This document shows, piece by piece, positions 1 to 38,250 of a stretch of DNA of 38,250 nucleotides; the first letter of the stretch is position 1, and each line of letters opens with the position of its first letter. Origin of the DNA: a virus. The translations under genes and the position numbers were made by a program. The stretch is taken from positions 1 to 38,250 of IMG/VR virus record IMGVR_UViG_3300019776_000417; one strand, written 5' to 3'. Below the pieces are notes generated by a model, which was not told where the DNA came from, made no database searches, and saw only the letters and a program-made list of their open reading frames with translations.

Positions 1-34
1 CCGCAGCGCCAAGCTGCAGCGCCTGGCGCTGACC
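1..34. repeat. Terminal direct repeat, left copy (same as 38217-38250)
   Basis: The first 34 bases are identical to the last 34 bases of the window. Joining the ends through this overlap keeps the ParB-like reading frame open across the junction, which is what a circular molecule cut at an arbitrary point would show. The overlap lies inside a 69-bp unit, so a collapsed or expanded tandem repeat could also produce it. Nothing here resembles a packaging end. Confidence 0.85.
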
Positions 35-1201
35 AAGCTGCGCACCCATACCGGTGAGTGGGCCAGCTACCGCAGCGCCAAGCTGCAGATCCGCGACATG
101 TTCACCGTGCGCATCAGCACCGCGCCCTTCGACCCCGCCGACACCACCCTGGCCAAGCTGGCCGGCGCCTGCACCAGCTGCCCCCGGCTGGCCGGCAACG
201 ACCCCGACCTGGCCAGCACGCTGGACGCAGACGTCTGCACCGACGCCGAGTGCTACGCCGGCAAGGTGGACGCCCACGCGCTGCGCGAGATCGCCCAGCT
301 CAAGGCGGCGGGCCGCAAGGTGATCACCGGCGACGAGGCGGCGGCGCTGTTCCCCAGCCGCTACGGGAACTACATGAAGGACTACACCCGGGCCGAGGAC
401 CTGCGCCTGGGCGCCGACGACCTGACCGTGGCCGACGCCCTGCCCCGGCTGACGGCAGCCGGCGTGCTGGTCCCCACGCCGGTGTACGTGCAGCACCCGG
501 GCACCAAGGCCGTGGTGGCCTGCTACGCCGACGCCGATGCCGACGCCCTGCAAGACGCCTGGGAGGCGCTGGAGCGCGCAGGCACCGGCCAGGGCGACAA
601 CGACGGCGGCGCGTCTACCCCATCCGCCGCTGGCGCGAGCGCTGGCCAGGGTGGGCGCACGGCGCAGGGCCGGCCCGACCCGATGGCCGACTGGACGCCG
701 GCCGAGCGCGCGTTTCTGGACACCCGCGCGGTGGTGCGCATCCGCGACGCTGCGCTGCGCGGTGTGCTTGCCCAGCCGCGCACGGCCGATGACCTGCGCA
801 TGGTGCTGATGCGCGAGGCAGTCATGGCCAGCGAGCTGCAAAGCAGCATGACGGCGCTGATGGGGCTGGACACCGAGCTGACGGCTGCCGCCGAGGCCGC
901 CTGCCCGGGCGCCCATCGCGACTTCGACGACATGGCCTGGTGGCGCACCCGCCTGGCCACGCTGACCGCCGACCAACTGGGCGCCCTGCTGGTGGGCCAT
1001 GCGCTGTGCGATGAGCTGTGCTCTGTGAGCTGGATCGCCCGGCGCGAGATAGCCACCCGCATGGTGGCCCTGGCCGAGCGCTACGGCGTGGACGTGCTGG
1101 ATGCTGCGCAGCCCGATCAGATGGACAACGCCGGCGCCGCCGGCGGCCCACCTGCCGACGCCGGCGCGTCGAACGGCGACTTGTTCGGGGAGGCAGCGTG
1201 A
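2..1201 (+). CDS. ParB-like protein, C-terminal part (continues from 37612-38250)
   Basis: This is the continuation of the ParB/RepB/Spo0J-family gene that begins at 37612. The frame is open from base 2 and no start codon is needed. After joining, the protein would be about 601 residues with the duplicated 23-residue unit, or about 578 with a single copy. This part begins with the tail of the helical DNA-binding region. It then has a cysteine cluster (CTSCP, then VCTDAEC) that may bind zinc, as seen in long ParB-like proteins of phages and plasmids, followed by a mostly helical C-terminal half ending in DLFGEAA. The family binds DNA and some members act as CTPases or nucleases; the role here is unknown, with early DNA metabolism or partition as possibilities. 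The TGA stop overlaps the next ATG by one base, so translation is probably coupled. Confidence 0.85.
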   Translation, partial: RSAKLQRLALTKLRTHTGEWASYRSAKLQIRDMFTVRISTAPFDPADTTLAKLAGACTSCPRLAGNDPDLASTLDADVCTDAECYAGKVDAHALREIAQLKAAGRKVITGDEAAALFPSRYGNYMKDYTRAEDLRLGADDLTVADALPRLTAAGVLVPTPVYVQHPGTKAVVACYADADADALQDAWEALERAGTGQGDNDGGASTPSAAGASAGQGGRTAQGRPDPMADWTPAERAFLDTRAVVRIRDAALRGVLAQPRTADDLRMVLMREAVMASELQSSMTALMGLDTELTAAAEAACPGAHRDFDDMAWWRTRLATLTADQLGALLVGHALCDELCSVSWIARREIATRMVALAERYGVDVLDAAQPDQMDNAGAAGGPPADAGASNGDLFGEAA

Positions 1202-1740
1202 TGGATCAGATGGACAACGCCAGCGGCTGCGCCGCCGGCGGGAGCACTGCAACGGTGGGCGCCGATGGCTACGGCCCCGACTTCGCCCGCCTGGCGCAGA
1301 TCGCGCTGGGCAGCGTGCTGGGCCGGATCAGCCGCGACCCGCGCCTGGCATGGCTGATGGGCCCGGGGAGCCAGACCTTCGACCAGGTGATTGCCGCAGC
1401 CGCGGCCGCCCGTGGCCACGAGCTCAAGGAGTTCCGCAAGGTCATCGAGGACCGTCTGACCTTCGAGCCCTGGCCGCAGGGGCTGGACACCAGCATCCAG
1501 GAACTGTTGGATGTGCACGCCAGCCAGCTGGAAGCCAACCCCTATTGCTACTTCGAGCTGGCCTACACACGGCGCACGGCGTGGATGGCCTGGATCTGCA
1601 ACAAGCCGGCCGAGGATGACCCCAGCCGCAGGGTGCTTGCACATGGCCAGGGGGCCACCCCGGCCGAGGCCTGCGCCGACGCGCTCAAGGAGTGGGAGGC
1701 GCGCCAGGCCTTCATTGCCAACGGCGGGGTGATGCTGTGA
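1201..1740 (+). CDS. Phage protein of unknown function, 179 aa
   Basis: The ATG shares its A with the TGA of the ParB-like gene, and the stop region overlaps the next gene, so it lies inside a tightly coupled operon. I do not recognise a family. The N-terminus (MDQMDNA) echoes QMDNA near the end of the preceding ParB-like protein, which suggests local duplication or slippage. The middle is charged and helical. The C-terminal third is rich in Trp/Tyr (around ELAYTRRTAWMAWICNK) and ends in a helix resembling the short Phage_ABA/DUF2591-like proteins found in early phage operons, but that resemblance is weak. No signal peptide or membrane segment is visible. Confidence 0.75.
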   Translation: MDQMDNASGCAAGGSTATVGADGYGPDFARLAQIALGSVLGRISRDPRLAWLMGPGSQTFDQVIAAAAAARGHELKEFRKVIEDRLTFEPWPQGLDTSIQELLDVHASQLEANPYCYFELAYTRRTAWMAWICNKPAEDDPSRRVLAHGQGATPAEACADALKEWEARQAFIANGGVML

Positions 1741-2000
1741 AGCACAACACCATCCGGCTGGCGATCCGCCACGAAGGCGCGGTGGTCAACGCCTACATCG
1801 CCCAGGCCGCAGACATGAGCGGCGCCCAGCTCATCGGCAGCATCTCGGCCGCGCTGCTGGACATGCGCCCCGCCTTGTTCGATGAGTTCAAGGCTCTGAT
1901 GACCGAGGGCATGACTGCCCTGGTGCAGCGCACGGGCGGCACGGTGCTGAGCATGCACGAGCAGGCTGCACCCGAACACGAAAGGGCAGGCCACGCATGA
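1737..2000 (+). CDS. Small phage protein, 87 aa, GTG start
   Basis: The chosen start is the GTG at 1737, which overlaps the previous stop in a GTGA arrangement. An upstream in-frame ATG at 1692 would cut deep into the previous gene. The protein has a beta-rich N-terminus (KHNTIRLAIRHEGAVVNAYIA) and a helical remainder containing LIGSISAALLDMRP. No family is recognised. It overlaps the next gene by 4 bases (ATGA), again pointing to coupled translation in the ParB operon. Confidence 0.7.
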   Translation: MKHNTIRLAIRHEGAVVNAYIAQAADMSGAQLIGSISAALLDMRPALFDEFKALMTEGMTALVQRTGGTVLSMHEQAAPEHERAGHA

Positions 2001-2515
2001 CGCCCTACAAGCAACTGCACTTGCACCGGCCTGCACAGGGCCAGATCGGCGACTGCTGGCGCACGGCCATCGGCTGCCTGCTGGACCTGCCGCCCGAGCG
2101 TGTGCCCCACTTCGTGGAGCCCGACTTCTCCGATGCACAGGGCTGCCGGGAGCGCACCCTGGCCTGGCTCGGCGAGCGTGGCCTGACCTATGTGGAGTTC
2201 GCCTTCCAGGGTGACCTGCACCAGGTCATGACGATGATGGCTGGCGTGAACCCCGGCACCTACTACCTGGTGGGCGGCAACAGTGGCAACCACGTCGGGC
2301 ACACCGTTGTGGCCTGCGATGACCAGATCGTCTGGGACACCGCGATCGACAACTCGGGCATCGTGGGGCCGATGGATGACGGCCTCTACTGGCTCACCTT
2401 GCTGGTGCCGTTGCAGCTGGTCAAGCGCGAGCTGCAGCCCCCGCACCCCACCCGCACCGGCTGCACCTGCCTGACCCCGGCCGGCCCCGACTACTGCCCG
2501 GAGCATGCAGCATGA
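1997..2515 (+). CDS. Papain-fold/C39-like cysteine-peptidase-like phage protein, 172 aa
   Basis: The N-terminus carries QIGDCWRTAIGCLLDLP and then RVPHF, the usual opening of a widespread phage family with a papain-like fold. In that family the Cys of GDC is the candidate nucleophile, here Cys20. A His-containing strand follows (GNHVGHTVVA, His99/His102), then IVWD with Asp114, giving a plausible Cys-His-Asp set. The C-terminus has a Cys-rich tail (CTCL, YC). What it cuts, if anything, is unknown; many relatives are uncharacterised. It sits in the early rightward operon, not beside the holin-like gene, so I do not call it an endolysin. The start overlaps the previous stop (ATGA), and its own stop overlaps the next ATG. 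Confidence 0.75.
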   Translation: MTPYKQLHLHRPAQGQIGDCWRTAIGCLLDLPPERVPHFVEPDFSDAQGCRERTLAWLGERGLTYVEFAFQGDLHQVMTMMAGVNPGTYYLVGGNSGNHVGHTVVACDDQIVWDTAIDNSGIVGPMDDGLYWLTLLVPLQLVKRELQPPHPTRTGCTCLTPAGPDYCPEHAA

Positions 2516-2979
2516 AGCGCCGCCACCAACCCGACAAGACCGAGCTGCTGGCCCGCATGCCCCGCGCCTTCCGCCCCAAGCTCACCCGCCACCAGCTGGT
2601 CGACCTGGGCCTGTGCCACCTGGCCAACCTCGACGCCATCGCCAGCGGCCAGGCCGAGCCGGCGCTGATCTGGGACTACGTCAGCAGCATCTTCACCTGG
2701 TGGAAGGTGGCCCAGCTGCTGCAGGCCGGCATCCCTGAGATGAACGAGCAGCTCGAGGTGGCCACCCGCCTGGTTGAGCGCTACGGCCGCACGAACCGCG
2801 TGCGCTTTGACGGGCCCGACCTGCAGCTGGCCAAGGCCGGCATTGACGTGATGGACCAGCTGGCCGAGATCGTCGACCGGCCCACCGCCATGCAGGCCGT
2901 CGACTGGTCAGAGGCTGAGGTCGCCAAGCTCACCGCCATGGTGGCCACCTACCGGCAGGATGAAAGGGCAGCAGCATGA
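2512..2979 (+). CDS. Phage protein of unknown function, 155 aa
   Basis: The ORF starts in ATGA overlap with the preceding gene and ends in ATGA overlap with the next. It has a basic N-terminus (MKRRHQPDKTELL), then several amphipathic helices. No cysteine cluster, P-loop or membrane segment is visible. Small all-helical proteins with this layout occur in early operons of Burkholderia and Pseudomonas phages without assigned function. I give no function. Confidence 0.75.
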   Translation: MKRRHQPDKTELLARMPRAFRPKLTRHQLVDLGLCHLANLDAIASGQAEPALIWDYVSSIFTWWKVAQLLQAGIPEMNEQLEVATRLVERYGRTNRVRFDGPDLQLAKAGIDVMDQLAEIVDRPTAMQAVDWSEAEVAKLTAMVATYRQDERAAA

Positions 2980-3227
2980 TCGGCACCCAGCCCACCGGCG
3001 CGATCGCCGGCGTCATCATCAGCGCAGTCACCCACGAGGGCCTGACCGTCACCGTCGACGGCCGCCCGGCACGCCTGGCCATCGTCACCGACGACGGCCA
3101 GGTCATCGCCGCCGGCGACCAGGTGGCCCGCGAAGCCCGCGCCGTGGCCGTCAACAGCTACCGCGGCTTCCTGCAGGGCCAGGGGCACCTGCGGGTGTTG
3201 TCGAAGCCGTTGGAGCGGGGTGGGTGA
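2976..3227 (+). CDS. Small beta-rich phage protein, 83 aa
   Basis: The ORF is coupled to both neighbours by 4-base and 1-base overlaps. The sequence alternates hydrophobic and polar residues in short strands (GVIISAVTHEGLTVTVDGRPARLAIV), suggesting a small beta-barrel or SH3/OB-like fold. No catalytic motif is visible. Function is unknown; its position in the operon favours a DNA or RNA metabolism accessory role, which is inference. Confidence 0.65.
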   Translation: MIGTQPTGAIAGVIISAVTHEGLTVTVDGRPARLAIVTDDGQVIAAGDQVAREARAVAVNSYRGFLQGQGHLRVLSKPLERGG

Positions 3228-3538
3228 TGGTGATGCGCAAGCACCCCAGGCGGCACGAGCCGCGGTGCCGCGCGCACCCGGACATCTTCGAGCCAGAGGT
3301 GATCGTCGGCCCGACGTTCCGATACAGGTCGCCCGAGCAGTGGTGGCACTGGAACGACGACGACCTGGCGCGGCGGCGCGTGAACGGCCGCTGGCTGAGC
3401 GCGCGCACCGCTTCCCAAGTGCAGTGGGGAAGCGCAATCGCCGTGCGCGGCAGCCGGCGCCAGGATCAGCGGGCCAGGAAGCTGCGCCGCATGAGCGAGC
3501 GCGGCCAGCTCGCGCGCTGGCGCGACATCCCTTTCTAG
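3227..3538 (+). CDS. Small basic protein, 103 aa, unknown
   Basis: The preferred start is ATG 3227, overlapping the TGA of the previous gene by one base; GTG 3224 and ATG 3233 are in frame and also possible. The protein is very basic and Arg/Trp-rich, with an aromatic patch (EQWWHWNDDDLARRR) and an Arg-rich C-terminal helix (SRRQDQRARKLRRMSERGQLARW). That composition fits nucleic-acid binding, but no family is recognised. It is the last gene of the coupled string before a 68-base gap. Confidence 0.6.
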   Translation: MVMRKHPRRHEPRCRAHPDIFEPEVIVGPTFRYRSPEQWWHWNDDDLARRRVNGRWLSARTASQVQWGSAIAVRGSRRQDQRARKLRRMSERGQLARWRDIPF

Positions 3539-3606
3539 AGACTACGCGGCCGTCCACCAATGGGCAACGCGGCCCGCCCTACCCTGGGCCGCACTACGGA
3601 GAAGTC

Positions 3607-3813
3607 ATGAATCAAGGAATCTTTGCGCTCAATATCGGCCAGATGGCCACCATCATCGCCAGCGGTGAGCAGGGGCATGTGATCGGCCGCGCCGAGTACC
3701 TCAACAGCGAGAACAGCTATCTGCTGCGCTACAAGGCCGCCGACGGCCGCGCGACCGAGCAATGGTGGTCGGAAAGTTCCCTGGCCGCCAGCGGCGTCAC
3801 CCAGCCTGCCTGA
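3607..3813 (+). CDS. Small phage protein with SH3-like beta pattern, 68 aa
   Basis: ATG 3607 has a clear Shine-Dalgarno (GGAG at about 3598-3601). Longer versions of the frame would overlap the previous gene. The sequence (IGQMATIIASGEQGHVIGRAEY, then YLLRYKAADGRATEQWW) matches the style of a conserved small phage protein of unknown function that looks like a five-strand SH3-type barrel. It is the last gene of the rightward operon and is followed at once by an intrinsic terminator. Confidence 0.75.
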   Translation: MNQGIFALNIGQMATIIASGEQGHVIGRAEYLNSENSYLLRYKAADGRATEQWWSESSLAASGVTQPA

Positions 3814-3832
3814 CGGCCAACCGCGCCCGCAC

Positions 3833-3855
3833 AGCCCGCTTCGGCGGGCTTTTTT
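3833..3855 (+). terminator. Intrinsic terminator of the rightward early operon
   Basis: A perfect 7-bp stem, AGCCCGC/GCGGGCT, closes a TTCG tetraloop and runs into six T residues (3850-3855). It ends the operon that starts near 34.4 kb and crosses the window junction. It separates that operon from the recombinase, so the recombinase needs its own promoter. Confidence 0.93.
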
Positions 3856-3901
3856 GCGCCCGCGCTACACTGCGCCCCGTTGCACGGCCACAAGCCCGCA
3901 A

Positions 3902-3994
3902 CGTTCGCTAGGGGTGTTGGCCACTGAAGGCCGACTGAGAAAGTCCCTTTGAACCTGGTTGCCGCAGACGTCTGCAAAGACGCGAGCGGCGAGG
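3902..3994 (+). promoter_or_regulatory. THI-element-like RNA: 5' half of a TPP riboswitch with an altered 3' arm
   Basis: The TPP-riboswitch core is visible in order: CTAGGGGTGTT at 3908-3918; P3 helix GGCC/GGCC at 3919-3922 and 3929-3932; the pyrimidine-binding T-loop CTGAGA at 3935-3940; AAGTCCCTTTGAACCTG to 3957. P2 can pair GGG 3911-3913 with CCC 3945-3947. A P1 of seven pairs (one G-U) closes 3902-3908 with 3982-3988. The usual second half (GGATAATgCC and GCGnAGGGA, the pyrophosphate sensor) is absent. In its place is a segment with a 12-bp palindrome (3964-3975). It lies upstream of, and in the same direction as, the recombinase gene, with no thiamine gene nearby. It may be a captured host thiC leader, an att-site relic or a repurposed RNA. 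Confidence 0.6.
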
Positions 3995-3995
3995 T

Positions 3996-4018
3996 CCGAC
4001 GAGTGTTTATCTTGTCGG
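3996..4018. other. Inverted repeat upstream of the recombinase: attP or expression-platform candidate
   Basis: CCGACGAG (3996-4003) pairs with CTTGTCGG (4011-4018) around a 7-base loop TGTTTAT. Large serine integrases usually have attP just upstream of their gene as an imperfect palindrome of about 50 bp. This repeat is the clearest such site between the terminator and the recombinase. It could instead be an RNA hairpin acting as the expression platform of the THI-like leader. A second candidate centre is the palindrome GCAGACGTCTGC at 3964-3975. The crossover dinucleotide cannot be set from the sequence alone. Confidence 0.3.
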
Positions 4019-4072
4019 CCCGAGGTAAGCCTCACGCCCGCCAAGTAAACTGCCCCGCACAGGGGGACAGAC

Positions 4073-5680
4073 ATGGCCGGCAGGGTCTACAGCTACATCC
4101 GGTTCAGCGATGCCCGGCAGGCCAGCGGCGCCAGCAGCGAGCGGCAGGCCGCCTACGCCGCCAAGTGGGCCGCCGACCACGGCCTGGTGCTCGACGAGCA
4201 GCTGAGCATGCGTGACGAGGGCCTGTCGGCCTACCACCAGAAGCACATCAAGACCGGCGCCCTGGGCGTGTTCCTGGCCGCTGTGGAGGCCGGCCACGTG
4301 GCGCGTGACTCGGTGCTGGTGGTCGAAGGGCTGGACCGCCTGTCCCGCGCTGAGCCGATCCAGGCGCAGGCCCAGCTGGCGCAGATCGTCAACGCCGGCA
4401 TCAGCGTGGTGACGGCCAGCGACGGCAAGGTGTACAGCCGAGAGCGGCTCAAGGCCAACCCGATGGACCTGGTGTACAGCCTGCTGGTGATGATCCGCGC
4501 CCATGAGGAGAGCGACACCAAGAGCCGGCGCGTGCGTGATGCGATGCGCCGGCAGTGCCTGGGCTGGCAGGCGGGCACCTACCGCGGGCTGATCCGCTAC
4601 GGCAAGACGCCGGGCTGGCTGCAGGTGGCGGGCGGGCGCTGGCAGCTGATCGAGCACCGGGCCGCGGCCGTGCGCGCAGCCGTGGACATGTGCCTGCAGG
4701 GCCTGGGCACCGGCCACATCGCCCGGCACCTGCACGCAGCCGGCCTGGCCAGCAGCGCGGCGGTGCCCACGTCGGGCCACCTTGTGCGGATGCTGGGCAA
4801 CCCGGCGCTGATGGGTGACAAGCACCTCGAGCTGGACGGCCAGACGCATGTGCTGGCCGGCTACTACCCGCCGGTGGTGGACGCCGCCACGTGGGCCGCG
4901 CTGCAGGACGCGCTGCAGCTGCGTGGCCGCAAGGCTGTGAAGGGCGAGATCCCGTCGGTGCTGACCGGCACCGGCGTGACGGTGTGCGGCTACTGCGGCG
5001 GGCCGATGAAGGCGCAGACGATGGCCAACAAGCGCCGGCCTGACGGCACGCTGGCCGACGGCCACCGGCGGCTGCAGTGCGTGCGCGTCAACTCGGGCGA
5101 GGGCTGCCCGGTGCCGGGCTCATGCTCGGCGGCGCCGATCGAGCGGGCGCTGGTCAACTACTGCAGCGACTTGGTGAACCTACAGGCGCTGTTCCGCGGT
5201 GACCGGGCCGCCCTGCCCCGCGGTGCGCTGGCCAGCGCCCAGGCCGAGCTGGCTGAGATCGACACCAAGCTGCAGCGGCTGACAGACGCGCTGCTGGACA
5301 CCGACGGCGCCGTGCCGGCCACCTTTGCCCGCCGCGCCCGCGAGCTGGAGGCCGCGCGGGACATGAAGGCGGCCGAGGTGCAGGCCGCCGAGCGGGCGCT
5401 GGCCGATGCGGCGCGCGCCGACATCACCGGCGCCGACGAGCGCTGGCGCACCCTGGCCGCCGGCGTGCAGGCGCTGGACTACGCCGCGCGCATGCAGGCC
5501 CGCCAGCTGGTGGCCGACACCTTCGAGCGGGTGGTGGTGTTCCGCAAGGGCATCACGCCCGGGGACACGCCACCGGGCCAGATCGACGTCATGCTGATGG
5601 CCAAGGGCGGCACCGCGCGCATGCTCAGCATCGACAAGGCGGGCGGGTGGCTGGCGGCCGAGGACGTGGCGCCGGATTGA
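4073..5680 (+). CDS. Large serine recombinase (phage integrase), 535 aa
   Basis: This is the site-specific recombinase expected to integrate and excise the phage. The N-terminal resolvase domain (about residues 4-150) shows YSYIRFSDARQ, with Ser12 the catalytic nucleophile and Arg10 beside it. It also has VVEGLDRLSR and the arginine-containing helix ESDTKSRRVRDAMR. The recombinase domain follows (about 165-290), then a zinc ribbon (CGYCGGPM with a later Cys pair around GCPVPGSC). A long coiled-coil segment (about 380-450) and a C-terminal DNA-binding tail complete the family layout, and the length is normal. ATG 4073 has an AGGGGGAC ribosome site. It stands alone between the early-operon terminator and the convergent lysis genes. 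The THI-like leader lies in its 5' region. Confidence 0.95.
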   Translation: MAGRVYSYIRFSDARQASGASSERQAAYAAKWAADHGLVLDEQLSMRDEGLSAYHQKHIKTGALGVFLAAVEAGHVARDSVLVVEGLDRLSRAEPIQAQAQLAQIVNAGISVVTASDGKVYSRERLKANPMDLVYSLLVMIRAHEESDTKSRRVRDAMRRQCLGWQAGTYRGLIRYGKTPGWLQVAGGRWQLIEHRAAAVRAAVDMCLQGLGTGHIARHLHAAGLASSAAVPTSGHLVRMLGNPALMGDKHLELDGQTHVLAGYYPPVVDAATWAALQDALQLRGRKAVKGEIPSVLTGTGVTVCGYCGGPMKAQTMANKRRPDGTLADGHRRLQCVRVNSGEGCPVPGSCSAAPIERALVNYCSDLVNLQALFRGDRAALPRGALASAQAELAEIDTKLQRLTDALLDTDGAVPATFARRARELEAARDMKAAEVQAAERALADAARADITGADERWRTLAAGVQALDYAARMQARQLVADTFERVVVFRKGITPGDTPPGQIDVMLMAKGGTARMLSIDKAGGWLAAEDVAPD

Positions 5681-5681
5681 T

Positions 5682-5709
5682 GGGTCCCCCGGTCAGGCGG
5701 ACCCGCCTG
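5682..5709. terminator. Hairpins between convergent genes (possible bidirectional terminator)
   Basis: Directly after the recombinase stop, GGGTCC (5682-5687) can pair with GGACCC (5699-5704). An overlapping CAGGCGG/CCGCCTG hairpin covers about 5694-5709. The site separates the rightward recombinase from the leftward structural operon. There is no T-run on either strand, so termination efficiency is doubtful. Confidence 0.35.
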
Positions 5710-5929
5710 GCTGAACAGCCTGCAGCCGCTCCGCAGCCTCCACCAGCGCCGCAGCCAGCTCGAGCAACGCACCAGCCCCAAGCGCACACTGAGACGTGCA
5801 GTGCCGATCCCGCAGCGACAGGCACGCATGCCCGGCGCCATCCTCCAGCGTCACGGCGACCGTGCCGGACTCGCCGGCCAGCTCCCATGCGCTGCAGTGG
5901 GGCACGTGGTCAAGGGGGCGGAGCATCAC
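5693..5929 (-). CDS. Small soluble protein at the end of the lysis cassette, 77-78 aa
   Basis: The start is GTG 5929 or ATG 5926; the frame overlaps the holin-like gene by 20 bases. The protein has a beta-rich first half (SAWELAGESGTVAVTLEDGAGHACLSLRDRH) and an Ala-rich C-terminal helix. No membrane segment, lipobox or catalytic motif is visible, so it is neither an obvious spanin nor an endolysin. It is the last gene of the leftward operon. Short proteins with the same pattern occur downstream of holins in related phages, where their role is not known. Called as real because of the coupling and the protein-like residue pattern. Confidence 0.6.
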   Translation of the reverse strand: MMLRPLDHVPHCSAWELAGESGTVAVTLEDGAGHACLSLRDRHCTSQCALGAGALLELAAALVEAAERLQAVQPGGSA

Positions 5930-6125
5930 GCGCCTTTGGCTGGTCGATCACCCGGGCGACGATGACGGCCAAGCCGAGCAGCGCAGGAATGCGCTCCGGG
6001 CCGACGCCGAGCAGCGACAGGATGGCCGCCTGTTGCTCGGGCGGCAGGGAGCCCCACACCACCGCGACGGCAGCTACCTGCACGGACAGCATGCGCCAGG
6101 CGCGGCGCCAGTCCGCGATCAGCAT
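5910..6125 (-). CDS. Putative holin, 71 aa, two hydrophobic segments
   Basis: ATG 6125 overlaps the stop of the preceding gene by one base (TGATG). The short charged N-terminus (MLIADWRRAWR) leads into a hydrophobic helix (MLSVQVAAVAVVWGSL). A polar turn (PPEQQ) follows, then a second hydrophobic helix (IPALLGLAVIVARVI) and a short charged tail (DQPKARD). Length, topology and the opening WRRAWRM.SVQ resemble small phage holins of Pseudomonas and Burkholderia phages. A holin forms inner-membrane lesions that release the muralytic enzyme. Its partner enzyme is not recognisable in this window. Confidence 0.72.
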   Translation of the reverse strand: MLIADWRRAWRMLSVQVAAVAVVWGSLPPEQQAAILSLLGVGPERIPALLGLAVIVARVIDQPKARDAPPP

Positions 6126-6481
6126 CACGTCGCCCCCGGCGGCTTGCCGCCATGCGTGAGCATGTGCCACGCGGTGTAGATCGTCGCGCCGGCGGCGGCC
6201 AGGTAGCCGGCCCAGCGCACCAGGGTGCCGATGCCGCCCAGCACCTTGAAGCCGGCTTTCGCGGTGCTGAGGATCTCGCGCACCTCGACCGTCGTCGCGC
6301 TGTTGGCGCGCAGCTCGGTTTCGATGTTGCCCATGCGGGCCTCGCCGAGCTGCAGGCACTGGCTGACCTCCTGCAGGCGGACGGCCACCTCGGCCAGCTG
6401 CTCGGTCAGCACGCGGTGGCCGGCTTCGAGCACGCGCAGGCGCTGGTCGGAGGTCAGGGGGTTGTCGTCAGGCATCGTCAC
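6125..6481 (-). CDS. Coiled-coil protein with one membrane segment, 118 aa
   Basis: ATG 6481 overlaps the end of the tail-fibre gene by 4 bases. Residues 10-75 form a long helix with heptad character (RLRVLEAGHRVLTEQLAEVAVRLQ). A single hydrophobic stretch follows near residues 78-100 (VLGGIGTLVRWAGYLAAAGATI), then a short tail. Such coiled-coil plus single-TM proteins are common next to holins and are often annotated as holin-like or antiholin-like. It may set lysis timing or anchor a complex; that is inference from position. It is topologically similar to the protein at 33240-33614. Confidence 0.75.
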   Translation of the reverse strand: MTMPDDNPLTSDQRLRVLEAGHRVLTEQLAEVAVRLQEVSQCLQLGEARMGNIETELRANSATTVEVREILSTAKAGFKVLGGIGTLVRWAGYLAAAGATIYTAWHMLTHGGKPPGAT

Positions 6482-7215
6482 CCCTCCAGCGCCGCAACCC
6501 GAGCGCGCAGCGATTGCAGCTCGGCGATGATATTGGCGATGAACTCGGCGCTGCCGTACTCCATCGCCTGGTACACCGGCCGGCCGTCCACACCAACGGC
6601 GTCCTTCTGGCCGACAACCGACCCCGGGGAGACGGCCTGTACCTCATGCGCGAGAAAGCCGACACCCTGCTCGCCGTTGGACTTCCACACCCACCGCTTC
6701 GGCTGCAGGCCATCGATGAACGCCCCGCTGCCGGTCAGCGGCGCCACTGCGTCCTTGAGCCGGTAGTCGGATGATGTGTTGTACGCCGTGGCGGCGCCGC
6801 TCGATGTGATAGAGCCCACGGTAGCGCCGTTGTAGCTCCACAGTGCATACGTAGCAGTGCCTGACGCGACTGTGAAGTTGGCGCCGAATGCCACGCCAGA
6901 CGTCGCTGTCAGCCTCGCGCCGAATCCGTACTTGTTGGTGCTGGCGACGTTGGCATTGATGAGCGTGTCGTTGGCCGCAACGGTCTGGCTGGTGGTGGTG
7001 TTGGCCAGCAGCGAGCCGGCCGACGAGTAGCCGCCGGCCGTGGCGTTGCCGGTGACGTTGAGCGACCCCGTGACTTCGCCGACGACGGCGGCCGGCACCA
7101 TCAGATTGAAGGCCGCCGACCAGGCCGGAAGCGCAGCGAAGAAGGTATCTGCGCGAGCCGCGAAGTTGGCCGGGTCCGAACGGGTGGGCGGCGTGGGCAG
7201 GGTGGGCAGTGCCAT
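6478..7215 (-). CDS. Tail fibre/tip protein with C-terminal S74 chaperone, 245 aa
   Basis: The protein has a short Pro/Ala N-terminal attachment region and a repetitive beta-rich shaft rich in Ser, Thr, Asn and Gly (about 45-140). The C-terminal intramolecular chaperone of the peptidase S74 family follows. The S74 signature is visible: SSDYRLKD, with Ser149 and Lys154 as the expected self-cleavage dyad, then LQPKRWVWK, GFLAHEVQAV and a C-terminal trimerising helix (IIAELQSLRARVAALEG). In the family the chaperone folds the trimeric fibre and then cuts itself off, leaving a mature shaft of about 148 residues. That is short for a receptor-binding fibre. It overlaps both neighbours by a few bases. 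Confidence 0.9.
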   Translation of the reverse strand: MALPTLPTPPTRSDPANFAARADTFFAALPAWSAAFNLMVPAAVVGEVTGSLNVTGNATAGGYSSAGSLLANTTTSQTVAANDTLINANVASTNKYGFGARLTATSGVAFGANFTVASGTATYALWSYNGATVGSITSSGAATAYNTSSDYRLKDAVAPLTGSGAFIDGLQPKRWVWKSNGEQGVGFLAHEVQAVSPGSVVGQKDAVGVDGRPVYQAMEYGSAEFIANIIAELQSLRARVAALEG

Positions 7216-8102
7216 CAGGTGAGTCCTTCAAGTTCAAGGCTGCACAGGCAGCGGGTGGCGTAGGCGATGGTGATCCCGAAATCTCGATACCACCCATAGA
7301 CGACGATGGGCGCGTAGTCGGCGCCGTTGGCAGGGATGTAGACCGCGGGGGTCGCCCGCAGGTCGGACAGCAGGCGCTGCGCGCTGGCCAGCTCGGCCAG
7401 GGTCAGCATCACATCGACAGTGAGGCGCCGCGCATAGGCGCGCTTGATGAAGGTGACGGTGCCGAACTCATCGGTTTCCTTCTTGCTGTAGTCGCTGATG
7501 CCCAGGCGCGGCCCCATCAGCGTGCCGCCCAGCTCGTACACCTCGCCGAACACCAGCGCGCCGCACGCTGCGGCAGTGCCGTTGACGGTGACCGTGATCT
7601 GTGCCGAGTACGGCGGCAGGTCCGACAGCACCCACTCGGTCTGCTGCCTGAATGGCGAGAAGGTGTACTGATACCAGTCGCTGACGATGGCGGCATCCAG
7701 CGACACCGCGGCGGTGTAGACCACGGTGGCCGAGTCGGTGTCGTACACCGAAACCGATGCATCGGACCCCTGCAAGCCGATGAGTGCGAGCCCGCTAGAT
7801 CGGCCGGGCGCGACAGTGACCGCAATCGACGTCGCCTGCTTTGTTGCCGTGCTGACCTCGCTGTCGAACATGGACCATCTGTTGGTCGGGCCGATGTCCT
7901 GCCAGTTCACGGTGTCTGACTCTGGCGCGGTGGCCGTGGTGCCGGCCACCAGCCGCTGGTAGATGCGGTGCGTGCTGGTGCGGATGACCTTGGCGCCCAG
8001 CGTGTAGGCCGTCGCGCTGTTCCAGGCGGCGAAGTCGGTCTCTGGGACGTTGCTGCTGATGAGCATGGCGCCTGTCAGCGTGGTGGGCTTGATGATCTTC
8101 AT
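7215..8102 (-). CDS. Phage tail protein downstream of the tape measure, 295 aa
   Basis: The opening (MKIIKPTTLTGAMLISSNVPETD) and the block SDYSKKETDEFGTVTFIKRAYA match a conserved tail protein of siphoviruses from Pseudomonas and Burkholderia that always follows the tape-measure gene. The N-terminal 70 residues contain a small aromatic module (FAAWNSATAYTLGAKVI, then RIYQRLVAG) resembling a carbohydrate-binding chitin-binding type 3 fold. The rest is beta-rich. Its likely place is the tail tip or distal tail, where it could touch the host surface. It overlaps the tape-measure stop by 4 bases. Confidence 0.82.
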   Translation of the reverse strand: MKIIKPTTLTGAMLISSNVPETDFAAWNSATAYTLGAKVIRTSTHRIYQRLVAGTTATAPESDTVNWQDIGPTNRWSMFDSEVSTATKQATSIAVTVAPGRSSGLALIGLQGSDASVSVYDTDSATVVYTAAVSLDAAIVSDWYQYTFSPFRQQTEWVLSDLPPYSAQITVTVNGTAAACGALVFGEVYELGGTLMGPRLGISDYSKKETDEFGTVTFIKRAYARRLTVDVMLTLAELASAQRLLSDLRATPAVYIPANGADYAPIVVYGWYRDFGITIAYATRCLCSLELEGLT

Positions 8103-11100
8103 GCAGGCACCGTGGCAAGGGGTTGATCGGCTTCGGTGCGCACCAGCAGGCCGCGCCCGTCCCAGTCGGTATGCAGCCGCGAAATCTTGGCGGTGTAGCT
8201 GGCCGTGGCCCGCGACTCATCGCGCAGCCCCACCAGTTCCTCGCGCAACGCCACCAGCTCGGAAAGCAGCGCCTTCTGGTCTGCCGCGGCGGCATCCGTC
8301 AGGCTGGTGGTAGCCGCCAGGGTGGGCGCCACGACTTCCGCTGTGGTTGCTGTCAGCGCAGTGGTCGTGCTGACCCCGGCCGTCTTGAGCTGCTCCAGAC
8401 GCTGCTCTGCGGCGGCGGCCTCGCTGTCGCCAACGGCTCGCACCAGGTCGGCCGTCTGGCTCAGGCTAGCTGCCACTTGCGAGCGAACCAGGGTCAACTG
8501 CTGGGCGCTGGTGGCTCCGGCCGCGGCCATTTCGAGGACGGTGCGCGACAGCTCGGGCAGCGACTGCGCAGCTGACTGATCCCCCGCGCGAGCCTTGGCG
8601 GTTGCGATGGCGAACTGCGCCTGCGCGCCGGCCAGGGTGGTGGCTTGCGCTGCGTTCAGGCCCCGGATGCGCTTCACTTCGTCGGCGATGGTGTCGCCAA
8701 CGGACTGCCACGCATCCCGCAGCGCCCCAGCCGCGTCGGCGGCACCCTGCGCGTCCTGCAGCGCGTTGATGCGCTCCTGTAGCGCTCGGTTGGCCGGCTC
8801 AAGGGCCGCAAGCTCGCGGGCGCGAAGCTCGGCGGTGTTGCCCTGGAGTTGCAGCAGCTCGTTTTCAAGGGCAGTGCGCTGGTCGGCAATCGCGGCCTGC
8901 AGGGCGGCCTGGTCTTGCTGCGCGGTGGCCGCCTCGCCCAGCGCGTCGATCTGCGCCTTGATGGCGGCGTTGTAGTCGTAGGCGGCGATGGCCGCTGCTG
9001 CATCGGTGGCGGTCAGGCCGGCGGTGATCTTGGCCAGGTCTTGCTGCCGTGCCAGGGCCTTGGCCTGTGCACCCTGGCCCTGCGCGGTCAGCAGCTCGAC
9101 GTCAAGCCCGCCGCGGTCGGACATGAGCGTGGCCATGACCTGCTGTGCCGCCTTGGCAGACGCCGCCGTCAAGTCCTCGGCCACACCCGCCACCGAGGCG
9201 AACGCGGGCGACAGTTGCAGCAGCGCGGCATACAGCGCCCGGCCGCCCTCGGTCGTCAAGTCCTGCGCCATCACGAGCGCCTTGTAAGCCTCGCGCGATG
9301 CCGGCACGGTGGTGACGCCCAGGTCGCCGAGCTGCCTGGAAAGCTGCTGTGTGGCGATGGCCGCGCGCTCGGCGTCGGTGTAGAAGGCCGACAGGAAGCT
9401 GCCGGCCGCCTGGCCGAAGGCGTCAGCGCTTCCGAATGCCGACTCCAGCGCCACCGCCGCCTGGCCGCCTGAGACAGACGCTGCCAGTGTTGACTGGCCC
9501 AGCGCCCGTAGGATGTCATTGGCGTTCGTCAGCGCCGCGCCGACGCGCTCGATGGTCTGTGCAGTCGTCTCGCCGTACTGGCGCAAGGGCTCGACCTGCG
9601 CCGCGAAGGTGGCGACCAGCGCATCGGTATAGCTGCCCAGCGCCTTGACGATGGCGGCTTTGTTGGCCTCGGCATCGGCGCCGATCTTGATCTTGACCTG
9701 TGTCGTCACGCTGGCCAGTTGCTCGGCCGGCAGGCCCAGCGCCGCGCCGAATGCCTTGGTCTGCTCCATCACCGACTTGGATGCGACATCCAAGTATTTG
9801 TTGATGTCGTCGCCCAGCGCCGCGAACTGCGTGTATCGCTTGTCGCTGCGGAACCAGCCGCCCTTCTCCAGCACATCGCGGTATGCCTGACCGGTGAAGT
9901 CGCCGGCCCCGATGCTGCCGCTGATACCGCTGTCGGTGACCTGCGGCGCACCGCGGCCGAACAGGCGCGACAGGCCGCTGGCGCCGCTGAAGATGTTGTT
10001 CCACTTGTCGCTGCCGATGCCCAGGCTGTTGAACAGCCGGGCCGTGAGGAACGACGGCGATGCCGACTCCAGAAACTTGTTGTCTACGCTCTGGACGGTG
10101 AAGCCCTTGCTGTAGGCGTCTGCACTGACCGCGTAGGCGGCAATGGCTGCGGCGACGTAGGGTGCCGCTGCGGCGAAGCTGCTGGCCGCACTGCTGGCGC
10201 CAGACGCCGTGCCTGTGCCCAGGCTTCCGGTGCCGATGCTGCCGCTGATGCTGCCGTATGTGCCCGCCGTGCCGCCGATGGTGCCGTAGGTGCCGCCAGC
10301 CGCAATGCCGCCGCCAGCCGTGGCCGCCGATCCACCAAAGTACGCCGCCGCGGTGCCGTACGCCTTGTACAGCGCCGATCCGGCCGAGTAGATCGACCCC
10401 AGTGAACCTAGCGACCCGGCCGTTCCGCCGTTGGCCGCCTGCGCCAGGCCGAGCGCACTGGTCACGTAGTTGGTGCCCGTCTGCACCACGGCCTGCACCA
10501 CCGGGCGCAGCACCATGGTCTTGAACATGTTCACCACCGTATCGCGCAGGTTCTCGGCGAAGCTCTTGCCGCTCTCGAACCCCCGCAGCAGGGCATCGGT
10601 GAGTGACTTGTTCAGGTCGTCGGTCCACTTGCGGGTGGCATCGCGCGACTCCTTGCCGCCGATCTGGCTGACAAGCTCGCGCCGGGCGTCGATCTCGCGC
10701 TGGATGGTCAGCACTGCCGCCTCGTTGCCCATCATGGCGGCCTGCTGTTCCTGCAGGCGGGCGATGGTGACCAGCTCGATAGCCTGCTTCAGGCTGAGTT
10801 CGCCATCCACCACCAGCAGCGTGGCCGCTTCCTCGTCGCGCAGGGCCTGCAGTTGCTTTTCAGCGGAATCTCCGCCGCGGCCCAGGTCGGCCAGGGACTG
10901 CGCGTAGGACTTGGCGGCCTCCTTGGCGATTTCTCCGCGGCGCTTGGTGGCGGCGGCCAGGTCTTCTTCCTGCTGGGCCAGTGAGGCGGCGTACAGGATT
11001 TGTTCCTGCTGCTGCCGGCTGTAGGTGGCCCAGGTGGGGGATGCCTGAATCTCGCGCAGCTTGGCCTGTGTCTTGGTCAGCTCGTCGGCTTTGGATGAGG

Positions 11101-12730
11101 CGTCGAGCGCGATGCGCCCTAGGTCTTCCATGCCCTTGGCGTAGGACTTCAGGGCCTCGGTGTCGAAGGGGTTGGCGTTGACCTTGGTCGCCTTGTCTGC
11201 GTACTTGTCGCGGATGGCGCTGATCTGCTTTTCAATCTCGGCCCGGGTCTTGCCGGCCGCCAGCCCAACGGCCTCGGCCTTGGCAATCTCACGGGCGGCC
11301 TGCTGCTGCTTGGTCAGGTACTTGTCGGTTTCCTTGTCCCACTCGACGCCGGCCTTGACCGATGCAGCGCGCTGGGCTGCGGCGTCTGCGCTGCGCTGCT
11401 CCAGCCGAACCTGTTCCTGCAGGTAAGCCTGACGGTCGATCAGGCGGCGGCGCTCGGCCTCGATGAGCGCGCGGCGGTCGCCGTCCACGCGAAGATTGCC
11501 GACGCCTGCATCGAAGCCGGCAATCTGCTTGCCGATGGCGCTGATCTGCTGCTGCAGGGTGTCTGCCCGGCCGATGTCCAATGCGGCATCGACAGCGCCC
11601 TTGGTGGCCGACTTGATGGCGAGCCATGTGCGCTCCACCAGGCCCAGCGTCTGCAGCAGCTGCGGTGAGCGCTGCTCGACTGCATCCGCGTAGGCCACCT
11701 GAGCCACGCGCGCAGCCTCCACCGTGCGCCCCTGATCCTCCAGCGCCTTGATCTGCTTGTAGACGCTGGCCGTCAGGAAGTTGGTCGATTCGTTGAGCTT
11801 GAGCGATGCGGCCAGGGGCTCCTTGCCGAGGTTGGCGAATGCCTTGGCGGTTTCCTCGGCCGCCGGGCCGCCGACCTGCTCCAGCCGCAACGCGGCGGCG
11901 GTGAAGCGCTCCAGACTGCCGGCGCCGACCAGCCCGCTGGCGGCCATCTGGTTGAGCACCTCGGCCGCCCTGCCCTGCGTGCCGCTGCCGAGTGCGCGCA
12001 CCGCCGCGGCCATGTCGCTGAGCTGGCCCGCGGTGACGCCGGCCACCTGGCCCGAGAGGATGACGGTGCGCTGAAACTCCTTCGCCTCAGCCGATCCCAT
12101 GCTGTAGGCCACGGCCAAGCCAGCGCCGGCCGCCGCGGCAACGGTGAAGGGGTTCACCAAGCCGAGGACGTAGCCACCCAGCGCCCGGGCGGCCGAGCCG
12201 GCGCCGCCGAACATGTCCTTGAGCTGCCCGCCCTGTTGCAGGAACACGGTGAGCGGCGCTTGCCCGCCCTGCAGACTGGTGATGATGTCGGTGAACTGCG
12301 CCGGCACGCCGCGCAGCGCGGCGGCAGTCTGCTTCGCGCTCACGCCCATGCGGTCGAGCCCGCTGGATGCGACACGCTGCGCGGCCTCGGCCTGGCGGAG
12401 CTGGTCGAGGTAGGGCTTGAGCGCGTCGGTGTTGGCGCCGCGCTGGTTGGCCAGCACCTCGAAATAGCCAGACGTGCCGCGCTCGCCGGCTTTCATCGCC
12501 GCGGTGGTGCGCTCGATGCTGCCGATGATGCTCTTGGTGGCGCGGTCCAGCTTGCCGGCCGCCTGCTCGCCACCGGCGCCGATGCCGTCGATCCCCTTGG
12601 CCGCGTCCTGCCCCGCCTTGCCGACAACCTGCGCGGTGTCGCGGGCAGCGTCCTTGATCGCGTCGAAGCCCTTGCGGGCGCCGGACGAGTCAACCTCGCT
12701 GGCGAGCTGTACCTTGCGGGTGTCGGTCAT
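8099..12730 (-). CDS. Tail tape measure protein, 1543 aa
   Basis: At 1543 residues this is the longest gene, placed directly after the tail chaperones as the tape measure always is. The N-terminal 130 residues are helical (RKVQLASEVDSSGARKGFDAI). The prophage tail-length region follows, with GVPAQFTDIITSLQGG and LTVFLQQGGQLKDMFGG, then a hydrophobic patch (LGGYVLGLVNPFTVAAAAGAG) that could be membrane-interacting. Long coiled coils follow, then a Gly/Ala/Ser-rich segment near residues 760-850 and a helical C-terminus. In the family, length sets tail length, at roughly 0.15 nm per residue, so a tail near 200-230 nm would be expected. No lysozyme or peptidase domain is evident. Its ATG at 12730 follows the frameshifted chaperone ORF by 11 bases. 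Confidence 0.95.
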   Translation of the reverse strand: MTDTRKVQLASEVDSSGARKGFDAIKDAARDTAQVVGKAGQDAAKGIDGIGAGGEQAAGKLDRATKSIIGSIERTTAAMKAGERGTSGYFEVLANQRGANTDALKPYLDQLRQAEAAQRVASSGLDRMGVSAKQTAAALRGVPAQFTDIITSLQGGQAPLTVFLQQGGQLKDMFGGAGSAARALGGYVLGLVNPFTVAAAAGAGLAVAYSMGSAEAKEFQRTVILSGQVAGVTAGQLSDMAAAVRALGSGTQGRAAEVLNQMAASGLVGAGSLERFTAAALRLEQVGGPAAEETAKAFANLGKEPLAASLKLNESTNFLTASVYKQIKALEDQGRTVEAARVAQVAYADAVEQRSPQLLQTLGLVERTWLAIKSATKGAVDAALDIGRADTLQQQISAIGKQIAGFDAGVGNLRVDGDRRALIEAERRRLIDRQAYLQEQVRLEQRSADAAAQRAASVKAGVEWDKETDKYLTKQQQAAREIAKAEAVGLAAGKTRAEIEKQISAIRDKYADKATKVNANPFDTEALKSYAKGMEDLGRIALDASSKADELTKTQAKLREIQASPTWATYSRQQQEQILYAASLAQQEEDLAAATKRRGEIAKEAAKSYAQSLADLGRGGDSAEKQLQALRDEEAATLLVVDGELSLKQAIELVTIARLQEQQAAMMGNEAAVLTIQREIDARRELVSQIGGKESRDATRKWTDDLNKSLTDALLRGFESGKSFAENLRDTVVNMFKTMVLRPVVQAVVQTGTNYVTSALGLAQAANGGTAGSLGSLGSIYSAGSALYKAYGTAAAYFGGSAATAGGGIAAGGTYGTIGGTAGTYGSISGSIGTGSLGTGTASGASSAASSFAAAAPYVAAAIAAYAVSADAYSKGFTVQSVDNKFLESASPSFLTARLFNSLGIGSDKWNNIFSGASGLSRLFGRGAPQVTDSGISGSIGAGDFTGQAYRDVLEKGGWFRSDKRYTQFAALGDDINKYLDVASKSVMEQTKAFGAALGLPAEQLASVTTQVKIKIGADAEANKAAIVKALGSYTDALVATFAAQVEPLRQYGETTAQTIERVGAALTNANDILRALGQSTLAASVSGGQAAVALESAFGSADAFGQAAGSFLSAFYTDAERAAIATQQLSRQLGDLGVTTVPASREAYKALVMAQDLTTEGGRALYAALLQLSPAFASVAGVAEDLTAASAKAAQQVMATLMSDRGGLDVELLTAQGQGAQAKALARQQDLAKITAGLTATDAAAAIAAYDYNAAIKAQIDALGEAATAQQDQAALQAAIADQRTALENELLQLQGNTAELRARELAALEPANRALQERINALQDAQGAADAAGALRDAWQSVGDTIADEVKRIRGLNAAQATTLAGAQAQFAIATAKARAGDQSAAQSLPELSRTVLEMAAAGATSAQQLTLVRSQVAASLSQTADLVRAVGDSEAAAAEQRLEQLKTAGVSTTTALTATTAEVVAPTLAATTSLTDAAAADQKALLSELVALREELVGLRDESRATASYTAKISRLHTDWDGRGLLVRTEADQPLATVPA

Positions 12731-12741
12731 GTGTGGGCTTC

Positions 12742-13448
12742 TCAGGTGGCGGCCATCTGCAGCAGCGCAGCGGCCTCGATGACGCGGATGTCATCGAACA
12801 GGTCTTGCCAGGTGTCATCGTCCAGCCGCATGCGGTCCATGCGCAGGAACAAGGCGGTGTAGTCAAGTGCCACACGCCCACCCATCGGAGCAATGCGCCA
12901 CTGTCCGCTGACCTCTGCGTACAGGCACCAGGCCGGCCAGTTCTCGGGCCACACCTCTACGGGGTCTGTTTCGTAGTCGGCTGGCGAGAACCCGGCCTGC
13001 TCCATCTCGGCCAGTGTGGGCAGCTTCTCGTGTGCGGCTGCTGCTGCCGCCTTCAGTTTCCCAGCCGCCCCTCGGTGATGGCGGCGCGGTAGTCGTTGAT
13101 GATCGCCAGCGCAACGCCCGGCAGCTCGTCGCACATGCGCACCACCGCATCGCGGCTGAACTCGTCATCGAGGTTCCAGCCGTCCACGATCTGCAGGATG
13201 TAGTCGGCGTTGGTGTCGCGGGTCTTCTCCAGCGCCTGCTGCAGGCTGAAGGCGACATCCTCATCGGCAGCGCTGGCTGGCGGCGCCACCTTGGCGGCGT
13301 CCACCAGGCCGTCGACAAACGCCCCGAACTCGGTGCGGGTGCGGTAGATGAACGAGAGCTGCATCGTGCCGGTGCCGCCCTCGGGCAGCGCCACGCTGAT
13401 GGTGTGCTTGAACGACTTCGGGCGCTTGCCCAGGATGATCTTGGCCAT
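12742..13448 (-). CDS. Tail assembly chaperone, -1 frameshift fusion (GT type), about 235 aa
   Basis: The long form starts at ATG 13448, shifts -1 at the slippery heptamer 13056-13062 and continues to the stop at 12742. The downstream frame has no credible start of its own. Its first meaningful residues (KLKAAAAAAHEKLP) begin exactly at the heptamer. The extension contains EMEQAGFSPADYETDPVEVWPENWPAW, the pattern of DUF1799-type proteins that form the T part of GT chaperones. In lambda-like phages G and GT keep the tape measure soluble and recruit tail-tube subunits in a fixed ratio. The fusion is 131 residues plus about 104. Both the position before the tape measure and the sequence support the call. 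Confidence 0.88.
13034..13062 (-). promoter_or_regulatory. Programmed -1 ribosomal frameshift site GGGAAAC with downstream hairpin
   Basis: On the coding strand the zero-frame codons are CTG GGA AAC TGA, so G GGA AAC fits X XXY YYZ at 13062-13056. A -1 slip gives GGG AAA C and enters the open T frame. Five bases after the heptamer, GCGGC (13050-13046) can pair with GCCGC (13038-13034) across a 7-base loop, a plausible stimulator. The zero-frame stop follows the slip site immediately. Lambda uses GGGAAAG at the same place in its G-T genes. Confidence 0.9.
13053..13448 (-). CDS. Tail assembly chaperone, zero-frame form (G type), 131 aa
   Basis: The ORF starts with MAKIILGKRPKSFKHTISV and ends at TGA 13055-13053, which touches the slippery site. 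It has the expected alpha/beta pattern of tail assembly chaperones, and its partner reading frame follows directly. It would be the abundant form; a minority of ribosomes make the longer GT product. ATG 13448 is the only good start, with AAGGAA about 10 bases upstream. Longer ORF versions run into the hairpin-rich gap after the tail-tube gene. Confidence 0.9.
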   Translation of the reverse strand: MAKIILGKRPKSFKHTISVALPEGGTGTMQLSFIYRTRTEFGAFVDGLVDAAKVAPPASAADEDVAFSLQQALEKTRDTNADYILQIVDGWNLDDEFSRDAVVRMCDELPGVALAIINDYRAAITEGRLGN

Positions 13449-13458
13449 GTGGGGTTCC

Positions 13459-13504
13459 TTCGCGGGGAGTAGGTGCCCGTGCCCAGCCGGGCCTCTCCCG
13501 CGAA
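13459..13504. other. Hairpin in the tail-tube/tail-chaperone gap
   Basis: TTCGCGGGGAG (13459-13469) pairs with CTCCCGCGAA (13495-13504) with one bulged G. The enclosed segment can form a smaller GC hairpin. It lies just upstream of the chaperone ribosome site, in the 113-base gap after the tail-tube gene. A second palindrome, CCCGGCCGGG, is at 13513-13522. There is no T-run, so it is more likely an mRNA stability or processing structure that lowers chaperone expression relative to the tail tube. That role is inference. Confidence 0.5.
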
Positions 13505-13561
13505 GAAGAGAACCCGGCCGGGCCGGTGCTGGGGTGGGGCCAGGCTGCGCCGGCCCGTCAA

Positions 13562-14209
13562 TCAGGAGGCGTAGCGGGTCAGGCGGTTGTTGCCCGAGAA
13601 CGCGCAGGTCACGCGGTTGATTTGGCCGTCCTGCAGGCGGATCGACTCGTTCAGCGCCACCGTGCACGGCTGGTAGACCTTGGAGCCCGAGCGGGTGACC
13701 ATGATCAGGCAGGTGTCGGTCTGCACCTCGGTCAGCGACTTCAGCACGGTGTAGCCGGCGTTGCCGATGGCGTCGGCGTCAAGCTCCATCGTGTAGTTGG
13801 TGGCCGCGAAGCCGTCGTTGATCGAGTATTCGACGTCCGACTCGACGAACTTGTAGTTCACCGTCTTCGGGTCGCCACCGCTCGACTGGGGGTTCATCAC
13901 GGTGGTGATCTGGGTCTGTGCGGTGATCTTGCGCACCGTACCCACGCCAGAGCCGGCCGGGAAGAAGGTGGTGTTGGTAGTGTCCTGGCCTTCGATGACG
14001 AAGCTGTCGGTGGTCACCGACTTGATGCGGTACACCCGCTTGTTCAGGCGCCCCCAGCCCGACGACATTTCCACGATGTCGCCGTTGGTGTAGCCGTGTG
14101 CCGTGCTGCCGACAACGGCTTCAGCGGCGTTGCTGACAGAGATCACCGTCTTGGCGGTGGCGTAGGCGGACGCGATAAAAAACGTCGTCCCGGTCGGTAC
14201 TTGTGCCAT
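13562..14209 (-). CDS. Major tail tube protein, 215 aa
   Basis: The gene lies between the tail-completion gene and the chaperones, the fixed place of the major tail protein. The sequence is beta-rich and Thr/Ser/Gly/Asn-rich with few charged helices. It includes an insertion (AAEAVVGSTAHGYTNGDIVEMSSGWGRLNKRVYRIKSV) that looks like a small beta-barrel decoration. The second half (VNYKFVESDVEYSINDGF, NYTMELDADAIGNAGYTVL) fits the tube-forming beta-sandwich. In the virion it stacks into hexameric rings around the tape measure. The ribosome site is strong (GAAAGGGG). An intrinsic terminator lies 60 bases upstream, so separate control is likely. Confidence 0.88.
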   Translation of the reverse strand: MAQVPTGTTFFIASAYATAKTVISVSNAAEAVVGSTAHGYTNGDIVEMSSGWGRLNKRVYRIKSVTTDSFVIEGQDTTNTTFFPAGSGVGTVRKITAQTQITTVMNPQSSGGDPKTVNYKFVESDVEYSINDGFAATNYTMELDADAIGNAGYTVLKSLTEVQTDTCLIMVTRSGSKVYQPCTVALNESIRLQDGQINRVTCAFSGNNRLTRYAS

Positions 14210-14268
14210 GTCTGGCCCCTTTCAGTGGTGGTGCCCTTGCGGGCGTTGCTTCGCCCGAGACGGGCAAG

Positions 14269-14300
14269 AAAAAACCGCCAGCCGGTTGCCCGGCGGCGGT
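14269..14300 (-). terminator. Intrinsic terminator ahead of the tail-tube gene
   Basis: On the minus strand, ACCGCCGCCGG pairs with CCGGCTGGCGGT (one bulge) around a GCAA loop and runs into six T residues (plus-strand A-tract 14269-14274). It falls between the tail-completion gene and the tail-tube gene. Transcripts from the head operon would be trimmed here, or passed by an antiterminated polymerase. The leader after it contains two more short GC hairpins before the tail-tube start. Confidence 0.85.
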
Positions 14301-14334
14301 TCGTTGGGGTGGCCTTGCGGCCCTGGTCAGCGGC

Positions 14335-14694
14335 TCAGCGTGGAGCCCAGATGTCGAAGTCCTGCATGCAGCCGTACAGCGGCGGCACCATGTCAATTTC
14401 TGCCGTGCCGATGGGCTCGCCGGCTGGCGATGCGGTGAAGGCCGAGGCCGCGCACAGGGCATCCTCGATCTGCCGCACCAGCACCAGCGATGCGCCACGC
14501 GAGCCCGTCCAGACGTTGATCTGCACCATCGTGTGGCGGATGCTGGCCGGGCTGTTGTCGATGAAGCGCAGCGGGCGCCCACCGATGCCCTGGTAGGTGA
14601 TCCAGGGCGCCGCCGTGCCGGCCGGCGCGACGTCTGGGTAGACCCGCGGGCATAGCGTCTTCAGCAGCACCGTGAGGTCGGTTTCCATCGTCAC
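14335..14694 (-). CDS. Tail completion/terminator protein, DUF3168-like, 119 aa
   Basis: Sequence and position fit the DUF3168 tail-completion family. The N-terminal helix METDLTVLLKTLCPRVYPDVAP is followed by the signature PWITYQGIGGRP and strands around TMVQINVWTGSRGASLVLVRQIEDAL. These proteins cap the tail and join it to the connector. The start is ATG 14694 (MTMETD) or ATG 14688 (METD); the first overlaps the preceding stop by 4 bases. It ends 126 bases before the tail-tube start, and that gap holds a terminator. Confidence 0.85.
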   Translation of the reverse strand: MTMETDLTVLLKTLCPRVYPDVAPAGTAAPWITYQGIGGRPLRFIDNSPASIRHTMVQINVWTGSRGASLVLVRQIEDALCAASAFTASPAGEPIGTAEIDMVPPLYGCMQDFDIWAPR

Positions 14695-15173
14695 CGGATC
14701 ACCCCCTTGGCTTGCAGCTCGGCCAGGAATCGGTCGCGCATGGCGTCCTGCGCCTGCGGCATGGCCGAGATTGCCGGGCGCACGAAGGGCCGCGCTGCGA
14801 CCTGCTTGGGCGCCGGCAGCGGCCGGTCTTTGTGCGTCGTGAAGCGCCGGGTCTGCGGGTCATAGGTGACCTCGTAGCGCATCAGGTGCCCGAACTCCAC
14901 GAGGTGTCCATGCGGGGCCTTCTTGGCGTTCCAGCTGATGTGGTACGTGGCATGCCCCTGGCCGCTGTTGTTCTTGCTGTATGCCTGGTAGATGCTGCGC
15001 GCCAGGTTGCCGCTGTGGCGCCTGATGCCGGCCACGTTGCGCTGCACCGCCTCGTACAGCACCTGTGCGCCGGCCTGCGCTGCCGGCCGCGTGGCCGCCT
15101 CCACCGCCGCAGCGTCAGCGTCGATGCCGGCCAGTAGCTCGTCGGTATTGAGCTTGAGCGCAAAGCCGGTCAT
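14691..15173 (-). CDS. HK97 gp10-like head-tail connector protein, 160 aa
   Basis: ATG 15173 overlaps the previous gene by 4 bases; longer frames are shadows of that gene. The protein shows the HK97 gp10 (tail-joining) pattern: an N-terminal helix-rich region (LLAGIDADAAAVEAATRPAAQAGAQVLYEAVQRNV), then GNLARSIYQAYSKNN, and the GHLVEFGHLMRYEV block typical of the family. The C-terminus is PFVRPAISAMPQAQDAM with a final helix. It takes part in neck assembly between the connector and the tail terminator. Confidence 0.9.
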   Translation of the reverse strand: MTGFALKLNTDELLAGIDADAAAVEAATRPAAQAGAQVLYEAVQRNVAGIRRHSGNLARSIYQAYSKNNSGQGHATYHISWNAKKAPHGHLVEFGHLMRYEVTYDPQTRRFTTHKDRPLPAPKQVAARPFVRPAISAMPQAQDAMRDRFLAELQAKGVIR

Positions 15174-15478
15174 GACGTCGCCTTGCACACCAGGTGCATG
15201 TACAGCCGCTCCACCTCGTCGGGCAGTACGGCCTCGATGTCGTACAGCGCGGCGCCGTGCACCACACGCATGGCCGGCGTGATGCCGGCGCGCTTGCGCA
15301 CCTTGATGGACACACGCACCACCGACACCTCGGCGCCGGCCTTGATCGTCTCCAGCCCGCTGGGGTGCCGAATCTCGGCCCACACGGTGCAGACGTCGGC
15401 CCAGGTCTCCAGCGGCTGGCCGTGGGCGTCCTCGCCGGCTGCGCGCTGACGGATCACGATCTGGCTGTTCAGTGCCAC
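15170..15478 (-). CDS. Head closure protein (SPP1 gp16/HK97-type adaptor), 102 aa
   Basis: This is a small beta-barrel protein typical of phage head-tail adaptors. It has NSQIVIRQRAAGEDAHGQPLETWADVCTVWAEIRH, where the run from a Gly-containing loop to W.E is the family hallmark, then AGITPAMRVVHGAALYDIEAVLP. Its role is closing the portal channel after packaging. It overlaps the preceding gene by 10 bases and the next by 4, in the standard connector gene order. Confidence 0.9.
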   Translation of the reverse strand: MALNSQIVIRQRAAGEDAHGQPLETWADVCTVWAEIRHPSGLETIKAGAEVSVVRVSIKVRKRAGITPAMRVVHGAALYDIEAVLPDEVERLYMHLVCKATS

Positions 15479-16515
15479 AGCCGCTCCCGGTCCAGCAGTC
15501 GGTCAAACAGGGGGTTGGTCTGCATCGCCCCGCGCTGCGCCGCGTCGGGGGTGTTGATCCAGACGCTGACCAGGGCCTTGATGTAGAGCTTCACCGACTC
15601 GGGCACCTGCGCGGCGCTGGTGGGCCCGGCGGTCAGGTCAACCCGCACGCGGGCGCCCACCGCGCGCACGCCCAGCGCGGGCCAGGCGGTGCCCACGGCC
15701 GGCGCGATGACGGTGCCGGCGCCTTGCGCGGCCCACTCGAAAGCCAGCGGGTCGAGCGTGGCCCAGGTGGTGCCGTCCCAGTAGGTGACGGCCACGGCGC
15801 GCGGCTCGGCCACGTACAGCAGGTCGGTGCTGGCGGGCCAGTCGGTCAGCTCCACGCGCTCGGTGGTGTCTCGGTACAGGCGGCCGGTGATCTGCTCGGC
15901 CTGCTCGCGCGCCATCGTGATGAGGCCCTCGATGAGCGCATCCATGCCGCTGTCGGCCAGCTCCAGTCGGGCTGCGGTCTTGGCTTCGGTCAGCGTGACG
16001 GGCTCGTCGAACGGAGCCGGGTCGCTGATGGTGGCCACCACCGCCCCGGTGCCCACGATGGCGCCCGTGCCTGCCACAGATGCGGTCACGTCAATGCCCG
16101 CACCGCCGCTGACGGTGACCGACACGGCGCCGGTGCCGATGATGGTGCCGGTTCCGGCGACGGAGGCGGTGCGATCGGCGGGCACGCCCACCAGCACGGT
16201 GGCCGTCGACGTGCCCAGGTCAGCCCCATCCGCGAAAAGCCGGTAGGTGAAGGTGTAGGTGCCGTCCGTTGCGACGCTGAAGTCGAAGCTGCCGTCTTCG
16301 TAGGCAAAGAAGGTGCCGGCCGCGGGCGGGGTGACGATCAGGCCGCGGATTTCCTTGGCATCGTCGGCGCCCGACAGGTCGTTGTACAGGTAGCCGGCAC
16401 CGTGCACACCCGTGGCCGTGGTGGCGCGGATGATCGACCCGAGCACGCCCAGGCCGCGGTTGCCGACGACGCAGGCGCCTGCGATCAGACTGGTGGTGGA
16501 GACACGGCAGCTCAT
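15469..16515 (-). CDS. Head-tail connector (gp6-like) with N-terminal Ig-like/repeat extension, 348 aa
   Basis: The C-terminal about 185 residues are a gp6/phiE125 gp8-like connector: DEPVTLTEAKTAARLELADSGMDALIEGLITMAREQAEQITGRLY, then ERVELTDWP, and PESVKLYIKALVSVWINTP near the end. The N-terminal about 160 residues are different. They are beta-rich with an Ig/PKD-like segment (GSFDFSVATDGTYTFTYRLFADG). Two copies of an AGTG-type repeat follow (TASVAGTGTIIGTGAVSVTVS, then TASVAGTGAIVGTGAVVATIS). Normal connectors of this family are about 100-200 residues, so this is an unusual fusion that would place a decorative domain at the head-tail neck. The frame is continuous through both parts. Confidence 0.85.
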   Translation of the reverse strand: MSCRVSTTSLIAGACVVGNRGLGVLGSIIRATTATGVHGAGYLYNDLSGADDAKEIRGLIVTPPAAGTFFAYEDGSFDFSVATDGTYTFTYRLFADGADLGTSTATVLVGVPADRTASVAGTGTIIGTGAVSVTVSGGAGIDVTASVAGTGAIVGTGAVVATISDPAPFDEPVTLTEAKTAARLELADSGMDALIEGLITMAREQAEQITGRLYRDTTERVELTDWPASTDLLYVAEPRAVAVTYWDGTTWATLDPLAFEWAAQGAGTVIAPAVGTAWPALGVRAVGARVRVDLTAGPTSAAQVPESVKLYIKALVSVWINTPDAAQRGAMQTNPLFDRLLDRERLWH

Positions 16516-16519
16516 GGCG

Positions 16520-18007
16520 TCAGCTCGCGGTCAAGGTTTCCAGGCCCTCGGCACCGTCTGCCGTGGCCCGCCACACCACACGGTAGGCCGTGGCCACCGT
16601 GAGGGACGCGTCCGTGAAGGCCGCCACCCCGGTGCTGCCGTTGCTCGTCAGGCCGGTCTTCTTGAGCACCAAGGCGCCGGTGGTTCGGTCGTGCACAAAG
16701 GCCTCGAAGGCTACGCCCAGCAGCAGGCTGCCGGTGTTGTTCTTCAAGGGTGAGCTGGTGAGGGTGGCGCCGGCCGCCGCCGTGGTCACGCTGGTGGACA
16801 GCACCGGCGTGCTGAGGTTGCCGGCGCCGTCCACGGCACGCACGCGCACGGCGTAGGTGGTGCCGGCGGTGCGGCCCGTCACGCTCACCGCATCCGTCAG
16901 CACCGGCGTCCAGCTCGTGCCGCCGTCCAGGCTGTAGTCATACCCGGTGATGCCCACGTTGTCGGTGGCGGGCGGCCAGTCGAGGTCGAAGCTCGTCTGC
17001 GTGATGTTGGCCACCGTGATGGTGCCCGTGAGCACCGGCAGGGTGGTATCACCTGCGGCACCGGTGCTCTGCGTGACCGACAGGGCCGGCGTGCTGACGT
17101 TGCCGGCTGCGTCCTTGGCGCGCACCTGGATGGTGTAGCTGGTGCTGGCCGTCAGGCCGGTGAAGGTGCGGGCCGTGGTGGTGTTGCCGGTGTCCGTCCA
17201 GCTGCTGCCGCCGTTGATGCTGACCTCGTAGCTGGTGACGCCCACCGCGTCGGAACCGGCCGGCCAGGTGACGGCGATGCTGGTGGCGGTGACGGTGCCG
17301 ACCGTGATCGCACCCGTGAGCGTGGGCGGGGTGGCGTCGACACCGAAGGTGGTGGCCACCGCAAAGCCCATGTGGTCGCCATACGCGGCAGTGCTGCCCC
17401 AGGTGGCCTGCACGTCCACCGAGCCCGACGCGGCATCGCTGCGCTCGTAGCACGCCACCACGCTGGTGATGGCCGGGAACCAGGCCTCGGAGAATGCCAG
17501 CGTGGCGGGCGACACCGCCGTGCCGGCCGTGGCCTCACCCTGGCGCATCAGCGCGAAGGCCGACTGAGCGGCGGTCTTGCTGACCGTGACGGTGCGCGTC
17601 AGCGTGATCGTGCCGGGTGCCGGGGTGACGCCGTTGATCAGCGACAGGTCGCCGCCGTCGGCGTCGATCAAGTTGAAGGCGAAGATGCCGGGCCGCGTAG
17701 CACCGGATGACAGCGTAGCGACAATGGCCTGATTGCCGGAAGGCAGCGACGAGCCGGCCAGCCACCACAACTGCCACAGGGCCTCCGTGCCGCCTGAGCG
17801 GGAGGGGCCGGCCGTCATTGCCACACCGCCGCAGGTCACGCCGGTGACGGTCAAGCCCGACGACACCGAGTGCGTGTCCACCACAGCGATGACCATGCGG
17901 CCGGGGCCCGTGCCGCATGGGTGCGCGGCGATCGTTTTGGTGGCGGCGAAGTTGCTGTCGATGGGGGTCGAGGACTTCGACCCTGCGACGAATACCGGAC
18001 GTGCCAT
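16520..18007 (-). CDS. Virion surface protein with two fibronectin type III domains, 495 aa
   Basis: The N-terminal about 225 residues are beta-rich and resemble small phage structural proteins beginning MARPVFVAG. Two FN3 domains follow, near residues 228-315 and 320-410. Each has the Trp-Pro core (VTWPAGSDAVGVTSYEVS; LDWPPATDNVGITGYDYS) and the terminal YTIQVRAKDAAGNVS or YAVRVRAVDGAGNLS strand. The C-terminal about 80 residues form another beta domain. FN3 and Ig domains on phage heads and tails bind surface carbohydrates weakly in known examples. Position between the hydrolase and the connector genes suggests head or neck decoration. No secretion signal is present. Confidence 0.85.
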   Translation of the reverse strand: MARPVFVAGSKSSTPIDSNFAATKTIAAHPCGTGPGRMVIAVVDTHSVSSGLTVTGVTCGGVAMTAGPSRSGGTEALWQLWWLAGSSLPSGNQAIVATLSSGATRPGIFAFNLIDADGGDLSLINGVTPAPGTITLTRTVTVSKTAAQSAFALMRQGEATAGTAVSPATLAFSEAWFPAITSVVACYERSDAASGSVDVQATWGSTAAYGDHMGFAVATTFGVDATPPTLTGAITVGTVTATSIAVTWPAGSDAVGVTSYEVSINGGSSWTDTGNTTTARTFTGLTASTSYTIQVRAKDAAGNVSTPALSVTQSTGAAGDTTLPVLTGTITVANITQTSFDLDWPPATDNVGITGYDYSLDGGTSWTPVLTDAVSVTGRTAGTTYAVRVRAVDGAGNLSTPVLSTSVTTAAAGATLTSSPLKNNTGSLLLGVAFEAFVHDRTTGALVLKKTGLTSNGSTGVAAFTDASLTVATAYRVVWRATADGAEGLETLTAS

Positions 18008-18016
18008 GTGGGGGCC

Positions 18017-19240
18017 TTAGAAGCTGACCGTCACCCAGGTGTTGGCACCGGGGATCGTGACGAGTTGCGGCGTGGGGTTGCCGGTGTAGATCGGCGACTT
18101 GGGCTTGACTTTCACCGTGCAGGCGCTGCTGATGTGCGTGACCTGGCAGGACCAGGCACCGGCGCTCTCGGTGACGTTGCGGAAGGACAGGCCGGCGTTG
18201 ATGCCGCCCGTCAGGTCTACCGCGGGGTTGCCGTCCAGGCTGTGCTCGCTGAACACGGGGTAGCCCTTGCCCAGCTCGAACATGCCGTAGGGGTAGCTGG
18301 CGGTGATCTGCGACAGGATGTCGCCGCTGCCGTGGTTGCCGTCGTTCCAGACGAAGGCGAACCCGCGCCCGGTGGCGCGCATGGCGGCCACGGCGTCGAT
18401 GTGGTCCTGAAACGGCATGTAGCCGTCGTTGCGGCCCACGCACCAGCCGACCCAGGGCATGGTGTTGGCCGTGTTCGATGCGTAGGCGATGATGTCCAGA
18501 TGCGACTGCACGGTGCCGGCTGGCGATGCCCGGTCCCACAGCGCCGGGGACGCGCCGAACAGGTAGCGCTGGATGGCAGTGGCCCAGGAGAACACCGCCA
18601 CGGCGCCCGCCGTCTCGGACGAGCGCCAGCGCGGGCGGCTGGGGTACAGCGCGGCGAACTTGTCGGCCCGGCGCACGCCGTAGGTCATGGTGCCCCAGCC
18701 GCCCATGCTGCCGCCGGTCAGGTAGCGCTTGGTGGGGCTGAGGTTCGCCGCCTGGTTGGCCTCGATCCAGGCCAGCATCGCGTCCAGCCGCTGCTCGGTG
18801 TACAAGCACAGCTTGCCGGTGTTGGCGTTGCTGGCCACGTTGGGGCTGCTGTCGATCCAGCCCAGCCACAGCGACTCGCGGATCGCGCCCGACGCATAGG
18901 GCGGCAACTGCCGGTCATGGGGGTAGACCATGGTGATGCGCGCACCGGACGAGTCCACCCCGCCGCGCACCAGCGCGAAGTTGAAGACGTTGGTGGTGTC
19001 GTAGCTCAGGTCCGAGCTGCAGGCGGCCGAGCAGTTGATGCCGCTGGTGGTCTGCGCCGTGCCGCTGCCGTGGAGCTGCAGCACCATGGTCTGGTCGGGC
19101 GTGGTGAACGGCACCACCGAGTCAGTCGACACGATGTTGACCGACGAGAAGCCAGGCGGCGGCGCCACGGGCGCAGCACGTCCACCGCGCACCGTGGCGC
19201 CGCTCGCGGCGGTGTAGCTGTCAGCGGTAGGCGTGGCCAT
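18017..19240 (-). CDS. Alpha/beta hydrolase inside the structural operon, 407 aa
   Basis: The protein has an esterase/peptidase-type alpha/beta hydrolase core. The nucleophile elbow is GGSMGG with Ser178. Asp272 (GRNDGY) and His303 (NDGNHGSGD) lie in the right order to complete a triad. The oxyanion region may be MVLQLHGSG near residue 52. The first 25 residues (MATPTADSYTAASGATVRGGR) copy the start used by phage virion proteins, not an export signal. The last about 75 residues form a beta-sandwich tail. Genes on both sides are structural, so it is probably carried on the particle. Substrates could be acetylated capsule, lipopolysaccharide or a polyester; the sequence does not say which. Confidence 0.85.
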   Translation of the reverse strand: MATPTADSYTAASGATVRGGRAAPVAPPPGFSSVNIVSTDSVVPFTTPDQTMVLQLHGSGTAQTTSGINCSAACSSDLSYDTTNVFNFALVRGGVDSSGARITMVYPHDRQLPPYASGAIRESLWLGWIDSSPNVASNANTGKLCLYTEQRLDAMLAWIEANQAANLSPTKRYLTGGSMGGWGTMTYGVRRADKFAALYPSRPRWRSSETAGAVAVFSWATAIQRYLFGASPALWDRASPAGTVQSHLDIIAYASNTANTMPWVGWCVGRNDGYMPFQDHIDAVAAMRATGRGFAFVWNDGNHGSGDILSQITASYPYGMFELGKGYPVFSEHSLDGNPAVDLTGGINAGLSFRNVTESAGAWSCQVTHISSACTVKVKPKSPIYTGNPTPQLVTIPGANTWVTVSF

Positions 19241-19243
19241 CGG

Positions 19244-19603
19244 TCAGGCGGCGGCGTGCGCCAGGGTGGCCGAGGTGATCTGCACCGTCTGCCCGGCCGT
19301 GATGGACAGCGCCGACAGGATGACCTGTGCGCCGCTGCCGGCCAGGTCGACCGTCATCGCGCCTTTGTGGTTGTCGCCACCGGCAGTGCGGTAGCGGGCG
19401 CTGGCCACGGTGCCACTGGCGGCCGCCGTCACGGTCTTGGGGAAGCCGCTCATGGTGGTGACGGCGCCCGACGCGGTGGGCGTGCCCGTGCCGGCAGAGG
19501 CGACGACGGCGCCGCCAGCATCCAGCAGGTCGATGGTGCCGCCGGCCAGGGCGGTGGCCGAGGCGGAGGCGAAAAGGGCCAGGGCGTTGGCGGAGAAGGT
19601 CAT
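19244..19603 (-). CDS. Small beta-rich virion-associated protein, 119 aa
   Basis: The protein is Ala/Gly/Thr-rich and almost entirely beta, with a short helical start (MTFSANALALFASASATAL) and strands such as GTIDLLDAGGAVVASA. It resembles a class of small phage proteins encoded next to head decoration genes whose function is not established. It could be a decoration protein bound to the capsid lattice or an attachment module for the hydrolase and FN3 proteins that follow. ATG 19603 follows the previous gene after 21 bases with a GGAG ribosome site. Confidence 0.7.
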   Translation of the reverse strand: MTFSANALALFASASATALAGGTIDLLDAGGAVVASAGTGTPTASGAVTTMSGFPKTVTAAASGTVASARYRTAGGDNHKGAMTVDLAGSGAQVILSALSITAGQTVQITSATLAHAAA

Positions 19604-19624
19604 GGGTGGGGCTCCGTGTGCCGA

Positions 19625-19972
19625 TCAGGCCAGCAGATCGGCCAGGGCCGACTCGACCTCGAGGATCTTCTTGCCGAGGGCAGCGGCGGTGTCGGGGTCG
19701 GCCTTGGTCTGCAGGTCTTGCAGCTGGGCGATCTCGACGCGCTTCGCATCAACGGCCGTAGCCAGCTCCTCGGCCGCGACCTCGATGGCGCTGCGGACCA
19801 CAGCCGCGCCGGACTCACGGGCATAGGCCACGGCGTCCTTGTGCGGATCGACAGATCCATCGGCGGCCAGCGCCTTGATGAGGGAGGCCTCGGCCTCGAC
19901 CAGTTGCTCGGCCTTGAGCGCGTGCAGCGGCACGTCGCACAGCACGCGCGCGGGGATGAGTTTTCCTGCCAT
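19625..19972 (-). CDS. Small head-operon protein, 115 aa
   Basis: ATG 19972 follows a hairpin downstream of the capsid gene. The N-terminal half (KLIPARVLCDVPLHALKAEQLVEAEASLIKALAADGSVDPHKDAVAYA) matches a recurring pattern in phages, where a short protein with strands and the motif LVEA..A.IKAL..DG.VD occurs right after the capsid gene. The C-terminal half is a coiled helix rich in Ala/Glu/Leu. It may be a capsid accessory or head-completion factor; no function is known to me. Confidence 0.72.
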   Translation of the reverse strand: MAGKLIPARVLCDVPLHALKAEQLVEAEASLIKALAADGSVDPHKDAVAYARESGAAVVRSAIEVAAEELATAVDAKRVEIAQLQDLQTKADPDTAAALGKKILEVESALADLLA

Positions 19973-20006
19973 GGTGGATTCCTGTCTGAGTGGTAGGTGT
20001 TCCAGC

Positions 20007-20029
20007 GCCCGCCGCGCATGGCGGCGGGC
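20007..20029 (-). terminator. Strong hairpin after the capsid gene
   Basis: GCCCGCCGC (20007-20015) pairs perfectly with GCGGCGGGC (20021-20029) around GCATG, in the gap between the capsid stop and the next ATG. It lacks a T-run, so it may act as a 3' stability element or weak terminator that keeps capsid mRNA abundant relative to distal genes. Confidence 0.45.
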
Positions 20030-20046
20030 TGTCTCGGTGCCGTCGA

Positions 20047-21237
20047 TCAGGTGGCCGAGTGCTTGTAGGTCTTCACCGCAGCGGTATCCAGCAGGTTGCC
20101 GCCGGAGCGTGCCCAGGCCAGGAAGCCGACTTGGCCCAGCTTCATGTAGGCGCTGTCATCGAACCGGAACAGCGTGACCTCCATGGCGTCACGGATCAGG
20201 TACTTCTTGTGGCTACCGAAGCTGGCCGACACCGCATTGGCCGCGGGCGCCGGCATGTCGTTGTTGATGTTGATCGGGTAGCCCAGCAGCTGGTCGGGCA
20301 TGCCGGCCGACAGGCCGCTGTCGTAGCTGGGAGTCCAGATCGGACGGCCGGCCGTGTCTTTGATCTTGCGGACCACCTTGCGCAGGGTCTGTCCGAACTG
20401 CCAGCCGACATCGGGTTCGTCCAGGTAGGCGATGTCCAGGGAGTCCACCAGGTCGACCAGGTCGTCGTAGATGATGGTCAGCGTCTGGCCGGTGGTGCCG
20501 GTCTTGCCCACCGAGGCCGCCACGGTGATGCCGAAGGGCTCACCGGTGCCGCTGCCGATGCTGTACTTCTGGTTCTGGATGCGGCCGATGCGCTGGCGCA
20601 GGCGCGCATTGACCATGGCCACCACATCGATCTGCGAGTCCTGCAGCAGCTCGATGGGCACGGTGATGATCTTCGATCCGAACTTGAAGGTGTTCACCGG
20701 CACGGTGCCAAAGCTGGCGTCGGCTGCGGTGGCGGTGACGTTCTGCGCGATCACTTCACCGACTTCAGCCGTGCCGTCGGAGCTGGGCCAGCTCATGTCG
20801 GCGCCGTTCTCGGTGACCACACGGTCGGCCACCCGCCGCATGCCACCGAAGTCCTTCATCGCATCGATGAAGGTCGATGCCACCGAGGTCTGGACGGTGT
20901 AGCCGCCCTGAGAGCCGGTGGTGGTGCTCATGGTGTTCCGCACCGTCGCGATCTCCTCCGGGCTCATGTCCTTGAAGGCCTTGCGCAGGAAGATCTCCAC
21001 GCCGGCGACGTTCTTGGTGTCGCCGCCTTCCTTCTTGGGTGCGTGCTTCTCGGCACGGGCGTCCAGCATCTTCTGGTGGGCACTGATCTGGTTGTCGATG
21101 CGCTCCATCTCTTCGACATGGCCGTCGAAGCTGGCCTGGTCGTCCTTGGTCCAGACCTGTTCGCCCTTGTCGGCGAGCAGCTTGTTGGCGAGGCGCGAGA
21201 TTTCGGTCTTGCGCTCGCGCAGGGCTTGAATGCTCAT
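20047..21237 (-). CDS. Major capsid protein, HK97 gp5 family, 396 aa
   Basis: The layout is the HK97 one. The N-terminal about 100 residues are a coiled-coil scaffolding (delta) region (LRERKTEISRLANKLLADKG to AEKHAPKKEGG). The capsid fold begins near FLRKAFKDMSPEE and runs through STTTGSQGGYTVQTSVAS (N-arm), RRVADRVVTENG, FGSKIITVPIELLQDS and IGSGTGEPFGI. The C-terminal domain has LGYPININNDMP and YLIRDAMEVTLFRFDD. The delta region would be removed by the ClpP-like protease encoded just upstream. It has a strong AAGGAA ribosome site and an intrinsic terminator 27 bases upstream of the ATG. Confidence 0.97.
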   Translation of the reverse strand: MSIQALRERKTEISRLANKLLADKGEQVWTKDDQASFDGHVEEMERIDNQISAHQKMLDARAEKHAPKKEGGDTKNVAGVEIFLRKAFKDMSPEEIATVRNTMSTTTGSQGGYTVQTSVASTFIDAMKDFGGMRRVADRVVTENGADMSWPSSDGTAEVGEVIAQNVTATAADASFGTVPVNTFKFGSKIITVPIELLQDSQIDVVAMVNARLRQRIGRIQNQKYSIGSGTGEPFGITVAASVGKTGTTGQTLTIIYDDLVDLVDSLDIAYLDEPDVGWQFGQTLRKVVRKIKDTAGRPIWTPSYDSGLSAGMPDQLLGYPININNDMPAPAANAVSASFGSHKKYLIRDAMEVTLFRFDDSAYMKLGQVGFLAWARSGGNLLDTAAVKTYKHSAT

Positions 21238-21263
21238 GATGTTCCTTTCAGGTGGTGAGCAAG

Positions 21264-21285
21264 AAAAAGCCGCCTCTGGGGCGGC
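21264..21285 (-). terminator. Intrinsic terminator ahead of the capsid gene
   Basis: On the minus strand, GCCGCC and GGCGGC pair across a 5-base loop, followed by five T residues (plus-strand A-tract 21264-21268). It lies between the protease and capsid genes, only 27 bases before the capsid ATG. Its tail and the following leader resemble those at the tail-tube terminator (GGCGG-TTTTT-CTTGC and a shared CTGAAAGG ribosome site). Confidence 0.85.
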
Positions 21286-21309
21286 ATGGTTCGCTGCGCG
21301 GCGAGCGCG

Positions 21310-22020
21310 TCAGGCGATCTGGAGCAGCTGCAGCCGGCGGGCGTTTGCTGCGTGCAGGGCAGCCAGGTTCGGTGCAGGCGCCTGCATCTCTTCGGGCGGC
21401 GGGGCGTTGAGGTACGCCTTCAGGTTCCAGACGGCGAGCTGGGCCTGGTTCTTGGTGTTTTCAACCAGCTGATCGGCGAACTTGTGTTCCAGCGCCTGCT
21501 CGGCCGTGAACCAGGTCTCGGCATCCATCCACTGGCTGATCTGCTTGGCATCGATGCCGGTCTTGCGGGCGTACTCGGCCGCCAGCTCCGTGTCGAAGCC
21601 ATCGAGCAGATTGGCCATGGCCCGGTGGTCGTTCTTGTCACCCATGGTGAAGGACCAGCCGTTGTGGATCATGTAGCGCGAGCCCTTGAGCATCTGCACA
21701 CCGTTGGCGGACATGCTGACGATGGTGGCAGCGCTTGCGGCCACGCCTTCGATCAGGGCTGTGACCTTGCCGGCGTAGCCGGCGATGACGCCCTGCATCT
21801 CGCGCGCCTCGAACACATCGCCGCCCGGGCTGTTGATGTGCAGCGTCACGTCGGCGCCTGCCGCAACTGCAAAGGCCTCGCGCAAGGCCGTCGCGCTGAT
21901 GCCGTAGTCGGCCGAGATCACGCCCTTGAGATACACGTCAGCGGCGGTCCCCACGATCTCGCAGTGCAGAGCGGCAGGGGTAGCTGCGTTGTCCAGCAGC
22001 AGTTGGATGAGCTTCTTCAT
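21310..22020 (-). CDS. Prohead protease, ClpP/S49-like, 236 aa
   Basis: This is a ClpP-fold head maturation protease. Visible family elements are the substrate strand TLHINSPGGDVFEA (about 58-71), the nucleophile region EGVAASAATIVSM with Ser96, and RYMIHNGW with His119. A later Asp in the MDAETWFTAEQALE region completes the usual layout. It would cut the capsid delta domain and itself during maturation. The C-terminal tail (APPPEEMQAPAPN and a helix) is typical of self-processing ends. Its ATG overlaps the portal stop by 4 bases; the capsid gene follows after a terminator. Confidence 0.95.
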   Translation of the reverse strand: MKKLIQLLLDNAATPAALHCEIVGTAADVYLKGVISADYGISATALREAFAVAAGADVTLHINSPGGDVFEAREMQGVIAGYAGKVTALIEGVAASAATIVSMSANGVQMLKGSRYMIHNGWSFTMGDKNDHRAMANLLDGFDTELAAEYARKTGIDAKQISQWMDAETWFTAEQALEHKFADQLVENTKNQAQLAVWNLKAYLNAPPPEEMQAPAPNLAALHAANARRLQLLQIA

Positions 22021-23303
22021 GGGGTATTTCCTTGCGGTGCGGTCGGCTGCTGGTTGGGGTCGAAGATCGTGTCTTCGCCGACGATGGGGGGCAGGCGTTT
22101 GCGGCGGCGCACCTCGTTCACCGGCATCCAGCCTTTGCCGGTGCCCGGGCCACCGAGGGCGGCGCGGTAGTAGGCGGCCTGTGCGGCCAGGTCACCCTCC
22201 ATCAGCGCGCTGCGGTCGAACTCGACGAAGGTGCGCGAGGTGCGGAACAGCTTGCGGTTGATTTCCTGTTCCAATCGGCACAGGTGATGCTCGAGCGTGT
22301 ACTGCACGAAGGACCGACCCATCGATTCGATGCCACTGCCCCAGCTGGTGCTGGCGCTGGTCTCGCCGATCAGGTGAGGAGGTACACCGAAGGCACGCGC
22401 GATGTCGACCACCTGGAACTTGCGCGCATCCAGCAGCTGCGAGTCCTCGGCGGTCAGGCTGATCTGTTCGGCCTTCGTTCCTTCGGTCAGTACCAGGGGC
22501 AACCTGTGGGCGTTGCTGATGCCGGAGTACTTGGCCGCGAAGCTCTCTCGCAGGTCAGCCTTCTGCTTCTCCGTCATGGCCTTTTCGGTCTGCAGGATGA
22601 TCGACGGGTGGGCACCGCCCTGGAAGAAACGGCCGGAGTACTCATCCATTGCCAGAGCGTTGCCGGTGGCATTGCGCGCTGCCCAAGAGATCACCGACAT
22701 GGCCCGCGTGCCGTCGAAGCCGAAGCCCGGGAAGTGCAGCACGTCGTCCTGGTCATAACCCTTGGTCCGGTAGCCATCACTGATGGCATAGATCAAGCGG
22801 GACCCGATCTCGTCGTTGAGCGGTTCGGGCTCGACCGATGCCCAGGGCAACGGGATGATCTCTTTCACGCTGCCATCGGCTCGCCGGCGGAGCAGGCTAT
22901 GGCCGTCACCGCGCAGCAGCAGGTACTGCAGGCGGCTCTCCCAGTGACTGGCTGCCGTGTAGGCCGCCGACGGCTGTTCGTTGAGCAACCACCACAGGGG
23001 GTCGTTCTCAACCTCTTCCACCACATACTGACGGCGGCCGGCGTCCCACTTGCGCTGGTACACGTTCAGCGGCAGCGTGCTGACGCCACCGGCGATGCGG
23101 CTGACACAGGCGTACACCGCGGCCACTCGCATCGCGGAATCGGCGGTCACATGCATGCCCGAAGCTGACGGCGCGCCGCCGAACAGCTCAGTCATGCGCG
23201 CATCGGAGCTGCGATACACGGTGGCGCCGTTGCTGGCGTTCTGCAATGCATTGGCGCGCAGCGAGTCCCAGTAGGCCGGCGCGTGATCGTCGTGAAACTT
23301 CAT
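22017..23303 (-). CDS. Portal protein, HK97 family, 428 aa
   Basis: The sequence carries the HK97-portal hallmarks: AVYACVSRIAGGVSTLPLNVYQR, the clip/stem stretch HSLLRRRADGSVKEIIPLPWASVEPEP, and DDVLHFPGFGFDG. Later it has FFQGGAHPSIILQTEK, LVLTEGTKAEQISLTAEDSQLLDARKF and DIARAFGVPPHLIGE. Twelve copies would form the DNA channel at one capsid vertex. Length is typical. The gene order terminase, portal, protease, capsid is the standard HK97 module, with 4-base overlaps on both sides. Confidence 0.97.
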   Translation of the reverse strand: MKFHDDHAPAYWDSLRANALQNASNGATVYRSSDARMTELFGGAPSASGMHVTADSAMRVAAVYACVSRIAGGVSTLPLNVYQRKWDAGRRQYVVEEVENDPLWWLLNEQPSAAYTAASHWESRLQYLLLRGDGHSLLRRRADGSVKEIIPLPWASVEPEPLNDEIGSRLIYAISDGYRTKGYDQDDVLHFPGFGFDGTRAMSVISWAARNATGNALAMDEYSGRFFQGGAHPSIILQTEKAMTEKQKADLRESFAAKYSGISNAHRLPLVLTEGTKAEQISLTAEDSQLLDARKFQVVDIARAFGVPPHLIGETSASTSWGSGIESMGRSFVQYTLEHHLCRLEQEINRKLFRTSRTFVEFDRSALMEGDLAAQAAYYRAALGGPGTGKGWMPVNEVRRRKRLPPIVGEDTIFDPNQQPTAPQGNTP

Positions 23304-25003
23304 AGCTCGACGAACCCCTGGGAGACTTCATTGCTGACTTGAACAGTCATGGCTCGACCAAGTGCCATGAACAAGGCCACCGGCCCGTCGATCTTGTTCT
23401 CGTCGCGACTCTTGGTGGGGTGCTTCAGACCGCTGAATTTGGACGTCTGCACTTCGACGTTGGACACCATCCAGGTAAAGACAGGGTTGCCGTCGAAGTG
23501 CAGCTTCTTCTCGAGCACCAGGTTCTCGACCTGGATGAGCGGCTGGGTGAAGAACATGGGCGCCTGGCGGATCTCGACCAGCGGCAGGCCTTCTTCGATC
23601 AGCTTGCTGGCGAAGTAGCGCGACAAGGCCGGGTCGAACGGGATCTCGCGCACCTGGTAGTCGGTGCAGTAGCGGCGCAGGTCGTCGGCGATGACGTCGA
23701 AGTCGGTGACGTTGCCGTCCGTCATGATGACGTGGCCGGCACGCGCCCAGCCCTGCAGGTGGGCGTTGCCGCTCTGCTCGATGGCTGCCTCGTTGAGGTA
23801 GAGGCGGGGGAAGAAGTACCAATGGTCATCGCGCAGGAAGACGAGCACCAGGGCGGCGAAGTCCCGCTTTTCAGCCAGGTCCATTCCGATCCAGCAGGGC
23901 TCGCCCATGAAGTCCTCAAGGCGCAGGCCGGTGTCGCCGCACTTCTCCCAGGACACCATGTCCATCCAGGCGCTGGCGCTGCTGACCCAGACGTTCAGGC
24001 GCTTCGTCAGGAAGTTGGCCACGGCGCTGGGCTGGGCCAGGGCCTTCTTGCAGGCGGCCTCGAGGTCGTCTACCTTCACGCTGATGCCCAGGTTGGGGTT
24101 GGCCTTGCGCCAGACGGCGGGGTCATGCCAGATGTCGCCTTCGTCGATGGTGTAGATGCTGGCGAACCAGGTGTCGTCGTCGACGACGCCTTCGAGCACC
24201 TTGATGCTGTAGTCGCGCAGCTCGTAGCAGATGCCGCTGCGGTCGAAGCCGGCGGTGGTGATGGCGCTGATCAGCGGCTGGCTGCGGGCGCCGGTGGCGC
24301 TGTCCAGCACGTCCCACACGGCACGGGTCTTGTGCGCGTGCATCTCGTCGACGCTGCAGCCGTGGATGTTCAGGCCGTCGAGCGTGCTGCCTTCGGCGTT
24401 GAGCGGCTTCATGCTGCTGGCCGAGCCGGGCAGCGTGATGTCGTGCTTGCCCACTTCGACGCCGAAGCGGGCCAGGAACTCCGGCTCACGCAGGGCCATG
24501 TTGCGGGCGGTGTCGAAGACCTCGCGCGCCTGGTCGCCGGTGGTGGCTGCGCTGTAGCAGTGCGCGCCGGGCTCGCCGTCGGCTGTCAGCAGGTACAGCT
24601 GGCGGGCCGCCACGCGGGTGCTCTTGGCGTTCTTGCGCGCCACCTCTTCGTAGCTGCGGCGGAAGCGGCGCAGCCCGGTGTCGCGGTGCTTCCAGCCGAA
24701 GAGGTTGAACTCTTCGAAGCACTGCCAGTCCTCGAGCTTGAGCTTGGCGTACTGGAGCTTGCCGTCGATGTAGACCGGCCGGGCCCACTCGCCCTTGATG
24801 TGCGGCATCAGCTCAACGAAGCGGCAGGCGCGGGCGCCGGCGGCCCGGTCCAGCACGTAGGGCCAGTCGGACGCGCCCGCGCGATCGAGATCGCGCAGGA
24901 AGCGCGCGCACTTCAGGCGCTCCAGGCGGCCAGCCACTTCCTGGCCGCTGGTCACGCGCTGTGCGTAGCCGAGCACGCGCTCGAAGTAGCCAGCCGTGCT
25001 CAC
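23300..25003 (-). CDS. Terminase large subunit, HK97-like, 567 aa
   Basis: This is the packaging motor with ATPase and nuclease domains. A degenerate Walker A lies at residues 123-129 (RKNAKST), as in the HK97/phage terminase-like family. Walker B is at 216-220 (CSVDE, Asp219/Glu220). The coupling motif ISAITTAG follows near 244-251. The RNase-H-type nuclease has IGMDLAEKRDFAAL (Asp375) and a later acidic residue in FDPALSRY. The end block KIDGPVALFMALGRA is the usual C-terminal nuclease signature. The start overlaps the small-subunit stop by 4 bases. Confidence 0.97.
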   Translation of the reverse strand: MSTAGYFERVLGYAQRVTSGQEVAGRLERLKCARFLRDLDRAGASDWPYVLDRAAGARACRFVELMPHIKGEWARPVYIDGKLQYAKLKLEDWQCFEEFNLFGWKHRDTGLRRFRRSYEEVARKNAKSTRVAARQLYLLTADGEPGAHCYSAATTGDQAREVFDTARNMALREPEFLARFGVEVGKHDITLPGSASSMKPLNAEGSTLDGLNIHGCSVDEMHAHKTRAVWDVLDSATGARSQPLISAITTAGFDRSGICYELRDYSIKVLEGVVDDDTWFASIYTIDEGDIWHDPAVWRKANPNLGISVKVDDLEAACKKALAQPSAVANFLTKRLNVWVSSASAWMDMVSWEKCGDTGLRLEDFMGEPCWIGMDLAEKRDFAALVLVFLRDDHWYFFPRLYLNEAAIEQSGNAHLQGWARAGHVIMTDGNVTDFDVIADDLRRYCTDYQVREIPFDPALSRYFASKLIEEGLPLVEIRQAPMFFTQPLIQVENLVLEKKLHFDGNPVFTWMVSNVEVQTSKFSGLKHPTKSRDENKIDGPVALFMALGRAMTVQVSNEVSQGFVEL

Positions 25004-25572
25004 GTGAAGTCCCCAAAGGACATCGGGAGGTCATCGCCCGCCCCGGCAGGCGCATCCGGCTTGGCTGGCGCCGCCGGCTGGCTGCCTTCGAACAGCGTGA
25101 GCTGCGCACGGATGCCGGCCGTCACCGCGGCGCGTGCATCCGGCCGCAGGCCGAAGCTCTTGAGCATTCCCCACAGCTTGGCCTGCTCACGGTTGAGCAC
25201 CTGATAGATCGCCGCCTGGACCTGCAGGCCGTTGGGCGTGCGGTCGAGCAGTACTTCGGCTGCCTCGCGGCCTGCCGCCACCATCTGGGTCTGCCGCGCA
25301 GCGATCGCGCGCTCGATCTGCTCCAGGCGGCCGATGGTCTGGCACATCACCGCGAACGCATCGCGGTCGACCTTGCTCAGCAGGTTGTAGCGCACCAGCT
25401 CGGCGCTGAGTCGGCGCCAGGCCTTCTTCGCCTCGGGCACCAGCCACTTGGGTACATCGGGCACGCCGACCTCGGGCCGGAACATGCCCTGCAGGTCCAG
25501 CGGCCGGTTGCCGCGGTTGCCCTCGAGCAGCTTCAGCTCGACCGGCTTGGGAGCGGGCCCACGCTGGCCCAT
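25000..25572 (-). CDS. Terminase small subunit, P27 family, 190 aa
   Basis: The protein begins with the P27-family signature MGQRGPAPKPVELKLLEGN, followed by WLVPEAKKAWRRLSAELVRYNLLSKVDRDAFAVMC, with a central coiled coil, and NREQAKLWGMLKSFGLRPDAR. It binds the packaging start (cos) DNA and stimulates the large subunit. Together with the upstream HNH gene it indicates cos-type packaging, as in HK97. Overlap with the HNH gene is one base. Confidence 0.95.
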   Translation of the reverse strand: MGQRGPAPKPVELKLLEGNRGNRPLDLQGMFRPEVGVPDVPKWLVPEAKKAWRRLSAELVRYNLLSKVDRDAFAVMCQTIGRLEQIERAIAARQTQMVAAGREAAEVLLDRTPNGLQVQAAIYQVLNREQAKLWGMLKSFGLRPDARAAVTAGIRAQLTLFEGSQPAAPAKPDAPAGAGDDLPMSFGDFT

Positions 25573-26069
25573 CAGGCGGCCCCCACCGATGCCAACATGG
25601 TGGACGACGCCGTGCCCTGTTCACCCAGGCCCGAATTGACCCCCCCCTCCCCCATAACCTGCGCGCGCAGAAAATTGGGGAACCGGCCGGTCCCAGGGGC
25701 GGGGGTGGGGGACTTTTCGGCCCCCCTCCCCTGGCTGCCCTCGCGTGCGCTCTTGGCCTTGTGGCAGGCGCGGCAGATGAGCTGCAGGTTCTGCAGGTCA
25801 TCGGTGCCGCCGCGGGCCTTGGGCAGGCGGTGGTCGACCTCGGTGCCAGGGTGCACCTGGCCGAGCCGAAGCCCTTCCTGGCAGACGCCTGCATCACGCC
25901 GCTTCACCTCTTCCCGCTTCTTGGTCCAGCCGGCACCGTAGCCCCGCTCGTGCCGGCTGCCGCGCCGATCATCACCAAAGCGCCCGGCGTGCTTGTGCGC
26001 ATCGCAGCGCGCGGTGCCGTCAGAGACGAGCACGCCGCACTTAGTGCAGGGCTTGGGGGCGGATCGCAT
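25572..26069 (-). CDS. HNH endonuclease next to the terminase, 165 aa
   Basis: The preferred start is ATG 26069; a TTG two codons earlier is possible. The N-terminus has a zinc-type CTKCG...C.AH motif. The HNH core then reads REEVKRRDAGVCQ, GTEVDHRLPKARGGTDDLQNLQLICRACHKAKSARE, with the catalytic DH and the structural C..C pair. In HK97-like phages this nuclease works with terminase to cut cos DNA. The C-terminal about 45 residues are low complexity and encoded by a G-rich stretch (G5-A-G8 on the coding strand), where a read error could shift the frame. Confidence 0.92.
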   Translation of the reverse strand: MRSAPKPCTKCGVLVSDGTARCDAHKHAGRFGDDRRGSRHERGYGAGWTKKREEVKRRDAGVCQEGLRLGQVHPGTEVDHRLPKARGGTDDLQNLQLICRACHKAKSAREGSQGRGAEKSPTPAPGTGRFPNFLRAQVMGEGGVNSGLGEQGTASSTMLASVGAA

Positions 26070-26153
26070 GGGCAAAAGAAAGCCCCAAGCACGTTGCCGT
26101 GTCGGGGCCAGGAGACCGTCAGCGCCAGATGGTCAGACCACCAGCGTGCCCGA

Positions 26154-26182
26154 AATGTAGCGACTTTCCTAATTCCGTAAAA
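26154..26182 (-). promoter_or_regulatory. Candidate late promoter after the Q-like gene
   Basis: In the 125-base gap before the HNH gene the minus strand has TTTACG (or TTTTAC one base earlier) and TACATT separated by 16-17 bases. Each matches four of six sigma70 consensus positions. The patch is unusually AT-rich for this genome. It lies directly downstream of the putative antiterminator gene and upstream of all head and tail genes, where a lambda-like late promoter is expected. The packaging site (cos) should also lie in or near this gap, but I cannot identify it. Confidence 0.5.
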
Positions 26183-26194
26183 CCCCGCCGCGCA

Positions 26195-26545
26195 TCAATC
26201 GTGCACGCTCAGCAGCCGGGCCAGCTGGGCCTGCGCTGTGCGGATGCGGGCATCCACCGTGGTGGCCTGGCACTGCAGCCGCTGCGCCTGGTCAGCCACC
26301 GGCAGATTGGTGCAGTAGTGCAGCACCAGCGTCGCCTGCATGCGCTCTGACAGCAACAGGATGGCTCGGTGCGTGCGCCTGGCCGTGCTGGGCGCGGCCG
26401 ACTTCATCGTGGGTGTGGTGCCCGGCGTGGGTGGCGTCCACTCCGGGTGCAGCGGGCTCATGGCGCTGTAGCCTGAGCCGTCGCCCACCATCAGCCACTG
26501 CGCCCACTCACGCAGGGCGCGCTCCACCCAGTCAATGCGCGCCAT
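26195..26545 (-). CDS. Q-like late regulator (putative antiterminator), 116 aa
   Basis: The opening MARIDWVERALREWAQWLMVGDGSGYSAMSPLHPEW is a conserved start of phage Q-type regulators in Pseudomonas and Burkholderia phages. The C-terminal half (TLVLHYCTNLPVADQAQRLQCQATTVDARIRTAQAQLARLL) is a sigma region 4-like helix-turn-helix. Q proteins bind near the late promoter and let polymerase ignore terminators. This genome has intrinsic terminators inside its late operon, so such an activity would make sense. The gene overlaps the preceding one by 14 bases and ends before the candidate late promoter. Confidence 0.75.
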   Translation of the reverse strand: MARIDWVERALREWAQWLMVGDGSGYSAMSPLHPEWTPPTPGTTPTMKSAAPSTARRTHRAILLLSERMQATLVLHYCTNLPVADQAQRLQCQATTVDARIRTAQAQLARLLSVHD

Positions 26546-26828
26546 CAGCGGCCTCCGGTGGGCGCAGCACCAGCATCACCTGCGTGGTGGTGATGCGGCC
26601 GCTGATGTACTGGGCGATCACCGGCTCATCGGCCCAGGGCGTGCCCACCGCCAGCGCACCCTCGCTGGCAAAGAACCATCCGGGCGCCTGCTCCACCACA
26701 CCGCGCCGCCAGCACAGCGCCACATGGGCGTCGCCCAGCTGCTTGCGCTTCTCGGCCATCAGCCGCGCCACCCCGGGCATGTGCTGCGGCAGCCAGGCCC
26801 AGCGGCTCTTCTCAGTCCTCTTGTCCAT
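26532..26828 (-). CDS. Conserved phage protein of unknown function, 98 aa
   Basis: ATG 26828 has a GAGG ribosome site eight bases upstream; GTG 26837 is in frame but places that GAGG too close. The pattern SRWAWLPQHMPGVARLMAEKRKQLGDAHVALCW, PGWFFASEGALAVGTP and QVMLVLRPPE recurs just before Q-like genes in related phages. No enzymatic motif is visible. It probably belongs with Q in a late-control unit, judged only by conserved neighbourhood. Confidence 0.75.
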   Translation of the reverse strand: MDKRTEKSRWAWLPQHMPGVARLMAEKRKQLGDAHVALCWRRGVVEQAPGWFFASEGALAVGTPWADEPVIAQYISGRITTTQVMLVLRPPEAADGAH

Positions 26829-26893
26829 CTTGTCCACCTCAATTGCATTGAGTGATGAAATCGTTGCAGGCCCCGCAGGCGCGCGTGTCTGTG

Positions 26894-27021
26894 CAGGCAT
26901 CTGCATGCCTGGCCGCGCTTTGCTGTGGACATCCGGCTGATCGGGCAAAGCTCCGCCAACATCGAGAGGTTCAGCAAAGCCGAAGCTCTCAAGCCGCAGT
27001 GCAAACCACGTGGACACGTGG
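26894..27021. promoter_or_regulatory. Non-coding gap with palindromes and TGTCC repeats
   Basis: The roughly 280 bases between the VapE-like gene and the Q unit hold no credible gene. They contain a perfect CCACGTG-GA-CACGTGG palindrome (27006-27021). On the minus strand three TGTCC units are spaced 8 bases apart around 27011-27033, with a fourth TGTCCAC near 26929-26936. CAGGCAT-CTGC-ATGCCTG lies at 26894-26911. These look like binding sites for a regulator of the Q unit, but no promoter consensus is clear. Confidence 0.4.
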
Positions 27022-27116
27022 ACAGCCGGACATCCAGGCGCGCCTGGTCGCACCCGCGCTACATAGACCCGGCCACGACTGCCCCGACCTTTTCCGCACC
27101 GCCGTGCGATCGCTGG

Positions 27117-29810
27117 TCAGAACGGGCAGTCATCTGCGGCCCCCGCTTGCTCATGGCCCTGCGTGGGCCCGGTTGATCCATCGCTGGCGCCGGGCATGCC
27201 CGTTGCCGTGTCCCTGTCTGGTGGCCGGCGGTACACCCACGGCCGCACCTTGCCCACGCGGCCCGATGCCCGGCCACGCTCCCAGCCCATGCGCCCCAGC
27301 GCCGCGCTGGCCTGCTTGGTCAGCACCTGGGTCTGCTTGTCCACACTGATGCCCAGCGCCGTCAGCAGGTCGGCCAGCGTGATCTCGCTGACCAACGCGC
27401 CGTTCAGCCCGTTCATCGCCACCTTCTGGTGCTCGTCGTACAGGTAGCGCCTGATGGCCGACTCCAGCGCGTTCTCCACCGTGCGCTCGAGCTGTTGCGG
27501 GTCGAACAACTCCACCTGCTCCCGCAGCAGCGGGTGGAACCGCTCGCCCGCGCCCAGGTACTGCAGGGCCTCGGCGAACAGCTGCTCCAGGTTGTCCCGC
27601 AGCCAGGCCAGGTCGATCTGCCCCTGTACCCGCACCGGCCAGAACCGCCGGTTGCCCGTCGGGTCACTGAGGTAGTGCGATTCGTTCGTCGTGCCGATGA
27701 ACACCACCTGCCGCGGGTAGTCCTTCGGCCGCCGGTCAAAGCTGGCGCGGAACCGGTCCTTCTGCGAGCTGATGAACTGCTTCACCTTCGTCACCTCGGC
27801 CCGCGTCAGGCTGTCCAGCTCGCCCCACTCGTACACCAGCACACCCTGCAGGTTCTGGTAGGAGTCCTTGTCGCCCAGCACCAGGCCCGTGTCGGCAAAC
27901 CACTCGCCGCCCAGCAGGCGGGCCAGCGTGCTCTTGCCCAGGCCCTGCCCGCCTTCCAGGATCAGCATGTAGTCGAACTTGCAGCCCGGCACCAGCACCC
28001 GCTGGCAGATCGCCATCAGCACCCAGGTGCCCACACGCGCCAGGTACTTGCCCAGCATGTCGTGGTCCGCAAGATCGTGCAGCCGCGCCGCACGGTCCGA
28101 TTCATCCTCGCCGGCCAGCAGCGCGCCCTCGGTGCGGCAACACCGCAACAGCCAGGTGCGCAGCCGCTTCGTGCCGTCCCACTTGCCACGCAGCGCCTCA
28201 AAGCGCGCCCGCGCCGGGTGGTAGCGGTGGCGCCGCGCCACCATGCTCACCGCCTCTTCCAACGTCTGGCGGCTCATGGGGGGCAGCCAGTGCGTGCGGC
28301 TCAGCCAGTCGCCCAGCTCCAGCTCGTCCGTCTCGTCCCACACCCCGGCCGGCGTGCCCCAGGGCGTGGGCTTGAGCTTCAGCACGTCGTTGGTGAAGTC
28401 GTTGAAGGCGATCACGCCCTGCGCTTCCGGCACCCCCGGCAGCCAGCGCCCGTCGGGCAGCGCCATGCCGTCGATGGCCAGCACCACGTTCTCGCGCGCC
28501 GGCTTGATGGCGCCCTGCGCCGTCTCCAACAGCTTGGCGCGCCAGCCGGCGGCATCCTCCACCTGATCCGCGCCAGCCCCGGATGGCGCCGGTTTGCTTT
28601 TGGCGCGCGCCTCATCGCTCACCGCCACGAACGGCGCCGCCCCGCGGATGAAGTCACGCACCTGCGCGGCCGTCCACCCCTGTTCGATCGCATCGGCAAT
28701 GTCCCAGCCGTCCGACACATTGCCCGGCTGCGGGATCTTGCACAGGTGCACCGTGCAGCCCAGGTCGGCCTGCAGCCGGGTGCCGATGTGCACCATGGCC
28801 TGCATGCCCGGCTGCTTCTCGGGCGGCAACAGCGGCTTGGTGGCCTTGTCCACACCCGCATCACGCTCGGCCTTCGTCAGCCGCTCACGCTGCGCATCAC
28901 AGTCAGGCCACAGGTACACCGTGCGGGCCATCAGCCAGCCCCAGTGCGCCATCGCCCAGGCCTTGCAGCCACCAGGCCAGCTGACGAAATCGAACTCATG
29001 GCCCAGCAGCTGGTGGCCGGCCTCGGCGCACTTCTCGCCCTCCACCACCACCACCGGCAGCCGCCCGCCATCGCTCAGCAGCGTGGCCGGCACGTACAGC
29101 GGCCGCGGCTCGTCCCAGGCCTTCCAGTGCCAGCGCTGCAGGCCCCGGCCGTCGTCCACGTTCTCGCACCAGGTGCGCGCCACCGTGTCCTTCACCAGCT
29201 CGCCGTCCGAGCTGATGCGCTCAAACCGCGCCACGTAGCCGAACAGGTCGCCCTCGAAGCGGTACTCCCAGGTGCGCACCGCGTCCAGCTCCACCCAGGC
29301 GTCGCCCCGCTTCTTGTCCTTGAAGCCGAACTTGAAGTCAGGCCGCGGTGCATGCGGCGGCACCGGCACCACCGCCCGCCACCGCGCCGTGCGCTTGGCA
29401 GGGGCTGGCGCCGGGCCGGGCCCGCTGTCAGCCGCCGGCGCCGGCTCATCGGCCGCCACAGCCGCGCGCGCCGGCCGTGCAGGCGCCTGCACCGGTGGCC
29501 GGTCGCCCGGCCGCTCCCAGCCCAGCTGGTCCATCAGCTCCAGCGCCGCCTGGCCATTGTTCAAGTTGTGGATCCGGGCATACAGGCTGATCAGGTCGCC
29601 GCCCTTGTCCTCATCGGGCGCGGCGTTGTCGATCCACTGGCCTGTGGCCAGGTTCACGTTCGCGCTCTCGCCCGGTGAGCCGTCGAAGTCGCCCACGTAC
29701 CAGCGCCCATTGCGCTCCACCCCATTGGGCAGCCAGCGGGCCACCAGCGCATCGGCCTGCAACAGCAGGGCCGCGGCCAGGCCGGCAAAGTCGATCGGCG
29801 TGCGGCTCAT
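27117..29810 (-). CDS. Primase/helicase of VapE type (TOPRIM plus SF3-like helicase), 897 aa
   Basis: The N-terminal region (about 1-100) resembles phage primase leader domains (NGRWYVGDFDGSPGESANVNLATGQWIDNA). A TOPRIM-like part follows near 190-310, with VVVVEGEKCAEA, VSWPGGCKAWAMA and the metal motif LWPDCDA. The C-terminal virulence-associated E domain has Walker A GGQGLGKST, an acidic Walker B in LVYEWGELDSL, and the sensor FIGTTNESHYLSDPTGNRRFWPV. Together this predicts initiation primase and replicative helicase in one chain, as in many satellite-like elements and phages. It is the main replication gene and belongs to the leftward early operon. Confidence 0.93.
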   Translation of the reverse strand: MSRTPIDFAGLAAALLLQADALVARWLPNGVERNGRWYVGDFDGSPGESANVNLATGQWIDNAAPDEDKGGDLISLYARIHNLNNGQAALELMDQLGWERPGDRPPVQAPARPARAAVAADEPAPAADSGPGPAPAPAKRTARWRAVVPVPPHAPRPDFKFGFKDKKRGDAWVELDAVRTWEYRFEGDLFGYVARFERISSDGELVKDTVARTWCENVDDGRGLQRWHWKAWDEPRPLYVPATLLSDGGRLPVVVVEGEKCAEAGHQLLGHEFDFVSWPGGCKAWAMAHWGWLMARTVYLWPDCDAQRERLTKAERDAGVDKATKPLLPPEKQPGMQAMVHIGTRLQADLGCTVHLCKIPQPGNVSDGWDIADAIEQGWTAAQVRDFIRGAAPFVAVSDEARAKSKPAPSGAGADQVEDAAGWRAKLLETAQGAIKPARENVVLAIDGMALPDGRWLPGVPEAQGVIAFNDFTNDVLKLKPTPWGTPAGVWDETDELELGDWLSRTHWLPPMSRQTLEEAVSMVARRHRYHPARARFEALRGKWDGTKRLRTWLLRCCRTEGALLAGEDESDRAARLHDLADHDMLGKYLARVGTWVLMAICQRVLVPGCKFDYMLILEGGQGLGKSTLARLLGGEWFADTGLVLGDKDSYQNLQGVLVYEWGELDSLTRAEVTKVKQFISSQKDRFRASFDRRPKDYPRQVVFIGTTNESHYLSDPTGNRRFWPVRVQGQIDLAWLRDNLEQLFAEALQYLGAGERFHPLLREQVELFDPQQLERTVENALESAIRRYLYDEHQKVAMNGLNGALVSEITLADLLTALGISVDKQTQVLTKQASAALGRMGWERGRASGRVGKVRPWVYRRPPDRDTATGMPGASDGSTGPTQGHEQAGAADDCPF

Positions 29811-29888
29811 GCAGCGCGGCCCAATCGAGGGCGGCAGGCCATCCGGGGCCTCAGCCCAGGCATCGAACAGGTCATGCTGCAGATCCCT

Positions 29889-30200
29889 CTAGCTGCACCA
29901 GCCGCGCACGACGCTGGCCAGGCCGGTGGCGCCAGCGGCGCGTTCGTTGTCGCGGTGCAGCACGGCCAGCTCAGGCAGTGCGTACAAGGCCACCCAGCGC
30001 CGGCTGTGCGCCCGCTTCTCCTGGCCCACGCCCTCCAGCGCGCCGGCGCGGGCCATGTTCTCCACCGTGCGCCGGGCGGCCAGGTAGCCCACCTGCGCGC
30101 GCTCGGCCAGGTCGTGCCAGCTGAAGCAGCCCTGCTGGGCCTGCAACTGCTCGGCCGCCGTCAGCAGCGCCTGGCGAATCTCACCCTGCGGCCGCATCAA
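29889..30200 (-). CDS. Winged-helix-like DNA-binding phage protein, 103 aa
   Basis: The pattern IRQALLTAAEQLQAQQGCFSWHDLAERAQVGYLAARRTVENMARAGALEGVGQEKR reads as a winged helix-turn-helix with its recognition helix near LAARRTVENMARAG. A beta wing follows (RWVALY). The C-terminus is short. Such proteins sit between the CII-like regulator and the replication gene in related phages; targets are unknown. It overlaps the preceding gene by 4 bases and is separated from the VapE-like gene by 78 bases. Confidence 0.75.
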   Translation of the reverse strand: MMRPQGEIRQALLTAAEQLQAQQGCFSWHDLAERAQVGYLAARRTVENMARAGALEGVGQEKRAHSRRWVALYALPELAVLHRDNERAAGATGLASVVRGWCS

Positions 30201-30580
30201 GCCGCCTTGCGCCGGCCAGCGCGGTCAGCCTGCACCTCTTCCAGCACCGTCAGCTGGCACTGGCTGGCCAGCCACTGGCTGATGACCGTGTTGCCCAGCA
30301 CCCGCTCCACCTCGGCGATGTGCCGGGCAGGCAGCTCGCGGCGGTTGGCGTGCACGCTGAAATAGTCGCTGACATGCGTGGCGTACAGGTCCGTCTGGTC
30401 AGCCAGGCTGCGGCGGGTGAGGTTGCGCACGGCGCGCAGCTTCCAGGCCAGCCGGCAGGCGTGGCGGTAGCTGGTGATGCCCTGCACCACGGCCGCCGGC
30501 ACCACCAGGCGCTGGGCCTGCACCACGCCGCCAAACAGCGCCAGATCGGCCTGGCGTCCACCGCTATAGGGAGAACTCAT
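30197..30580 (-). CDS. CII/Cro-like helix-turn-helix regulator, 127 aa
   Basis: ATG 30580 is preferred; upstream frames run through a terminator. The core (AWKLRAVRNLTRRSLADQTDLYATHVSDYFSVHANRRELPARHIAEVERVLGN) is an XRE-type HTH of about 55 residues. The tail ISQWLASQCQLTVLEEV is common to phage regulators that follow the Cro-like gene. By position it matches lambda CII or a replication control protein. A tR1-like terminator lies between the Cro-like gene and this one. Confidence 0.78.
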   Translation of the reverse strand: MSSPYSGGRQADLALFGGVVQAQRLVVPAAVVQGITSYRHACRLAWKLRAVRNLTRRSLADQTDLYATHVSDYFSVHANRRELPARHIAEVERVLGNTVISQWLASQCQLTVLEEVQADRAGRRKAA

Positions 30581-30654
30581 CGGGTTACCTGTTGAGTTAC
30601 CAGTTGCAGCGGGGCGCCAATAAAGGCATGCGCGGCAGCCGCCACCAACCCCTG

Positions 30655-30686
30655 AAGAAAAGCCCGACCAGCCGAGGCTGGCCGGG
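30655..30686 (-). terminator. tR1-like intrinsic terminator in the leftward early operon
   Basis: On the minus strand CCCGGCCAGCC pairs with GGCTGGTCGGG (one mismatch) across a short CTC loop, then CTTTTCTTC follows. It stands between the Cro/YdaS-like gene and the CII-like gene, the place lambda uses for tR1. Passing it would require antitermination or leaky termination. Confidence 0.8.
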
Positions 30687-30823
30687 TAAACGCACGCGGC
30701 AGCAGGGAGGACGCTGTCACCGGATAGGCCGGCGCCCGATGCGTGCGGGAGACAAAGGGCGGCCGCCCTGCCCGTGGCTGTACGCTTGGGTTTCCACACA
30801 CCAAACGCCACAGGAGGGCGACC

Positions 30824-31027
30824 ATGGAACTACTGAACCCAAAGATCACAGTCCAGAACACCGACCAGCACTTCTGGCTAGTGCGCATGCAGCACGCGGC
30901 CAGCGACGTCGAGCTAATCGACATCACGCTGAAGGTTCCACGTTGCGACGACTCGTTGCCTCAACTTCAGACGCGGCTGCTTGGCCAGGCAATCGACTTG
31001 CTGACGCAAATGCAGCGGGCGGGCTAA
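30824..31027 (+). CDS. Small protein on the opposite strand in the immunity region, 67 aa
   Basis: ATG 30824 follows a near-perfect AGGAGGG ribosome site at about 30811-30818, which is the main reason to call it. The protein (MELLNPKITVQNTDQHFWLV, RMQHAASDVELIDITLKVP) has an alternating strand pattern and a C-terminal amphipathic helix (LQTRLLGQAIDLLTQMQRA). It resembles no family known to me. It is the only rightward gene between the leftward Cro-like and CII-like genes. Opposite orientation suggests it is expressed in the lysogen or is a late acquisition (moron). Confidence 0.7.
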   Translation: MELLNPKITVQNTDQHFWLVRMQHAASDVELIDITLKVPRCDDSLPQLQTRLLGQAIDLLTQMQRAG

Positions 31028-31104
31028 CAAACCGTCGCGCACAGTCCCCCAACGTGGTGGCATCCCACGTGTACGGGCAGGCGGTGAGGCTGGCAGGCGA
31101 GGGT

Positions 31105-31392
31105 TTACGCAGCATCGCCGGCCCCCGGGGTGGCGGGCGGCAGTGCGCGGGCCACGTCGATGAGGGGGCGGCCCTGGGGGTGCCAGGGCCAGTCGGCGTC
31201 GGGCACACGGTGCCAGGCGGCGTCGGGGCGCAGCTGCTCGCAGGTGACCTTGCCAGCGCTCGCGCGCTCGATGTTGGGGCAGCGGTCGGCCGGGATGCCG
31301 CGCTTGCGCCACTCGATCACCGAAGGGGGCTTGCAGCCCACCATGCGGGCGACTGCGGCCGGGCCGCCGAGCTGGTCTATGACGTGTTGCAT
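31105..31392 (-). CDS. Cro/YdaS-like repressor, 95 aa
   Basis: The first 50 residues (VIDQLGGPAAVARMVGCKPPSVIEWRKRGIPADRCPNIERAS) are the YdaS/Cro helix-turn-helix, where PPSVIEWRKRG is the recognition helix region. The rest reads CEQLRPDAAWHRVPDADWPWHPQGRPLIDVA, also usual in this family. It is divergent from the CI-like gene and shares its operator region. Thus it should be the lytic-side regulator. The predicted start of transcription lies at about its ATG, so the mRNA may be leaderless. Confidence 0.88.
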   Translation of the reverse strand: MQHVIDQLGGPAAVARMVGCKPPSVIEWRKRGIPADRCPNIERASAGKVTCEQLRPDAAWHRVPDADWPWHPQGRPLIDVARALPPATPGAGDAA

Positions 31393-31398
31393 CCCGGC

Positions 31399-31427
31399 AT
31401 GCTAGGACAACCTAGGATCAAACGCAA
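31399..31427 (-). promoter_or_regulatory. Leftward early promoter with CI operator
   Basis: On the minus strand TTGCGT (31427-31422) and TAGCAT (31404-31399) are separated by 17 bases. The operator GCTAGGACAACCTAGG (31401-31416) covers the spacer and -10. Seventeen bases, CTAGGTTGTCCTAGCAT (31415-31399 on the minus strand), recur exactly at the rightward promoter near 34349-34365. Repressor binding here would shut the Cro-like gene and everything downstream. Confidence 0.72.
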
Positions 31428-31448
31428 GCACAGCCTAGCGGTTGTGTT

Positions 31449-31464
31449 GCTAGGCTAGCCTATG
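31449..31464. promoter_or_regulatory. Second CI operator, overlapping the repressor start codon
   Basis: GCTAGGCTAGCCTATG at 31449-31464 repeats the CTAGG-N4-CCTA core. It includes the ATG of the CI-like gene. A looser related segment (CCTAGCGGTTGTGTTGCTAGG) spans about 31434-31454. Binding here would give autorepression of the repressor. No good sigma70 promoter for the rightward gene is evident. Confidence 0.6.
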
Positions 31465-32190
31465 CTTCCGCTAACTGAACGGCTTCGCTTGGCACTGGAG
31501 CGCAACCCGCGCTTGTCTCAGGCTGGTTTGGCTCGTGCAACCGGCGCGAAGTCTGCATCGGTCTCGAACTGGTTCACTGGCAAGTCGTTGTCGCTGAAGG
31601 CTGCCAACTTGCGCAAGGCAGCCGGATACCTCGGGTGCAGCCAACACTGGCTTGAGACCGGCATCGGCGACCCCGGCTGGACAGATCAACAGGCCCCAAG
31701 CGGGGGGCTGGCATTACCGCCAGTAGCTCAGGAAATGAGCGCCCCCTACTTCCACACTGGCCCCATCACAGCGAATCAAGTGCCAGTCATCGGCACGCTG
31801 GCGATGGGAGCGGACAAGATGTATGAACTGCGGACGGCGCCCGACGGGCGCCCGATCGGCCACGTGCCGGCCTACAGCAACAAGCCCGGCAGCTATGCGG
31901 TGCGGGTGTTTGGCGACGAGCTCTACCCCGCGGTGCGCCACGGCGCCTGCCTGGTGGTGGAACCTGGCGGGCATTGCCACGAGGGCGAGCTGGTGCTGGT
32001 GGAAACGCGCGACGGCTACTACCTGGTGTGCGAGCTGGTGGCGCTGCGCGACGACACCGTCACCTTCGTGCCCGCCAACGGCGGCGCGCGCCGCACGCTG
32101 GACCGCAGCACGGTGGCCGCGGTGCACCCGGTGGTGGACATCACCGCGGCGTCACGCTTCGAGCCCGGCACCGGGCAGGCGGCCATGTGA
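31462..32190 (+). CDS. CI-like repressor with a catalytically dead S24 domain, 242 aa
   Basis: The N-terminal helix-turn-helix is LSQAGLARATGAKSASVSNWFTGKSLSLK (about 18-46), followed by a linker. The C-terminal LexA/CI-type S24 domain covers about 105-228. In the family the nucleophile Ser lies in a GDSM motif and a Lys lies in a later strand. Here the first reads GDEL (Glu153) and the second YYLVCEL (Cys190), so both catalytic residues are replaced. The domain should still dimerise. The gene is divergent from the Cro-like gene with operators between them, and one operator covers its own start. Prophage induction by RecA-stimulated cleavage is unlikely; another inducer would be needed. Confidence 0.9.
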   Translation: MLPLTERLRLALERNPRLSQAGLARATGAKSASVSNWFTGKSLSLKAANLRKAAGYLGCSQHWLETGIGDPGWTDQQAPSGGLALPPVAQEMSAPYFHTGPITANQVPVIGTLAMGADKMYELRTAPDGRPIGHVPAYSNKPGSYAVRVFGDELYPAVRHGACLVVEPGGHCHEGELVLVETRDGYYLVCELVALRDDTVTFVPANGGARRTLDRSTVAAVHPVVDITAASRFEPGTGQAAM

Positions 32191-32266
32191 CCCACACCAC
32201 GACACCAGCGGTGGCAAGGGCTTGCCCGGGCCGCGCGCCGGCGCCGGGCGTGCGACACTCCCGCGG

Positions 32267-32296
32267 TTGGATGGTGCACTGCACCACCAATACCGC
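32267..32296 (+). promoter_or_regulatory. Palindrome and weak promoter upstream of the RelE-like pair
   Basis: TGGTGCA-C-TGCACCA (32272-32286) is a perfect 7+1+7 palindrome. TTGGAT precedes it at 32267-32272 and TACCGC or AATACC follows at a suitable distance. The position, in the 145-base gap after the repressor gene, suggests a repressible promoter for the next two genes. The promoter match is weak. Confidence 0.4.
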
Positions 32297-32335
32297 CCCA
32301 CACTGCCCAGCCGCCCATAGCTGCCAACCGCCGCC

Positions 32336-32884
32336 ATGACCACTGCCGCCACGTTTGACCTGGTCGACCTTGCGCGCCACCAGACGACCGCGTTTGAGCG
32401 TGAGCGCACATACCTGGCGCGGGCCTACCGCTGGCTGCCGCAGTGGCTGATGTCACTGGCGGCTGCGACGGCTGCGCCCATGGTGCTGCGTTTCGTAGAC
32501 CACCATGCGCAGTGGCTGGCCGACCGTGCAGTGTGGTTCCGCGGCGCCATGGCATCGCTGCAAGAAACGCCGGCCGACCACCCGCTGGACCCTGACGACA
32601 CCCTGCGCACCGCGCTTGACCGCATGGAGGCCAACCTGGCCAGCATCCGGCTCACCGCCATGGACGTGGCCCAGAAGGTGGACCGCACCCGCGGGCGCAC
32701 CGGCATGACCACGCGCGCCCTGCGCCGCATGGCCGCCGCGGCCGACGAGCTTGCCGCCGAGGTGCACGACTTCAAGGGCGTGCTGCAGGCCCACGATGCC
32801 AACCTGGACGCGCTGACCCATGCGCGCCGGGTGGCCACCACCGCCCAGGCCCTGGACGCCGAGCTGGACCGCGCCTTCCACTGA
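32336..32884 (+). CDS. Helical protein with possible membrane segment, paired with the RelE-like gene, 182 aa
   Basis: No family is recognised. The N-terminus (MTTAATFDLVDLARHQTTAFERERTYLARAYRW) is helical. It is followed by a moderately hydrophobic stretch (WLPQWLMSLAAATAAPMVLRFV, about 34-55) that may be membrane-associated. Then come long charged helices (LDRMEANLASIRLTAMDVAQKVDRTR; RMAAAADELAAEVHDFKGVLQAHDANL) consistent with coiled coil. It ends 4 bases before the start of the RelE-like gene, implying co-expression. It is not a normal antitoxin: no HTH, AbrB or RHH DNA-binding motif is visible. It may be expressed from the lysogen together with the repressor. Confidence 0.7.
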   Translation: MTTAATFDLVDLARHQTTAFERERTYLARAYRWLPQWLMSLAAATAAPMVLRFVDHHAQWLADRAVWFRGAMASLQETPADHPLDPDDTLRTALDRMEANLASIRLTAMDVAQKVDRTRGRTGMTTRALRRMAAAADELAAEVHDFKGVLQAHDANLDALTHARRVATTAQALDAELDRAFH

Positions 32885-32888
32885 CCGG

Positions 32889-33224
32889 ATGGACGGGCCC
32901 AGGCTCATCACCGCGGTGGTGGTCTCCAATCCCACGTTTCTGCGCTGCCTGCGCCGCATCAAGGACCCGCAGCGCCGCACCGTTGTGCGCGACACCCTGC
33001 GCGCACTGCTGCTGCTGGACCTGGATCAGCCGCCAGCCAAGCTGCACCTGCACCAGCTCAGCGGCCGGCAGGTGCCGTCAGCGTGCGTGCCGGGCGCCAA
33101 GGTCACCCCGTGGACGATTCATGTCACGCCTGACGATACGTTGAAGGCCAGCTTCACCATCGAAGGCAACACCGCCTACCTGCGGCTGTGCGACGCCCAC
33201 GACACGATCGACAAGAACCCCTGA
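32889..33224 (+). CDS. RelE-like (type II toxin superfamily) protein, 111 aa
   Basis: ATG 32889 follows the previous stop by 4 bases. The layout fits the RelE/ParE toxin fold: an N-terminal strand (LITAVVVSNPTF), two helices (LRRIKDPQRRTVVRDTLRALLLLDLDQ), then PPAKLHLHQLSG. It continues with WTIHVTPDDTLKASFTIEGNTAYLRLCDAHDTIDKNP, which matches the ribosome-dependent nuclease beta-sheet with its terminal His-containing strand. Such proteins cut mRNA at the ribosome; activity here is unproven. The usual antitoxin is not next to it. The stop lies in a hairpin shared with the convergent gene. Confidence 0.75.
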   Translation: MDGPRLITAVVVSNPTFLRCLRRIKDPQRRTVVRDTLRALLLLDLDQPPAKLHLHQLSGRQVPSACVPGAKVTPWTIHVTPDDTLKASFTIEGNTAYLRLCDAHDTIDKNP

Positions 33225-33243
33225 CGGCGACGCCCGCCGTCAG
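33221..33243. terminator. Bidirectional hairpin between convergent genes
   Basis: CTGACGGCG (33221-33229) pairs perfectly with CGCCGTCAG (33235-33243). The stem contains the stop codons of both the RelE-like gene and the leftward coiled-coil gene. There is no T-run. It could end transcription weakly in both directions or protect both 3' ends. Confidence 0.45.
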
Positions 33244-33614
33244 CGGGATGCAGGCGCTGCAGCAGCAGGCACGACGATGACCGTGGGCTGGGCGGGCTGT
33301 TGCGCCTGGCCGGCAGCCTGGAAGGTGGCCACGGTCATCTGCTGAATGGCCACGCTGGTGCCCAGCACGGTGACGATCATTGTCACGATGGTGCCCAGGA
33401 ACCACCACTTCATCTGTGACACCTCGGTGCCAATGTGGTCGATCTTGGTCTCGACGCGCACCGTTCTCTCGCGCGCATCAGCGGCGAAGGACTCCAGGCT
33501 TGAAATTCGGGTTGCGTAGTCCATCTCGGGCGGCTCAGGTGGGCCACCGTCATTCTGCCCCCGCCGGCGCTCGTGCGTGAACCAAATGATGTCCTTGCTC
33601 GGCTCAACGATCAT
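33240..33614 (-). CDS. Coiled-coil protein with one membrane segment, 124 aa
   Basis: The N-terminal region (IVEPSKDIIWFTHERRRGQ) leads into a coiled coil (TRISSLESFAADARERTVRVETKIDHIGTEVSQM, about 34-67). A single membrane helix follows (WWFLGTIVTMIVTVLGTSVAI), then a Pro/Ala/Gln tail. Such proteins are frequent in prophages and plasmids without assigned function; the topology resembles the lysis-cassette protein at 6125-6481. It is the last of three leftward genes in the lysogeny region and overlaps the preceding zinc-ribbon gene by 4 bases. It may be a lysogenic-conversion or exclusion factor (inference). Confidence 0.78.
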   Translation of the reverse strand: MIVEPSKDIIWFTHERRRGQNDGGPPEPPEMDYATRISSLESFAADARERTVRVETKIDHIGTEVSQMKWWFLGTIVTMIVTVLGTSVAIQQMTVATFQAAGQAQQPAQPTVIVVPAAAAPASR

Positions 33615-33886
33615 GCCGGACCCCTCGGGAGGGGGTTCTCAGAGAGCCACCGCTTGACAGCCACGAGCGCATGTGTCCGCGACGCAAAGCAGTTGGAGCA
33701 GAACAACACTAGCAGCGGAATTGACGGAGCAGGCGCAACCACGCCACCGCCCTGGTGCGCGCTGCTGATCGACCAGTCGAACCCAATCGGCGGCTCGGCG
33801 ACTTCCCACCTGGTATTGCCGCAGGTCGGGCACGACTCGCTGACATTGTGGGCCTTGTAGTAGCGCTCGATATCCTGGGGTTTCAT
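33611..33886 (-). CDS. Zinc-ribbon protein, 91 aa
   Basis: A CPTCG pair near residue 19 and an FCSNC pair near residue 63 form a split zinc ribbon. Between them lie PPIGFDWSISSAHQGGGV and a hydrophobic strand (IPLLVLFCSNC). The pattern (MKPQDIERYYKAHNVSESCPTCG, then HALVAVKRWLSENP) is that of a widespread uncharacterised prophage protein. It sits between two genes with membrane segments in one leftward unit. Roles in protein-protein contact or redox are possible; none is shown. Confidence 0.8.
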   Translation of the reverse strand: MKPQDIERYYKAHNVSESCPTCGNTRWEVAEPPIGFDWSISSAHQGGGVVAPAPSIPLLVLFCSNCFASRTHALVAVKRWLSENPLPRGPA

Positions 33887-33936
33887 TGTCGTCCAGAGTG
33901 CACCGCGGGTTGGCCAGCACGGCCTGTGGCAGCAGC

Positions 33937-34221
33937 TTACCTGCTGCTGCCACCCGCACCGCGTGACATGGCCTCACTGTAGGCCTTGTCGCAATCGTAC
34001 TGTTGCGCCATGCCACGCTGCACAAACTCCTCGCACACCCGGCGCTCAGCTGAAGCCCGGCTCTTGTACTCCGGGATGCTCAAGCCGTAGCCGAAGAAGG
34101 CAACCACGAGCCCGAGCGGTATCCACAGCCACCACTTGGTGTGCGGCACCTTTGCGCCGCAGTGCGGACAGTTGCGGGCCTTGGTGCTGATCTCTTTGCC
34201 GCATTCACGGCAGGCGGTCAT
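33937..34221 (-). CDS. Zinc-ribbon protein with one membrane segment, 94 aa
   Basis: The start at ATG 34221 has GGTGAG six bases upstream; ATG 34227 is in frame but too close to it. The N-terminus is a classic zinc ribbon (ACRECGKEISTKARNCPHCGAKV). A short basic linker leads to a membrane helix (WWLWIPLGLVVAFFGYGLSI). The C-terminal about 40 residues are polar with two Cys (RRVCEEF, YDCDKA). The predicted layout is a cytoplasmic zinc finger with an outer domain. It is the first gene of the leftward trio and lies near the rightward promoter-operator region. Confidence 0.8.
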   Translation of the reverse strand: MTACRECGKEISTKARNCPHCGAKVPHTKWWLWIPLGLVVAFFGYGLSIPEYKSRASAERRVCEEFVQRGMAQQYDCDKAYSEAMSRGAGGSSR

Positions 34222-34321
34222 GCTCATCTCACCCCCTATGCGGTACATCGCCGCTAGGGCATTTTCCACCTGTAATGCGGCCGCGCGGCATCCCACCTCA
34301 GTGGGCACTTGGCGCCGAATC

Positions 34322-34365
34322 GCTAGGACATCCTATTGACAGTAGTTGCTAGGTTGTCCTAGCAT
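34322..34365 (+). promoter_or_regulatory. Rightward early promoter with two CI operators
   Basis: A perfect TTGACA (34336-34341) is followed after 18 bases by TAGCAT (34360-34365). GCTAGGTTGTCCTAGC (34348-34363) covers the spacer and -10. A second site, GCTAGGACATCCTATT (34322-34337), abuts the -35. Seventeen bases here, including the -10, match the leftward promoter near 31.4 kb. The first gene downstream is at 34414, so this should drive the operon that crosses the window junction. Another half-site (CGCTAGGGC) lies near 34252-34260. Confidence 0.8.
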
Positions 34366-34413
34366 TGCCTCGCACCCCAAGAAAACGCCATCGGCGGGGG
34401 TGATGAGGCCCGA

Positions 34414-34992
34414 GTGCAGACGCCTACACCCACCGCCGCGGCCGGTCAGCCCGCGCACACCCCCACCGACGAGCCTGTGCTGCGCAACAGCCGGTGGCTG
34501 GCCATGCGCACCTGGGGCCGTGGCACCTGGCACGTGGCCGTGTTCGCCGCTGACGGCCCCCTGGTGGCATTCGGCGACTACGTGGTCGACGACTTCGGCG
34601 GCCTGGAGCCCGTCAGCGCAGCCGGTGCCGAGGCCAACCTAGACCACTGGCTCAGCACCTTCTGTGTGGACGAGGCCGCCACAGCCTGGTGGCTGCAGGT
34701 TTGTGACGATGCCGGCCACGCCCAGCGCGCCCGGCAGGCCGCCAGGCGCACCCATGACCTGCTGCGCCCGCCACCCATCACCGTGGAAGTGGTCACCGAG
34801 CCCGAGCACCCGCTGTGCGCGGCCAGCATCGTGGTGGGCGGCGATCCGCGCCTCGACGCGCCGCTCTACAGCATCCACGTAGCCGGTGAAGACCCGCTGC
34901 TGCTCACCCACGCCCAGCTCGCCGCGTTGATGCTGGGCGCCCAGCAGCTGTGCAAGGCCGCCAGCCGCCCGGCCGGCGCGCGGGTGCAGTGA
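34414..34992 (+). CDS. Phage early protein of unknown function, 192 aa, GTG start
   Basis: This is the first gene of the rightward early operon. GTG 34414 has GAGG five bases upstream; no ATG fits. The N-terminal 25 residues are Pro/Thr/Ala-rich and probably disordered. Residues 30-70 form strands (RTWGRGTWHVAVFAADGPLVAFGDYVV), then helices follow (AQRARQAARRTHDLLRPPP) and a second beta part (LYSIHVAGEDPLLLTHAQLAALMLGA). No known motif is visible. Location right behind the repressed promoter suggests an immediate-early role. The stop overlaps the next ATG by one base. Confidence 0.7.
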   Translation: MQTPTPTAAAGQPAHTPTDEPVLRNSRWLAMRTWGRGTWHVAVFAADGPLVAFGDYVVDDFGGLEPVSAAGAEANLDHWLSTFCVDEAATAWWLQVCDDAGHAQRARQAARRTHDLLRPPPITVEVVTEPEHPLCAASIVVGGDPRLDAPLYSIHVAGEDPLLLTHAQLAALMLGAQQLCKAASRPAGARVQ

Positions 34993-35099
34993 TGCCGCGC
35001 GCCGCCCGTTATCTGATGCGCATGGCCCTGGCGCTGTGGCTGCTGACCCTGCTGGTGCTGTGCCTGGCCTTCGGCGACGACGATTGGATGGTGCCGTGA
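34992..35099 (+). CDS. Tiny membrane protein, 35 aa
   Basis: This ORF is coupled by overlaps on both sides (TGATG at its start, GTGA at its end). It begins MPRAARYLMRMAL, is followed by a hydrophobic stretch (ALWLLTLLVLCLAF), and ends FGDDDWMVP. That gives one membrane helix with positive residues before it and acidic residues after it. Tiny membrane genes in this position could affect host membrane or exclude superinfection; this is unproven. The call rests on overlap and topology only. Confidence 0.6.
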   Translation: MPRAARYLMRMALALWLLTLLVLCLAFGDDDWMVP

Positions 35100-35329
35100 G
35101 CCGCGCCGCACCCCACCTGTGGCGCCGCCTGCGCCGCTGGCTGGCCCTGCGCCACCTCAGCGCCCGCGCCCAGCAGCTGCAGGCCGGCATTGCCGGCATC
35201 GAGGAACGGGTCGACCACGACCTGACCACCCTGGGCGCCATGCGCATGGACCTGCGCCAGGTGCAGCTGCGCCTGCGCGCCGCCCAGCAGCACACCGCGA
35301 ACCACGTGCCCGTGGGCTGGGGGCTGTGA
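35096..35329 (+). CDS. Small basic coiled-coil protein, 77 aa, GTG start
   Basis: GTG 35096 overlaps the TGA of the preceding tiny gene (GTGA). The N-terminus is very basic (SRAAPHLWRRLRRWLALRHLSARA). The rest is a long helix (QQLQAGIAGIEERVDHDLTTLGAMRMDLRQVQLRLRAAQQ) with heptad-like spacing. No family is recognised. Overlapping translation suggests it is made together with the flanking membrane proteins. A DNA-binding or membrane-anchored complex role is possible. Confidence 0.6.
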   Translation: MSRAAPHLWRRLRRWLALRHLSARAQQLQAGIAGIEERVDHDLTTLGAMRMDLRQVQLRLRAAQQHTANHVPVGWGL

Positions 35330-35475
35330 GCATGGGCGCACCCCACCTCACCCCCCAGCAGCGCCGCGCACTGGCCGAGGCGCAGCGTGACCCCTGGCTG
35401 CCCCTGGTGCTGGCCGCCGGCGCCGTGGCCGGGCTGCTGCTGTCCATGGCCTACCCGCTGGGCTGGGCGGCATGA
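35326..35475 (+). CDS. Small membrane protein, 49 aa (47 from ATG 35332)
   Basis: The start is GTG 35326, overlapping the previous stop, or ATG 35332 just downstream. The first 20 residues (APHLTPQQRRALAEAQRDPW) are polar; a hydrophobic segment follows (LPLVLAAGAVAGLLLSMAYPLGWAA) to the end. The ATG of the next gene overlaps its stop. It resembles the other short membrane ORF at 34992-35099 in being a single-span protein in the same coupled string. Confidence 0.58.
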   Translation: MSMGAPHLTPQQRRALAEAQRDPWLPLVLAAGAVAGLLLSMAYPLGWAA

Positions 35476-35867
35476 GCACCACCACCCACCCCGGCCACGC
35501 GGCCCGCAGCGCGGTGGCAGCGCTGGCCCGGCTGGCATGCCTGCGCGTCACCGGCGTGCTGACGCGTGACGCCCAGCTCTACCCCACCACCGGCGGCCGC
35601 GCCTTCCTGATGCTGCACCTGCAGCCCGGCACCGGCCTGCCCTACGTTGCCCGCGTTGACCTGGGCACCGACGTGGCCGACCACATGCACGCCGAGGCCG
35701 AGCTGCCCCGGCTGCGCGCCGGCGTGCTGGTCAGCGTGGCGGGCGACGCGCTGGAGCTGCGCAACGACCACGGCCACGCCGCCCTGCGCGTGGTGCATGC
35801 CCGCGACGCCGTGGCCTTCCACGACCCCATCACCAACCCCACCCCCACAACCCCGCAGGAGAACTGA
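35472..35867 (+). CDS. OB-fold, SSB-like protein, 131 aa
   Basis: The core (LACLRVTGVLTRDAQLYPTTGGRAFLMLHLQPGTGLPYVARVDLGTD) reads as an OB-fold with the G-V-L-T-R-D start strand and an aromatic/basic strand typical of single-strand DNA-binding relatives. The following stretch RLRAGVLVSVAGDALELRNDHGHAALRVVHARDAVAF supplies the last strands. It lacks a clear acidic SSB tail, ending in Pro/Thr. If it binds single-strand DNA, it would serve replication by the VapE-like protein or recombination. The call is by fold pattern only. Confidence 0.6.
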   Translation: MSTTTHPGHAARSAVAALARLACLRVTGVLTRDAQLYPTTGGRAFLMLHLQPGTGLPYVARVDLGTDVADHMHAEAELPRLRAGVLVSVAGDALELRNDHGHAALRVVHARDAVAFHDPITNPTPTTPQEN

Positions 35868-35870
35868 CCC

Positions 35871-36350
35871 ATGTTCACCGACACCCGCATCATTGCCCGC
35901 CAGAGCGCCCAGGCCGGTGACGCCGAGGCGCTGGCCCAGCGCTTCGAGATCATGTGGCGCGACGGCAGCAGCGTGCACCTGCACCCGGTGCAGCGCCGCT
36001 GCCTGCCCATGCTGACGCTGCGTGCGCTGGCCTTGCCCGACGGCCGGCTGCAGCTGTTTGACCTGGCACAGCTGGTGCGCCGGCTGGACGCCGAGCTGCG
36101 CACCACCGCTGACCGCGACGTGCCCGGCCACGTGTTCTACACCCTGCGCAGTGAGTTCCCCAGCGCCACCGTGTTCTGCGCTGCGGTGGAGCGCACGGCC
36201 CTGGGCACCTGGTGGCCCGTGGGCACCGGCTACGTGTGGCACCCCGCTGCCCGCGCGGTGGACGCCGCCCTGCTGGCCACCACCACCCTGGCCACGCTGC
36301 CGGCCCAGCCGGTGCCGGCGCAGGCCAACTTCTGGGGCCCGTCATGCTGA
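35871..36350 (+). CDS. Phage early protein of unknown function, 159 aa
   Basis: ATG 35871 follows a GGAG site (ribosome-binding AGGAGA at 35857-35862). The sequence has strands in the middle (IMWRDGSSVHLHPVQRRCLPMLTLRALALPDGRLQLFDLAQLVRRLDAELR) and an Ala/Pro-rich tail ending in WGPSC. No cofactor or catalytic motif is visible. It overlaps the next gene by 7 bases. Confidence 0.7.
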   Translation: MFTDTRIIARQSAQAGDAEALAQRFEIMWRDGSSVHLHPVQRRCLPMLTLRALALPDGRLQLFDLAQLVRRLDAELRTTADRDVPGHVFYTLRSEFPSATVFCAAVERTALGTWWPVGTGYVWHPAARAVDAALLATTTLATLPAQPVPAQANFWGPSC

Positions 36351-36979
36351 TCGGCCTGACCGGCCACGCCGGCGCGGGCAAGGACAGCGCCGCGGCCCAG
36401 CTGTGCGCGGCGGGCTGGCACAGCATCGCCTTTGCCGACGCGCTGCGCCTCGAGGTGGCCGCCGCCTGGGCGGTGGACGAGCGCCTGCTGACCAACCGCC
36501 CCCACAAGGAAAGCCCCACCCCGCAGCTGTGCGCGGGCGGCGCCGCCAACGCCAACTGGCTGCGCTGGGTGGCTGTCAACGGCATCAGCCTGATCCAGCC
36601 GCGCAGCCCGCGCTGGGTGCTGCAGCAGTGGGGCATGTTCCGCCGCCAGCATGACCCGCTGCACTGGGTGCGCCATGTCACCTACTGGGTGCAGTACCAG
36701 CGCCAGCACGGCCACCGCCACTTGGTGGTGACGGACGTGCGCATGGCCAACGAGGCCGAAGCCCTGCGCGGGCTGGACGGCCGCATCGTGCGCGTGCACC
36801 GCCCCGACACCCCCGCCCTGGCGCCCGACACCGCCACCCACGAGAGCGAAGGCCACACCCAGCTGGTGGCCGACGCCGACATCCACAACGACGGCGACCT
36901 GGCCGCACTGGGCGCCGAGGTGTGGCGCGTGGTGCAGGCCCTGGCTGCCCCCAACCCCGAGAGCACCCACCATGCCTGA
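36344..36979 (+). CDS. P-loop kinase, putative deoxynucleoside monophosphate kinase, 211 aa
   Basis: The N-terminus carries a Walker A, GHAGAGKD (residues 7-14), with the D variant found in dNMP kinases of the T4 gp1 type. Downstream are FADALRLEVAAAW (substrate/lid region), LQQWGMFRRQHDPLHWVR, VVTDVRMANEAEALRGLDGRIVRVHRP (Walker B-like strand) and HESEGHTQL near the end. The family phosphorylates dNMPs to supply replication. ATG 36344 is preferred to the longer frame because it begins right at the first strand and overlaps the previous stop by 7 bases. Confidence 0.85.
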   Translation: MLIGLTGHAGAGKDSAAAQLCAAGWHSIAFADALRLEVAAAWAVDERLLTNRPHKESPTPQLCAGGAANANWLRWVAVNGISLIQPRSPRWVLQQWGMFRRQHDPLHWVRHVTYWVQYQRQHGHRHLVVTDVRMANEAEALRGLDGRIVRVHRPDTPALAPDTATHESEGHTQLVADADIHNDGDLAALGAEVWRVVQALAAPNPESTHHA

Positions 36980-37607
36980 CACTACCCTGGAGGCCGGCAG
37001 CCCGGCCGAGCGCGCCGCCACCTTCCTGGCGGCCAACCCCGACGAGGTGCTGGACCGCAGCGCCGCCGCTGCCAAGCTGGGCATTGCCCCAGGCGCGGTG
37101 GACAAGGCCCTGCAGCCCGCCGTCGACCTGGCGCTGATCACCATCGCCAACAGCGGCGACCTGGGCCGCGTGTGGCGCGCCGGGCCGCGGCTCAAGCAGT
37201 GGGCGCCGGCCGCATCGGCACCGGCGGCCAAGCCGAAGAAGGCCCAGCAAGGCGGCGCCCGCAACTACCTGCCCAAGTTGGACGTGGCCGCGCTGAAGGT
37301 GCGCACCGACGCCCCGCTGCCTGAAAGCATGATCGGCCTGAAGGGCCGCGGCCGACACGACCACGTGTTCGACCAGCTCACCGCCGACGGCATGAGCGTG
37401 CTGGGCATCCCCGCCGACTACCAACCCGCGCTGGCCAAGGCCGCGCAGTCCTACCTGGCCAACCGGCCCGCCATCAAGGCCACGTCGGTGCTGTACGTGC
37501 GCAGGGCGCCCGACGGCACCGTGGGCGTGTGGCGCCTGGCGCGCGCCACCGCCGACGCGCTGGGCGAACCGCGCAAACCCCGTGCTGTGCAACAACGCAA
37601 GGCCTGA
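36972..37607 (+). CDS. Phage protein with N-terminal winged-helix-like region, 211 aa
   Basis: The first about 65 residues (AERAATFLAANPDEVLDRSAAAAKLGIAPGAVDKALQPAVDLALITI) suggest a winged helix. A Pro/Ala/Lys linker (ASAPAAKPKKAQQGG) follows. The C-terminal domain (KVRTDAPLPESMIGLKGRGRHDHVFDQLTADGMSVLGIP, then SYLANRPAIKATSVLYVRR) is alpha/beta and repeats a layout seen in phage proteins upstream of ParB-like genes. It may be a DNA-binding partner of the ParB-like protein. It overlaps the previous gene by 8 bases and precedes parB by 4. Confidence 0.75.
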   Translation: MPDTTLEAGSPAERAATFLAANPDEVLDRSAAAAKLGIAPGAVDKALQPAVDLALITIANSGDLGRVWRAGPRLKQWAPAASAPAAKPKKAQQGGARNYLPKLDVAALKVRTDAPLPESMIGLKGRGRHDHVFDQLTADGMSVLGIPADYQPALAKAAQSYLANRPAIKATSVLYVRRAPDGTVGVWRLARATADALGEPRKPRAVQQRKA

Positions 37608-37611
37608 CACC

Positions 37612-38250
37612 ATGACCGACCAGATCACCTACCTGCCGGCCAGCGCCCTGCGCGAGAGCCCGTTCAACCCCCGCAAGCACTACGACCCGGCCGACCTGCA
37701 GGACCTGGCCGAGTCCATCAAGGCCCAGGGCATCCTGCAGCCCATCGTGGTGCGGCCGCTGCCCGACGCGCAGGCCGACACCTTCGTGCGCTACGAGCTG
37801 GTGTTCGGCCACCGGCGCTTCCGCGCCGCCAGCGCCCTGCCCGCCTACCGCGACGACGAACTGCGCCTGCCCTGCATCCTGCGCGACATGAGCGACGAGG
37901 ACGCCGCCCTGGCCCAGGTGGCCGAGAACCTGCAGCGCCAGGATGTGACGGCGCTGGAAGAGGCCGACAGCTTCGTGCACCTGCACCGCAGCCACGGCAT
38001 GACGGCCGACCGCATTGCCGAGCGCGTGGGCAAGAGCCGCAGCTATGTGTACGGCCGCCTCAAGCTGGCCAGCGCCTGCCCCGACGTGCGCGACGCCGTG
38101 ACCACCCAGGGCCTGAGCCCCGAGGTGGCGCTGGAAGTGGCCCGCCTGCGCGGCGACAAGCTGCAGCGCCTGGCGCTGACCAAGCTGCGCACCCATACCG
38201 GTGAGTGGGCCAGCTACCGCAGCGCCAAGCTGCAGCGCCTGGCGCTGACC
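37612..38250 (+). CDS. ParB-like protein, N-terminal part (continues at 2-1201)
   Basis: The ParB/Sulfiredoxin-type N domain is clear: RESPFNPRKHYDPADLQDLAESIKAQGILQPIVVRPL (about 14-50), the GHRRFRAA box (66-73), and AENLQRQDVTALEEA (104-118). A KorB/ParB HTH follows (MTADRIAERVGKSRSYVYGRLKLA, about 130-153). The frame is still open at the window end and matches the frame at the window start. Codons 183-205 form a 69-bp unit that starts to repeat at 38227. ATG 37612 has only a weak ribosome site but follows the previous stop by 4 bases. Confidence 0.92.
   Translation, partial: MTDQITYLPASALRESPFNPRKHYDPADLQDLAESIKAQGILQPIVVRPLPDAQADTFVRYELVFGHRRFRAASALPAYRDDELRLPCILRDMSDEDAALAQVAENLQRQDVTALEEADSFVHLHRSHGMTADRIAERVGKSRSYVYGRLKLASACPDVRDAVTTQGLSPEVALEVARLRGDKLQRLALTKLRTHTGEWASYRSAKLQRLALT
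38158..38250 (+). repeat. 69-bp in-frame tandem unit at the junction, plus the right terminal repeat
   Basis: A unit of 69 bases (23 codons) beginning at AAGCTGCAG 38158 starts again at 38227. The same unit occupies 11-79 at the window start. The flanking 9-mer AAGCTGCAG appears at both unit edges (again at 80-88). The last 34 bases, 38217-38250, equal bases 1-34. Thus the joined ParB-like gene has two tandem copies unless the second is an assembly artefact. A microhomology duplication would produce exactly this layout. Confidence 0.85.

Follow-up and report, generated by a model that had tools for sequence, protein, structure and literature searches.

It is classic phage biology that an element enters a tRNA or tmRNA gene and restores the RNA; the known cases mostly involve tyrosine integrases and restoration of the 3′ end. 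Where PMC12884075 cites Williams 2002 (Islander), elements integrating in tRNA and tmRNA genes are described as restoring them. For Burkholderia phage JC1, integration at the 5′ end of rimO was demonstrated by experiment, with the attP located 41 bp upstream of a serine recombinase gene; a replacement start codon should keep rimO in frame, and in-frame RimO was predicted by the JC1 authors (PMC9144972). Here, we describe a phage locus in which a TPP-riboswitch-like element is very probably the left half of attP, the enzyme concerned being a large serine integrase for which TPP riboswitches of the host serve as attB.

The window analysed (the whole IMG/VR phage record of 38,250 bases) encodes a major head protein, head maturation protease, portal, terminase and tape measure, and all features below are on its plus strand. 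The large serine recombinase (integrase) gene at 4073-5680 encodes 535 aa with matches above the Pfam cut-offs to PF00239 (Resolvase), PF07508 (Recombinase) and PF13408 (Zn_ribbon_recom), corresponding to a resolvase catalytic domain, a recombinase domain and a zinc ribbon, and it was assigned to PHROG 95 (integrase). The nearest phage in the annotated collection was JC1, whose recombinase is 52.7% identical to the window integrase. In a maximum-likelihood tree, the riboswitch-targeting integrases formed one clade of 14 rows with support 100/100, three of the rows being without a visible att site of their own and the root of the tree being arbitrary. The same tree contained 35 relatives with attL at the 5′ end of rimO, which was named in these loci by sequence and from PMC9144972. 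Providing the target with a new 5′ end, as JC1 does for rimO, is thus a habit of this integrase family; in the present locus, what is supplied is half an RNA sensor.

On the other side of the attachment site, an 83-aa conserved small protein is encoded at 2976-3227. Its homologues, 66-84% identical, adjoin attR in seven lysogen or attR loci and attP in L010 and L002, and the protein is kept beside the left att arm in both riboswitch-targeting and rimO-targeting phages (37 viral loci). No family match was obtained for it in Pfam, PHROG or NCBIfam. The protein, always on the left (attR) side of the site, is a candidate recombination directionality factor.

The TPP riboswitch 5′ half occupies 3900-3957, starting 173 and ending 116 bases upstream of the recombinase ATG. 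It consists of the 5′ strand of P1, GGGG (3911-3914), P3 (3917-3922 with 3929-3934), CTGAGA (3935-3940), the 3′ strand of P2 and GAACCTG, the 5′ strand of P4, with CCCTTTGAACCTG at 3945-3957; it was recognized by RF00059 and by compensatory changes in P3. A sequence-only reading had noted an almost textbook THI 5′ half followed by a non-canonical arm, and had proposed scoring the two halves separately. The 5′ half alone indeed scored 27.4 bits against RF00059 (E 3.1e-4 across all 4227 Rfam families), while the 3′ half (3953-4072) gave no TPP match even at E 10 in the Rfam search, and therefore the non-canonical arm is real. The whole element (3900-4001) scored 21.1 bits, with an E of 0.0015 for a search of RF00059 alone against this one record; this is below the gathering cut-off of 54.3, and on score the element falls outside the family. 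Thus, the pyrimidine-sensing half (P2, P3 and CUGAGA) is present in the phage element, while the pyrophosphate-sensing half fails: P5 can form (GAGG/CCTC), but the 3′ strands of P4 and P1 are absent. Without these two strands, attP does not qualify as a full variant aptamer, and that reading was rejected. The P1 pairing suggested earlier, between 3902-3908 and 3982-3988, was also discarded, because a strong hairpin at about 3959-3992 includes its 3′ strand and the true partners of P1 and P4 are in the host.

Before this half, an intrinsic terminator-like hairpin at 3833-3855 (stem AGCCCG/CGGGCT, loop CTTCGG, followed by a T run), identified by reading the sequence, ends the upstream phage operon. 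It accounts for blastn matches in unrelated phages, and a blastn search of the leader against annotated phages gave terminator matches only. A −10 promoter-like box, TACACT, follows at 3866-3871; transcription from this presumed phage promoter would run into int in attP and into the host gene in attR. A TANANT box within 45 bases upstream of the element was present in all 12 sites tested, against 0.33 expected. We also observed an extra stem, CGTTGC...GCAACG, at 3878-3903 directly upstream of P1, and comparable stems precede P1 in several of the attP, attR and attB sites.

Loci with the same recombinase were drawn from viral contigs and genomes, and every THI-like site in them was lined up, giving a core line-up of 20 sites. 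The THI motifs stood at the same place throughout the recombinase clade. Four kinds of sites were distinguished. The attB sites (L208 and L215) are intact host riboswitches reading GAACCTG, ATT, GAGGTAA and TCCTCGCGCAGGGAAGC, and they scored 60.9 and 55.9 bits, respectively, against RF00059. In attP, found in the window and with variations in L010, L011 and L002, GAACCTG is followed by an insert of 26-64 bases, GAGGTAA, GCCTCACGC and, further on, AAGTAAAC and int. The attL sites (L206, L207, L004 and L009) read GAACCTG, ATT, GAGGTAA and (A/G)CC(T/C)CACGC, again with AAGTAAAC and int downstream; the core in the attL of L200 and L203 is GAGATC. Conversely, the attR sites (L196, L197, L198, L210 and L212) carry GAACCTG, the insert, GAGGTAA and TCCTCGCGCAGGGAAGC followed by a host gene, with the core variants GAGATCA in L199 and GAGTTAA in L211.

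Paired attL and attR were located on one contig in Variovorax sp. SG517 (G017:C2, 202142/155361, 46.8 kb), Variovorax sp. UMC13 (G018:C23, 230594/191033, 39.5 kb) and an Acidovorax MAG (G019:C26, 111695/70605, 41 kb), and also on the viral contig G003 (101/41636, 41.5 kb). When the SG517 riboswitch-cytX site was rejoined, it found a match in 58 of the 61 genomes of the genus, many of them uninterrupted across the joint. The left flank of the window, with the 83-aa protein, corresponds to the phage side of attR, and its right flank, with int, to the phage side of attL. Judged from these sequences, the paired loci are prophages in riboswitches and the window is the free-phage junction. The attR sites nearest to this phage (L212 and L213) come from viral contig fragments without int, its own lysogen being absent from the collections searched.

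In Paenacidovorax caeni (L203, 2027 to about 4780), an attL, a shortened integrase gene and cytX lie within 3 kb, apparently a deleted prophage of which the junctions are left. An Acidovorax MAG (L201, 4013) carries an attR-like riboswitch with a P-arm-like motif upstream of cytX and no adjoining prophage; 2 kb upstream of this riboswitch is an AraC-type gene, which flanks attL in L200, suggesting a relict. On the viral contig fragment G016 (L213, 2-1573), a second, different serine recombinase gene (MKRAVIYARVSSENQAEEGLS...) is found about 2.6 kb downstream of attR, on the host side, where it adjoins the TonB receptor gene. In metagenome 3300025303, L163 has an attL-like site at 1625 whose host half already carries two natural hairpins and from which int is separated by 4.9 kb with other genes intervening; the attR with core GAGTTAA (L211, 2439) is from the same metagenome. 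Three of the ten viral-contig matches from one pattern (L217, L218 and L220) were set aside as chance matches.

The insert that separates P4 from P5 in attP spans 3958-4021 in the window and forms hairpin 1 (about 3959-3992) and hairpin 2 (3996-4018), the latter carrying the P arm; the fold, covariation and natural host counterparts all point to this arrangement, and the predicted folding energy of the hairpins is −33.6 kcal/mol (z −4.6). A symmetry scan revealed an imperfect inverted repeat of GTTTATCTT (4005-4013, P arm) and AAGTAAAC (4043-4050, P′ arm) centred on AA at 4027-4028, and the P′ arm adjoins int in all attL. We place the minimal attP at 4003-4052, its 50-bp extent being an expectation taken from known serine integrases. 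From the line-up of 20 sites, the att core GAGGTAA (4022-4028), with variants in sub-groups, is common to attP, attB, attL and attR and corresponds to P5/L5 of the host riboswitch. The span originally assigned to the element, 3902-3994, is therefore too short, since the functional unit extends through the core and to about 4050 in the P′ arm.

In three of the four attP, the inverted repeat is centred on the two final bases of the core; in the fourth, L002, this centre is tied with a neighbour. These bases are AA in the window and L011 and CA in L010, where the core is GAGATCA, and they map to loop L5 of the host aptamer RNA. In both sub-groups with variant cores, GAGATCA (Acidovorax group) and GAGTTAA (L211 group), the phage half and the host half agree. 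The comparison of sites thus places the recombination of attP with attB within the common core. An attP adjoining int, an imperfect inverted repeat, a short common core and hybrid attL and attR in lysogens were all found, as expected of serine integrase att sites.

We then considered what each product contains. P4′ (CAGG) and P1′ (AAGC) were present in 8/8 attR and 2/2 attB; P4′ was found in 0/4 attP and 0/6 attL, and P1′ is absent from most attP and attL. A complete aptamer therefore exists only in the uninserted host or, once the phage has integrated, in attR. All eight attR have every strand of P1-P5 and the conserved junctions, and the predicted minimum free energy fold of the L212 attR forms P2-P5; in the host as in the chimera, P1 is a short helix (GCU/AGC). 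The target RNA is thus complete in sequence after integration, and the chimeric attR riboswitch would still sense TPP. Downstream of attR is either a cytosine/purine-type permease gene or a TonB-dependent receptor gene. The permease has a Pfam match above cut-off, and its best NCBIfam match, below the strict cut-off, is CytX, a putative hydroxymethylpyrimidine (HMP) transporter. The supposition of a thiC leader did not hold: in the attR cases examined, the targeted riboswitches precede cytX or the TonB receptor gene.

Against RF00059, the attR sites scored 31-44 bits, again below the gathering cut-off, and the same was observed for host riboswitches carrying a comparable insert. Among 401 genomes of the family, a pattern search identified 24 riboswitches in which hairpins separate P4 from P5; most of these have no P-arm motif, and we therefore rejected the notion that the inserted hairpins are phage-specific. 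These natural variants (L222-L245 except L244, at position about 1500) have one hairpin or two at this place; L225 and L244 (the same as L196) are the exceptions to the absence of a P-arm motif and a prophage. They scored 29-42 bits, and by protein sequence their downstream genes are of the same kinds as those of attR. Because scores and gene kinds are shared in this way, the insert lies within natural variation. The Rfam cut-off misses a whole hairpin-bearing variant of the TPP riboswitch, and annotation pipelines would overlook such riboswitches. The natural hairpins could have arisen in the hosts themselves or be what earlier integrations left behind.

If the 5′ half were a functionless relic of an old capture of host DNA at an attachment site, its position would not be surprising, since serine integrases need about 50 bp of attP and the THI part lies outside 4003-4052. 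For the same reason it should have decayed, and yet nearly every member retains the conserved motifs, L002 alone having one of them changed (GCACCTG). In the halves supplied by phages, P3 was paired in 63/66 cells (11 sites; shuffled mean 45.5, maximum 59), with two to three pair types per position, and the P-arm hairpin in 41/45 (shuffled mean 23.0, maximum 39); neither value was reached in 2000 shuffles, which ignore the shared ancestry of the sites. Direct compensatory changes distinguish the inserts of the window and L212 (GTCT/AGAC against CCCT/AGGG). Together with the invariable promoter box and an attR product holding every aptamer strand, this covariation makes a dead relic very improbable, and the phage half looks maintained. 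The proposed capture of a host leader at an attachment event is hence borne out as regards the attachment site, and not as regards a relic. Nor does integrase binding explain the upkeep, since about 70-128 bp separate the THI half from the crossover centre, which puts it beyond the expected footprint of about 50 bp. The still simpler idea that the TPP similarity is due to chance, or imposed by integrase binding alone, could appeal to the low score of the whole element and to the similarity in core and P5 that attP and attB would share as substrates of one enzyme. It can practically be dismissed, given the E-value of the 5′ half over all Rfam and the recurrence of the THI motifs at that distance, in the same place, across one integrase clade; the attL/attR pairs that lysogens carry within TPP riboswitches exclude it.

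Another alternative is that a variant TPP aptamer puts the integrase of the phage under its control, so that integration would be switched by a metabolite. The 5′ half does sit in the leader of int, P5 can still form in attP, and one attL (L206) scored 46.8 bits, more than the other attL, and might form an aptamer with a bulged P4, so that some members may have TPP control of int. Against this, no TPP score was obtained for the 3′ half, none of the attP and attL examined has the 3′ strand of P4 and most are also without that of P1, and the P′ arms of attP vary in a manner that fits an integrase arm rather than P4 and P1. With these strands missing and the 3′ half unscored, control of the integrase by TPP is not a conserved feature. 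The exchange of att halves, moreover, accounts for every feature, and we regard the switch on integration, which the sequence-only reading had entertained, as very improbable. As attP and attL have no P4 3′ strand, the integrase itself is probably not TPP-regulated.

We favour the attachment-site explanation, in which the integrase inserts the phage DNA at loop L5 of a TPP riboswitch upstream of cytX or a TonB receptor gene, exchanging halves between the phage attP and the host riboswitch. The resulting attR consists of the phage promoter, the phage 5′ aptamer half, the extra hairpins and the host 3′ half (P5 and the 3′ strands of P4 and P1) followed by the host gene, and attL of the host promoter and 5′ half followed by the phage P′ arm and int. 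Since the phage half brings the −10-like box, a phage promoter would come to lie upstream of the host gene and the host promoter upstream of int. The well-folded 5′ half may be kept so that the attR chimera still senses TPP, and the lysogen would thereby retain control of the uptake of a vitamin B1 precursor, much as tRNAs are restored by the elements targeting them, while the integrase would stay outside TPP control. A further proposal is possible but unlikely in our judgement: that a chimera with a phage promoter, P3 and hairpins responds at another set-point or strength, lysogeny thereby rewiring HMP/thiamin uptake, and that the natural P4-P5 hairpins may be integration scars, with phages shaping riboswitch architecture.

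In a literature search of open-licence papers, we found no report of a riboswitch as attB, and a ligand-sensing riboswitch aptamer used like a restored tRNA or tmRNA is undescribed as far as the searched literature goes. Loop L5 of TPP riboswitches would represent a new serine-integrase target, where a phage takes control of the promoter and of one half of the sensor in front of a vitamin-uptake gene of its host. The natural chimeric riboswitches, with halves from different genomes, provide a direct test of TPP aptamer modularity.

Compared with the TPP riboswitch of RF00059, the phage shares the P1 5′ strand, P2, P3, CTGAGA and GAACCTG but has the 5′ half only; attR adds P5, P4′, P1′ and the GCGCAGGGAAGC 3′ end upstream of thiamin-related genes, and differs in the extra insert of 26-64 bases, folded into one hairpin or two, that stands between P4 and P5 and lowers its score to the range given above. 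The natural P4-P5 hairpin riboswitches of the same bacterial family resemble it in the place and shape of the insert and in the kinds of downstream genes, but, apart from L225 and L244, they are without the P-arm motif and without a prophage. With the JC1 integrase, the system has in common 53% identity, an attP directly upstream of int and a phage-supplied 5′ end that keeps the target intact; JC1 supplies a start codon, whereas the phage described here targets a non-coding riboswitch aptamer and brings half an RNA structure. The likeness to the elements restoring tRNA and tmRNA genes, as these are described in the cited source, lies in an attB within a structured RNA gene and an element carrying the part that rebuilds it. 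In contrast to those elements, the present one employs a serine integrase, targets a riboswitch and would provide the 5′ end together with a promoter.

Follow-up and report, generated by a model that had tools for sequence, protein, structure and literature searches.

The presence of a putative alpha/beta-hydrolase gene among the head genes of a phage raises the question of whether the enzyme belongs to the virus particle and, if so, on what it would act. The window analyzed here is an entire virus record of 38,250 bases, in which HK97-type head genes occupy the minus strand; genes for a repressor of the S24 type and for a large serine recombinase indicate that the phage, which is probably siphovirus-like, is probably temperate. 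The initial annotation had suggested a capsid- or neck-mounted esterase that could act on capsule, on lipopolysaccharide acetyl groups or on polyester storage granules, encoded beside an FN3 protein and a decoration-like protein and upstream of connector genes; all three kinds of neighbor were recovered here. The genes concerned, including the hydrolase (hereafter HYD), are as follows:

20047-21237, minus strand: major capsid protein (Pfam PF05065, 169.8 bits; 60.6% to Variovorax phage VarioGold)
19625-19972, minus strand: homologue of VarioGold VG_p06 (43% over 51 aa, E 6e-6), bounding the cassette insert on the left
19244-19603, minus strand: small protein of 119 aa, decoration-like (matched weakly, at 30.4 bits, by phrog_3758, "virion structural protein")
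18017-19240, minus strand: HYD, alpha/beta-hydrolase payload protein, 407 aa (homology, model, triad alignment)
16520-18007, minus strand: fibre protein with FN3 repeats (Pfam fn3, 58.8 bits), residues ~412-495 being a conserved C-terminal (CT) domain
15469-16515, minus strand: gp6-like head-tail connector (residues ~146-346; phrog_442, 44.9 bits) with an Ig-like domain (residues 1-110) fused in front of it
15170-15478, minus strand: head-closure protein, right flank (48% to VG_p08, E 5e-28)

HYD starts with an ATG codon; the coordinates given in the initial annotation were correct, and the strand, which it had omitted, is minus. The GC content around HYD is approx. 70%, and the plus strand opposite the gene is also free of stops (408 codons, overlapped by a plus-strand ORF of 708 aa). 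As both strands are open at this GC content, the open frame alone does not prove HYD and was dismissed as evidence; the reality of the gene thus rests on homology. Relatives of HYD were found at 15 viral loci in a first search and at two more in a second, i.e., in 17 other IMG/VR contigs, with best segments 35-48% identical to the minus-strand protein (64% for one fragment of 139 residues), and we thus rejected the idea that HYD is unique to this phage. The only near-identical pair informative for a comparison of substitution classes (L008/L010) differs by 12 synonymous vs. 5 non-synonymous changes (pS = 0.041, pN = 0.005). HYD is identical in L005 and L012 and nearly so in L006/L013 and L008/L010, and L067 resembles L006/L013 by eye; because of these near-duplicates, the HYD contigs are not all independent. 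One relative (L016, positions 1-1268) carries a HYD split by a frameshift into two overlapping frames, and the genes after it do not resemble the fibre and Ig genes seen elsewhere. Searches with tblastn yielded no match to HYD in plasmids or in 50,697 INPHARED phage records, among which HYD would therefore otherwise have stayed unannotated; the decoration protein, the N-terminal peptide, the CT domain, the Ig domain and the beta-helix fibre of L002 also had no tblastn match in INPHARED. Among genome contigs, a first scan found no relative and a second scan no clear one; a weak 47-residue match around the serine in the second scan (L017) was set aside as a different bacterial esterase.

An AlphaFold2 model of HYD (12 sequences; pLDDT 74, pTM 0.80) comprises an alpha/beta-hydrolase domain (residues ~34-324) and a separate all-beta domain (residues ~327-407, pLDDT > 90), which agrees with the beta tail seen earlier. 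Residues 1-28 are disordered in the model (pLDDT < 50), and confidence in the lid is moderate, with residues 127-146 and 229-241 below 50. The parts of HYD considered below are:

19169-19240, minus strand: residues 1-24, a portable N-terminal peptide that is proposed to act as docking module (shared profile; disordered in model)
18707-18709, minus strand: codon of Ser178, the nucleophile, in the motif GGSMGG (triad alignment)
18425-18427, minus strand: codon of Asp272 (triad alignment)
18332-18334, minus strand: codon of His303 (triad alignment)
18017-18268, minus strand: C-terminal beta domain, residues 325-407 (model, conservation)

The Ser178-Asp272-His303 triad had been proposed from the sequence, with structure prediction as a suggested check; in the model the three residues occur in the canonical order, i.e., Ser after strand 167-176, Asp after strand 263-269 and His after strand 294-299. 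In an alignment of 19 rows from 18 contigs (window included), Ser178 was kept in 17/17 covering contigs, Asp272 in 18/18 and His303 in 17/17 in-frame contigs (the out-of-frame row of the frameshifted L016 reads L), so the triad is invariant among in-frame relatives. His57 was kept in 16 of 17 contigs, L016 having Tyr at this position. The central sheet, the nucleophile elbow and the Ser-Asp-His order, as judged from model and triad, place HYD in the alpha/beta-hydrolase superfamily, and its structural matches (Foldseek, VIA-align) are also alpha/beta-hydrolases, with Z up to 14.0. Esterase D/S-formylglutathione hydrolase were the best neighbors (Z 13-14, 12-17% identity), followed by Ag85 (Z up to 13.2) and feruloyl esterases (up to 12.7), which are too close to rank; a fold search of BFVD returned generic alpha/beta-hydrolases and nothing more specific. 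With conserved homologues, fold and triad all recovered, the hydrolase call stands, and HYD is probably an ester-cutting, putatively active enzyme. Assignment to a named family was rejected for both Pfam PF00756 Esterase (CE1-like; 18.2 bits, gathering cut-off 22) and Pfam PF00326 Peptidase S9 (17.6 bits, gathering cut-off 22.6). HYD shares fold, triad order and nucleophile elbow with CE1-type enzymes and esterase D (PF00756), but, besides scoring below the family cut-off, it is viral and has an additional N-terminal peptide and C-terminal beta domain.

Among relatives, identity in this beta domain is 55-65% (37% in L016), as compared to 28-47% for the catalytic domain (a value of 71% for L015 spans just 56 residues). 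This higher conservation would be expected if the beta domain contacts something conserved; a search of the domain against PDB sequences found nothing convincing.

Using profiles built from the window and its relatives, we found that HYD is part of a cassette with the order [optional PL26-like protein] - [small structural protein] - HYD - fibre with conserved CT domain (~80 residues) - Ig-like protein. Among the testable HYD contigs, an Ig-like protein was encoded downstream of HYD in 16/17, a fibre with the CT domain was found in 15/17, and the full payload-fibre-Ig order was present in 15 of 17; these counts omit L013 and L067, where the contigs end inside HYD. L016 showed neither a CT nor an Ig match, and L022 had no recognized CT domain. 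Fibre bodies vary among relatives (beta-helix, ConA-like by eye, or FN3), and a small decoration-like protein is encoded directly upstream of HYD in the window, L002, L003, L007 and L022. Cassette genes are co-oriented on the head strand, 3-9 bases apart. In L004 and L015, three small genes separate HYD from the fibre, among them (L004 9164-9996 and L015 420-1243) genes for an APS kinase (55.1 bits in L004 and 51.4 bits in L015; cut-off 21.1) and for a sulfotransferase (28.6 bits in L004 and 25.6 bits in L015; cut-off 22); sulfation genes within a virion cassette of two different viruses are an odd finding. EBPR siphovirus 1 encodes a companion protein, an FN3 protein, a CT domain and an Ig protein (gp39-gp42) without HYD. 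The record in question (L021, JF412302) is titled EBPR siphovirus 1 (54 kb), but the paper's table assigns this accession to the 11-kb ESV6; the accession labels appear to be shifted.

Comparison of the window with VarioGold, in which VG_p06 and the connector gene are 77 bases apart and the cassette is absent from the matching site, delimits an insert of decoration protein, HYD, FN3 protein and Ig domain between the VG_p06 homologue and the head-closure gene. As the VarioGold connector VG_p07 had no match among the window ORFs (blastp, E <= 1e-3), the right flank of the insert rests on head closure. Ig domain and connector form a single frame of 348 aa in the window and are separate genes in L015; this fusion is the best hint that the assembly may sit at the neck in the window phage. 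In the relatives, cassette positions were assigned by profile matches and by eye, with L007 and L011 left unplaced. In the window, L002, L004, L009, L022, L023 and L044, the cassette or a variant of it has the capsid gene on one side and tail or later virion genes on the other; in L013 it immediately follows the capsid gene (the contig ends there), and in L006, L015 and L016 it lies upstream of connector, gp10 or tail-tube genes. In L005/L012 it separates tail-fibre from lysis genes, in L060 it comes after lysis-like genes and in L008/L010 before the terminase, whereas L003 and L014 have no recognized head gene near it. We thus rejected the idea that the cassette is always next to head genes; as its position varies, position alone does not place HYD on the particle. 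Of the capsid or neck mount suggested at the outset, the neck is favored by the Ig-connector fusion, whereas a general capsid mount is not, as relatives carry their cassettes elsewhere.

These data bear on the possibility that HYD is a moron, i.e., a lysogenic-conversion gene whose product works in or around the host cell and outside the particle. A temperate lifestyle (serine recombinase, S24 repressor), the cassettes of L003 and L014 away from recognized head genes, and the APS kinase and sulfotransferase genes inside the cassettes of L004 and L015 all speak for such a gene. Against it, HYD is packed into the head strand at the same short intergenic distances as its neighbors, a consensus scan (itself weak evidence) found no promoter-like site in 15400-21300, the HYD N-terminus has no hydrophobic signal-like stretch by eye, and the gene is constantly paired with fibre and Ig proteins, of which the Ig domain is fused to a connector. 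We thus regard a moron as unlikely.

The N-terminal peptide links HYD to other enzymes. A profile of its ~24 residues detected 28 ORF rows at E < 1e-5 among 7614 ORFs (the next at E = 1), several of these rows being one gene seen in overlapping loci; L044 and L022 were part of the training set, and L060, L051 and L024 were outside it. In L044 (8758-9984), the peptide stands at the start of a protein whose remainder is a SASA carbohydrate esterase (30.1 bits, cut-off 24.8), and in L060 (6118-8652) it precedes a GDSL acylhydrolase (46.5 bits, cut-off 32.9). L024 (3489-5450) has the peptide near the start of a protein that is otherwise beta-helix-looking by eye and has no Pfam match. L051 has no HYD; the peptide is found there at the very end of a PL26-like protein, and the fibre (8527-10908) has an internal SASA domain (67.2 bits) as well as the conserved CT domain. 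Pfam detected no SGNH, SASA or GDSL domain in HYD, such domains being confined to its slot-mates L044, L051 and L060. The virion-style N-terminus described initially is thus a genuine transferable module, common to unrelated enzymes. At least three ester hydrolases that are unrelated to one another (HYD, SASA, GDSL) occur in the slot, which suggests that its job would be ester hydrolysis on something that the fibre reaches; this apparent exchange is the strongest functional evidence in our analysis.

Moreover, in four contigs (L005, L011, L012 and L023) a PL26-like protein of ~700-830 residues continues at its end into HYD, and in L005, L011 and other HYD fusions the peptide lies at the junction of the two. 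Of this companion family, 16/22 members match PcRGLX_1st at E <= 0.01, which we take to be the N-terminal domain of PL26-type rhamnogalacturonan lyases; the cut-off was passed by EBPR gp39, L028 and L059, but not by L002 (17.4 of 22.1). A companion profile of 4 sequences gave a six-hairpin glycosidase match (E 5e-4) that was gone with 22 sequences, and AlphaFold2 modeled the PL26-like protein so poorly that the result was set aside. The cassette of the window itself has no PL26-like gene. Two further proteins of this kind were observed, i.e., one of 1546 aa with the PL26-like domain twice in tandem (L038 425-5065) and one of 1580 aa in which a Pfam Beta_helix region is joined to a PL26-like domain (L037 1957-6699).

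In the reading that we consider probable, payload, fibre and Ig adaptor make up a virion-associated cassette, in which HYD would be the exchangeable enzyme and would cleave acyl esters on a host polysaccharide. As the payload can be exchanged for unrelated sugar-esterases, HYD most likely helps the particle to remove acyl groups from the host's sugar coat. The earlier suggestion of an esterase acting, together with virion proteins, on surface polysaccharide is in line with the SASA and GDSL domains in the same slot and with the four PL26-like fusions. Mechanistically, the ~24-residue peptide, possibly with the C-terminal beta domain, would dock HYD onto the fibre/Ig assembly, and the Ig-like protein would anchor this assembly to the particle, in the window phage via the fused head-tail connector. 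During adsorption, the Ser-His-Asp triad would cut acyl (most likely O-acetyl) esters on host capsule, exopolysaccharide or O-antigen; deacylation might either expose the chain to the companion lyase-like or beta-helix protein or itself represent an enzymatic receptor contact. More tentatively, the short peptide may plug unrelated enzymes into a fibre-Ig assembly shared by tailed phages that is here built into the neck, which would give the phage, besides its ordinary tail fibre, a second, head-proximal apparatus for the deacylation of host polysaccharide.

Alternatively, a virion-borne HYD could act on lipid or polyester (outer-membrane lipids or PHA granules) and not on polysaccharide. Some enzymes with this fold do hydrolyze lipids or polyesters, and a weak local match to PHA depolymerase surrounds the serine; however, the PHA depolymerase model (NCBIfam NF050058) scored only 16.8 bits against a cut-off of 150, so the assignment was rejected and the polyester granules of the initial annotation lost their support, and both the SASA carbohydrate esterase in the slot and the PL26-like fusion point to sugar. 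We therefore judge a lipid or polyester substrate to be improbable. A structural or lectin-like protein that binds acylated glycans or decorates the particle, with catalysis secondary or lost, would account for the stronger conservation of the beta domain and for the frameshift in L016, but is very unlikely, as triad and nucleophile elbow are kept where the rest of the catalytic domain drops to 28-47% identity and other ester hydrolases replace HYD in its slot.

For the preferred reading of HYD as a polysaccharide esterase carried by the particle, the closest architectural parallel is gp34-36 of the Alishewanella phage LSH1. All three proteins were detected in virions by mass spectrometry and were proposed to form a chain of Ig, fibril and payload, an "extra structural module" present in only half of related genomes (PMC13243795). 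As in the HYD cassette, a carbohydrate-directed payload, a fibril and an Ig-fold protein are adjacent; the likeness is one of architecture alone, and the LSH1 payload is a beta-helix and no alpha/beta-hydrolase, and the module follows lysis genes. Profiles of our Ig and CT families matched no phage fibril in the PDB, the GP4 fibril included. With regard to chemistry, many Klebsiella prophages encode receptor-binding proteins with an SGNH domain, two of which were active esterases (PMC13123978); these proteins and G7C gp63.1 share with HYD the proposed action of a virion esterase on host polysaccharide, but have another fold and reside within tail fibres or spikes, whereas HYD would be a separate payload with a portable peptide, encoded near head genes. 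With regard to location, the neck passage structure of lactococcal phages of the 936 group bears carbohydrate-binding modules (PMC6669499), i.e., carbohydrate-directed proteins are placed at the neck as we propose for HYD; these domains are unrelated to HYD and include no esterase, and the passages considered describe no Ig-connector fusion. Depolymerases usually sit at the tail end, and a 2017 review names one in a pre-neck appendage as departing from this rule (PMC5380687); the enzyme cited there, Dpo7 of a Staphylococcus phage, is described as a polysaccharide-active enzyme of a neck-type appendage, but belongs to another protein family and a Gram-positive host.

Swappable virion depolymerases and deacetylases are thus already known; new are the alpha/beta-hydrolase payload family, the peptide common to unrelated payloads and the Ig-connector fusion. 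A literature search with incomplete journal coverage found no published description of the HYD cassette. The cassette combines a single peptide, a single fibre type and a single Ig adaptor with four or more kinds of payload; it provides a testable example of phages swapping surface-active enzymes while keeping tail fibres. If the neck attachment is true, it would represent an enzymatic appendage at a site for which the papers considered mostly describe binding modules.

Three further features of the window were observed. A conventional tail fibre or spike with a Peptidase_S74 domain (chaperone of endosialidase) is encoded at 6478-7215 (minus strand), besides the head-side cassette. A terminator-like hairpin lies between the protease and capsid genes (21269-21285, minus strand); three such sites were found vs. 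2.2 expected, possibly by chance. Finally, an ORF at the far end of the phage (36212-36979, plus strand) matches deoxynucleotide monophosphate kinase (28.6 bits, cut-off 27.1).
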